39,898 nucleotides of DNA, taken from assembly GCA_013003425.1 (NCBI GenBank), contig JABDJB010000093.1:1-39898 (forward strand), read 5' to 3'. Positions 1 to 39,898 of this stretch are shown in pieces. Numbering within the stretch: position 1 is the first letter of the stretch; the number at the start of each line of letters is the position of its first letter. The notes under the pieces are model-generated. The model made no database searches, was not told the origin of the DNA, and saw only the letters and a list, made by a program, of their open reading frames with translations. This DNA comes from Gammaproteobacteria bacterium. GTDB taxonomy: Bacteria; Pseudomonadota; Gammaproteobacteria; Steroidobacterales; JABDKV01. Position numbers and translations under genes: made by a program.

Positions 1-734
1 GGTTCGCCGTCCTGGTCATACGCATTCAGCTCCAGCTGGAAGTAGCCGGGTTCGCCATCGCCACCGCTGAAATCGCGCAGCGTGGTGCCGCCGACCTCGA
101 TGGCGTTGGCCAGAACCGTCCTGATCGACGCGGCCAGCTGCTGCATGCGCGGCAGGGCAATGCGTCCGGCAGCACGACGCGGGTTGATGCCGGCAAGCCA
201 CAGTGCCTCGCTGGCGTAGATGTTGCCGACGCCAACCACGATGCCGGCATTCATGATGTGTTGTTTGATTGCACCGCGGCGGCCGCTGGCACTGCGATGG
301 AGATAGTCTCCGTCAAATGCAGGGCCCAGCGGCTCCGGGCCAAGATTTTTCAGCAGCTTGTGGCGCAGTGGATCACGGCGGGTCCACAACAGAGCGCCGA
401 AACGACGCGGGTCGGTGAACCGCAGCAACACGCCGTTGTCGAAACTGATGTCGACATGGTCATGCTTGCGTGGCGTTGTTGCTTCGTTGAGCACCCGCCA
501 GCTGCCGGACATTCCCAGGTGTGCAATCAGCGTGCCGTGGTCGGTGCGTACCAGCAGGTATTTGGCACGCCGGTCCACAGCGCTGATCATCAGTCCGGGC
601 AACTCCCGCGGTAGCGCGGCAGATACCGGCCAACGCAGCTGGCGCTGCCGGATCTGGACCCGTTCTACCCGCGCACCCTCGATATGGGGCGCGATGCCGC
701 GGCGCGTTATTTCAACTTCCGGCAATTCAGGCAT
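1..734 (-). CDS. mutM: Formamidopyrimidine-DNA glycosylase, 3' end outside window
   Basis: Bifunctional base-excision repair enzyme that removes oxidised purines such as 8-oxoguanine and nicks the DNA. The protein begins MPELPEVE, whose proline after Met is the catalytic nucleophile and whose first Glu is catalytic. Lys58 in RRAKYLLV matches the conserved Lys57 of the mature family numbering. The helix-two-turn-helix region is visible as NAGIVVGVGNIYASEALW, followed by the GGTTLRDF segment. About 244 of the usual ~270 residues are present. The C-terminal zinc finger lies beyond the window edge, so this is a truncation by the window and not a broken gene. It is transcribed away from the desaturase gene at 890. 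Confidence 0.96.
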   Translation of the reverse strand, partial: MPELPEVEITRRGIAPHIEGARVERVQIRQRQLRWPVSAALPRELPGLMISAVDRRAKYLLVRTDHGTLIAHLGMSGSWRVLNEATTPRKHDHVDISFDNGVLLRFTDPRRFGALLWTRRDPLRHKLLKNLGPEPLGPAFDGDYLHRSASGRRGAIKQHIMNAGIVVGVGNIYASEALWLAGINPRRAAGRIALPRMQQLAASIRTVLANAIEVGGTTLRDFSGGDGEPGYFQLELNAYDQDGE

Positions 735-889
735 GGGCAATCGGCATAAAAGTGTGACCTGGGGCACAAAAGCCTGTGGTTTGGAGGGCTATAAAAGGTG
801 CCGTCAGGGATGAATTTTTCGATCTGGTTTGTCACAGACCGATAAGCTATATTTTCGGGCTCTCGCGCCCGCCATTTACAGGATACTCC

Positions 890-2056
890 ATGGACTACCT
901 TTCCGGATTGCTGCAGCTGAGCCCGCTGGGCCTGGTGATCGTCACCTTCATCATGTGCCAGCTTACCGTGGCAGCGGTGACGCTTTACCTGCACCGGGAC
1001 CAGTCACATCGTGGCCTCGAACTGCACCCGGCAGTGCGGCATTTCTGTCGTTTCTGGCTGTGGCTGACGACGGGTATCAATACCCGCGAATGGGTCGCCA
1101 TTCATCGCAAGCATCATGCTCATTGCGAGACGAAAGACGATCCGCACAGCCCGCAGGCACATGGATTGCGCAAGGTGCTGTTCCAGGGTGCCGAGCTCTA
1201 TCGCGAGGAAGCAAAAAACCAGGAAACGCTGGAGGTATACGGCCGCGGTACGCCGGATGACTGGATGGAGCGAAACCTGTACACCCGGCATTCCTACCTG
1301 GGCATCGTCATCTTGTTCGCGACAAACATCATCCTGTTTGGGCCGATTGGCATAACCATCGGCGCAATCCAGATGGCAACAATACCGTTCCTCGCTGCGG
1401 GAATTATCAACGGTATTGGTCACCACACCGGTTATCGTAATTTCGAGTGTGATGACGCGGCGACAAACGTCGTGCCGTGGGGCGTGTTCCTGGGCGGTGA
1501 GGAGCTGCACAACAATCATCACGCATTCCCGACCTCATCGAAGTTTTCGGTGCGGCGCTGGGAATTCGATATCGGCTGGCTTTACGTTACTGTGCTGCGC
1601 TTTTTCGGTTTGGTAAAGGTACGAAAAGTAGCGCCGGTTCCGGTGCTGGAGCCGGAGCATTCCAGCGTTGATCTGGACACGCTGAAGGCGGTCCTGGTAA
1701 ACCGGATGCATGTGTTGCGCGACTACACGCGCAGCGTCACAGTTCCCACGCTGCGGGCGGAAATCGCCGATTTGCCACAACGCCTGGGGCGCGGTGCGCG
1801 GCGCCTGATGGTGCGGCAGCCAAAGCTGCTGGACGATGCATCGAAGAGTCGTCTGAGCGAGCTGCTCGAGCGGAACCAGTCATTGCGTACGGTGCACGAA
1901 TACCGCGAGCGCCTGCGGGCGCTGTGGAGCAGTCGCAACATCAGTAACGAGAAATTGCTGGCACAGTTGCGGGAATGGGTAGCACAGGCGGAGGCCAGCG
2001 GCATTCGCGCGCTCGAGGAGTTTTCGGGCCGGCTGCGTTCGTACCAGATGGCCTGA
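890..2056 (+). CDS. DesA/DesB-like membrane fatty acid desaturase
   Basis: Membrane di-iron desaturase that probably introduces a cis double bond into saturated acyl chains (acyl-CoA or phospholipid). Three histidine boxes are visible: HRDQSH (residues 35-40), HRKHH (72-76) and HNNHH near residue 207, separated by hydrophobic segments. The start at 890 puts ATG about 8 bases after AGGA and gives 388 residues, close to the Pseudomonas-type enzymes. After the last box comes a ~120-residue soluble tail of charged helices (roughly 275-388), which I recall as typical of this proteobacterial subfamily; its helices look like those in the C-terminal part of some DDE transposases (from memory, unverified). 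Gene symbol withheld because desA and desB cannot be told apart here. Confidence 0.9.
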   Translation: MDYLSGLLQLSPLGLVIVTFIMCQLTVAAVTLYLHRDQSHRGLELHPAVRHFCRFWLWLTTGINTREWVAIHRKHHAHCETKDDPHSPQAHGLRKVLFQGAELYREEAKNQETLEVYGRGTPDDWMERNLYTRHSYLGIVILFATNIILFGPIGITIGAIQMATIPFLAAGIINGIGHHTGYRNFECDDAATNVVPWGVFLGGEELHNNHHAFPTSSKFSVRRWEFDIGWLYVTVLRFFGLVKVRKVAPVPVLEPEHSSVDLDTLKAVLVNRMHVLRDYTRSVTVPTLRAEIADLPQRLGRGARRLMVRQPKLLDDASKSRLSELLERNQSLRTVHEYRERLRALWSSRNISNEKLLAQLREWVAQAEASGIRALEEFSGRLRSYQMA

Positions 2057-2095
2057 CGATTGGCTTGCACAATTTCGCCACCTGTTAATAAAAAA

Positions 2096-2119
2096 GGGCA
2101 GCCACTGGCTGCCCTTTTT
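2096..2119. terminator. Rho-independent terminator, likely bidirectional
   Basis: An 8-bp perfect GC-rich stem (GGGCAGCC / GGCTGCCC) with a 3-base loop is followed by five T on the plus strand. It is preceded by a run of A, which becomes a T run on the minus strand. It sits between the converging desaturase and rpmG genes and can end both transcripts. Confidence 0.9.
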
Positions 2120-2145
2120 GTTATGCGGTCCTGAAGCCCGATCTG

Positions 2146-2310
2146 TTACTTGATCTTGGCTTCCTTGTACTTAACGTGTTTGCGTACACGCGGGTCGTAC
2201 TTCATCACTTCCATCTTCTCCGGGTGTAGCCGTTTGTTCTTGGTGGTCGTGTAGAAGTGGCCGGTGCCGGCTGACGATCTCAAACGAATTTTTTCGCGAC
2301 TGCTTGCCAT
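2146..2310 (-). CDS. rpmG: 50S ribosomal protein L33
   Basis: Small protein of the large ribosomal subunit. The 54-residue reading frame begins [13 protein letters not shown] and contains [13 protein letters not shown] and [22 protein letters not shown], the standard L33 pattern. It lacks the CXXC zinc-binding pairs, so it is the zinc-independent (C-) form. It lies 10 bases downstream of rpmB on the same strand, the usual rpmB-rpmG pair, and is too short for most default ORF cut-offs. Confidence 0.97.
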
Positions 2311-2320
2311 GATGTATACC

Positions 2321-2557
2321 TCAGACTTTCTGGCCGCGTGCGCGCAGGTCGGCCAGCACCTTGTCGATACCGTGTTTGTCGATCAGCCGCAGTCCCTTCG
2401 TCGAAAGGCGCAGTCTCACGTAGCGATTTTCGCTTTCAACCCAGATTCTGTGGGTATGCAGATTCGGCAGAAAACGCCGCCGCGTTCTGTTCTTTGCATG
2501 CGAGACGTTGTTACCGCTGGTCGGTTGTTTGCCGGTTATCTGGCAGACTCTGGACAT
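2321..2557 (-). CDS. rpmB: 50S ribosomal protein L28
   Basis: Large-subunit ribosomal protein, 78 residues. [29 protein letters not shown] is the canonical gammaproteobacterial N-terminus, and the C-terminal [22 protein letters not shown] helix is intact. It has an AGGA ribosome-binding site upstream and forms an operon with rpmG, driven by the promoter at 2614-2642. Confidence 0.98.
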
Positions 2558-2613
2558 GACTGAATCCTAGAAAGTTTTTCAAATGCCGGCTGGCCCGGCC
2601 TGAAGAGCGGAAC

Positions 2614-2642
2614 TTTATACCAGCCGCGCCACAGGCTCGCAA
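2614..2642 (-). promoter_or_regulatory. Probable sigma-70 promoter of rpmB-rpmG
   Basis: Reading the minus strand, a TTGCGA -35 box (2642-2637) and a TATAAA -10 box (2619-2614) are separated by exactly 17 bases and lie about 55 bases upstream of the rpmB start. The position and spacing fit a strong housekeeping promoter. Assignment is by eye only. Confidence 0.6.
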
Positions 2643-2650
2643 GGACCCAT

Positions 2651-2688
2651 GGGGGCAGTACATGTTTATGCATACATGTACTGCCCCC
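2651..2688. repeat. REP-like palindrome, copy 1
   Basis: A perfect inverted repeat with 15-bp arms (GGGGGCAGTACATGT at 2651-2665 and its complement at 2674-2688) around an 8-base TTATGCAT centre. A near-identical copy lies at 32451-32488. The two differ by a matched pair of changes at position 5 of each arm (G-C here, A-T there) and one change at the centre. It sits between the rpmB promoter and the gene at 2844. No T run follows, so it is not a classic terminator. Confidence 0.9.
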
Positions 2689-2843
2689 TTTGGAAAGACT
2701 AACTATCTGAAAGGCAACATTATTATGTTAATCCTTGCGGAATCTCGTTTGCATTGGGGGGCTGTTGTCCTCTAGACTGTGGGACATCTGAACAAATCTG
2801 GTTCAAACGGACCGGCAACAACAAAACAACAGGAGACCAGCAA

Positions 2844-3431
2844 ATGGTCCGCAAACTCTCTTTCAGTGCCTTTTGGGCCACTATCCTTCTGGCATTCTCG
2901 ATCAATGCGCATGGCGCTCCGCTCGCCCTGACGATGGCCGACACGCCAGATATCGCAGTAGGCTTCATCACTGTCGAATATGCTGGTGGCAGCCTTTCGG
3001 CAAACGGTTTTGCGCTGTCATTTGACGGCAGCGACACGGATCCGGCCCTGGATATTGTCAACGGCCTGTTCACCCTGAATGCACAGATCGATTCCGCAGG
3101 TAATCTTGCGTCAGGTTCGCTGGTGGTCAGCGGAACCATCGGCTCGCAGTACAGCGGCACGCTCCTGACCGGTGACTTGACGGCCTTCGGATTTAACGAC
3201 AATCCAGCTGGCGATCCACTGGAGTTCCTGTTTTCTGTTACTGGTGGAGAGCTGGCCTCCTTATATGGGGCTGTCGGCGGGATTATCCTGGCTTCTTCAG
3301 GGTTCAGCGGAAGTTTCACGCACTTCTCCTCAACATCAGGCACGGCTGACGTGGCGGCAATACCAGTGCCTGCCGCAGTCTGGCTGATGCTGACAGCACT
3401 GGCTGGCTTGTCCGGTTTCCGCAACCGGTAA
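2844..3431 (+). CDS. Secreted protein with VPLPA-CTERM-type sorting signal
   Basis: A 195-residue exported protein of unknown role. It has an N-terminal signal peptide (MVRKLSFSAFWATILLAFS... cleaved near NAHGA). The body is rich in Gly, Ser, Thr and Asp. The C-terminus reads IPVPAAVWLMLTALAGLSGFRNR in pieces: a VP-x-PA motif, a hydrophobic helix and terminal arginines, the architecture of VPLPA/PEP-CTERM proteins that an exosortase processes for surface display or exopolysaccharide association. The start is set by AGGAGA about 6 bases before ATG. No exosortase gene is present in the window. The flanking regions hold only a palindrome upstream and a terminator downstream, so it is a single-gene unit. 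Confidence 0.8.
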   Translation: MVRKLSFSAFWATILLAFSINAHGAPLALTMADTPDIAVGFITVEYAGGSLSANGFALSFDGSDTDPALDIVNGLFTLNAQIDSAGNLASGSLVVSGTIGSQYSGTLLTGDLTAFGFNDNPAGDPLEFLFSVTGGELASLYGAVGGIILASSGFSGSFTHFSSTSGTADVAAIPVPAAVWLMLTALAGLSGFRNR

Positions 3432-3477
3432 AGACTGGCTGCATTCACTGCTGATTACCTACCAGCATACGAAGAAA

Positions 3478-3503
3478 AGCCCGGCAACAGCCGGGCTTTT
3501 TTT
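3478..3503. terminator. Rho-independent terminator, likely bidirectional
   Basis: An 8-bp stem AGCCCGGC / GCCGGGCT with an AACA loop is followed by seven T on the plus strand. On the minus strand it is followed by TTTTC. It lies between the VPLPA-type gene and the converging radC. Confidence 0.9.
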
Positions 3504-3509
3504 GTTCCG

Positions 3510-4184
3510 TCAGATCAGACCGCGCTCGGCGAAAGAAACACAGTCGCCCTCGCCGATAACAAAGTGATCGAGCACGCGGATATCGACCAGTGCCAGCGCG
3601 TCGCGCAGCCGGCGGGTAATGATCTCGTCGGCATGACTTGGCTCGGCAACGCCACTTGGGTGGTTGTGCGCGAGTATGAGTGCCGCCGCATTACGCTCCA
3701 GCGCCAGCTTGACCACCTCGCGCGGGTAGACGCTGGCACCGTCGATGGTGCCGCGAAACAACTCCTCAAAACTGATCACCCGGTTGCGATTGTCCAGCAG
3801 CAGGCAACAGAACACCTCGTGCGGCAGGTCGCGTAGCCGGGCGTGCAGGAAGCGACGCGTCGCACGCGGGCTGGTAAGGGCATCGGGCCGGTCGAGTGTT
3901 TCGCGCAGGTTGCGGCGCACGATTTCGACCGCGGCCTGCAGCTGGCACCAGCGGGCCGGCCCCAGTCCGCGCACGCTGCAGGCTTCGGCGCGTGGCGCGG
4001 TGAGCAGTTCGCGCAGCGTATTAAACCGTTCCAGCAAGGCGTGCGCGAGGTCCAGCGCGGTGGCGCCACGCACGCCGCTGCCCAGCAGTATTGCCAGCAA
4101 CTCGGCATCCGAAAGTGCCCGCGAACCGCGTGCCAGCAGTCGCTCGCGCGGCCGCTCACTGCGCGGCCAGTCGGTGATGGTCAT
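3510..4184 (-). CDS. radC: RadC family JAMM/MPN-domain protein
   Basis: The family is named for a supposed role in DNA repair, but its biochemical function is not settled. The 224-residue frame starts at [20 protein letters not shown], followed by a helix-hairpin-helix-like region ([18 protein letters not shown]) and a C-terminal JAMM metal-binding motif with HNHPSG and a downstream Asp. It lies divergent from coaBC, the common gammaproteobacterial arrangement. Longer in-frame starts run into the coaBC leader and lack family similarity, so the ATG at 4184 is preferred. Confidence 0.95.
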
Positions 4185-4290
4185 GCGACGTTCCCTGTGC
4201 AGGTACCGCCGACACTGTCCCACGGTGCGACAGGAGGAACAATGCCGCACAAGGCCGTAAACTATGTGGATATTGCGCTTGGAGAGAACC

Positions 4291-5541
4291 ATGACCGATA
4301 CGGGTCTGCAGGGCCGGAAGATCTTGCTTGGCGTCACCGGTGGTATCGCTGCTTACAAGGCGATCGAGCTGGTACGCCGGCTGCGTGAGCAGGGCGCTGC
4401 TGTGCGTGTGGTAATGACGGCCGGTGCCAAACACTTTGTCACGGCGCAGTCGTTCCAGGCAGTTTCCGGCGAGGCAGTACGTGACGACCTGTGGGATGCC
4501 GAGGCCGAAGCCGCAATGGGTCACATCGAGCTGGCACGCTGGGCCGACCAGGTTGTGATCGCACCGGCAACGGCCGACTTCATGGCGCGTCTGGCTGCCG
4601 GCATGGCCGGTGATCTGCTCAGCACGTTGTGCCTGGCGACCGCCGCGCCGGTGAGTCTCGCGCCGGCAATGAACCGCCAGATGTGGGCGAACGCGGCCAC
4701 GCAGGACAATGCGCAACTGCTGCAGCGTCGCGGCATTCGCCTGATCGGGCCGGCGACCGGCGACCAGGCCTGTGGCGAAGTCGGGCCCGGCCGGATGGCA
4801 GAGCCTGAGGACATCGTAGCGGCCCTGCTGGCGGAACGTCCGGGCAGGCTGGCCGGTCTGCTGGCCGGCAGGCACGTCCTGCTTACCGCCGGGCCTACAC
4901 ACGAACGCATAGACCCGGTGCGCTATATCAGCAATCACAGCAGCGGAAAGATGGGCTTTGCGATCGCCCGTGCAGCGGCCGCCGCAGGTGCGCGGGTGAC
5001 ACTGGTGGCCGGGCCGGTACAACTGGCCACGCCACCTGGTGTCGAGCGCATCGATGTCGAGAGTGCCGCGCAAATGCACCGTGCCGTCCATGCCGCGGTC
5101 GATGCGGCAGATATTTTCATCGCTACGGCAGCTGTCGCCGATTACCGGCCGGCGGCAACCGCGGCGCACAAGCTGAAAAAAGACGGCCAGGCAATGAGCC
5201 TCAACCTCGAGCAAACGACGGACATACTCGCCAGCGTCGCAGTGCTGCCCGATGCGCCGTACACGGTTGGCTTCGCCGCCGAGACGCATGACGTCGAGCG
5301 TTACGCGCGCGAAAAACTGGCAAAAAAGAAAGTCGACCTGGTGGTGGCAAATCGCGTTGGCGAGGAGGGCGGCAGGACTATTGGTTTTGGCGCCGACGAC
5401 AACGAAGTTACCGTGTTGTGGTCGGATGGTATGCAGCAGTTACCACGGGCCAGCAAATTTGCTATCGCCTTTGACCTGGTAGAAATCATTGCCGCACGGC
5501 TCGGGCAGCACGGCGGGCACAGGAGCAACCGCAGTGCGTGA
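4291..5541 (+). CDS. coaBC: Phosphopantothenoylcysteine decarboxylase / phosphopantothenate-cysteine ligase
   Basis: Bifunctional coenzyme A biosynthesis enzyme that joins cysteine to 4'-phosphopantothenate and then decarboxylates the product. The N-terminal CoaC flavoprotein domain shows [11 protein letters not shown], the active-site His in [19 protein letters not shown], and Cys in [10 protein letters not shown]. The C-terminal CoaB domain shows [17 protein letters not shown] and HSSGKMG. It is 416 residues, a normal length. The ATG at 4291 follows GGAGAG by 4 bases. The stop overlaps the dut start, so the two are co-translated. Confidence 0.97.
5521..5525 (+). promoter_or_regulatory. Ribosome-binding site deciding the dut start
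   Basis: AGGAG inside the 3' end of coaBC, 8 bases before the GTG at 5534. It supports GTG initiation of dut over the two downstream ATG codons. Confidence 0.7.
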
Positions 5542-5989
5542 AATCATGATGCGTATACTCGACCCGCGAATCGGGCGCGACTACGAGGTGCCAACGCACG
5601 CAACGCAAGGTTCCGCGGGGATTGACCTGCGTGCCTGTATCGATGCCGATGTCACGCTCGCGCCCGGCGAGACAGAGCTTATCCCGACCGGCATTGCTAT
5701 CCATATTGGCGACAACGGTCTCGCTGCTATGCTGCTGCCACGCTCCGGGCTAGGGCACAAACACGGCATCGTGCTGGGAAACCTGGTCGGGCTGATCGAC
5801 TCGGATTACCAGGGCCAGATCTATGTTTCCTGCTGGAATCGTGGCACGGCAGCGTTCACTATCGAGCCCGGCGAACGGATTGCCCAGATGGTCTTTGTGC
5901 CGGTGGTTCAGGTCCGGCTGGAAGTGGTGGACGAATTTGAAGCCAGCGAACGCGGTGCCGGCGGTTTCGGTCACTCAGGGCGTCGCTGA
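5534..5989 (+). CDS. dut: Deoxyuridine 5'-triphosphate nucleotidohydrolase
   Basis: Trimeric dUTPase that hydrolyses dUTP to dUMP and pyrophosphate, keeping uracil out of DNA and feeding dTMP synthesis. All five motifs are recognisable: [35 protein letters not shown] and the C-terminal [10 protein letters not shown] arm. I prefer a GTG start at 5534: AGGAG at 5521-5525 lies 8 bases upstream, whereas the ATGs at 5546 and 5549 are too far from it. This makes an 8-base overlap with coaBC. The 3' end overlaps the converging DUF4124 gene by 15 bases. Confidence 0.97.
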
Positions 5990-6628
5990 CGCCATTTCCT
6001 GCTGTTCTTTCAGCATCCTGAACCGCGTCAGGTCTGTTTCGAAGCGGGTCCGCAGCGCCGCCTGCTGGCTACGCAGGGCGCTCAGCGAGTTCATGTGCTC
6101 GGTCATGGCATTTTCGGTGAACACGATGTGCTCCGCCAGTTCTTCAGGCAGTGGCGGCAGATCTGAGTCAGGGTTGTAAGGGAAGTTGTATTTTGAAGCC
6201 TCGGCTTCGAGCTCATCCCACTCCCTGCGCAGGTTTTCCAGGTAGTGCCGGGTGACACCGACACGCGCCTCGATAGCCAGGATACGACGATCACGCAGCA
6301 TCTCGATTTCTTCGGCAGACAGGTACGTGTCCATCAAAACGCGATCACGTTCGGCCTGTTCTTTTGCCAGTTTCCTCTGGCGTTCCTGTTCTGCGGCAGC
6401 AGCGGCCATCGCATTGAGTTCGTCGATGGTCTTTTGCCGGTCGAGCACTTTGACGGTGACACCCTGGCGGTTGAGCACGTGACGCTCGTTGCGGCTGGCC
6501 TCGGCTGGAACCGCGTCGCCGTAATGCACCACGCCGTTTTCGTCGACCCACTTGTACAGGTTGTCGGCGACAGCCGATGCGCCTGACGCCAGCAGGAGGC
6601 AGGCAATTAATGTGATTCGAACGCTCAT
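5975..6628 (-). CDS. DUF4124-domain exported coiled-coil protein
   Basis: Protein of 217 residues with a signal peptide ([21 protein letters not shown]). Next comes a DUF4124-type segment, [19 protein letters not shown], whose W-D-x-G-x-x-H-Y-x-D pattern is typical. From about residue 65 onward it is a long charged helix or coiled coil. Function unknown; the domain is common in proteobacterial periplasmic proteins. Its end overlaps that of dut on the other strand by 15 bases, with no terminator in between. Confidence 0.85.
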
Positions 6629-6707
6629 ATGGTTAATAGTAATAGCATAGTAGTTAGACCTGCCGCCGTGATGAAGTTCTCAGCGGCCCCTGGCGGCGCA
6701 CAATCGT

Positions 6708-7358
6708 TCACACACCATAATCCTGCCGGTAGGCTTCCATTGCCGGCAAATGCTCGCGCAAGTGGCTGTCTGAGCCCAGCAGGGCGATCAGATCGCCAAG
6801 AGAAGCGATGCTGGCCACCGGTGTACCCAGCTCGGCACCGAGCTCCTCCACGGCCGACCTGGGGCCCGCCCCGCGCTCCTGGCGATCGAGCGCCAGCACT
6901 ACCGCGGCGACCTCGGCGCCGGCGGTCCGGATCAACTCCACCGCTTGACGCACTGCAGTACCGGCGGTGATGACGTCGTCGAGAATAATCACTCGCCCGG
7001 CCAGCGGAGCGCCAACTATGGCGCCGCCTTCGCCATGCGATTTGGCTTCCTTGCGGTTGTAGGCGAACGCGGTATCGAGATCGTGGTGGTCAGCGAGCGC
7101 GGCTGCCGTAACCGCGACGAGGGGTATGCCCTTGTAGGCCGGGCCAAACAACATATCGAACTCCAGATCGGTTGCCAGCACGGTTTCGGCATAGAAACGC
7201 CCCAGGGCGGCGACCGCCCGGCCAGTGCTGAAAACACCGGCGTTGAAGAAATACGGGCTTTGCCGGCCTGACTTCAAAGTAAAGCTGCCAAAACGCAGGG
7301 CGCCCAGTTCGATAGCCAGGCGCAGGAATTGCTGCTGGTAACCATTCACACCGCTCAT
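6708..7358 (-). CDS. pyrE: Orotate phosphoribosyltransferase
   Basis: Converts orotate and PRPP to orotidine 5'-monophosphate in pyrimidine synthesis. The 216-residue frame has the family start (QQQFLRLAIELGALRFGSFTLKSGRQSPYFFNAG), the PRPP-binding motif VIILDDVITAGTA and the flexible-loop region RKEAKSHGEGG. The ATG at 7358 gives normal length; an upstream in-frame start would add 33 residues running into the exonuclease gene. It is divergent from that gene with about 50 bases between. Confidence 0.97.
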   Translation of the reverse strand: MSGVNGYQQQFLRLAIELGALRFGSFTLKSGRQSPYFFNAGVFSTGRAVAALGRFYAETVLATDLEFDMLFGPAYKGIPLVAVTAAALADHHDLDTAFAYNRKEAKSHGEGGAIVGAPLAGRVIILDDVITAGTAVRQAVELIRTAGAEVAAVVLALDRQERGAGPRSAVEELGAELGTPVASIASLGDLIALLGSDSHLREHLPAMEAYRQDYGV

Positions 7359-7407
7359 GCCGGTATCATAACGAACCATAAATCTCGCAGCAGGAAATGC
7401 GGCAATT

Positions 7408-8220
7408 GTGCGAATAATTACGGTCAATGTGAATGGCATCCGCGCCGCTGCGCGCAAGGGGTTTTTCAGCTGGATGACGCGGCAAAAGGCCGACGTGGTG
7501 TGCCTGCAGGAAACCCGGGCTGCTCCGGACCAGATTGAAGACCGCGTCTTTCATCCGCCGAGCTTTCAGAACTTTTATCATCCGGCGCAGCGGCGCGGTT
7601 ACAGCGGTGTGGCCATCTACACCCGCCATGAACCCGATGCGGTGATCGAGGGCTTTGCCCGTGCCGCGTCGGCGAAGTCGCCAGGTTGGCAGGAGTTCGA
7701 CGACGAGGGTCGCTATCTCGAGGCCCGCTTTGGCAACCTCAGCGTGGTGTCGCTTTATGCGCCGTCCGGTTCGTCGCACGAAGACCGGCAGGCGGCGAAA
7801 TTTCGTTTTCTCGAATTGTTCATGCCGCTGCTGCGGCGGTTTCGTCGCCAGCGGCGCGAGTATGTTATTTGCGGCGACTGGAATATTGCCCATAAGAAAA
7901 TTGACCTGAAAAACTGGCGTTCCAATCAGAAGAACTCGGGTTTTCTTCCCGAAGAGCGGGCGTGGATGGATGAGTTGTTCGGGCCGGCCGGTTTTGTCGA
8001 CGCCTTTCGCCAGGTCGATGAACGTGATGAGCAATACACCTGGTGGTCCAACCGGGGGCGCGCGTGGGATAACAACGTCGGCTGGCGCATTGACTACCAG
8101 GTGGCGACACCGGGGATCGGCAATAGCGCAAGAAGTGCGCGTATCTACCGGCGCAAACGCTTTTCCGATCATGCGCCGCTCATCATTGACTACGACTACG
8201 AGCTGGGCTCCGGACGTTGA
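7408..8220 (+). CDS. Exodeoxyribonuclease III family AP endonuclease
   Basis: Probable apurinic/apyrimidinic endonuclease and 3'-5' exonuclease of the xth/exoA family. Metal and catalytic motifs are present: NVNGIRAA, the metal-binding Glu in LQETR, YAPSG, GDWNIAHKKIDL, and the catalytic WRIDYQ and SDHAPLIIDY near the C-terminus. It is 270 residues. The start is GTG with AGGAA about 12 bases upstream. Its stop overlaps the TTG start of the ampG-like gene. Confidence 0.94.
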   Translation: MRIITVNVNGIRAAARKGFFSWMTRQKADVVCLQETRAAPDQIEDRVFHPPSFQNFYHPAQRRGYSGVAIYTRHEPDAVIEGFARAASAKSPGWQEFDDEGRYLEARFGNLSVVSLYAPSGSSHEDRQAAKFRFLELFMPLLRRFRRQRREYVICGDWNIAHKKIDLKNWRSNQKNSGFLPEERAWMDELFGPAGFVDAFRQVDERDEQYTWWSNRGRAWDNNVGWRIDYQVATPGIGNSARSARIYRRKRFSDHAPLIIDYDYELGSGR

Positions 8221-9848
8221 CCGCAAAAGCTGATACACCGCGCTGGATGCGCGCTGCCCGGGCGTTGCATGACCGCCGCATGGCCGCGATGCTGCTGCTT
8301 TCTTTCGCCGCCGGGCTGCCCTACGGGGCGGTGCTGGGCACGCTTAACGCCTGGTTCACCACCGGTGGTGTCAGCCCGTCTGCCATCGGCGCGTTTTCTA
8401 TCGTGCTGCTGGTGTATTCGTTCAAATTCCTTTGGGCGCCGTTTTTCCAGCGTGCCTCGTTCCCGCTGCCGCAGCGTCTTGGCCCGCGCCGTGCGTGGTT
8501 GCTGACTTTTCAGCTCGCAATAGCCGTGCTGATGGCGGCGCTGGCGCTGAGCAACCCGGTGGTGAATATTGGCCTGGCGGCGTTGATTGCGCTGGGGATC
8601 GCGATGTTGTCGGCGTCACACGACATTGTGCTCGATGCATGGCGCATCGAGGTCGCACGCAGCGATGAAGATCTCGACCTGATGTCGGCGATCTATCAGT
8701 TCGGTTACCGCGCAACCAGCCTGGTTACCGGTCTGCTGGCGCTGGTGCTGGCGTCGCGGATCGGCTGGCCACTGACCTATTTGCTGCTCACTTCAATGGT
8801 GGTTATCTCCCTGGCCGGCACCCTGATTGCGCCGGAGCCGGAGTTGTCCGGACACGACGACGAGCGTCCGTCATTCGTCACTCGAGTCGCGCAAGTACTG
8901 CGCACACGCGTGACCTGGGGAGTGGCCTTGTGCTGGGCAGTCGCGGCAGTCCTGCTGGTACGGTTCGTTTTCGAAGCGCTCACTACCGAGCCGCCACCGA
9001 GCGGGCGTGATTTTGTGCGTACGCAGGGTCCGTTCATCGTCGCACTGTGTGTGATCATTCCGGCAATAGCTGCGGCCTGGCTGCTGGGACGGCAGCAGCC
9101 GGACGGGGGCTCGCCTGCGCCGCTCACCGACGCGCTGTTTCGCGCCATTCTCGACCCGCTGATGGACCTGGTCTCGCGGTTGCGTTGGGCCGCGCTGCTG
9201 GTCTTGTCGCTGGTGCTCACCTACCGCTTTACCGACCTGGTATGGGGTGCGTTTGCGTATCCGTTCTACCTGGGATCCGAGCACGGCGCCATCGGCCACA
9301 CGATGGACGAGGTTGCTATCGCCTCGAAAACTTTTGGTGCGTTTATGACCTTTGCCGGTGCCGGTCTTGGCGGAGTTGCGCTGGTGTTCGCAGGGCGTAT
9401 GCCATGCCTGGTGTTTGGTGGTTTCGTGGCGGCAATTACCAACCTGCTCTACGCGGACCTGGCCGCCGGGGGTGCGGCGCTCGACGGGTTCCTGGCGCTG
9501 ACGCGGCTCGATTATATGTTTGCCGCTTTCGGCGCTGACGAGCGCATGGCGCGGCTGATGCTGGCGATTGCCGGCGAAAACCTGGCCTCGGGCTTCGCCA
9601 GTGTCGCATCAGTGGCCTACCTGACGTCTATCGTTAACCCGCGATTTGCAGCGGTGCAGTACGCACTGCTGGTATCTCTGACGATGCTGATTGGCACGCT
9701 GGGGCGACCGGCGCTTGGTGAGATGATCGAGACGGACGGTTATCGCGCCATCTTTATCCTGACTGCCTGGCTGGGCATGGTGGCGGTGGTGCTCGCTGCG
9801 TTCGAGTGGTTGCGGCAGAAAAAGAATGCCGGGATTGTCAGGAGTTGA
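8217..9848 (+). CDS. ampG: AmpG-type muropeptide permease, MFS transporter
   Basis: Inner-membrane major facilitator protein that probably imports GlcNAc-anhydroMurNAc peptides for cell-wall recycling. It has about 12-14 hydrophobic segments. The first, MLLLSFAAGLPYGAVLGTLNAW, and SASHDIVLDAWRIE in the fourth helix region are hallmarks of AmpG. It is 543 residues. The TTG at 8217 overlaps the upstream TGA (TTGA), and an ATG at 8247 is an alternative. The last 11 bases overlap the converging gene at 9838-10125. Confidence 0.88.
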   Translation: MTAKADTPRWMRAARALHDRRMAAMLLLSFAAGLPYGAVLGTLNAWFTTGGVSPSAIGAFSIVLLVYSFKFLWAPFFQRASFPLPQRLGPRRAWLLTFQLAIAVLMAALALSNPVVNIGLAALIALGIAMLSASHDIVLDAWRIEVARSDEDLDLMSAIYQFGYRATSLVTGLLALVLASRIGWPLTYLLLTSMVVISLAGTLIAPEPELSGHDDERPSFVTRVAQVLRTRVTWGVALCWAVAAVLLVRFVFEALTTEPPPSGRDFVRTQGPFIVALCVIIPAIAAAWLLGRQQPDGGSPAPLTDALFRAILDPLMDLVSRLRWAALLVLSLVLTYRFTDLVWGAFAYPFYLGSEHGAIGHTMDEVAIASKTFGAFMTFAGAGLGGVALVFAGRMPCLVFGGFVAAITNLLYADLAAGGAALDGFLALTRLDYMFAAFGADERMARLMLAIAGENLASGFASVASVAYLTSIVNPRFAAVQYALLVSLTMLIGTLGRPALGEMIETDGYRAIFILTAWLGMVAVVLAAFEWLRQKKNAGIVRS

Positions 9849-10125
9849 GCAGGTCTTCGAGCGGGTTGCCGAAACGCTCGGCGCCATCTTCGCGATCGAC
9901 GCCGTAGTCTTCGCGCTCCATATCGAACGACCCGGACCAGTCTTCCGGTGGCTCTACCTGGGTCAGGAACATCTCGCGCCAGGCTTCCATCTCGTACTCT
10001 TCCACGGTGCCATCGTAGTGCTGCACCTCGATGGTTGCGTCGTCCTCGTCGTACGCGACAACCTCGAACAAGTTTCCGCCTGGTCGCTTGTACCAGTCAC
10101 CAACAACAGGATTGATCTGTTTCAT
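9838..10125 (-). CDS. Small acidic conserved protein, DUF6763-like
   Basis: A 95-residue very acidic cytoplasmic protein starting MKQINPVVGDWYKRPGGNLFEVVAYDEDD. The N-terminal half looks like a small beta-barrel (Tudor/SH3-like) that ends in YDGTVEEYEMEAW. The tail carries PPEDWSGSFDMEREDYGVD. I recall a conserved gammaproteobacterial family of this kind (DUF6763) but cannot verify it here. No function is known. The ATG at 10125 is preferred over one 17 codons upstream because the family-like sequence starts here. Confidence 0.8.
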   Translation of the reverse strand: MKQINPVVGDWYKRPGGNLFEVVAYDEDDATIEVQHYDGTVEEYEMEAWREMFLTQVEPPEDWSGSFDMEREDYGVDREDGAERFGNPLEDLLNS

Positions 10126-10285
10126 TGTTGTACCTACCCCGGTATCAGATCCGCTGTTATCATGGCGTCGCCGCACGCTCCGTGTGCATTGCCAACGCTC
10201 ACTCCAACTTTAACTCAATCGACCCCGTCTGCAACCGCGTAGCCAGCCGAACCTGAACTGCGTTTAATGTTTGTTGCATAGCACT

Positions 10286-10912
10286 ATGATTGAACAGCTC
10301 ATTAAACAGTTTGTTGTCCTGTTCGTCGTCATCGAGCCCATCTCGCTGGTGCCGATGTTCGGCGCATTGACGCGCGGTGGCAGCGTGCGTTACCGGCGCA
10401 AGATGGCGCTCAAGGCATCAGCACTGTCGGCACTGATTCTTGTTGCCTTCGCCCTGGCCGGAGACTACCTGCTGGACGCACTGGGAATCAGTGTCGAGGC
10501 ATTCAAGATCGGCGGTGGCCTGTTGTTGTTCCTGATTGCTGTCGACATGGTATTTGCGCGGGACTCCGGGTTACGTTCGACCACGGTGCGCGAACAGGAA
10601 GAAGCGCGTTATCGCGAAGATATTTCCGTGTTTCCACTGGCATTTCCGCTGATTGCCGGCCCCGGCGCGCTGGCTACTGTGCTGCTGATGGTCGGCGACG
10701 CGCGCAACGACTTCACGGCATACATCGGCATAATGGCGATGTTGCTGCTGGTGATCCTGATCGTGTTGGTGTTGTTGCTGACCACGCCCTGGGTCATGCG
10801 CGTCATCGGGCGCAGCGGCGCCGACGTTATAAGCCGGCTGTTGGGTGTGGTACTTGCGGCGCTGGCCGTGCAGTACGTAACCGACGGAATTCGAGGGACT
10901 TTCAGCCTCTAG
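10286..10912 (+). CDS. MarC family integral membrane protein
   Basis: A 208-residue, six-helix membrane protein of the MarC/UPF0056 family (role unproven; not needed for multiple-antibiotic resistance in E. coli). Visible family motifs are FVVIEPISLVPMF in the first helix, KIGGGLLLFLIAVDMV and FPLAFPLIAGPGALATVLL in the central repeat, and the C-terminal GVVLAALAVQYVTDG. The ATG at 10286 is preferred to an in-frame TTG 15 bases upstream. It shares a CTAG with the opposing trmB gene: both stop codons lie in 10909-10912. Confidence 0.92.
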   Translation: MIEQLIKQFVVLFVVIEPISLVPMFGALTRGGSVRYRRKMALKASALSALILVAFALAGDYLLDALGISVEAFKIGGGLLLFLIAVDMVFARDSGLRSTTVREQEEARYREDISVFPLAFPLIAGPGALATVLLMVGDARNDFTAYIGIMAMLLLVILIVLVLLLTTPWVMRVIGRSGADVISRLLGVVLAALAVQYVTDGIRGTFSL

Positions 10913-11595
10913 TCGCAGCGTCGGCGAGCGACGAAATCCCACACTCCATGGCCGAGTTTGCGGCCACGTCGTTCGAACTTTGTCTCGTGGCGGCCGGTCT
11001 CTGTGGCCTGCAGCAGGTCGAGATGGCCTGCGTCGGTCAGGCACTGTTCGATATGTTCGGCGTATTCCTTCCAGTCGGTCGCAATGTGCAGTTGCCCGCC
11101 CGGACGCAATACTTTTGCTACCAGCCGCAGGAATTGTGGCTGGATCAGGCGCCGTTTGTGGTGACGCTTTTTCGGCCACGGGTCGGGAAAGAAGATATTG
11201 ATTGCGTCAACCGCGTGCGGTGCGATGTGATCTCGCAGCACCTCGGCCGCATCGTGATTGACTACGCGTACGTTGCCAGGCTCGAGCAGTTCGAGCTGTC
11301 GCAACAGGCGGCCGATGCCCGGTGTGTGCACTTCAATGCCGAGAAAGTTTTGTTCAGGATGCGTTTGTGCGTCGGCAATCAGTGTCTCGCCGTTGCCAAA
11401 GCCGACTTCAATGACCAGTGGCGCCTTGCGACCAAAGATTGCATCAAAATTCGGCTGTGGCCCCGCAAGATCTACGCCATACAGTGGCCACAGTTCGTCG
11501 AGGGCGCGCCGTTGCGCAGGGGTCAGCCTGCCGGCGCGTAGCACGTAGCTGCGGACAGTGCGTTTGCGATCGGGTGCGGCGCCCTCGTGGCTCAG
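10909..11595 (-). CDS. trmB: tRNA (guanine-N7)-methyltransferase, probable CTG start
   Basis: SAM-dependent methyltransferase that forms m7G46 in tRNA. Motifs are [12 protein letters not shown] (SAM site), [17 protein letters not shown] and the C-terminal [17 protein letters not shown]. The first ATG/GTG/TTG in frame is a GTG at 11544, but that cuts off the conserved N-terminal stretch [17 protein letters not shown] (E. coli has a similar IRSFVRRQGRLT). Extending in frame reaches CTG at 11595, which overlaps the thiG stop (CTGA) and restores the full 228-residue protein. The start is therefore probably a rare CTG coupled to thiG translation. The enzyme call is firm; the start is an inference. 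Confidence 0.9.
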
Positions 11596-12410
11596 AAAAA
11601 CGTACCGTCTACGGGCGACGAGGCCGATGCATAGCGTTTGCGGGGGATGCGACCGGCAAGAAAAGCCTCGCGTCCGGCCTCTACAGCTTTGCGCATCGCG
11701 CTGGCCATCAGCACCGGGTCACGCGCTCCGGCAATTGCGGTATTCATCAGTACGCCATCACAACCCAGTTCCATTGCAATCGAGGCGTCCGATGCCGTGC
11801 CGACGCCGGCATCGACAAGGATGGGCACCGAGGCATTTTCGACTATGGTCAGAATATTGTAGGGGTTGCGTATCCCCAGGCCTGAGCCGATCGGCGCGGC
11901 CAGCGGCATCACCGCAACGCAGCCCATTTCCTCGAGGCGTTTGGCAATGATCGGATCGTCGTTGGTGTAGACCATGACCTCGAAGTTGTCATCGATGAGC
12001 GTTTTTGCAGCATCGAGCGTTGCCGGTATATCCGGGAACAGCGTCTTTTCGTCGCCCAGGACTTCGAGTTTTACCAGGCTGTGTCCATCGAGGAGCTCGC
12101 GCGCGAGGCGACAGGTGCGTACCGCATCGTCTGCCGTGTAACAGCCAGCTGTGTTTGGCAGCAACGTGTATTCATCGGGGCTGATGACATCCAGCAGGTT
12201 TGCTTCGCCCGGTTCCTGCCCGATGTTGGTGCGGCGGATTGCTACCGTCACGATTTGTGCGCCACTGGCCTCGATAGCTGCACGGGTTTGTGCCATATCG
12301 CGATACTTGCCGGTACCAACCAGCAGCCGCGAACTGAATGTTCTGCCCGCAAAGCCCAGCGGGTCGTCGTTATGCCCGGCTGTGCCCAGCCGCGCTGCAG
12401 TAGTGCTCAT
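11592..12410 (-). CDS. thiG: Thiazole synthase
   Basis: Builds the thiazole phosphate ring of thiamine from deoxyxylulose phosphate, dehydroglycine and ThiS-thiocarboxylate. The 272-residue frame carries [11 protein letters not shown], the Schiff-base lysine in [21 protein letters not shown] and [11 protein letters not shown]. It lies 21 bases downstream of thiS and overlaps trmB, the thiS-thiG-trmB order also seen in Pseudomonas. Confidence 0.97.
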
Positions 12411-12431
12411 TATTGGAATCTCCAGCTGGAA

Positions 12432-12644
12432 TCAGCCGCCGCCGACGGCGCGTACTATCTCGATCTTGTCCCCTCGTGCAATTTGCCTCTCTGGCAGCAT
12501 GCTGCGAGGCACGATGTGTCCATTAATTTCTACCGCGATACGCTGGTCCGCACACCCCAGCAGGTGCACCAGTTTATCGGCGGTGATTGCTTCGTCGAGG
12601 GTCTTGTGGCGGCCGTTGACAGTTACATCGATGCTTGTCGTCAT
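12432..12644 (-). CDS. thiS: Sulfur carrier protein ThiS
   Basis: Ubiquitin-like sulfur carrier for thiazole formation. 70 residues, ending in Gly-Gly(-Gly), the C-terminus that becomes the thiocarboxylate. The core VAVEINGHIVPRSMLPERQIARGDKIEIVRAVGGG (read in parts) is typical. First gene of the thiS-thiG-trmB transcript. No TPP riboswitch was convincing upstream. Confidence 0.94.
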   Translation of the reverse strand: MTTSIDVTVNGRHKTLDEAITADKLVHLLGCADQRIAVEINGHIVPRSMLPERQIARGDKIEIVRAVGGG

Positions 12645-12873
12645 CCCGCAATTGTAACGCCCGCGCGCCGGGTGCGGGACCTTTCCGCAGCATGCCGCCC
12701 CGGATCAGGCCCTTGCGCACCGCCATATGGCCCGCCATGCGGCAGTTGCGCATTGATAAGTGCAGGTGAGATTGGCACGTTCAGGCGAAAAGTGTGCACG
12801 GGTGCGGGAGCTGGGAGAATCCCTAACGTTCGGATGCCTTTTGTGCACCGCTCCAATCGTGGTGGCTTGGTTG

Positions 12874-12901
12874 TTGCGCATTCAGGTCAGTTAGCTAGAA
12901 T
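12874..12901 (+). promoter_or_regulatory. Probable promoter of the tRNA-Gly gene
   Basis: TTGCGC (12874-12879) and TAGAAT (12896-12901) are separated by 16 bases and end 11 bases before the tRNA, a position typical of stable-RNA promoters. Confidence 0.55.
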
Positions 12902-12912
12902 CTGTCGGGAGT

Positions 12913-12987
12913 GCGGGTGTCGTATAACGGTTATTACCTTGGCTTCCCAAGCCAAAGATGACGGTTCGATTCCGTTCACCCGCTCCA
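12913..12987 (+). tRNA. tRNA-Gly (anticodon CCC)
   Basis: Cloverleaf folded by eye: a perfect 7-bp acceptor stem GCGGGTG / CACCCGC; an anticodon stem TTGGC / GCCAA enclosing the 7-base loop TTCCCAA, giving anticodon CCC; a T-arm GACGG / CCGTT with the loop TTCGATT; discriminator T and an encoded CCA at 12985-12987. The D-arm is of the short glycine type. Its last 32 bases are repeated at 14089-14120. Confidence 0.93.
12956..12987 (+). repeat. Direct repeat, left copy (tRNA-Gly 3' end; att-like)
   Basis: The 32-base stretch from AGATGACGG to GCTCCA at the 3' end of the tRNA gene. An identical copy lies at 14089-14120, the usual signature of integration at a tRNA 3' end. Confidence 0.85.
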
Positions 12988-13057
12988 GGATACCCGACAG
13001 ACTTGAGCTGGTTTCGTCGTTCGAGCTGGCGAATGCGAACCAACGGCGGGAACAAGG

Positions 13058-13136
13058 GGTCAAGTCTACGCGTTACGGATTTTGGTTAAGCAGCGCTTCG
13101 CGCCTGTCGAAAAACTTGTAATGCGTAGACTTGACC
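13058..13136. repeat. Long inverted repeat, MITE/REP-like
   Basis: 19-base arms (left 13058-13076, starting GGTCAAGTCTACGCG; right 13118-13136) pair at 18 of 19 positions, the exception being a G-T wobble. They enclose a 41-base centre that contains a further short hairpin around GCGCTTCGCGC. Two more G precede the left arm (GGGGTCA). The layout resembles non-autonomous elements moved by REP-associated tyrosine transposases; no transposase is nearby. It lies between the tRNA repeat and the 3' end of the gene at 13146. Confidence 0.8.
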
Positions 13137-13145
13137 GTCTTTTCT

Positions 13146-13862
13146 CTATTCGATACCCACTTCGGGCGGCGCGCCAAGCTCGTTCAACAACCCGGCAGTA
13201 CTTTCACTCACATCCCGCAATTGGATCCGGGCAACAGACCCGGTCACTATTGTACGCTTCAACAGATAAACCGAGTCGTTCCTCGACTTAAGCCGTGCCA
13301 TCACGGTTTCCGCCGGCGCGTCAGATTGTTTTGTTGTCATGTATCGGCGAAAGCTCTCCACCGGCATAACATCCCAGGCGAGGGCGCGAAGCGCGCGCAC
13401 GGCCGGCACAAAGTTTTCATCGATGGTCTTGAAGCTGTTCGCCCGATCGAGGTAATGCGTCACGATGGCCGATCGGGTGGATGGATCGGGTATCAAACGC
13501 AGCGCGCCGGTCATCTGCAGTTCTTCCCAGACGGCAGGTTGGCGCGTGATGGACTCGCCAACAAGCGATGCGATCAGCAGGCCACCCGGATCATCATGTT
13601 GCTCTTCGTCGGATTCAAGCAGCCGCAAAAGATGGGACGCTGAGTCGATCAACCTTCCGATCCTGTCATTACTCTCTGACATGGAGGCGATATCTTCCTG
13701 CAGCTCGTTGACCAGATCGTTCAGGTATACGTCGGCCACGGCGTTATCGGCGCGACGCCCGGCATACGAATCAATCGCCAGTGCCATCAGGATGCCGATG
13801 ACGATCAGGGCCAGCTCGCCCAGGGCGACTCGCCAGTTAATTTTTTCTGCTGATATGCGCAT
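13146..13862 (-). CDS. Membrane-anchored hypothetical protein, DUF6090-like
   Basis: A 238-residue protein of unknown function. After MRISAEKINWRVALGE comes one transmembrane helix (about residues 17-33, LALIVIGILMALAIDSY). The rest is largely helical and probably periplasmic, including VYLNDLVNELQEDIASM and SHLLRLLESDEE. The pattern of a short cytoplasmic start, a single helix ending in an Asp, and a helical domain with an E-L-x-x-D-I motif is like DUF6090 proteins, recalled from memory. It is the only convincing gene between the two copies of the tRNA 3' end, so it is the cargo of the putative insertion. There is no integrase signature. Confidence 0.7.
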   Translation of the reverse strand: MRISAEKINWRVALGELALIVIGILMALAIDSYAGRRADNAVADVYLNDLVNELQEDIASMSESNDRIGRLIDSASHLLRLLESDEEQHDDPGGLLIASLVGESITRQPAVWEELQMTGALRLIPDPSTRSAIVTHYLDRANSFKTIDENFVPAVRALRALAWDVMPVESFRRYMTTKQSDAPAETVMARLKSRNDSVYLLKRTIVTGSVARIQLRDVSESTAGLLNELGAPPEVGIE

Positions 13863-14211
13863 GTTTTGTCGGACTATAGACCACTATCAAGTCGCTGTGT
13901 CCTTAATTTGTTTTTTGCGTCATCTGGTGTGGTGTGAGCGCCGTCCGGGCGCAAAGATTCGCGGCAGGATGCCGTTCCGAAAAATGGGGAAAATAGTGTG
14001 GTGCACAATAGGGTGACAGATAAATGCGCAGATTCTGCCGATGGGTGGGTGGGGCAATCGAATTTTCGTTTTCCGCTTTTCAAGCTGGAGATGACGGTTC
14101 GATTCCGTTCACCCGCTCCACTCCTGTCCCGGCTGGCTGTTTCCATTCAGCGTACTCGCCCACTATCGGATTCGAGCAAGCAAATCCAGTGCGGCGGCGC
14201 GCGGAATGGCT
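13863..14211. other. Gene-free stretch holding a tRNA-Gly 3' fragment
   Basis: About 350 bases between the hypothetical gene and the MBOAT gene. The only recognisable content is the right-hand copy of the tRNA-Gly 3' end (14089-14120) and weaker similarity extending left to the anticodon-loop region (CTT..CAAGC at about 14077-14085). Short reading frames here overlap the tRNA remnant and look spurious. Confidence 0.6.
14089..14120 (+). repeat. Direct repeat, right copy (detached tRNA-Gly 3' end; att-like)
   Basis: 32 bases identical to the 3' end of the tRNA-Gly gene including CCA, but with no 5' half of a tRNA in front. It marks the far boundary of a roughly 1.13 kb segment, as expected for attL/attR after integration at the tRNA. 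Confidence 0.85.
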
Positions 14212-15657
14212 TTAGAACTGAAAATAGATAAAAGGCGTTTCCCGGCCCAGGCTGGCGATGCACATCAGGAGCAACATGCCGTAAAGAAAGCCGGTTTTTA
14301 CGCCTATGTTTCGCGCCAGTTCGTGAGAATTCCTGGCAAAGAATGCGATACCAAGCCCGGCAAGCAGAAAGGGAAAAACTTCGACGCCACCGCCTATGTC
14401 GACAATATTTGGCAGCGATCCAAACGTCGCTGATTGAATGGTGTAGGCAAAGAGCGGCTCAGACCCGTTCAATCCCAGCATTCCAGCGTATATCTCGCGC
14501 GCACGTGCGAACGAAGGTGCGCGGAAAAGCACCCAGCCGACATGTACACACAGGAAAGTAATCAGTACTGCTACCGTCGTCGGCAGGCGAAGATTCGAGA
14601 TAGTGCGCCAGGTCGTATTTATCGCCAGCAGCAAGCCATGAAACAAACCCCAGACCACAAATGTCCAGGCAGCCCCGTGCCAAAGCCCGCCGAGAAACAT
14701 GGTAATGAACAGGTTTCTTGCTGTCTTTTTCAGGCCGCCGCGGGAACCGCCCAGTGGAATGAACAGGTAATCGCGAAGGAAGTGGGACAGGGTGATATGC
14801 CAACGATTCCAGAACTCGGAGATGCTTTTTGATTTGTAAGGCGAGAGAAAGTTGAGCGGGAAGCGAAAGCCGATCATCAGTCCGAGCCCGACCGCCATAT
14901 CACTGTAGCCAGAGAAGTCGAAATACAGCTGCACCGAATATGCCAGCGTCCCCAGCCAGGCGGCACCAAACTGCACCACGCCGGTTCCGTCAAAGAGCCT
15001 GTCGGCCAGTGGCGCAACCTGGTCGGCAATGAGGAGTTTCTTCGACATTCCAATAATGAACAGTATCGCGCCATTGCTGAATTCAATGGCGTTTCGGCCG
15101 TGAACCTGCAGACGGCGAATCTGCTCCGCCATCATTCCGTATCGAACAATCGGGCCGGCTATCAACTGTGGAAAAAGGGAGACGTAAGCAGCGAAATGCA
15201 GGAAGTCCGGGGCCGGTTCTGCGTCACCGCGATAGATGTCCAGGGAATAGCTGATGCTCTGGAAGGTATAAAAAGAAATGCCGAGAGGCAGAATAATGTG
15301 AAGCAGTGGCGCGTCAATGGACACGCCGAACGCTGCAAAAGACGCGGCGAACGACTGGACAAAAAAATCGTAGTACTTGAAAAACCCTAGAAAACTGAGA
15401 TTAACAACCAGTGAGCATGCCAGGAACAGACGTTTTCGACTGACGGCTGTTGCGCGATGTATGGCGGCGCCGCAAAAGAAATCTACCACGGTAGATGCCG
15501 CCAGCAGAGTAACAAACCGGTAATCCCACCAGGCGTAGAACACGTAGCTGGCCAGCGTCAGAAAAAGCAGCCGGAACCGGAATGAAAGGCGTGACAGCCA
15601 GACCAGCAGCACCAGCGGCAGGAAGCAGAACAGGAATATGTAGCTCGGGAAGATCAC
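14212..15657 (-). CDS. MBOAT O-acyltransferase, AlgI/DltB-like
   Basis: Polytopic membrane enzyme that probably passes acyl groups (often acetyl) from the cytoplasm to an extracytoplasmic glycan or other acceptor. MBOAT hallmarks are present: SLFPQLIAGPIVRY, YFDFSGYSDMAVGLG, EFWNRWHITLSHFLRDYLFIPLGG (in parts) and the catalytic His in LGGLWHGAAWTF. I choose the GTG at 15657: it gives the family-typical start MIFPSYIFLFCFLPL, overlaps the upstream stop as GTGA, and has GTGGAA about 10 bases upstream. A GTG at 15672 is the alternative. About 481 residues. Confidence 0.9.
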   Translation of the reverse strand: MIFPSYIFLFCFLPLVLLVWLSRLSFRFRLLFLTLASYVFYAWWDYRFVTLLAASTVVDFFCGAAIHRATAVSRKRLFLACSLVVNLSFLGFFKYYDFFVQSFAASFAAFGVSIDAPLLHIILPLGISFYTFQSISYSLDIYRGDAEPAPDFLHFAAYVSLFPQLIAGPIVRYGMMAEQIRRLQVHGRNAIEFSNGAILFIIGMSKKLLIADQVAPLADRLFDGTGVVQFGAAWLGTLAYSVQLYFDFSGYSDMAVGLGLMIGFRFPLNFLSPYKSKSISEFWNRWHITLSHFLRDYLFIPLGGSRGGLKKTARNLFITMFLGGLWHGAAWTFVVWGLFHGLLLAINTTWRTISNLRLPTTVAVLITFLCVHVGWVLFRAPSFARAREIYAGMLGLNGSEPLFAYTIQSATFGSLPNIVDIGGGVEVFPFLLAGLGIAFFARNSHELARNIGVKTGFLYGMLLLMCIASLGRETPFIYFQF

Positions 15658-16904
15658 CGGGCTTTGTTCCACTCATTTGCTATGGCGCGCAGGATCAGGT
15701 CGGAGTTATCAGGTGTCATGTGATAACGGTCGAAAAAAGCGTCAGGCGTGCCGTCGAACCTGGCTATATGCGACGCGTCAAATACCAGCTTTACGGAGGG
15801 GAAGCGGTCGGCGAGCTGTTTCAGGTGCGCACGCAGGTCATCCAGGTGCTGCGCGTGCCGTGTATGGGCCAGCAGGACGTCAAAGAAGTATGGATGTACC
15901 GGCAGCATCAGGATTACAACTTCGACGTTGTTCTGGTTCAGATACTCGATGGTGCGGTCAAACAGCTGCAGGTCCTCGGCGTCCATGCTGTCGCCCGGCA
16001 GGAAATTCACTGCATCGTCGAGGCGTATGTGACCGGAGTCCACGGCCAGGCGCCGTGCGGCGTCGAGCCGCAGAATATCGCTTTCGCTAGTCATGCGCGG
16101 CACGGCCTGATTGTAAATCCCGTTTATTTCCTCAGGAAGGAATGGCTCTGCCTCGCGCCGTGCATGGCCGCGATTCGTGCCATCCTCCAGAAAAGGAGAT
16201 CGGTCGGCCAATAGCGGTACGGGTGACGTGTCATCGACAGGATCGAAGCCGATCGGTGGTAACGCTACGTGAGAAAACCTGTGCCGCAGCGACATTCGCA
16301 ACATAAGGCGGAGACTTTGAAATGTCAGGCTGTCCATGAAAGTGGATACGTACCATCGAAGCGGATGATACTCAGGCAGATATTTGGCCAGTGCAGGTGT
16401 CGCCAGCAAGCGGCGCCGGTATTTCGACATTAGCGGCGGACCACGCTGGTCGTTAGCGAAAGTCCACGGCTCAATACCTAGAATTACCAGTTTTGGCTGC
16501 GATTGAAGATCGCGGGTGACAAAATTGGACCACGCCCACAAGTCCTCCGCGCGCCCCCAGAACGCGGCCAGGTTGAAAGTCCGGCGGACTGGAAGCAGGT
16601 CATCGACAAGACCTGACTGAAACGACATCATGTTTGACGATCCCATGATGTAGGCATCAGGTAGATCATCCGGGGGTAGCTGCTGCAGGTACTCGACCTT
16701 TCCGATCCGGCCATTAAGAAACTCGAACTGCCCGGCTGGCCCGAAGTAACCGTAGTGATTACTGAGAACTGAAAAGCCAACCAGCGTCGCAGACACGATG
16801 AGCACGAAGACAATCATCGTCCAGAGGAAGCGGCGGGCATCACGCGGTGTTGCCGGCTCTACCCGAGCTATCGGCTCTTTACTGTAGTCAACCAAGGGTG
16901 TCAC
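15654..16904 (-). CDS. SGNH-like membrane-anchored partner of the MBOAT enzyme
   Basis: A 416-residue protein with one N-terminal transmembrane helix (about residues 29-48, LWTMIVFVLIVSATLVGFSV) and a periplasmic domain. SGNH-like blocks are visible: GSSNMMS (residues about 88-94, the Ser nucleophile position) and DRYHMTPD near the C-terminus (Asp-x-x-His). This matches AlgJ/DltD-type partners that complete O-acylation outside the membrane. It is translationally coupled to the MBOAT gene by a 4-base overlap. The start must be the GTG at 16904, because an in-frame TGA lies directly upstream. Confidence 0.8.
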   Translation of the reverse strand: MTPLVDYSKEPIARVEPATPRDARRFLWTMIVFVLIVSATLVGFSVLSNHYGYFGPAGQFEFLNGRIGKVEYLQQLPPDDLPDAYIMGSSNMMSFQSGLVDDLLPVRRTFNLAAFWGRAEDLWAWSNFVTRDLQSQPKLVILGIEPWTFANDQRGPPLMSKYRRRLLATPALAKYLPEYHPLRWYVSTFMDSLTFQSLRLMLRMSLRHRFSHVALPPIGFDPVDDTSPVPLLADRSPFLEDGTNRGHARREAEPFLPEEINGIYNQAVPRMTSESDILRLDAARRLAVDSGHIRLDDAVNFLPGDSMDAEDLQLFDRTIEYLNQNNVEVVILMLPVHPYFFDVLLAHTRHAQHLDDLRAHLKQLADRFPSVKLVFDASHIARFDGTPDAFFDRYHMTPDNSDLILRAIANEWNKAR

Positions 16905-17095
16905 TCATTGCGAGCCAGAAGGCTTTGCACAATTTATGAGGTTAGGAAAATTTAATCCAGCGCATACGTCGCGAGTGGATGTGCGACCCCCTGTGCAGCC
17001 CCTTTGCAGAATATGTCAAGCGGCCATCTGTACTTGCCACGCCACAAAAGCACGGGAGTGTGACTAATCTGCAGGTCTGCAGGCTATTGAACCGT

Positions 17096-18088
17096 TCACA
17101 GGCGTTCCCGCAATGATCGCAGCAGGCCGCGCAACGTGCCGGTATCGCAGGCAACCAGTCCGCCAAGCTTGCGGCTGCCGGACATCCAGTCACGTTTGTA
17201 CGACTCGTCGCCGACGCCATAGTCGATTTCGGTTACATTGTCGCTGTCCAGCGCGTGCGCGAACATGGCGCGCGACAAAATCGAACCAACGGACAACTCG
17301 CCAAATTGTTCATCGTAAGCCAGCTTGTAGATGTAGCTGCGCTCACCGTCCTTTATCCAGAATTGAGCTGCTGCGGGCTTGCGATCCACGGTTGCCATGC
17401 CGATACGGCCAATCTCATGTGCGTCACACAGCCGCAGCAGTGACGGTATGAACTGTTCAAACGGTTCGGCGTCTTTCCAGCTGGCCGCATAAACTGCCTG
17501 AAAATGAGCCAGCGCCTGCTCGATCGAAATGCCGCCACGCGGGTAGATTTCCAGCCGCAAATCGTGTTCGCGTGCTGTCTTGCGGGCCTTTCGCTCGACG
17601 GTATTACGCAATTGTGAGCTGCGTTGCCGGTAATACGAATCAAAATCCTCGCCGCCAGTTTCCAGGTACCAGTTTTCGTACTGCGGCCACGGGTAAACGC
17701 GGTAACCGGAACGCCGCGCAGCGGTCTGCAGCGCTGCACTGTCGTCGTCATGCAGGTAGCGAAAGTCGAGCACCGACCAGCGCGGCCGTTCCGCCGCGAT
17801 AAACTCGAAAATTTCGTGCAGGCCGTTGTTGTTGCCACACGGGCCATAGTCAACGGTGTAGAAATTGCTCAGACCCTGTAGTGTGGTCTGACGCTGATGG
17901 CAAAACAGTGCGCACAGATCTGTTCCACTGGTTACATAGATACGTAAAGCCGGATTCTCCATGCCGTTGTTTGCCAGGCACTCGAACCATTCGAGGCTGC
18001 GAAAGAATGACGCCCCGCCGTGCAGCGACAGGCGGTGGCGCAGGTCGCCACGTAACGATTCGAACGATTCATAGACATGTACAGCCAT
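17096..18088 (-). CDS. GNAT-fold acyltransferase (FemAB / Acetyltransf_6 type)
   Basis: A 330-residue cytoplasmic protein with the double-GNAT appearance of the BioF2-like/CelD family. Characteristic parts are SQLRNTVERKARKTARE (a basic helix before the core), ALAHFQAVYAASWK, AAAQFWIKDGERSYIYKLAYDE and the C-terminal TEIDYGVGDESYKRDW (each shown partly). Members transfer acyl or aminoacyl groups; the substrate cannot be read from sequence. Its ATG overlaps the stop of the aminotransferase gene (ATGA), so it is the last gene of the sulfotransferase-aminotransferase-GNAT operon. Confidence 0.83.
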   Translation of the reverse strand: MAVHVYESFESLRGDLRHRLSLHGGASFFRSLEWFECLANNGMENPALRIYVTSGTDLCALFCHQRQTTLQGLSNFYTVDYGPCGNNNGLHEIFEFIAAERPRWSVLDFRYLHDDDSAALQTAARRSGYRVYPWPQYENWYLETGGEDFDSYYRQRSSQLRNTVERKARKTAREHDLRLEIYPRGGISIEQALAHFQAVYAASWKDAEPFEQFIPSLLRLCDAHEIGRIGMATVDRKPAAAQFWIKDGERSYIYKLAYDEQFGELSVGSILSRAMFAHALDSDNVTEIDYGVGDESYKRDWMSGSRKLGGLVACDTGTLRGLLRSLRERL

Positions 18089-19350
18089 CAGTCCGCCGCC
18101 GGGAACAGTTGCCGCAGCGCGTCAGCGAGCGCTTCGTACTGCGAAATATCGTTGTAAAGCTGGGCTGATATGCGCAGTAGCCGTCGCGGGTGTGCCGGCC
18201 ACGGTATGAGCGGCACCTCGATGCTCCAGCGTTGCAACAGTTCGAGCTGTAGCGGGTCGCCATACAGCGGTGAGGCAGAGGCCGGTGCCTCACTGTCCGG
18301 TAACGGCAAGGCAGCCAGTGAACCCAGCATCTGTGCCGGGCAGGGCGGGGCAATGCCCAAAGCATCGCAGATCAGCTCGCGCCCGCGAACGACCAGGTCA
18401 TGATTGTGGCGGCGCACGGCCGCCCAGCCACCCGGTAACAACGAGGCAATGTGCCCGAGCGCCTGCGGCACGCTGAGCACCGCGGTTGGATCCCAGGTGC
18501 CGGGCCAGTCGAACTCCACCAGGAAACGCGAACGATCGGTGCGCGTGGTGTTTGCGCCGTGACTGATCACCGCGGGTCGAACCTGCGCCTGTCGCTCCGT
18601 GGCGACGTAAAGGAAGCCGGCCCCTTTCGGCGCGCAAACCCACTTGTGACAATTGGCCGCGTAGTAATCAGCCCCGAGCTTCTCCAGCTCGAGCTCGATC
18701 ATGCCGGGGGCATGGGCGCCGTCCACCAGCGTCCGCACGCCGTGCTCCTGCAGCGCAGGGATCAATGTTTCCAGCGGCATGATCAGCCCGGTCTGACTGG
18801 TAACGTGATCGAGCAGTGCCAGCCTTGTACGAGTTGAAACCTGCTGCATGACGGCGGCGTGGACTTCGTCGGAACCCGCTGTCGGAAAGGGGATGTCGGC
18901 TACGACAACAATAGCGTCGTCACGGCGGGCGACAAAATCCAGGATATTGCGGCAGGCGTTGTATTCGTGATTCGTGACCAGCAACTCGTCGCCCGGCGAG
19001 AATTGCTGCGAACGCAACACCGCATTGACGCCGGCGGTGATATTGGGCAGCCAGGCGAGGTCAGCTGCCTGACAGCCGACAAACCCGGCCAGCGCCGCGC
19101 GCGCCTCGTCCAGCAGGCCTTCCAGGTCACGCACGAAAAATTCCACCGGCTGGCGTTCGATGCGAGCCCGTAATGACTGCTGATAGTCGAGTACTGCGCG
19201 AGGACAGGCGCCAAACGAGCCGTGATTGAGAAAAACCACCGCAGGGTCCAGCGTCCAGTGCCCGGCAAGTTTGCTTGCGGTGGGTGCTGACAACGTCACA
19301 GGGTCATTATCCGTTGCACCTGCGAAGCTGTCACGCGCCAAAGCTGTCAC
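18088..19350 (-). CDS. Class V PLP-dependent aminotransferase / epimerase-like
   Basis: Fold-type I PLP enzyme related to isopenicillin-N epimerase and cysteine desulfurase-like proteins. FLNHGSFGACPRAVLDYQ is the family N-terminal signature, and the PLP lysine lies in NCHKWVCAPKGAGF. VDGAHAPGM supplies the Asp that contacts the PLP nitrogen. The substrate is unknown. The start is uncertain: the GTG at 19350 overlaps the sulfotransferase stop by 20 bases; downstream GTG/TTG codons near 19293-19299 would also keep the whole domain. The gene lies between a sulfotransferase and a GNAT gene, with overlaps on both sides. Confidence 0.85.
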   Translation of the reverse strand: MTALARDSFAGATDNDPVTLSAPTASKLAGHWTLDPAVVFLNHGSFGACPRAVLDYQQSLRARIERQPVEFFVRDLEGLLDEARAALAGFVGCQAADLAWLPNITAGVNAVLRSQQFSPGDELLVTNHEYNACRNILDFVARRDDAIVVVADIPFPTAGSDEVHAAVMQQVSTRTRLALLDHVTSQTGLIMPLETLIPALQEHGVRTLVDGAHAPGMIELELEKLGADYYAANCHKWVCAPKGAGFLYVATERQAQVRPAVISHGANTTRTDRSRFLVEFDWPGTWDPTAVLSVPQALGHIASLLPGGWAAVRRHNHDLVVRGRELICDALGIAPPCPAQMLGSLAALPLPDSEAPASASPLYGDPLQLELLQRWSIEVPLIPWPAHPRRLLRISAQLYNDISQYEALADALRQLFPAAD

Positions 19351-20518
19351 GAATTGTCGCTGGGTCGAGCCCGAATTGCTGCAGCGAATACCGATGCCGG
19401 CCAAACTTGCCCTGTGGGTTGGCGGCCAGGTATTGGCGCATCCTGTTCTCGCTATCTGCCGTCAGCGGCAGGCCCAGTTGTTCGTACAGGCTGCCAACCG
19501 CGGCCAACGGATCCGCTACAAGGGTCTCATAGTCGATTAGCAGCACGGCATTGTGCTGGCGAAAGCTTTCACCGCGGCGCCAGCCCTCTGCCCACCAGCG
19601 CATCCAGAATCCGGCAACTGCCGCAGCATCGACCGCGTCGCTGAAAGCGTTACGCAAAATCACCCCGTGACTGGCAATCGATGCGGCCACCTGTTCCGGG
19701 TCGCGGCGGGTGTAGACAAAGCGGGCACCGGGATAAACGCGAGCCAGAGCGGGCAGCGTGTAGAGATGTGCCGGAGCCTTCAGTATCCAGCGGCCACGAT
19801 CGTTGGCTGCCTGCAGATGCTGCAGAAACTGGCGGTGATACTGCGCCGCCGCCATACCGTCCTGCTGGTCCAGCCATGACTGGTATCCGGGCACATTGAA
19901 TGTCGTATGAAATTCCACGCTGGCAAACTGGTGCGCCGTAATGGCGATGCATTCCTGCGGTAGCCGTGCGCCAATGGCGTGTACCGATTTGAACTGTGGT
20001 GCCAGCCGGTCGACCCAGCGCAGCATGCGGTCAGTGCGGTCGATGCGACGTTGCATCTCCCGCTCTGGTTGTCCGGGCAGGCGACACGGCAGCATCACTT
20101 CCCAGGTGAACGGCACCCGTATCGCAGGATCCTGCGCCATCAGCTCGTGAAGCAGCGTGCTGCCAGAGCGCGGCAGGCCGGTGATGAGCACCGGCGCATC
20201 GATATTTTGCCCGCGCAGGTAGCTGTTGCGTTGCCGCTCCGCCTGAAGCTGCAGCCTGTTAGCCAGTAACTGCAGCAGGTGATTACGCGCGGCGAGTCGC
20301 CCTGTCGGCGTGAGCTGCGCCTCGTCTTCCAGCGAGCTGCACAGGCGCTCGAAACCGTCGCGCCATGACGCTCCGCCAAAATCTGTCAGCCCTGTCCTGC
20401 GTGCAGCTGTCAGTTGCAGCTGTTCCGGATCCAGCGAGGTTTGCCACGGCAATAACACTCCGGCGCGATTTGCCAGCCGGATGTAAAACGGTCTGTGTCG
20501 GTATCTGTTGCGGGCCAT
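19331..20518 (-). CDS. Sulfotransferase family protein
   Basis: PAPS-dependent sulfotransferase fold, 395 residues. The 5'-phosphosulfate loop GLPRSGSTLL is at residues 114-123. The 3'-phosphate-binding region FVYTRRDPEQVAAS follows in the second half, with WILKAPAHLYTLP in between. The long N-terminal helical region is common in the bacterial Sulfotransfer_3-type subgroup. The acceptor is unknown; lipids, glycans and small metabolites are all possible. First gene of the three-gene minus-strand operon and divergent from apt and the hopanoid operon, with only 50 bases between. Confidence 0.88.
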   Translation of the reverse strand: MARNRYRHRPFYIRLANRAGVLLPWQTSLDPEQLQLTAARRTGLTDFGGASWRDGFERLCSSLEDEAQLTPTGRLAARNHLLQLLANRLQLQAERQRNSYLRGQNIDAPVLITGLPRSGSTLLHELMAQDPAIRVPFTWEVMLPCRLPGQPEREMQRRIDRTDRMLRWVDRLAPQFKSVHAIGARLPQECIAITAHQFASVEFHTTFNVPGYQSWLDQQDGMAAAQYHRQFLQHLQAANDRGRWILKAPAHLYTLPALARVYPGARFVYTRRDPEQVAASIASHGVILRNAFSDAVDAAAVAGFWMRWWAEGWRRGESFRQHNAVLLIDYETLVADPLAAVGSLYEQLGLPLTADSENRMRQYLAANPQGKFGRHRYSLQQFGLDPATIRDSFGA

Positions 20519-20568
20519 GCCGGGCTTGGTTAGGGTGAGGCGATGCCCAGTTTAGCCGGATTGCAGCA

Positions 20569-21096
20569 ATGACTCTCGAGCAACTGCGGGAGCTTATTCG
20601 TGACGTTCCCGATTTCCCCAGGGCCGGCGTTATTTTCAAGGACATCACTCCGTTACTGGCGCATGCACCGGCTTTTCGCCGTACGGTCGATATGCTGCGC
20701 GAGCGGCTCGAATCACATCCGATCGACTGCCTGCTGGCCATTGAATCGCGTGGGTTCATTTTTGCCGCCCCGGTTGCCGCCAGCATGGGCCTGCCGCTGC
20801 AGCTGATTCGCAAGCCCGGCAAGCTGCCGCACCAGACCGTCAGCGTCAGTTATGAGCTGGAGTACGGCAGCGATGCGCTGGAAATGCATGTCGACGCCAT
20901 CGATAAGGGCAAACGCTGTGCCATCATTGATGACGTTATCGCGACCGGCGGCTCGGCAGAAGCGGCAGCGAAGCTGGTAGCCGAAAACGGCGGCGACCTG
21001 GTCTGTTGTGCCTTCGTCATCGAACTTGCGTTTCTTGCCGGGCGTAACAGGCTCGACGGTTATCAGGTCGAAAGCCTGATTCGCTACGACGGCTGA
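20569..21096 (+). CDS. apt: Adenine phosphoribosyltransferase
   Basis: Salvages adenine with PRPP to AMP. 175 residues, with DFPRAGVIFKDITPLL, AIESRGFIFAAPVA and the PRPP motif IIDDVIATGGSA. Its stop overlaps the hpnG start (TGATG). The context is meaningful: HpnG is expected to release adenine from adenosylhopane, and Apt would recycle that adenine. This link is an inference from gene order. Confidence 0.96.
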   Translation: MTLEQLRELIRDVPDFPRAGVIFKDITPLLAHAPAFRRTVDMLRERLESHPIDCLLAIESRGFIFAAPVAASMGLPLQLIRKPGKLPHQTVSVSYELEYGSDALEMHVDAIDKGKRCAIIDDVIATGGSAEAAAKLVAENGGDLVCCAFVIELAFLAGRNRLDGYQVESLIRYDG

Positions 21097-21800
21097 TGCA
21101 CCTGGTGGGCATAGTTGCTGCGATGCCGCTGGAGGCACGCGCGCTGCGTTCCGGCCTGCCGCGCAACACCGTTGCCGACCTGGGGCAATCCTGTGCCGTT
21201 CATGTCTGCGGTATTGGCGCGCACAACGCCCGGCGCGCGGCGGATGCTCTATTACAGGCCGGGGCGCGCGCCCTGGTCAGCTGGGGAACGGCAGGAGGGC
21301 TGGTTGCCGGGCTGGCTTCAGGAACAGTCGTCGTGCCAGCTGCAATTGTCGGTATCGATCGTGCGTGGGAAACCGATGCTCGCTGGCGCACCGGTCTGGT
21401 GGCGGCGCTGGGTTCGTTACTTCCCGTCAGTGATGCGCCCGTCTATTCGGGTGGGCTGCTTATCGACACGGAGCAGGCGAAGCAGGAACTGGCAACAGAC
21501 AGCGGCGCCGTGGCAGTGGATATGGAGTCTGCCGCCATCGCCGCTGCCGCTGAAGCCGCCGGGATTCCCTTTATCTGTGTCCGGGTGGTTGCCGACCCGG
21601 TGTCTGCCGCGGTGCCCGATGCGCTGAAAACAGCGATTGATGACAAGGGCTTTATCAGCACGCGACGACTGCTGCGCGCTCTGGCCATGCAGCCGGGCGA
21701 CCTGCTGCCGATGCTGCACCTGGGGCAACAGTTTCGCCGTGCCGCCAGCAGCTTGCGGCAGGTAGCCGCGACAGTCGGCCCCAGGCTGCGGGCGCCGTGA
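21096..21800 (+). CDS. hpnG: Hopanoid-associated phosphorylase (adenosylhopane nucleosidase)
   Basis: Nucleoside-phosphorylase-fold enzyme that removes adenine from adenosylhopane to give (phospho)ribosylhopane, the second step of C35 side-chain synthesis. 234 residues. Visible family features are GIVAAMPLEARAL at the N-terminus, VSWGTAGGLVAGLASGTVV and the ligand-binding AVDMESAAIA. Identity rests on the fold plus its place beside hpnN, hpnA and hpnH; on its own the sequence could be an MTA/SAH nucleosidase. It overlaps apt by 1 base and hpnN by 4 (GTGA). Confidence 0.88.
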   Translation: MHLVGIVAAMPLEARALRSGLPRNTVADLGQSCAVHVCGIGAHNARRAADALLQAGARALVSWGTAGGLVAGLASGTVVVPAAIVGIDRAWETDARWRTGLVAALGSLLPVSDAPVYSGGLLIDTEQAKQELATDSGAVAVDMESAAIAAAAEAAGIPFICVRVVADPVSAAVPDALKTAIDDKGFISTRRLLRALAMQPGDLLPMLHLGQQFRRAASSLRQVAATVGPRLRAP

Positions 21801-24325
21801 ACCCGCAACTTTCGCACGGACCGATTGCGCGCGTCGTGCGGGCGTGGGTCAGCCTGGTGGTGCGCTTTGCCTGGGCTGTCGTCATCAGTTCGGTGGTGCT
21901 GCTTGTGTCTCTGGGCTGGTATGCCGGTACTCATCTCGGGATCGATACCAGCACCGCAGACATGATTGCCGAGCGTCTGCCATGGCGCCAGGCGTTTCGC
22001 GAATACCGGGAGCTGTTCCCGCAACTCGATCACACCCTGCTTGCGGTCATCGATGCGCCGGATGCCGATCATGCCGACGATGCCCGCGATGCATTGTACG
22101 GCGCGGCGCTTGCGCGACCCGACCTTTTCAGTGAGGTTTTTGCACCCGGCAGCGACGTTTTCTTTCGCCGCAATGCGCTGCTGTATCTCGAACAACACGA
22201 ACTGGAAGATTTGTCTGACCGCTTATCGCAGGTGCAGCCGTTCCTGGCGCGGCTCGCGCGGGATCCGACAGCAGCCGGCCTGTTCAATACGCTTGGGAAT
22301 GCACTGACAATTGACGGGCCGGAAATAGACGTCACACCGTTGCTTGGCGACATCGCTGACGTAGTGGAGTCAGTCAGCGCGGGCCAGCCAGAACCGCTGT
22401 CGTGGCAGGCGCTGATGGCGGGGCCGGACAATGCCGCGTCAAGGCGAAGTGTCGTGATACTGCGTCCACGGCTGGATTTTTCCCAGCTGCAGCCGGCGCA
22501 CGAGGCCATCGCAATGGTCCGTGCGCAGCAGCAGGTAATTTCAACTGCATTACCCGGGGACATAAGCATCCGCCTGACCGGGCCGGTGGCTCTGGAATAC
22601 GAGGAACTGGCCAGCGTCAGTAAAGGCACACGAAACGCCGGGCTGCTGGCACTGCTAACCGTGCTGATAATTCTCTACGCCGGTTTGCGGTCCACCGGGA
22701 TGGTGTTCGCAGTGCTGACTACGCTGATCGGCGGGCTGTTGGCAACAGCAGCTTTTGCAGCCGCAGCCGTCGGCGCGCTGAACCTGATCTCGATAGCCTT
22801 TGCCGTGCTGTACGTCGGCCTGGGGGTCGACTTTGCCATTCACTATTGCCTGCGCTATCGCGAGGCGTGCGGTAACGGTGCCGACCGGCAGACTGCATTG
22901 ATCGAAAGCTCTGGCGATGTGGGAACTTCGCTCGTGCTATGCGCGCTCACCACATCGATCGGGTTCTTTGCGTTTTTCCCGACGACCTTTCGTGGCGTTT
23001 CCGAACTGGGAATTATTTCGGGCATCGGGATGTATATCAGCCTGCTGCTATCGCTGACACTGTTGCCGGCGTTGTTGCGTGTCCTGCCTTCGCCGGCCGC
23101 CGGGAAGTCGGGCAGCGGTGCAGTTGCCGTGATCGAAAACCTGAGTCGCAAACGCTGGTTATTGCCGGTGGCTGCGCTGGCGTCCGCGGCGGCGGTGGCA
23201 ACGCTGCCGTTGATGACTTTCGACAGCGACCCGCTGAACCTGCGTGATCCGGCCAGCGAATCAGTGGCAACCTTTCGCGAATTGCTGGATGACCCGTTGT
23301 ACTCGCCACGCACGTTGTCGCTGGTGGCGGTCGATGCCGAAGTGGCACAAGGCATCCGGCAGCAGGCGATGCGGCTGTCCGCGGTGACGCAGGTCAGGTC
23401 GATCGACGATTTCGTGCCTGGCAGGCAGCCACAGAAGCTGCAGGTTATCGAAGACATTGCCTGGCTGGTCGGGCCGGACCTGCAGCCAGTTGCTGTCAGT
23501 CATGCAGATGATGGCCGCACCCGGGCCGCTATCGGGCGCCTGATGCAGGCGCTGGCCGGGCGCGACGGGCCGGCGCAGCGATTGCGTGAAGCGCTGGCGC
23601 AGGTCGATGTGCAGCAGTTTCCCGTGCTCGATGCGATGCTGACCGGTTCGTTGCCACGGCGCTTACAGGCGCTGGATGATGGCCTTGCCGCGGAGCGTGT
23701 CAGCCTGGAAACGCTGCCGGAGCAGCTGCGCGAGCGCTGGGTTAGCGCGGATGGCCGTCAACGTATCGAACTGCGCAGCGACCGGCCACCGGCAGAATTT
23801 GTTAAAGCCGTGCGCACGGTGTTGCCACAGGCAACAGGGTTGCCGGTGGTGCAGCTGGAGGCCGGCAGCGCAGTAGTTGGCGCGTTCAGGCAGGCCTTTG
23901 CTACCGCGCTAGTAGTCATCGGCGTGATCCTGTTCATGTTGCTGCGCGACTGGCGCCAGGTGCTGGCTGTGTTGCTGCCGATGCTGGCAGCAGCTGCGTT
24001 TACCGTGGCGGCTATGGCGGGGGCCGGCCAGTCGTTTAACTTCGCCAACGTAATCGCCCTGCCGCTGTTGCTCGGAGTTGGTGTCGATAACGGTATACAC
24101 ATGGTTCATCGCTGGCGCAGCACCGGCGTAAACCTGTTGCGCAGCAGCACCACGCGGGCCATCCTGTTCAGCGCGCTGACGACCATCGCCAGTTTCGGTA
24201 ATCTCGCCTTTTCAACACATCCCGGCAGCGCCAGTATGGGTAAAGTCCTCGCGACAGGCATGCTCTTTACGACTGTGAGCACCATAGTGCTGATCCCGGC
24301 CCTGCTGCACAGGTTACGGCGATGA
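21797..24325 (+). CDS. hpnN: Hopanoid RND-family transporter
   Basis: Inner-membrane RND/MMPL permease of 842 residues that moves hopanoids toward the outer membrane in species studied. It has the duplicated layout of one N-terminal helix, a large periplasmic loop, a bundle of helices (about residues 275-435), a second loop and a second bundle (about 700-840). Proton-relay-type motifs LYVGLGVDFAIHY and LLLGVGVDNGIHM occupy equivalent places in the two halves. The start is GTG, overlapping the hpnG stop; the end overlaps hpnA (ATGA). Confidence 0.92.
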   Translation: MNPQLSHGPIARVVRAWVSLVVRFAWAVVISSVVLLVSLGWYAGTHLGIDTSTADMIAERLPWRQAFREYRELFPQLDHTLLAVIDAPDADHADDARDALYGAALARPDLFSEVFAPGSDVFFRRNALLYLEQHELEDLSDRLSQVQPFLARLARDPTAAGLFNTLGNALTIDGPEIDVTPLLGDIADVVESVSAGQPEPLSWQALMAGPDNAASRRSVVILRPRLDFSQLQPAHEAIAMVRAQQQVISTALPGDISIRLTGPVALEYEELASVSKGTRNAGLLALLTVLIILYAGLRSTGMVFAVLTTLIGGLLATAAFAAAAVGALNLISIAFAVLYVGLGVDFAIHYCLRYREACGNGADRQTALIESSGDVGTSLVLCALTTSIGFFAFFPTTFRGVSELGIISGIGMYISLLLSLTLLPALLRVLPSPAAGKSGSGAVAVIENLSRKRWLLPVAALASAAAVATLPLMTFDSDPLNLRDPASESVATFRELLDDPLYSPRTLSLVAVDAEVAQGIRQQAMRLSAVTQVRSIDDFVPGRQPQKLQVIEDIAWLVGPDLQPVAVSHADDGRTRAAIGRLMQALAGRDGPAQRLREALAQVDVQQFPVLDAMLTGSLPRRLQALDDGLAAERVSLETLPEQLRERWVSADGRQRIELRSDRPPAEFVKAVRTVLPQATGLPVVQLEAGSAVVGAFRQAFATALVVIGVILFMLLRDWRQVLAVLLPMLAAAAFTVAAMAGAGQSFNFANVIALPLLLGVGVDNGIHMVHRWRSTGVNLLRSSTTRAILFSALTTIASFGNLAFSTHPGSASMGKVLATGMLFTTVSTIVLIPALLHRLRR

Positions 24326-25308
24326 ATTCGCTGGTCACCGGCGCCACGGGTTTCATTGGTTCGGCAGTGGCACGTGCGCTGTTGACGGCAGGTCATCGCG
24401 TGCGGGTGATGATCCGTGCGACAAGTGACCGGCGCAATATCGACGGGCTGGACGTGGAAATAGTCGAGGCAGACCTGCTCGACCCGGATTCATTGCTGCA
24501 CGCGGTGGTCGGGATGGATTATGTTTTCCATGTTGCTGCTGATTACCGTCTGTGGGTGCCGGACCCGGAGCAGCTTTACCGCATCAATGTAACCGGCACG
24601 CGGGCGTTGCTCGAGGCGGCGCGGCTGGCCGATGTGCAACGCGTGGTGTTTACCAGCAGCGTTGCGACGCTGGGATTGAACGCGGACGGCACGCCGGCGG
24701 ACGAATCCACGCCGGTTTCCATCGATGACATGATCGGCCACTACAAGCGTTCAAAATTTCTCGGCGAAGAGCTGGCGCTGGAAGCGGCAGCAGCGGGGCT
24801 TGATGTAGTTATCGTCAACCCGTCCGCGCCGGTCGGGCCGCGTGATATCAAGCCAACCCCCACCGGCCAGATGATCATCGATGCGGCATCGGGCCGCATG
24901 CCGGTCTACGTCAATACCGGGCTGAATATCGTGCACGTCGACGACGTGGCCCATGGCCACCTGCTGGCAGCATCGGCGGGGTTGTCCGGCCGACGCTACA
25001 TACTTGGCTGTGAGAACATGAGCCTGGCAGACATTATCGGCACCGTGGCGAAAATGGCAGGCAAAAGATCACCGAGGTTCAGGATTCCGGTCGCCGCCGT
25101 AATGCCGGTGGCCTATGTGGCCGAGGGTATTGCGCGGCTGACCGGTCGCGCGCCGGCGGTGACGGTCGACGGTGTCAGGCTGGCGCGCAAGCACATGTAT
25201 TTTTCCAGCCAGCGCGCAGCGGATGAGCTGGGCTACCAGCCACGGCCGGCGCTGGATGCGTTGCGCGACGCGGTCGAGTGGTTCCGGCTGAACGGGTACC
25301 TGCATTGA
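24322..25308 (+). CDS. hpnA: Hopanoid-associated NAD(P)-dependent epimerase/dehydratase
   Basis: Extended short-chain dehydrogenase of 328 residues, called a hopanoid-associated sugar epimerase; the exact reaction is not settled. The Rossmann motif VTGATGFIGSAVA is at the N-terminus. The catalytic Ser is in FTSSVATLG and the YxxxK is in HYKRSK. NPSAPVGPRDIKPTPTG is characteristic of the hpnA group. Starts with ATG overlapping the hpnN stop; its TGA overlaps the TTG start of mvaD. Confidence 0.91.
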   Translation: MNSLVTGATGFIGSAVARALLTAGHRVRVMIRATSDRRNIDGLDVEIVEADLLDPDSLLHAVVGMDYVFHVAADYRLWVPDPEQLYRINVTGTRALLEAARLADVQRVVFTSSVATLGLNADGTPADESTPVSIDDMIGHYKRSKFLGEELALEAAAAGLDVVIVNPSAPVGPRDIKPTPTGQMIIDAASGRMPVYVNTGLNIVHVDDVAHGHLLAASAGLSGRRYILGCENMSLADIIGTVAKMAGKRSPRFRIPVAAVMPVAYVAEGIARLTGRAPAVTVDGVRLARKHMYFSSQRAADELGYQPRPALDALRDAVEWFRLNGYLH

Positions 25309-26282
25309 GCCAGGCAACCGCACGTGCGCATCCCAACATCGCCCTGGTCAAGTACTGGGGCAAGCGTGATGTCGATCTGAACCTGCCGGCAGTCGGCTCG
25401 ATCTCGGTCACCCTGGACAGCCTTTGCACAACGACGACCGTGCGCTTCGATGCCGGGCTCGATCAGGATGAATTCCGGCTCGATGGTGTGTGTGACGATG
25501 CAGCAACGAAACGCGTGTCGGCCTGTCTTGACCTGTTGCGCGGTCTGGCTGGCAATACCATGCGGGCAGAAATTTCCAGCACAAACAATTTTCCAACGGC
25601 AGCCGGGCTGGCATCGTCGGCATCGGGTTTTGCCGCTCTGGTTACGGCCGCTGCCGCTGCGCTGGGGCTGGAGCTGCGACGGGAAAAATTATCGGAGTTG
25701 GCACGACGTGGATCGGGATCTGCGGCGCGCTCACTGTTTGGCGGTTTTGTCGAGCTGCATCATGGCGATCAGGCCGACGGCAGCGACTGTGTCGCCGAGC
25801 CCCTGCTCGATGCGGGCGACTGGCCATTGGCGGTTACCGTCGGTGTAATCTCGCGGGCCGCCAAGGGGACAGGTTCGACCGACGGCATGGAGCTGACCCG
25901 TCACACCTCTCCTTATTACAGGCAATGGGTGGACGGGCAGGCCGGGGACCTGGCCGCGGCACGCACAGCCATCGAGCAGCGGGATTTTGCCCGGCTGGCC
26001 GATATCAGTGAATACAGCTGCCTGAAGATGCACGCGCTGGCGCTGGCGGCGCAGCCAGGTCTGCTCTACTGGCATCCGGCCACGGTGGCCGGCATCCACC
26101 GCGTTCGCGAGCTGCGCCGCAAGGGCCATGCGGTGTTTTTCACCATCGACGCCGGGCCGCAATTGAAAGTCATATCGCTGCCCGACGAAGTCGACACGGT
26201 AAGCTCAGCGTTGCGCGACCTCGACGGTGTCGTCGACGTGTTGCATACCGGCCTGGGTGCGGGGGCACAGGTTATTGACTGA
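25305..26282 (+). CDS. mvaD: Diphosphomevalonate decarboxylase
   Basis: ATP-dependent last step of the classical mevalonate pathway, turning mevalonate 5-diphosphate into IPP. 325 residues from a TTG start that overlaps the hpnA stop (TTGA). Family motifs: HPNIALVKYWGKRD with the conserved YWGK lysine, PAVGSISVTLD, the phosphate loop TAAGLASSASGFAAL, GSAARSLFGGFVEL and FFTIDAGPQLKVI, which carries the catalytic Asp. A start at an earlier in-frame ATG would only add out-of-family residues from the hpnA end. Part of a chain of overlapping genes. Confidence 0.95.
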   Translation: MSQATARAHPNIALVKYWGKRDVDLNLPAVGSISVTLDSLCTTTTVRFDAGLDQDEFRLDGVCDDAATKRVSACLDLLRGLAGNTMRAEISSTNNFPTAAGLASSASGFAALVTAAAAALGLELRREKLSELARRGSGSAARSLFGGFVELHHGDQADGSDCVAEPLLDAGDWPLAVTVGVISRAAKGTGSTDGMELTRHTSPYYRQWVDGQAGDLAAARTAIEQRDFARLADISEYSCLKMHALALAAQPGLLYWHPATVAGIHRVRELRRKGHAVFFTIDAGPQLKVISLPDEVDTVSSALRDLDGVVDVLHTGLGAGAQVID

Positions 26283-27246
26283 AACGGTTGCCAGTGCGCC
26301 CGGCAAGCTGATACTGCTCGGCGAGTACGCCGTGTTGGAAGGCGCCCCTGCCGTTGTGCTGGCAGTAGACCGTCATGCACGCGTTACGGTAAAGCACGGC
26401 GTCAGTCGTAACCGGATCGATGCGCCGCAGGCCGGCGCCACGGATATCGGTTTCAAAGTAACTGAAAATGGCACCGAGTTTGCCACGGCAGATCCGGCGC
26501 TGAGCGAACGGCTTGCGCTGGTGGGTACCGTGCTGGCAGCCGCGCGCCCCGCGTCTTCGCTGCATATTGTTACTGACACATCGGATTTTTATGACCACGG
26601 CGCAAAGATGGGTTTTGGCTCCAGCGCGGCACTGACCGTGGCGGCTTATGCAGCTCTGACGGCAAGGCGTCCGTCACTTGACCGCGTCGTGGAGCTGCAT
26701 CGCGCTGCGCAGCACGGTCGCGGCAGTGGTTGCGATGTTGCTGCGAGCCTCAATGGCGGGGTGCAGGCTTACCGTATTCGTGATGCGGTCGAGACGATGG
26801 CGCTGCAATTGCCCGCCGACCTGCACTGGCGGTGTGTCTGGACAGGCAAGTCTGCCTCGACAACCAGCTTCATCCGCGGACTGGAGCAGGCCGAGCATCG
26901 CCGCGCGGCGATGGCAGCCCTGACCGACAGCGCGCGCGCGCGGGTGGCGGAGCTCGGTGATACTGCGCAGTCCTGGGTGCATGCGATACAGGAGTTCACG
27001 ATTGATCTGCAGCATTTTGCACGGCAAACGGCGCTCCCGGTATTCGCTGGCGGGCATGAAGAGCTGATGGCCATCGGCGCCAGAGTTGGCGTGGTCTACA
27101 AGCCCAGCGGCGCGGGCGGCGGGGATATTGGCGTGGCGCTGAGCACGGACGGCGCGGCGATGGCCGCGTTCTCGGCCGCGCTGGACGGTGCCGGTGCACG
27201 TTTGCTGGACCCGGGCCTGGACCGGAACGGGCTGACGCTGGGCTGA
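26275..27246 (+). CDS. mvaK2: Phosphomevalonate kinase
   Basis: GHMP kinase that phosphorylates mevalonate 5-phosphate to the diphosphate. 323 residues from TTG at 26275, which overlaps mvaD by 8 bases and has AGG just upstream. I call it phosphomevalonate rather than mevalonate kinase from APGKLILLGEYAVLEG, KMGFGSSAALTVAAY, GSGCDVAASLNGG and the diagnostic WTGKSASTTSF; the last motif is KPSGAGGGDIG. A separate mevalonate kinase is fused to HMG-CoA reductase downstream, consistent with this split of roles. Confidence 0.88.
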   Translation: MTETVASAPGKLILLGEYAVLEGAPAVVLAVDRHARVTVKHGVSRNRIDAPQAGATDIGFKVTENGTEFATADPALSERLALVGTVLAAARPASSLHIVTDTSDFYDHGAKMGFGSSAALTVAAYAALTARRPSLDRVVELHRAAQHGRGSGCDVAASLNGGVQAYRIRDAVETMALQLPADLHWRCVWTGKSASTTSFIRGLEQAEHRRAAMAALTDSARARVAELGDTAQSWVHAIQEFTIDLQHFARQTALPVFAGGHEELMAIGARVGVVYKPSGAGGGDIGVALSTDGAAMAAFSAALDGAGARLLDPGLDRNGLTLG

Positions 27247-27306
27247 CTTCAGCTATCATTATCCCGAGCGCGCCGAACGGTGCGAACACGATGAACCGGA
27301 CAGAAC

Positions 27307-28398
27307 ATGAACGAACCCCAGCCAGCCCTGCAGCCTGACCCGCCTGCCGCCCCCGTTTCGGGAGCCGACGTGGCGCTGCAGGACGAGCTGCTGCCCGGCG
27401 TGTCACGCACCTTTGCACTTACCATTCCGCAGCTGCCTGAAAAGCTGCGGGTACCGGTCACCAATGCCTATTTGCTGTGCCGCATTGCCGACACCATCGA
27501 GGATGAGCCGGCGCTGAGCCCGCAGCAGAAGCGTCACTTTCACGCTCGCTTTGTCGCCGCCATGCGTGGTGACGAATCGGCATCGCAATTTGCCGGCGAG
27601 CTCCATCCGTTGCTGTCAGCCGCAACCATTGACGCTGAGCGCGAACTTATCCTGCACTCGCCACAGGTGTTGCACACAACACGCGCATTGCCGCCGCGCC
27701 AGCGTGCGGCGCTGGAACGCTGCGTCGCGATCATGTGCGAGGGAATGCCGCAATTCCAGCACGAGCAAAAGCAGGATGGTCTCGCCAGTCTGCGCGAGAT
27801 GGAACGCTATTGTTACTTTGTTGCCGGCGTGGTTGGCGAAATGCTTACCGAGTTGTTCTGTGACTACTCGGACGACATCGAGCTGCGGCGCGAAGAGTTG
27901 ATGAGCCTGGCGGTCGCATTCGGCCAGGGCCTGCAGATGACAAACATACTCAAGGACATCTGGGAAGATCGTGACCGCAATGCCTGCTGGTTGCCGCGTG
28001 ATGTGTTCGACGAGGCCGGTGTCGACATCAGCGACATGGATGACGCCGAAGCCGGTTCATTCGGCGAGGCAATAAACGAGCTCATCGGTGTCGCTCACGG
28101 TTGCCTGCGCAACGCACTGCAATATACCCAGCTGATTCCGTCGGCGGAGACCGGTATACGCCGATTCTGCCTGTGGGCTATCGGTATGGCCGTTCTCACG
28201 CTTCGAAAGATTCATCGCAATCCGGGCTTCAGTGCAGGGCAGGAGGTAAAAATCTCGCGCCGGGCGGTCAGGACGACTATATTGACCACGAACCTGGCGG
28301 TTCGCAGCAACGCCGCACTGAATATGGCCTTTGATCTGGCGGCCCGGGGCCTGCCGCTGGCCGATCGGGAGCGCTACGAGGCACTGACCGGCGGCTGA
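27307..28398 (+). CDS. Squalene synthase, eukaryote-like single-enzyme type
   Basis: Probably joins two farnesyl diphosphates head to head to presqualene diphosphate and reduces this to squalene, the hopanoid precursor. 363 residues. The first Asp-rich motif ADTIEDE (D62 to D66) resembles the DTLED of human squalene synthase. The second, TNILKDIWEDRDR (D217 to D221), continues into CWLPRDVF like the eukaryotic enzymes. YCYFVAGVVGEML matches the central YCxYVAGxVG motif. There is no C-terminal membrane helix. HpnC, HpnD and HpnE, the three-enzyme route of many hopanoid clusters, are absent here. Phytoene synthase is the main alternative. Confidence 0.84.
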   Translation: MNEPQPALQPDPPAAPVSGADVALQDELLPGVSRTFALTIPQLPEKLRVPVTNAYLLCRIADTIEDEPALSPQQKRHFHARFVAAMRGDESASQFAGELHPLLSAATIDAERELILHSPQVLHTTRALPPRQRAALERCVAIMCEGMPQFQHEQKQDGLASLREMERYCYFVAGVVGEMLTELFCDYSDDIELRREELMSLAVAFGQGLQMTNILKDIWEDRDRNACWLPRDVFDEAGVDISDMDDAEAGSFGEAINELIGVAHGCLRNALQYTQLIPSAETGIRRFCLWAIGMAVLTLRKIHRNPGFSAGQEVKISRRAVRTTILTTNLAVRSNAALNMAFDLAARGLPLADRERYEALTGG

Positions 28399-28495
28399 TC
28401 TATCCTGCGCCGGATGCATCGGCGCCCACGAATCGCCATAATAGCCGGCTGTTCCTGCTGCCGCCGGCAGCAACAAGGTCTGTCGAGGAGGCGAT

Positions 28496-30748
28496 ATGCA
28501 GACATCGCGGATTCCCCGCTTTTACAAGATGTCCGTCCCGGAAAGGGTGCGGGCAGTGCGTGACGTCGGGGTGCTCAATCGCGAGGACTATCGCGCGCTC
28601 TCCAGTGGCGACCACCTGCTGACGGTCAACCGTGCCGACAAGATGATCGAGAATGTCATCGGTGTCATGGGGTTGCCGGTCGGGCTGGGCCTTAACTTTG
28701 TCATCAACGGCAAGGAATACGTCGTGCCGCTGGTGGTCGAGGAACCGTCCATCGTCGCCGCGCTGAGCTCAGCGGCCAAGCTGGTCCGGCAATCCGGTGG
28801 TTTTGAGGTCGAGAGCACCGATCCGATACTGATCGGGCAGATCCAGGTAGTCGACCTGCAGCATCCGGCACGTGCCCGCCAGGCACTGCTCGACAACAAG
28901 CAGGAAATACTAAACCTCGCCAACAGCCTGCACCCGAACATGGTTGCGCGTGGCGGCGGCGCCAAGGATATGGAAGTTGTCATCCATGCCGGCGCCAGCG
29001 AGCAGCTCGGCGACATGGTGGTCGCGCATCTGCTGGTCGATACCCGCGATGCGATGGGCGCCAACCTGGTCAACACCATGTGCGAGGGCGTTGCCTCGCT
29101 GGTGGAAAAAATTACTGGCGGTCAGGTGTTCCTGCGCATTCTGTCCAACCTTGCCGATCGTTCGCTGGTAAAAGGCTATTGCAGCATTCCGGTCGAAAAT
29201 CTCAGCGGCAAGGGTTTTGACGGCGAACAGGTGCGTGACGGCATCATCCTGGCCAGCGAATTTGCTGCTGCCGACCCTTACCGTGCAGCAACACATAATA
29301 AAGGTGTCATGAACGGTATCGATGCAGTGGCGCTGGCAACCGGCAATGACTGGCGCGCGATCGAGGCCGGGGCACATGCCTACGCTGCGCGCGGCACGCA
29401 TTACGCATCGTTGTCTCGCTGGAGTCGCGGCGAAGATGGCGCCTTGCTGGGGCAGATCGAAATTCCTCTGAAGGTCGGCATTGTTGGCGGGCCGCTGGAA
29501 TCCAATCCCACGGTGGCGATGAACATGCGCATGCTCAACGTGCAGGGTGCACGCGAACTTGCCGAGGTAATGGGCGCAGTTGGCCTGGCACAGAACTTCT
29601 CGGCCCTGCGCGCGCTGGCAACAGAAGGAATTCAGGCCGGACACATGACGCTGCATGCACGCAGCGTGGCCACCGCGGCCGGTGCTCCACCTGAAGCCTT
29701 CGACACCGTGGTCGAGCGGCTGATCGAAAGCGGCACCATCAAGATATGGAAGGCCCGCGAGCTGGTCGACCAGGTTGCGAACCAATCGATCCCGGGTGAC
29801 AACTCCGGTTTTCAGCAGGTCGAGGCGAAAGACGCCAAGGCCGGCAACGGCAAGATAATCTTTCTTGGCGAACATTCGGTGGTTTATGGCCGCCACGCCA
29901 TCGCCGCACCGGTCGAGTTGGCAGTGCAGGCGCGGGTGCATGATTGCGACGATGGTGTGCACCTGGTGGTGCCGCGCTGGGGCGTGGAATATCGCATGCA
30001 CCAGGAAGCTGACAAGCGTCGCTCATTCGAAAAGCCGGCCGGTCTTATCCTCGACAAACTGGGGCTCAGCGGCCAGGCAATGCGTATCGAGGTATATCCC
30101 AACGTTCCGCGGGCGATGGGGCTGGGTGGTTCCGCTGCAACGGCGGTAGCGATTATTCGTGCGCTGGACGATCATTTCTCGCTTGGCCTGGACGAAAATG
30201 AAGTGAACCGGCTGGCCTACGAGAGTGAAAAAGTTGCTCACGGCATCCCGTCGGGTATCGACAACACCGTCGCCACCTTTGGCAAGACACTATTGTTTCG
30301 TCGCGGCGATCCGCCGCTCACGCAGGAATTGAACCTGCCGCACAAGATACCGGTCGTAATAGCCATGAGCGGTGTCGAGAGCCTGACTGCAAAAATGGTC
30401 GCGCGTGTGCGTGCGGCATGGGAGAACAATCAGAGTCTCTACGAGCGGATATTCGACGAGATCGATGCGCTGACGCTGCAGGCCGTTGATGCACTGAACA
30501 ATAACGACATCCAGCAGCTGGGCGAACTGATGAATATCAACCAGGGCTTGCTCAACGCCTTGCAGGTTTCATGCTGGGAGCTCGAAGAGCTGATACAGAT
30601 TGCGCGCGAAAACGGCGCTTCCGGCGCCAAGCTGACCGGCGGCGGTGGCGGTGGCTCGATTATTGCGGTTTGCCCGGACGACCCGCAGCGCGTTGTGAAG
30701 GCAATCCGCGATGCCGGTTACCAGGCGATGGAGGTCGAGATTGGCTGA
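28496..30748 (+). CDS. Fused class II HMG-CoA reductase / mevalonate kinase
   Basis: One 750-residue frame, no stop between domains. Residues 1 to ~428 are class II HMG-CoA reductase: ENVIGVMGLPVGLG (52-65), VEEPSIVAAL with Glu83, DTRDAMGANLVNTM (182-195), THNKG with Lys269, TGNDW with Asp285, and GHMTLHAR with His383; these match the Glu, Lys, Asp and His catalytic residues of the Pseudomonas mevalonii enzyme. A linker of about 20 residues follows. Residues ~450-750 are a GHMP mevalonate kinase: GKIIFLGEHSVVYG (452-465), RAMGLGGSAATAV (539-551), PSGIDN with the catalytic Asp589, and GAKLTGGGGGGS (710-721). The product would convert HMG-CoA to mevalonate and phosphorylate it. AGGAGG at 28486-28491 sits 4 bases before ATG. 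Both domains appear complete. Confidence 0.95.
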   Translation: MQTSRIPRFYKMSVPERVRAVRDVGVLNREDYRALSSGDHLLTVNRADKMIENVIGVMGLPVGLGLNFVINGKEYVVPLVVEEPSIVAALSSAAKLVRQSGGFEVESTDPILIGQIQVVDLQHPARARQALLDNKQEILNLANSLHPNMVARGGGAKDMEVVIHAGASEQLGDMVVAHLLVDTRDAMGANLVNTMCEGVASLVEKITGGQVFLRILSNLADRSLVKGYCSIPVENLSGKGFDGEQVRDGIILASEFAAADPYRAATHNKGVMNGIDAVALATGNDWRAIEAGAHAYAARGTHYASLSRWSRGEDGALLGQIEIPLKVGIVGGPLESNPTVAMNMRMLNVQGARELAEVMGAVGLAQNFSALRALATEGIQAGHMTLHARSVATAAGAPPEAFDTVVERLIESGTIKIWKARELVDQVANQSIPGDNSGFQQVEAKDAKAGNGKIIFLGEHSVVYGRHAIAAPVELAVQARVHDCDDGVHLVVPRWGVEYRMHQEADKRRSFEKPAGLILDKLGLSGQAMRIEVYPNVPRAMGLGGSAATAVAIIRALDDHFSLGLDENEVNRLAYESEKVAHGIPSGIDNTVATFGKTLLFRRGDPPLTQELNLPHKIPVVIAMSGVESLTAKMVARVRAAWENNQSLYERIFDEIDALTLQAVDALNNNDIQQLGELMNINQGLLNALQVSCWELEELIQIARENGASGAKLTGGGGGGSIIAVCPDDPQRVVKAIRDAGYQAMEVEIG
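30730..30735 (+). promoter_or_regulatory. Strong ribosome-binding site deciding the idi TTG start
   Basis: GGAGGT lies inside the last codons of the reductase-kinase gene and 5 bases before the TTG at 30741. It supports TTG initiation and translational coupling of idi. Confidence 0.75.
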
Positions 30749-31331
30749 CAGTACTGCAGCAGGCGGTTCTGCAGTCGTATCCAGCGAAGGTGAGCGGCTG
30801 ATCCTGGTCGACTCGCAGGACAACGAAATCGGTTTCGAGACCAAGGGTGCCGTCCATGACGGCGCCGGTCAGCTGCATCGCGCCTTTTCCCTGTTTATCT
30901 TCAATCGTCACGGCGAACTGCTGGTACAGCAGCGCAGCAAGGAGAAACGGTTGTGGCCATTGTTCTGGTCAAACAGCTGTTGCAGCCATCCGCGCGAAGG
31001 CGAGGAGATGGACGATGCCATCCACCGCCGTCTGCGCGAGGAGCTGGGGATGAAAAGCGAACTCAAATTCCTGTTTCGCTTTCGCTATCACGCCCAGTTT
31101 GGCGAGCTTGGTGCCGAGCATGAGTTTTGCTGGGTTTACATCGGTCGCAGCGACGATGAAGTTATCGTCAACGATAACGAAGTTGCCGATTGGCACTGGA
31201 CCAATATTGATGCGCTGAACCAGCATATGGGCGAAGAGCCGGAAGCGTTCACACCATGGTTTCGCATGGAGTGGGAGCGGATCAGTAATGAGTTCGGCCA
31301 TGAACTGGAGGCCATCACCAGCGAGCTATGA
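30741..31331 (+). CDS. idi: Isopentenyl-diphosphate isomerase, type 1
   Basis: Nudix-fold enzyme that interconverts IPP and dimethylallyl diphosphate, needed because the mevalonate route gives only IPP. 196 residues from a TTG start preceded by GGAGGT. The active-site Cys lies in SNSCCSHP, with the Nudix-like RRLREELGM and the catalytic Glu in AEHEFCWVY. KGAVHDGAGQLHRAFSLFIF is also standard for type 1. It overlaps the reductase-kinase gene by 8 bases and hpnH by 4 (ATGA). Confidence 0.95.
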   Translation: MADSTAAGGSAVVSSEGERLILVDSQDNEIGFETKGAVHDGAGQLHRAFSLFIFNRHGELLVQQRSKEKRLWPLFWSNSCCSHPREGEEMDDAIHRRLREELGMKSELKFLFRFRYHAQFGELGAEHEFCWVYIGRSDDEVIVNDNEVADWHWTNIDALNQHMGEEPEAFTPWFRMEWERISNEFGHELEAITSEL

Positions 31332-32440
31332 GCATCCCGGTTAAACAGCAGTGGATGGTTGGCAGCTACCTGCTGAAACAGAAGCTGAAAGGGAACAAAC
31401 GCTTTCCGCTGGTGCTGATGCTCGAACCGCTGTTCCAGTGCAACCTCGCCTGTGCCGGCTGCGGCAAGATCGATTACGACAAAGACATTTTGCAGCAGCG
31501 GGTCTCGGTTGCAGATGCGCTGCGCGCCGTTGACGAGTGTGGCGCACCGGTGGTTTCAGTCGCCGGTGGCGAACCACTGATTCACAAGGACCTGCCGCAG
31601 ATTATTAATGGCATCATCGAGCGCAGGAAGTTCGTTTATCTGTGTACCAACGCCATTCTGCTGCGCAAGAAAATTGACGACTATCAGCCGTCGCCGTTCC
31701 TGACTTTTTCTATCCACCTGGATGGTAACCGCAAGCGCCACGACGAGTCGGTGTGCCAGGTCGGCGTATTCGACAAGGCGGTGCTGGCTATTGATGAAGC
31801 AAGGCAGCGTGGTTTTCGTATCAACGTCAACTGCACACTGTTCAACGACGAAGATCCGCAGGATGTCGCTGAGTTTTTTGACCACGTCATGGCGATGGGC
31901 GTAGAAGGCGTGACGGTGTCACCGGGATACAGCTACCAGCATGCGCCGCGGCAGGATGTGTTTTTACAGCGTCGCAACAGCAAAGAGCTGTTTCGCGAGA
32001 TTTTCCGTCGCGGCAAAGGCCGCAAATGGCGCCTGAACCACTCCAGCCTGTTCAAGGATTTTCTTGCCGGCAACCAGGCCTATCAGTGCACGCCGTGGAG
32101 CAATCCCACCTACAACGTGTTCGGCTGGCAAAAACCATGCTACCTGCTGGTCGATGAAGGCTACGCCGACAGCTACGAAAAACTGATGGCTGAAACCGAC
32201 TGGGACGCTTACGGTACCGGTAACCACCCGAAATGCGACAACTGCATGGCGCACTGTGGCTACGAAGGCACCGCGGTCAATGACACCTTCGCGCATCCGC
32301 TCAAGGCGCTGAAGGCGGCACTGTTCGGACCACGCACCGAGGGCCCGATGGCGCCCGAGCTGCCGATCAACTACACCTCGCGGCCGGTTCCCGCCACCGC
32401 CATCCCGCTCGACAGCATCGGCGGCCGCGGCCGGGACTGA
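31328..32440 (+). CDS. hpnH: Adenosylhopane synthase, radical SAM
   Basis: Radical SAM enzyme that adds the 5'-deoxyadenosyl group to diploptene, the first step to C35 bacteriohopanepolyols. 370 residues. The iron-sulfur motif is CNLACAGC (Cys38, Cys42, Cys45). The C-terminal part carries CTPWSNPTYNVFGWQKPCYLL and the HPKCDNCMAHCGYEG cysteines of the DUF3463 tail, which together identify HpnH. Starts ATGA on the idi stop. A palindromic repeat follows 10 bases after the stop. Confidence 0.96.
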   Translation: MSIPVKQQWMVGSYLLKQKLKGNKRFPLVLMLEPLFQCNLACAGCGKIDYDKDILQQRVSVADALRAVDECGAPVVSVAGGEPLIHKDLPQIINGIIERRKFVYLCTNAILLRKKIDDYQPSPFLTFSIHLDGNRKRHDESVCQVGVFDKAVLAIDEARQRGFRINVNCTLFNDEDPQDVAEFFDHVMAMGVEGVTVSPGYSYQHAPRQDVFLQRRNSKELFREIFRRGKGRKWRLNHSSLFKDFLAGNQAYQCTPWSNPTYNVFGWQKPCYLLVDEGYADSYEKLMAETDWDAYGTGNHPKCDNCMAHCGYEGTAVNDTFAHPLKALKAALFGPRTEGPMAPELPINYTSRPVPATAIPLDSIGGRGRD

Positions 32441-32450
32441 ACCGCAGGAT

Positions 32451-32488
32451 GGGGACAGTACATGTATATGCATACATGTACTGTCCCC
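32451..32488. repeat. REP-like palindrome, copy 2, between hpnH and hpnM
   Basis: A perfect inverted repeat with 17-bp arms (GGGGACAGTACATGTAT at 32451-32467, its complement at 32472-32488) and an ATGC centre. It is the sister of the element at 2651-2688 and differs by one paired change in the arms plus one central base. It sits 10 bases after hpnH and 65 bases before hpnM. With no T run it is not a standard terminator, but in RNA it would fold into a stable hairpin that could affect hpnM expression or mRNA stability. Confidence 0.9.
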
Positions 32489-32553
32489 TCAGCTGAACCT
32501 CTGCCGGAATGACAACTCCAACGGAAAGGCCAGTCACTGGATGGCATTACACA

Positions 32554-33132
32554 ATGCAAAGATTGTTGTCGTTGATTCTCCTGGTGCTGCCGCTGGTGGC
32601 GCAGGCCGGGCCGCGTGACACTGTTGCGGGCCTGCAGCTGGCGCTGCTGGAGTTTGCGCAAAGCGAGGTTGCCGGTTTTGAAGACCGCTACACTGCGCTG
32701 CGACCGGTGGTCGAATCAACTCATGACCTCGATTACATTGCGCGCCTGACGCTGGGACGGTACTGGCGCGATCTCGCGGCGGAGCAACGCACCCGGTTTA
32801 TTGACCGGTTTCGCCAGCTGGCGATCAGCAGTTACGCGGCTCGCTTTCCGCAGTTTGCCGGCGAGAAGTTTGAATTCGTCAGCGAGGCGCAGCAGCCACG
32901 TGGCGTGTTCATGGTGCGCACCCGGCTGCACCGGCCGAGCGGCGAGAGCATCGATTTTGACTACCTGTTACGCGAGACTGCCGACGGCTGGCGTATCGTC
33001 AACATCATGGTCGACGGCGTCAGCGACCTGGCACTGAAGCGCGCAGAGTATGCCGGCGTGCTGCGCAACGGCAGCGCAGATGACCTGCTGCAACTGCTCG
33101 ACGAGCAGTTGACCCGGCTGCGCAGCGGCTGA
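32554..33132 (+). CDS. hpnM: Hopanoid-associated MlaC/Ttg2D-like periplasmic protein
   Basis: A 192-residue secreted protein related to MlaC/Ttg2D, periplasmic carriers of phospholipids; the hpnM name is given in hopanoid clusters, where it may carry hopanoids. Signal peptide MQRLLSLILLVLPLVAQA. Family features are LGRYWRDLAAEQRTRFIDRF, SYAARFPQFAGEKFEF and the C-terminal DGWRIVNIMVDGVSDL (shown in part). The ATG at 32554 is chosen because it begins the signal peptide; an earlier in-frame start at 32509 would put polar residues first. Confidence 0.88.
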   Translation: MQRLLSLILLVLPLVAQAGPRDTVAGLQLALLEFAQSEVAGFEDRYTALRPVVESTHDLDYIARLTLGRYWRDLAAEQRTRFIDRFRQLAISSYAARFPQFAGEKFEFVSEAQQPRGVFMVRTRLHRPSGESIDFDYLLRETADGWRIVNIMVDGVSDLALKRAEYAGVLRNGSADDLLQLLDEQLTRLRSG

Positions 33133-33191
33133 CCCGGTTCGACTCTTGTCCTCAGGTACACTGCCCGCATTCCCGGGTGGTGCAGGCTTAC

Positions 33192-34235
33192 ATGCAGATT
33201 TACCGGTTGCTGCAAATACCCTTGCTCGCGTTGCTGTGCACTTCGTGCATCAGCCACGTGCGTCATCCCTATACAGGCGGTGACCACCCCGGCCAGTTAG
33301 CGGTTCATGCTGCGCCGCCCGGGCCGTTCATGCACACGCGTACAGCGGTGGATGTACAGCGCGTCGCAGAACAGCCCCGTCGCCATTACACGATAGAGCG
33401 CGTCAGCTTCAGCGCCACCGGCACAACCGGCCAGGCAGATAACGGTATCAGTGGACTGCTGTACAGCGGTACAGACAGTGATCCGCGTCCGGTGGTGATC
33501 GTGCTGCCGGTGTGGGGCATCAGCGAGTACCCGTCGAACAAGTTCACCCGCGATATGCTGCGAAGCGCACGCGGGGCAGTCGATGTATTCGTAGTTGACG
33601 GGCAGCAGTATCTGATTGACTGGCAGGCCCTGGCGGCAGCACAGACTGAACCGGAATTTGTACGCCTGGCGCACGACAGTGGCGCACGTATCCAGGACAT
33701 GGTGATTGACGTGCGCCGCATGGTGGACTGGCTGAGCAGCGAGCCGCAGATCGATGCAACCAGGATCGGCGTCATCGGCTTTAGCCTGAGCGCGGTGGTC
33801 GCGGCACTGGCACTGCAGCACGAGCCACGTTTTGCCGCCGGCGCGGTCGTAATGGGTGGCTCGGATCCCGCCGGTATTTTTGCCTACTGCCAGGGTAATC
33901 CGGGGATGGTGCGGGCTACGGCGATGCAGCGTTTCGGCTGGACGCAGGAACGGTACAGGGAGGTTTTTGAGGCGGCGCTGGCCGGGGGTGATTCGCGCAA
34001 CTATGGCGGGCGTATCGCTGACCCGGCCCGGCTGTTGTTTATCGAGTCGGCGTACGATGACTGCATGAGCCAGGAGTCACGTGACGGTCTGTGGGAAGCG
34101 TTGGGCCGCCCCGAGCGCATCAGTTTCCGCTTTTCGCATCGCAAGGCGTTTTACGCAATGTCCCCGCTGGGCTTCAACGTGCTTGGCCGTTACGCCACGG
34201 GTTTTTTCCTGCGCACCTTCGAGCTTGAAGAATGA
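33192..34235 (+). CDS. Alpha/beta hydrolase, probable lipoprotein
   Basis: A 347-residue exported hydrolase of unknown substrate. The N-terminus (MQIYRLLQIPLLALLCTSC) is hydrophobic and ends in Cys, suggesting a lipoprotein signal, although the residue at -3 is not ideal. The nucleophile elbow is GFSLSAV, with a strand-helix pattern before it (PVVIVLPVWGISEYP) and a late Asp-containing segment (LFIESAYDD). FRFSHRKAF supplies a candidate His. It resembles dienelactone-hydrolase-like folds. It lies 59 bases after hpnM on the same strand and might be co-transcribed, but nothing ties it to hopanoids. Confidence 0.72.
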   Translation: MQIYRLLQIPLLALLCTSCISHVRHPYTGGDHPGQLAVHAAPPGPFMHTRTAVDVQRVAEQPRRHYTIERVSFSATGTTGQADNGISGLLYSGTDSDPRPVVIVLPVWGISEYPSNKFTRDMLRSARGAVDVFVVDGQQYLIDWQALAAAQTEPEFVRLAHDSGARIQDMVIDVRRMVDWLSSEPQIDATRIGVIGFSLSAVVAALALQHEPRFAAGAVVMGGSDPAGIFAYCQGNPGMVRATAMQRFGWTQERYREVFEAALAGGDSRNYGGRIADPARLLFIESAYDDCMSQESRDGLWEALGRPERISFRFSHRKAFYAMSPLGFNVLGRYATGFFLRTFELEE

Positions 34236-34255
34236 AAGTGACGGTCTGACACGCT

Positions 34256-35527
34256 ATGGCCGATAGCACGTCACCGCTGCGTCGCGCGTTGACCATGCTG
34301 GCACTGGTAATTGCCGGCGAGGCAGTGTTCGCGCTGCCGTTTCATGTTGCGCGTTTCTTCCGCCCGACGATGCTTGAGGTGTTCCAGCTCAGCGCAACGC
34401 AGCTTGGTGCGGCACAGGGCGTTTACGGCATCTTTGCGATGCTGGCCTATTTTCCGGGCGGGCCGCTGGCCGACCGCTTCCCCGCTCGCAAGCTGCTGGC
34501 CGTTTCGCTGTGGCTGACCGCTGCCGGCGGGTTGTACCTGGCAACGTTTCCCGGCTACCGCGGCGCTGTCTTTATCTGGGGATTTTTCGGCGTTTCCACC
34601 ATCCTGTTTTTCTGGGCCGCGATGATCCGCGCCTGTCGCGACTGGGGTCGCGCGGACCAGCAGGGCCGGGCTTTTGGGCTGCTCGAAGCCGGGCGTGGCG
34701 CACTTGCTGCGCTGCTGGCAACGCTTGGCGTCGGGCTTTTCGCAATGACATTTCCGGATGGCTATGCAGCAGCAAGCTTTGCCGACAAACGCGAGGCCTT
34801 GCGGCTGATTATCTATGGCTACACGGTCGTTACCGCTACGGCTGGCGTGCTGGCGTGGTTTGCGATAAATGACGGGACAAGTGAGGTACGCCGTGAACCG
34901 GTCAGGCATGGCATACGACACGTTCTGCAAATGCGTGCGGTGTGGCTGCAGGCCGTAATCATTTTCTGTGCCTATGTCGGGTACAAGGGGTTCGACAACT
35001 ACACGCTGTTTGCGGTGCAGGGCTACGGGCTCGATGAGGTGCAGGCGGCAGGTATTGCCGCTATCGGGGCGTGGACCCGGCCGATTGCCGCGCTGGGCGC
35101 GGGGCTTCTTGGCGATCGTTTTGGAAATTCCCGGACAATTTTCCTGCTGTTCGCGCTGCTGCTGGCGTCCTACCTGTTTTTTGCCGTGACCACCCCGGTG
35201 CCGGGCGCGGCCCACGTCATGCTGGGCAATACGCTGGTTACCTGTATCGCGATGTTTGGCTTTCGTGGCCTTTATTTCGCGCTGTTCCAGGAAAGTAGTG
35301 TGCCAGTCGCTGTTACGGGCACCGCAGCAGGTTTTGTATCAGTCGTTGGGTTTACGCCGGATATTTTTGTCACGCTGGTAGCCGGAGTGCTGGTGGATGC
35401 CTCGCCGGGTCTTGCCGGGCATCAGCACTTTTTCTATTTCCTGTCCGTCTTCGCGGCTGTCGGGATGCTGGCAAGCCTGTTGCTGCTGCGCTTCAACGCG
35501 ACCGCGTCACGGCAGCCTCTCGAGTAG
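34256..35527 (+). CDS. Major facilitator superfamily transporter
   Basis: A 423-residue permease with about 12 hydrophobic helices. The loop between helices 2 and 3 reads GGPLADRFPARKLL, the MFS signature region. GLLEAGRGALAALLATLGVGLF and LLGDRFGNSRTIFLLF mark later helices. It resembles NarK/UhpC/AmpG-like members but the cargo cannot be assigned. It begins 20 bases after the hydrolase gene, so the pair may be one unit. Its last 21 bases overlap the converging lipoprotein gene. Confidence 0.85.
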   Translation: MADSTSPLRRALTMLALVIAGEAVFALPFHVARFFRPTMLEVFQLSATQLGAAQGVYGIFAMLAYFPGGPLADRFPARKLLAVSLWLTAAGGLYLATFPGYRGAVFIWGFFGVSTILFFWAAMIRACRDWGRADQQGRAFGLLEAGRGALAALLATLGVGLFAMTFPDGYAAASFADKREALRLIIYGYTVVTATAGVLAWFAINDGTSEVRREPVRHGIRHVLQMRAVWLQAVIIFCAYVGYKGFDNYTLFAVQGYGLDEVQAAGIAAIGAWTRPIAALGAGLLGDRFGNSRTIFLLFALLLASYLFFAVTTPVPGAAHVMLGNTLVTCIAMFGFRGLYFALFQESSVPVAVTGTAAGFVSVVGFTPDIFVTLVAGVLVDASPGLAGHQHFFYFLSVFAAVGMLASLLLLRFNATASRQPLE

Positions 35528-35869
35528 CACCCGCGTTGCAGCCGTTGCTTCGCGACATCCGGCAATGGTGCCCGGCAACTTCCGCCGTTGCGCCGCAGGG
35601 ATGGCCTGGCCCTCGCGATGGGCTATGGCCAACTCATTCAACGGTTCGCAGGCGGCCAGCATGGCGCGGTCAGCCTCGCTCAGTGCATCGCTCAGCGGGT
35701 CCTGCGGGTCCAGCCCGGGCAGCGCCAGCATGAGTTCACTGCTGACCTGGTTGTGCTGACGAAACACTGTCTCGGCATCGGCGCGCAGTGCAGCCACTGA
35801 GCCGTAGCCGTGCAGGCAGCCGGTCAGGGCGACAAACATCAGTGTCAGCGGGGTACGAAACGCGTTCAT
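35507..35869 (-). CDS. Small lipoprotein, hypothetical
   Basis: A 120-residue protein with a clear lipoprotein signal: MNAFRTPLTLMFVALTGC, lipobox L-T-G-C. The mature part is short, Ala/Leu/Glu-rich and helical, with two further cysteines. No family recognised. Overlaps the MFS gene by 21 bases on the opposite strand. Confidence 0.65.
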   Translation of the reverse strand: MNAFRTPLTLMFVALTGCLHGYGSVAALRADAETVFRQHNQVSSELMLALPGLDPQDPLSDALSEADRAMLAACEPLNELAIAHREGQAIPAAQRRKLPGTIAGCREATAATRVLLERLP

Positions 35870-35987
35870 GCCGGGGCCCTCGGGTTAACCGACGGTAGCG
35901 AATCAGAACGGGTTTTGGAACGGGGGTGGGGAGGGGAGTGCTAAGAGAAGCTGGGCGGCAGCCAGGGAGCACCCAGGCGCCGCATTA

Positions 35988-36164
35988 CTAGCTGGCCGGG
36001 TCCCAGTCTTCCTTCACGCGCTGGCACCAGGTCTTGTAGGCATCCAGGTTGTTGACAGGCAGCCGGGACGGGTCGCGGTCGACCGTGTTCTCGTCGTCGT
36101 CCGCGCCATTGCTGCGCTCGGACACGTCGTGGCCGTTCAGCCGATCCGTCTCAATGATAGACAA
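35988..36164 (-). CDS. Small acidic protein, hypothetical (58 residues, TTG start)
   Basis: An unlisted short gene. TTG at 36164 is preceded by GGGAGAG (36177-36171) with an ideal 6-base gap. The product starts MSIIETDRLNGHDVSERSNG, is rich in Asp and Glu in the middle (GADDDENTVDRD) and ends NNLDAYKTWCQRVKEDWDPAS. The tail looks conserved-protein-like (aromatic and charged), but I recognise no family. Codon use is GC-rich like its neighbours. It is transcribed toward the lipoprotein gene with about 120 bases between. Confidence 0.6.
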   Translation of the reverse strand: MSIIETDRLNGHDVSERSNGADDDENTVDRDPSRLPVNNLDAYKTWCQRVKEDWDPAS

Positions 36165-36439
36165 GTTGACTCTCCCAAAAATCTAACGCCTCGAACAATA
36201 CTTCCTAACCAGTACAATCGCAGTTAACTGGTTCACATTGCTGAAGATTTTGGCTTTTTTCCTTAATCTGGCGGAAAAAATAATTGACGATAATTCATGT
36301 ATTTTGGGAGCAAATACGATTATGTTGAGTCGAATAAATCCGGCGCCGGCAATAACATGTGCCGGCGACAGGCAATCATTCAGGCGCGTGCTGCCATTAT
36401 TACTACACAGCAGGCGTGCCCTCGCGGTAGACAGGAACT
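36165..36439. other. AT-rich intergenic region with a small hairpin
   Basis: About 275 bases between the divergent 58-residue gene and the AsmA gene, clearly richer in A and T than the surroundings, so probably a promoter region for both. It contains an 8-bp stem (CGCCGGCA, 36344-36351, pairing with TGCCGGCG, 36360-36367) with an 8-base loop and no T run. No convincing -35/-10 pair could be fixed by eye. Confidence 0.45.
36171..36177 (-). promoter_or_regulatory. Ribosome-binding site of the 58-residue gene
   Basis: GGGAGAG on the minus strand, 6 bases before TTG. It is the main reason for accepting the small gene and its start. Confidence 0.6.
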
Positions 36440-38797
36440 GTGACCAGGATCATAAAATTTCTCATGTGGGGCGCCGGCGCGCTTCTCATTATTTTCGTGC
36501 TGGCTGTGGCCGGTTTTGCATTTTTGTTCGACCCCAATGCGCTGCGTGATGACATTACGCGCATTGTCGAGAAGCAGACCGGGCGGCAGCTGGCGATTGA
36601 GGGCGACCTTTCGCTGAGCTACTTTCCATGGCTCGGGTTCGAGGCCGGAAGCACCACGTTGTCCAATGCACCTGGTTTCGACGAGCCGGTCATGGCCAGC
36701 TTCGAGTCGGCCAGCGCCAGCGTAAAACTGCTGCCATTGCTGCAGCGGCGCGTGGAGCTCAGCAAGGTCACGCTGGATGGCGTAGACCTGAAGCTGGCGG
36801 TCAATGCCGAGGGTGTCAGCAACTGGGACGACCTGGCCGCACTGCAGGGCGAGGATACCGGCGACGACCCGGATTCGGACGGGACCGGATTTTCAACGCA
36901 GGGCGTCGGTGGAATCGAGCTTAATGAGGCGCGGATCAGTTATGCCGATGCCACGACCGGCGACAGCTACCTTATAAAAGACCTGGAGCTGCAGACCGGG
37001 CCGCTGGTGCCCGGCACCGCGTTCGAGCTTGCCGCACGCGGCGATATTGAGGCCGGCAGCCTGGAAATCGCCGGGCCGGTCAGCTTGTCCGGACAGGTGC
37101 AGATTGATGACGACGGCACTTTGCGGATAACAACCCCGGTTATGACCCTGGCAGCAACCGGCGCGGGTGTGCCCGGTGACCAGCTTGCAGTGACGCTCGA
37201 GGCGCCGGCGCTCGTTTTGGGCGAGACAACGCTGGAACTGGAGGCACCGGTGCTGGCGATGACCGGTACCGGTGGCGGCGATCCGTGGTCGCGTATGGAA
37301 GGCACGCTCGGCGCAGCATCGCTGACACTGGAAGATTTTGAACGCTTCGACGCGCCCACCGTGACATTCAAAGGCACCATCGAGTCGCCGGACCTGCCGG
37401 TCGAGCAACTCGAAGCCGCGATGAGCGGGCAGCAGCTGCAGGGCTCGCTGGAACACGGTGCGGCAGCTATTGATGTGGTCCAGGCGCAATTGCTCGGCCT
37501 GTCCCTGTCGAGCCGCAAGGTGAAGGTCAGCAATATCTACGAAGATATCGTTATCGAGGCCCCGATCGACGTTAAGCAGTTCGTGCCGATCGATCTGTTG
37601 CGCAAGCTCGGTTTCACTGACGTCGTCACGGCCGACCCCGACGCGCTCAAATCAAGCAGCTTCACCGCCAACGCACGCTATGGTCCGGACTCGATGGGTG
37701 TGAAAAACCTGAAGGGAATGGTCGATGGAACGGCAGTCAGCGGTTCGGTACGCATGATGACGTCGGGTGAGGTGCGCTTTGATATCACTGCCGACGCGGT
37801 CAATCTCGACCGCTACCGGGCACCGGCCGAAGAGGCTGACGCCGATGGTGGGGCTGTCGCGATTGCCGACATTGAAATTCCGGCCGAGGCGCTGCGCGAG
37901 CTGGCGCTCGAAGGCACGCTCAACATCGGCAGCATGGAACTGGTCGGGTTGAAAACTGCCGACGTGACCTTGGGTATCCGGGCTGCTGGTGGAGACGTGC
38001 GCGTCAAGCCGGCCAGGGCAGCCCTGTATGGCGGCAGCTACGTTGGAGACATACGTCTCGATGCCCGCAATGCAGTGCCGGTGCTGTCACTCAACGAGAG
38101 TCTCGAAAATGTCCAGTTCGGCCCGTTTGCAAAGGATTTGCTTGGCGACACCAAATTGAGCGGCAAGGTAGACGGGCGCATTACCGTCAGCGCCCAAGGG
38201 CGTACCTCGCACGAGTTAACCAGTAGTGCTAACGGCGATGCTGTATTCAAGTTCACTGACGGCGCTTACGAAGGCACCGACATCTGGCACCGGGTGCGTA
38301 GTGCCAGGGCGGTCATCAAGGGCACGCCGGCGCCGGCAGAAGCGGCCGGCGATCGCACCCGGTTTGCCGACCTGAGCGGCAGCGCGACGATCAGCAACGG
38401 CGTGCTCACCAGCAAGGACCTCAGCATGGTGCTTCCGTTCATGAAAGTGCGCGGCGAGGGCAGTATGGTGCTGCTCACCCAGGAAGTGGATTTTCGCCTC
38501 AAGGGCGACATTGTCGACCGCCCGGAGCTCGATGCTGACGTCAATGACCTGGTCGGTGTTACCGTGCCGATAAAAATGACCGGCACGATAAGCGAGCCCA
38601 GCATCGGCGTCGATATGAAAGCCGTGCTGGCGGAGCTGGCGAAGAAAAAGCTGCTCGACCGGATCGGGCTGGGCGGAAAATCCGCGGCGGATGCCGGAGG
38701 CGAAGCAGGCGCGGAAGCAGAAGAGCCGAAAGACGTCAAGGAAGAGCTCGAAGACAAGTTGAAAGACAAGCTGAAGGGAATTTTTGGTGGTGGTTAG
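36440..38797 (+). CDS. AsmA family protein
   Basis: A 785-residue inner-membrane-anchored protein facing the periplasm, of a family now linked to lipid movement between membranes. One N-terminal helix (about residues 10-30, GAGALLIIFVLAVAGFAFLF). Then the AsmA start motif: FDPNALRDDITRIVEKQTGRQLAIEGDLSLSYFPWLGFEAG (in parts). A long beta-rich middle follows, and a C-terminal AsmA-like domain (VDGRITVSAQGRT, LSGSATISNGVL, FRLKGDIVDRPE). The tail is an acidic-basic stretch (about 750-785). The start is GTG at 36440, with ATG at 36464 possible. Overlaps the next gene. Confidence 0.88.
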   Translation: MTRIIKFLMWGAGALLIIFVLAVAGFAFLFDPNALRDDITRIVEKQTGRQLAIEGDLSLSYFPWLGFEAGSTTLSNAPGFDEPVMASFESASASVKLLPLLQRRVELSKVTLDGVDLKLAVNAEGVSNWDDLAALQGEDTGDDPDSDGTGFSTQGVGGIELNEARISYADATTGDSYLIKDLELQTGPLVPGTAFELAARGDIEAGSLEIAGPVSLSGQVQIDDDGTLRITTPVMTLAATGAGVPGDQLAVTLEAPALVLGETTLELEAPVLAMTGTGGGDPWSRMEGTLGAASLTLEDFERFDAPTVTFKGTIESPDLPVEQLEAAMSGQQLQGSLEHGAAAIDVVQAQLLGLSLSSRKVKVSNIYEDIVIEAPIDVKQFVPIDLLRKLGFTDVVTADPDALKSSSFTANARYGPDSMGVKNLKGMVDGTAVSGSVRMMTSGEVRFDITADAVNLDRYRAPAEEADADGGAVAIADIEIPAEALRELALEGTLNIGSMELVGLKTADVTLGIRAAGGDVRVKPARAALYGGSYVGDIRLDARNAVPVLSLNESLENVQFGPFAKDLLGDTKLSGKVDGRITVSAQGRTSHELTSSANGDAVFKFTDGAYEGTDIWHRVRSARAVIKGTPAPAEAAGDRTRFADLSGSATISNGVLTSKDLSMVLPFMKVRGEGSMVLLTQEVDFRLKGDIVDRPELDADVNDLVGVTVPIKMTGTISEPSIGVDMKAVLAELAKKKLLDRIGLGGKSAADAGGEAGAEAEEPKDVKEELEDKLKDKLKGIFGGG

Positions 38798-39359
38798 GGC
38801 CTGCCTGTTTCTATTTTGCCTGGTCCCCCTGGCAGGTTTTGCCGCGGAGCTGCGCTTTGTCGATGTCGCGCGCGAGAAAGGCCATATCAAGGTGGCGTCA
38901 GAAACTTATATTGACGCGCCACCGGCAGCGGTGTTCCGGATCCTGGCAGACTACGAAGGCTTTCAGCGCATATCAAAAGTATTCGAAGAGACCCGCTACC
39001 TGGAGCGTGATGAGCAGGGCAATGGCGTCGTCTACTCGCGCGCGGCCGGCTGTGTTTTGTTCTTTTGCAAGACCATCGAACGTGTGGAAACGCTGACCAT
39101 CACGCCGAGCGAGGAAATCGTTGCAGTGGCGATTCCGGAACAAAGCGACGTGGATTTCAGCGTAGCCCGCTGGCAGTTTGAACCGGAAGGTGAGGGCACC
39201 CGTCTGCTGTACGGTGTCGATTTCAAGCCGGACTTCTGGGTGCCGCCGCTGCTCGGGCCAATGATTATCAGGGCCAAGCTGCGTAGCCGCGGCAGCGAGG
39301 CGGCGGTACGCATCGAGCGGCTGGCCAATGCGCTGCAGATTCACCGTGTATCGCCTTAG
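38787..39359 (+). CDS. Secreted SRPBCC/START-like protein, copy A
   Basis: A 190-residue protein with a signal peptide (VVRACLFLFCLVPLAGFAA) and a START/polyketide-cyclase-like domain: ETYIDAPPAAVFRILADYEGF, FKPDFWVPPLLGPMIIRAKL (each in part). Such folds bind lipids or other hydrophobic ligands. A Cys-containing segment, AAGCVLFFCKTIERVE, is shared with the next gene. The start is one of TTG 38784, GTG 38787 or GTG 38790; AAGGG 8 bases upstream favours 38787. It overlaps the AsmA gene by 11 bases. Confidence 0.8.
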   Translation: MVVRACLFLFCLVPLAGFAAELRFVDVAREKGHIKVASETYIDAPPAAVFRILADYEGFQRISKVFEETRYLERDEQGNGVVYSRAAGCVLFFCKTIERVETLTITPSEEIVAVAIPEQSDVDFSVARWQFEPEGEGTRLLYGVDFKPDFWVPPLLGPMIIRAKLRSRGSEAAVRIERLANALQIHRVSP

Positions 39360-39897
39360 CCTGATACTGATACTCGTACCACTCGCAGCGCTTGCCGGCA
39401 GGATCGATTACGTGTCAGTCACGCGTGACGGGCCGCGGTACGTACTGGAAGGCGAAGCCTTCGTAGCTGCGCAACCTGCTGCAGTGTACGCCGCGATCAC
39501 CGACTACAATTCTCTCGACAAGCTCGATAAGGGTATCGCCGAGAGCCGGTTGCTCGAGCGCATCGACGACAATATCGCACTGGTTTATACGCGGCTGACC
39601 GGCTGCGTGATTGTATTTTGTCGCAAGGTGGAACGGGTCGAGCGTGTCGAAGAAGTATCGGATACCGAGGTGCAGTCGGTGGTCGTGCCCCAGGAACAGG
39701 CCGATATTGCTTACGAGCGATCATCCTGGCGCCTTTCCGCCGAGGCGGATGGCACGCGTATCAAATACCGCACCGAAATAGAACCGGATTTCTGGATACC
39801 GGCCTTTATCGGTCCTGCAGTTTTGCGTGGCGTGCTGAAGCGCCGCGTCAGCCGCACGCTGGGTAATCTCGAGCAGGCAGCAAAGAACTACCAATGA
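39346..39897 (+). CDS. Secreted SRPBCC/START-like protein, copy B
   Basis: A tandem paralogue of copy A. 183 residues from GTG 39346 (signal MYRLSLILILVPLAALAG); an ATG at 39328 is also possible. Shared landmarks are AFVAAQPAAVYAAITDYNSL, LTGCVIVFCRKVERVE and IEPDFWIPAFIGPAVLRGVL (in parts), in the same order and spacing as in copy A. It overlaps copy A by 14 bases. Its stop at the window edge reads ATGA, so another coupled gene may begin at 39894. Confidence 0.8.
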   Translation: MYRLSLILILVPLAALAGRIDYVSVTRDGPRYVLEGEAFVAAQPAAVYAAITDYNSLDKLDKGIAESRLLERIDDNIALVYTRLTGCVIVFCRKVERVERVEEVSDTEVQSVVVPQEQADIAYERSSWRLSAEADGTRIKYRTEIEPDFWIPAFIGPAVLRGVLKRRVSRTLGNLEQAAKNYQ

Positions 39898-39898
39898 A

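Follow-up and report, generated by a model that had tools for sequence, protein, structure and literature searches.

A possible takeover of a tRNA-Gly(CCC) gene by a foreign allele, with a putative relic of the native gene beside it, in a gammaproteobacterial genome

tRNA genes are classic integration sites and are usually seen as passive targets that have their 3′ end restored. The window, that is, the whole stretch of 39,898 nucleotides analysed here, is contig C93 of a 3.26-Mb draft genome (G000; 115 contigs, 95.5% complete). In it, ARAGORN calls a tRNA-Gly(CCC) gene at 12913-12987 on the plus strand, and the last 32 bp of this gene (12956-12987) recur exactly at 14089-14120, with an interval of 1.1 kb (12988-14088) between the two exact copies. 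This arrangement raises two questions. First, is the segment between the copies the trace of an insertion at the tRNA gene? Second, how are the two copies related to each other and to the tRNA gene that congeners carry at this locus?

The exact repeat of the tRNA 3′ end, reported in the earlier note, was confirmed. Beyond the 32-bp core it extends to 46 bp at 89% identity (12942-12987 on the plus strand for the proximal copy, 14075-14120 for the distal one) and starts at the anticodon arm. No exact direct repeat in the window is longer than this core, and a 31-mer from it has a chance expectation of 0.00 there. The 32-bp sequence has only two copies across the 3.26-Mb assembly, the 31-mer has an exact match in none of the 395 other genomes of the order, and a search of viral contigs for the repeat core found none. 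A check of composition, which had been proposed earlier, gave a divided answer: the GC content of the segment (0.550) is lower than that of the left flank (0.596) and equal to that of the right flank (0.548).

The tRNA at 12913-12987 is the sole CCC tRNA among the 30 tRNA loci examined (37 were found in the assembly). It agrees at 72 of 75 positions with its counterpart in G047, which belongs to another family, and shares 74-78% identity with the tRNAs of most relatives. Being closer to G047 than to the congeners, whose gene it does not resemble, this working gene, here called allele A, is read as foreign. A 9-bp inverted repeat, TCTGTCGGG / CCCGACAGA, read directly from the sequence, lies in its leader and trailer (12902-13001).

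The congeners carry their native tRNA-Gly(CCC) in minus-strand orientation with respect to the neighbours that they share with the window. It is located 175 bp from thiS in G001, 2.3 kb from the GNAT gene in G002, and close to the GNAT gene in G003, where the thiS and GNAT neighbours are both seen. The GNAT gene of the window is at 17096-18088, and the thiS-GNAT region of the window is lineage-specific and low in GC. Neither the 238-aa gene of the segment, described below, nor the second repeat is present at the congeners' locus; relatives that have the gene and lack the second repeat, a pattern that would point to an old duplication without mobility, were not seen. The nearest genomes, ~75% identical and with another tRNA and other genes here, yielded no empty site for G000. 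Also missing from the congeners' locus are the low-GC genes at 14212-16904, encoding an MBOAT O-acyltransferase and a 416-aa protein, which are possibly part of the same acquired block as the segment.

Through a comparison of alleles, the two copies of the repeat are found to be different tRNA alleles. At 14081-14120 the distal copy is identical at 39 of 40 positions to allele B, carried by G316 of a third family, and it has GCTGG where the window tRNA has GCCAA. With this closer fit to allele B, it is not explained by a simple local duplication. It forms the right arm (14075-14120, plus strand) of a hairpin at 14042-14120 with a minimum free energy of -36.1 kcal/mol (z -5.6; none of 500 shuffles equally stable), and among 24 tRNA-fragment junctions comparable folding was seen in terminator-like cases only. 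On the minus strand, the left arm (14040-14077) reads as a tRNA-Gly 3′ half with its CCA end, and the distal copy adjoins it back to back; this tRNA-like match has a null of 0.0027 among 51-mers of the window and was reached in none of 500 shuffles. The alignment score of the left arm is 32 to the allele of G011 and 28 to the native alleles of the congeners, compared with 20 to allele A, 18 to allele B and 20 to the right arm. Given its lesser resemblance to the right arm, it is not merely a copy of that arm. Its strand and neighbourhood match those of the congeners' native tRNA-Gly(CCC), and it is best read as a decayed 38-nt relic of the native minus-strand gene, an assignment made on a modest score margin. 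The strong fold at 14.1 kb is explained by this inverted tRNA 3′ half. The 5′ half of the native tRNA was sought in the window and not found. A second complete tRNA gene at 14045-14120 was considered and rejected, with an Rfam score of 25.5 bits, below the cut-off, and a 5′ part that aligns with tRNA 5′ halves no better than chance. The distal copy thus belongs to another allele and is fused back to back with a native-type relic, so it cannot be taken as a plain attR of the adjacent tRNA gene.

The contents of the segment are as they had been described from the sequence: one membrane-anchored hypothetical gene, an inverted repeat and no integrase. The gene (13146-13862, minus strand) encodes a 238-aa protein with a single N-terminal membrane anchor and a weak similarity to DUF6090 (E 0.0012, below the cut-off). 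Three relatives share 57-66% identity with it and a number are weaker; the nearest named one comes from a Woeseia MAG. None of the relatives checked for an adjoining tRNA has one, no relative occurs in IMG/VR viral contigs, and PHROG and PADLOC gave no match. It is likely the cargo of the segment. The inverted repeat, which the earlier note had called MITE-like, spans 79 bp (13058-13136) with 26-nt arms (13058-13083 and 13111-13136) that are 85% complementary. Relatives of this imperfect palindrome lie in the same genome on contig C103 and, on contig C64, beside the gene of an IS200-like transposase (Y1_Tnp, RAYT-type); judging by this company, it is an ordinary REPIN-like insertion. A short repeat at 13932-13978 is 81% identical to two places on contig C12. 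Elsewhere in the window, a further palindromic repeat, GGGGRCAGTACATGT...TATGCATACATGTACTG, has two copies, at 2651-2690 and 32451-32490. Neither an integrase nor a relic of one was found inside the segment, and the three Phage_integrase matches in the assembly are all on contigs other than C93. A trans-acting integrase encoded in the genome was considered and rejected: the candidates are just two Xer-sized proteins and one 217-aa protein, none of them at the tRNA locus. A phage or plasmid origin of the segment was likewise rejected, as the matches to phage and plasmid DNA cover only the tRNA or its partial copy. The ends of the segment share no sequence with those of G026, G072 (see below) or the other loci compared.

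Do insertions of this shape occur elsewhere in the order? We surveyed 104 tRNA-Gly(CCC) loci, with 95 other tRNAs of distinct sequence as a control. Three of the 104 loci, namely those of the window, G026 and G072, have a copied 3′ half that runs from the anticodon loop to the CCA end. In G026 (L181), a 3.2-kb insertion at tRNA-Gly(CCC) carries a 733-aa gene and a 44-bp copy of the 3′ half, without an integrase. Its congener G013 is empty here: the two genomes are collinear at 89% identity up to the tRNA, and the flank of G013 resumes at 79% directly past the 44-bp copy of G026. This pair of occupied and empty sites shows that integrase-less insertions of such shape do occur in the order. In G072 (L218), an 11.7-kb element is bounded by the tRNA-Gly and a 45-bp copy of its 3′ half (positions 30-74) and encodes a 365-aa tyrosine integrase (Pfam 7e-27; PHROG integrase 3e-49) as well as a helicase-like protein. 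Partial copies in general are common. They lie near 23 of the 104 tRNA-Gly(CCC) loci and 15 of the 95 other tRNAs (many controls having just 1.5 kb of flank), mostly 14-27 nt long and 100-250 bp away, while 3′-half copies of at least 32 nt at more than 1 kb occur at 3/104 and 1/95, respectively. Since partial tRNA copies are so common in this order, a repeat alone is weaker evidence of integration than usual, and the view that it is a hallmark of integration at a tRNA does not hold here.

Several other repeats derived from tRNAs were seen during this survey. A dispersed unit of ~300 bp comprises the tRNA-Gly promoter region, the tRNA 5′ half (positions 1-37) and a conserved tail with a hairpin (GTGGTC..GACCAC) and a CTGAGTATGCTCAGTTTT terminator-like end; copies lie at L317:9494-9790, L232:2970-3265, L224:1050-1346, L235:12949-13240, L320:12617-12910 and L236:4304-4512. 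Its junction motif occurs in 26 of 296 genomes from four families or more, with up to 6 copies per genome, and Rfam gave nothing beyond a weak tRNA match. The unit is possibly a tRNA-derived small RNA or a SINE-like repeat; a family of mobile cassettes bearing the promoter and positions 1-37 was considered and dropped, as the alignment shows a dispersed ~300-bp repeat rather than cassette ends. In family f11 (L204, L203, L205, L202, L207), further copies of tRNA-Gly 3′ ends, 20-27 nt long, follow the tRNA at a distance of 0.9-8.6 kb, with three in tandem in L204; most have similar sequence on both sides, and ordinary genes and no integrase were seen between. At L049:11443-11690, L050:6522-6696 and L109:2969-3092, 18-nt tRNA-Gly 5′ ends lie upstream of the tRNA in repeated ~124-bp units that carry a double-hairpin palindrome ending in GGATGCC, and a similar 18-nt copy also lies upstream of tRNA-Gly(TCC). 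At L054:2243-2260, L163:13815-13833 and L188:13814-13832, 18-19-nt tRNA-Gly 3′ ends are repeated at ~172-bp intervals, together with the terminator in L054, which recalls the rtT repeats of E. coli tyrT. Longer fragments were also noted. In G004 (L058:1228-1400), a complete, divergent tRNA-Gly(CCC) is closely preceded by a native-type tRNA-Gly 5′ half, an apparent further tRNA replacement. G162 (L236:3836-6550) has a chimeric tRNA-Gly, with a native 5′ half and a 3′ half of allele A, and an allele A 5′ half 2.6 kb upstream. In the congener G003 (L311:5001-8672), the 3′ half of tRNA-Thr(TGT) has a second copy 3.6 kb downstream, and no integrase lies between the two.

An insertion at tRNA-Gly(CCC) is the best reading of the repeat. 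More specifically, we propose that the locus is the scar of a DNA insertion in which a foreign tRNA took over and the native gene was broken, a proposal that we consider about evenly balanced between right and wrong. At the start, thiS and the GNAT gene would have flanked a native minus-strand tRNA-Gly(CCC). An incoming element or DNA fragment would have recombined at the anticodon-to-3′ half of tRNA-Gly, the exchange being made either by a tyrosine recombinase of the incoming element or by homologous recombination between tRNA alleles. This would have split the native gene at its anticodon arm, where the plus-strand foreign 3′ half (14081-14120) now adjoins it. Allele A would have arrived as the replacement along with the DNA that today separates thiS from this breakpoint, and the 238-aa gene would have stayed behind as cargo. 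The recombinase gene would have been lost, or was never in the inserted piece, and the RAYT-mobilised palindromic repeat would have inserted beside the tRNA. The direct repeat corresponds to the 3′-half sequence, from anticodon arm to CCA, that insertions at tRNA-Gly(CCC) copy in this order. This order of events is inferred.

The takeover is supported by an exact repeat unique in the genome and in the order, by the G026/G013 pair and the integrase-bearing G072 element with the same boundary, and by the conjunction of a foreign working allele, a distal copy of allele B and a native-type relic on the minus strand. It is weakened by a segment without an integrase and with ends unmatched at the other loci compared, by a cargo gene whose relatives lie away from tRNAs, by the missing native 5′ half in the window and the missing empty site for G000, and by a relic of only 38 nt assigned as native on a modest difference in score.

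A simpler history, in essence that of the earlier note, is possible though doubtful: an integrase inserted the segment into allele A, the tRNA is attL and 14075-14120 is attR, the integrase was later lost as in CIMEs, and the minus-strand arm is the element's own end. The exact 32-bp core, a boundary from anticodon arm to CCA equal to that of the G072 element and of the G026 insertion (empty in G013), and a content without integrase like that of decayed elements (CIMEs, PMC5704250) all agree with it. Insertion with a copied 3′ half, as that note had supposed, does occur in the order; however, the two copies here are different alleles, and a simple remnant leaves unexplained both a wholly foreign working tRNA and an inner end made of a decayed native-type tRNA half on the strand of the congeners' gene.

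Partial duplication of the tRNA without site-specific recombination, through replication slippage, template switching at the hairpin or recombination between tRNA alleles, is improbable. The frequent copies near both classes of tRNA in the survey, the tandem 124-bp units with tRNA 5′ ends in G001 and G003, and the strong hairpin in which the distal copy sits would suit such a process. However, most known copies are far shorter and closer to their tRNA than this one, the rare long and distant ones include a case with an empty site in a congener, and the allele difference speaks against local copying. A contig misjoin, conceivable in a draft of 115 contigs with a 32-bp repeat, is highly improbable, as the flanking genes, thiS to the left and GNAT to the right, agree with the congeners' gene order and the repeat is shorter than the k-mers with which assemblers normally end.

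Returning to the takeover, its meaning lies in a resident tRNA gene that seems to have been disrupted and succeeded by a foreign allele while its wreck can still be recognised, which departs from the view of tRNA genes as passive targets. The occurrence of integrase-bearing and integrase-less cases at one gene makes a takeover testable, with the caution that in this order partial tRNA copies alone are no proof of integration. A wider proposal, which we regard as rather unlikely, is that insertions pass tRNA-Gly(CCC) from family to family within this order: they would disrupt the resident gene at the anticodon, install a foreign allele with small cargo genes and be mobilised in trans by recombinases whose genes lie elsewhere. 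The window would then show one such takeover in which the old gene is still visible.

One of the closest known systems is the cis-mobilizable element (CIME) as defined in PMC5704250. Like a CIME, the window segment lies between direct repeats containing the target tRNA's 3′ end and has no integration or transfer genes inside; unlike in a CIME, these repeats represent two different tRNA alleles, and the distal repeat adjoins a native tRNA relic. At most, the segment would work like a CIME with putative att sites. Integrase-less genomic islands at ssrA are known in Dehalococcoides (PMC3146451), where small cargo segments are similarly delimited by 3′-end copies of a tRNA-like gene and many of them lack an integration module; those islands form tandem arrays beside integrase-bearing islands and use a serine recombinase, whereas the window has a single segment at tRNA-Gly. 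The G026 insertion shares with the window the target tRNA, a 3′-half copy (44 bp), the lack of an integrase and one large gene without a Pfam match, and differs in keeping its native tRNA allele without an inverted relic. The G072 element has the same tRNA and the same boundary from anticodon loop to CCA; in contrast to the window segment, it carries its own tyrosine integrase inside the repeats, as a complete tRNA element of this class does, along with the helicase-like protein, and its 45-bp copy matches its own tRNA at every position.

Follow-up and report, generated by a model that had tools for sequence, protein, structure and literature searches.

The two 38-bp palindromes of the window, by which we mean the whole stretch of 39,898 nucleotides analysed here (contig C93 of the source genome G000), are very probably non-autonomous miniature TIR doublets with a spacer of ~4 nt, spread by a TIRYT, a Y1/HUH single-strand transposase that the same genome encodes on contig C28. 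The unit would consist of two inverted TIR copies (about GGGGACAGTACATGTAT) of this TIRYT, joined by ~4 nt. The two window copies are:

2651–2688, no strand assigned: putative solo TIR doublet, copy 1, GGGGGCAG...CTGCCCCC; based on sequence, folding and a covariance model (65.0 bits)
32451–32488, no strand assigned: putative solo TIR doublet, copy 2, GGGGACAG...CTGTCCCC; based on sequence, folding and a covariance model (69.9 bits)

Sequence and predicted fold of the window palindromes

Both 38-bp palindromes are present in the sequence at the coordinates given by an initial annotation of the window. The copies differ at 3 of 38 bases, namely 5 (G/A), 16 (T/A) and 34 (C/T), with 5 and 34 being pairing partners. 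The annotation had described a change matched on both arms plus one differing central base; the matched 5/34 pair holds, but the third difference, at base 16, is not loop-neutral. The copy at 32451 is predicted to fold into a 17-bp stem with a 4-nt loop. The copy at 2651, with T at position 16, gives an 8-nt loop and a stem of 15 rather than 17 bp, since this base leaves the stem open at its top. DNA folding z-scores for the two copies were −7.0 and −8.4; for each of them, none of 200 shuffles folded as well.

With arms of at least 12 bp and loops of up to 8 nt, the window holds three perfect palindromes: those at 2651 and 32451, and a T-tailed hairpin at 2091–2119. Five dinucleotide shuffles of the window yielded no palindrome within the same limits. 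The T-tailed hairpin (AAAAAGGGCAGCCACTGGCTGCCCTTTTT) lies 35 nt past a DesA-family desaturase gene and is probably its terminator. The desaturase (776–2056) has an ISL3-transposase-like C-terminal tail, a fusion already named in NCBIfam.

A dispersed palindrome family in one genome

The initial annotation proposed counting copies genome-wide, and the two window elements turned out to belong to a larger family. In the 3,263,146 bases (3.26 Mb) and 115 contigs of G000, a pattern search allowing up to three mismatches found six places, and a covariance model built from eight copies found at least 11 family places, with 150 of 240 genome candidates scored. Among the matches listed, eight are solo full copies (two on C93, two on C29 and one each on C102, C113, C12 and C110). 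Two further copies, on C28, flank one Y1/HUH transposase gene, and the copy on C45 is a shortened 24-bp form that lacks ~14 central bases. A group I intron (Rfam RF00028; L024 1206–1446), which interrupts a tRNA-like gene and has CAT at its edge, sits 7 nt before this 24-bp element.

A single-arm search allowing up to two mismatches found 21 half-sites in G000. Because 19 of the 21 are arms of the palindromes, the doublet is the dispersed unit. The reversed single-arm pattern served as a control and gave 10 matches at up to three mismatches, all mismatch classes pooled. The spacer between the arms is constant at ~4 nt across the family. We aligned ten copies, excluding the 24-bp form; the dinucleotide AT directly precedes the left GGGG in seven of them and may belong either to the element or to its target. 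In most copies one of the arms has decayed. Alignment orientation was set by the better-scoring strand, and the centres of C29b and C110 favour the opposite strand, which would shift their decayed arm to the left. Since copies are few and one arm has decayed in most, the family may no longer be active.

Among 396 genomes of the order, a search with stricter filters found the palindrome at E ≤ 1e-5 only in the source genome itself, whereas 54 of the 396 contain a homologue of the C28 gene product at E ≤ 1e-30. The near-exact palindrome was also absent from wider genome and viral collections, from which records of the source genome itself may be omitted, and spread of the exact sequence is therefore visible in one genome only. 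Viral carriage was rejected as an explanation, the near-exact pattern being missing from viral contigs.

The C28 gene and its flanking repeats

The source genome has six Y1_Tnp genes. That on C28 (locus L010) carries the same palindrome on either side, in inverted orientation; the transposase of REP-associated type anticipated by the initial annotation thus exists as a distant Y1/HUH gene bearing the palindrome on both flanks. Both flanking copies have intact outward GGGG ends and decayed inward arms. The string GGGGACAG stands at both outer ends of the locus (L010:611 and L010:1413) and fits the TIRtron motif GGGGWSAS. A half TIR at L010 1290–1305 ends 4 nt upstream of the TIRYT start codon and is possibly an autoregulatory site.

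The product of the gene, P0001 (212 aa), matches Pfam Y1_Tnp at 41.3 bits (cut-off 23). Its HUH and tyrosine residues, H60, H62 and Y119, are invariant among 31 aligned proteins; L055, a partial gene at which no repeat was found, was excluded. The structure model of P0001 (pLDDT 92.5) has its best PDB match in 4er8, the structure of a REP-associated tyrosine transposase in complex with a REP hairpin, and the predicted fold supports the assignment as a TIRYT. C-terminal to the core, the model places helices at 175–187 and 194–204, and a family search matched no HTH family. Against NCBIfam REP_Tyr_transpos, P0001 scored 60.9, under the cut-off of 80, as expected for another subclass.

A flanking inverted repeat occurs at 31 of 32 homologue loci, mostly of the form GG(G/T)GACAGT..., with a mismatched-flank control available only for the named loci. 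Across many phyla, most homologues have flanking inverted repeats, typically starting GG(G/T)GACA(G/C). The named loci comprise 80 homologues from many phyla, of which 76 were usable and four were excluded for short flanks. A repeat score of at least 28 was reached at 57 of 76 named loci compared to 30 of 223 mismatched controls, and a score of at least 36 at 40 of 76 compared to 3 of 223, the control rate being raised because loci share TIRs. TIR distance correlates with protein distance (Mantel r 0.70 for 31 loci and 0.63 for 25 loci, p 1e-4; L055 excluded, and six distant loci further excluded from the second test), a correlation that could also be expected from shared descent alone.

Self-complementary or doublet TIRs were also found at L053, L054, L056, L057, L159, L179 and L230. 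L159 is the best named homologue (60% identity) and, like the C28 locus, has one doublet to either side of its gene. One 28-nt TIR is identical in L037, a TIRYT of the window's order (genome G037), and L202, a Woeseiaceae record, a match that may bear on how the order is classified.

Sibling families in the same genome

The other five Y1 genes of the genome each have their own flanking repeats. Those of L007, L008 and L009 begin GGGGTC, and the genes at L011 and L012 have REP-like flanking repeats (GTAGGAGCGG / GTGGGAGCGG). The L009 TIR occurs as 18 half-sites, forming six inverted pairs (64–97 bp) with two more at the gene and four elsewhere. The L008 TIR occurs as 27 half-sites, forming eight inverted pairs (69–106 bp) with three at the gene and eight elsewhere. 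Reversed-pattern controls gave three matches for the L009 TIR and none for the L008 TIR. Spacers in these two families are variable, and loops differ between most copies. The window itself contains a pair with the same TIR as the flanks of the L009 gene:

13056–13138, no strand assigned: L009-type inverted TIR pair of a sibling TIRYT family, GGGGTCAAGTCTACGC...GCGTAGACTTGACC; based on sequence and genome search; 68 nt past tRNA-Gly

In the same region, the 3′ part of tRNA-Gly(ccc) (12942–12987) is repeated ~1.1 kb downstream (14075–14120; 89% over 46 nt), which might be a trace such as old integration leaves. Single L008-type TIRs occur within the first 120 bases of four contigs (C5, C31, C48 and C109), a placement which suggests that repeats of this type break the assembly.

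Genomic sites and proposed mode of spread

The copy at 32451 lies 10 nt past the stop codon of hpnH, between hpnH and hpnM. Four family relatives all retain the gene upstream of each window site, and the element is missing in all four; in these relatives no exact empty site could be aligned for either copy, the intergenic DNA being too diverged. Five copies (that at 32451, C113, C29b, C12 and C28a) lie 0–10 nt past the stop codon of a long reading frame, gene ends near copies being those of mechanical reading frames, except for HpnH and HpnM.

For these palindromes we infer hairpin recognition, cleavage, copying, mobility and a target preference, which could be connected as follows. Hairpin folding of the unit would take place in single-stranded DNA, such as that of the lagging strand. 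The TIRYT would bind this hairpin and nick near its foot through the catalytic tyrosine, after which the unit could reach other intergenic positions by copying or by movement.

Strong stems, and several copies located 0–10 nt past stop codons, would also suit regulatory or mRNA 3′ structures, such as a terminator or a stabilising hairpin, maintained by host selection at gene ends. We regard this as very unlikely: a T tract is absent, the elements are missing from the same gene junctions in all four relatives, and the same sequence lies on the flanks of a transposase gene. Unlike the separate hairpin at 2091–2119, neither window element was picked up in scans for terminator-like sites, and identity as an intrinsic terminator was rejected. 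The same applies to membership of an Rfam RNA family, with zero matches at either element. An operator of a dimeric regulator would account for the perfect dyad, and the half-site just ahead of the TIRYT gene makes self-regulation by the TIRYT thinkable. However, the copies are found mostly just past gene ends and not before starts, their length is 38 bp and their spacer constant, and sibling families of different sequence but the same layout flank their own Y1 genes, all of which makes the operator explanation very improbable. Spread of TIR doublets by the C28 TIRYT is the reading that we retain.

Origin of the paired change

From the change matched on both arms, the initial annotation had derived selection for the folded form or, as a second option, repeated copying from paired variants. 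Two-sided changes are real, but they are weak evidence for selection, as one-arm differences dominate: between copies of the C28-type family we counted 162 one-arm versus 24 two-arm differences. In the ten aligned copies, 2 of 17 pairs are changed on both sides, in one copy each, a result that 19 of 500 shuffles reach; seven of the 17 pairs vary solely through loss of pairing. For each two-sided change there is a half-changed copy: C29a is altered in the right arm only at the 5/34 pair, and C28a in the right arm only at the C-G pair of C28b. Because one-arm differences dominate and half-changed copies exist for both two-sided changes, selection is not required.

The arms of individual copies nevertheless match each other slightly better than exchanged arms would, and more clearly so in the sibling families. 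When right arms were re-dealt among elements (L150 excluded as a near-duplicate of L141), arm mismatch within copies of the C28-type family was 22 versus a re-dealt mean of 25.8, with 126 of 20,000 permutations as low. The corresponding values were 7 versus 18.2 for the L009 family (6 of 720 permutations) and 11 versus 26.4 for the L008 family (3 of 5040). About half of the differences in these sibling families are mirrored (52 to 53 and 89 to 81). Within-hairpin copying would explain the arm matching as well as selection does.

We give about an even chance to the paired change having arisen by copying of one arm from the other, through a template switch in the hairpin, with no need for selection on the fold. 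The one-arm-changed copies (C29a, and C28a beside C28b) and the largely unmatched remaining differences speak for it. Half-changed copies are, however, equally expected when selection at transposition favours a second mutation by which pairing is restored, the mirrored differences in the sibling families fit either process, and compensatory changes are described as common in REPINs in a part of Bertels and Rainey (PMC3116915). Selection for the folded form is thus possible.

Comparison with known systems

TIRYTs are widespread and little studied. Three Y1 genes with their own TIR doublets, beside two with REP-type repeats, offer a compact setting for comparing DNA recognition, and the same genome is a setting for separating selection from hairpin copying behind paired changes. 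Only the occurrence of doublets in three families sharing one genome extends a little further than the TIRYT accounts cited here. More tentatively, and with some doubt, three families and three TIRYTs in one genome, with loops of 4 to ~45 nt and co-changing arms, may indicate that TIRYTs spread REPIN-like TIR doublets, in which case hairpin recognition would be the rule of the subclass and a simple TIR a half-site.

The family resembles REPs and REPtrons as described in sections of Nunvar et al. 2010 (PMC2817692) in that the palindrome is inverted around a Y1 gene and the predicted fold of P0001 is nearest to 4er8; part of PMC8266576 deals with how TnpAREP acts biochemically on REP hairpins. 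Unlike these systems, it has GGGGACAG ends, low copy number and no GTAG/GTGG before the stem. Neither tetranucleotide occurs 0–2 nt 5′ of the stem in any of the ten aligned copies, and a classical REP was rejected on this ground. Nor is the copy number REP-like (usually >100 per genome), at 11 places with 150 of 240 candidates scored. Of the repeat class suggested by the initial annotation, what stands is a dispersed family tied to a transposase of REP-associated type; its members are not GTAG-tagged REPs but fit GGGGWSAS TIRs.

With REPINs, as portrayed in portions of PMC3116915, the shared features are a doublet of inverted repeats flanking a Y1 gene, intergenic dispersal, the doublet as unit, and sibling families with unrelated loops and co-varying arms; extracts of PMC3116915 and PMC8049555 note that REPIN loops differ between copies. 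The C28 family departs from REPINs in being made of TIRs without GTAG/GTGG, with a loop of only 4 nt and about 11 copies versus hundreds.

A search of the literature for the motif strings turned up no related title among the publications listed. The closest system is that of the TIRtrons and TIRYTs, named by Di Nocera et al. 2013 with the TIR motif GGGGWSAS; self-complementary TIRs and TIR dimers are already reported in the relevant section of that paper (PMC3733652). In the subclass account of Quentin et al. 2018 (PMC6006769, in part), most TIRYTs fall into subclass 2.1, with no REP-like sequences near those genes. As in the systems outlined in those passages (PMC3733652, PMC6006769), a Y1/HUH gene lies between TIRs opening GGGGACAG, and TIR copies are dispersed. 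Unlike the TIRtrons outlined there, the C28-family TIR forms an almost perfect palindrome of 38 bp around a 4-nt loop, and its sequence is present in no other genome searched. We conclude that the element is a new but ordinary member of the TIRYT/TIRtron class.
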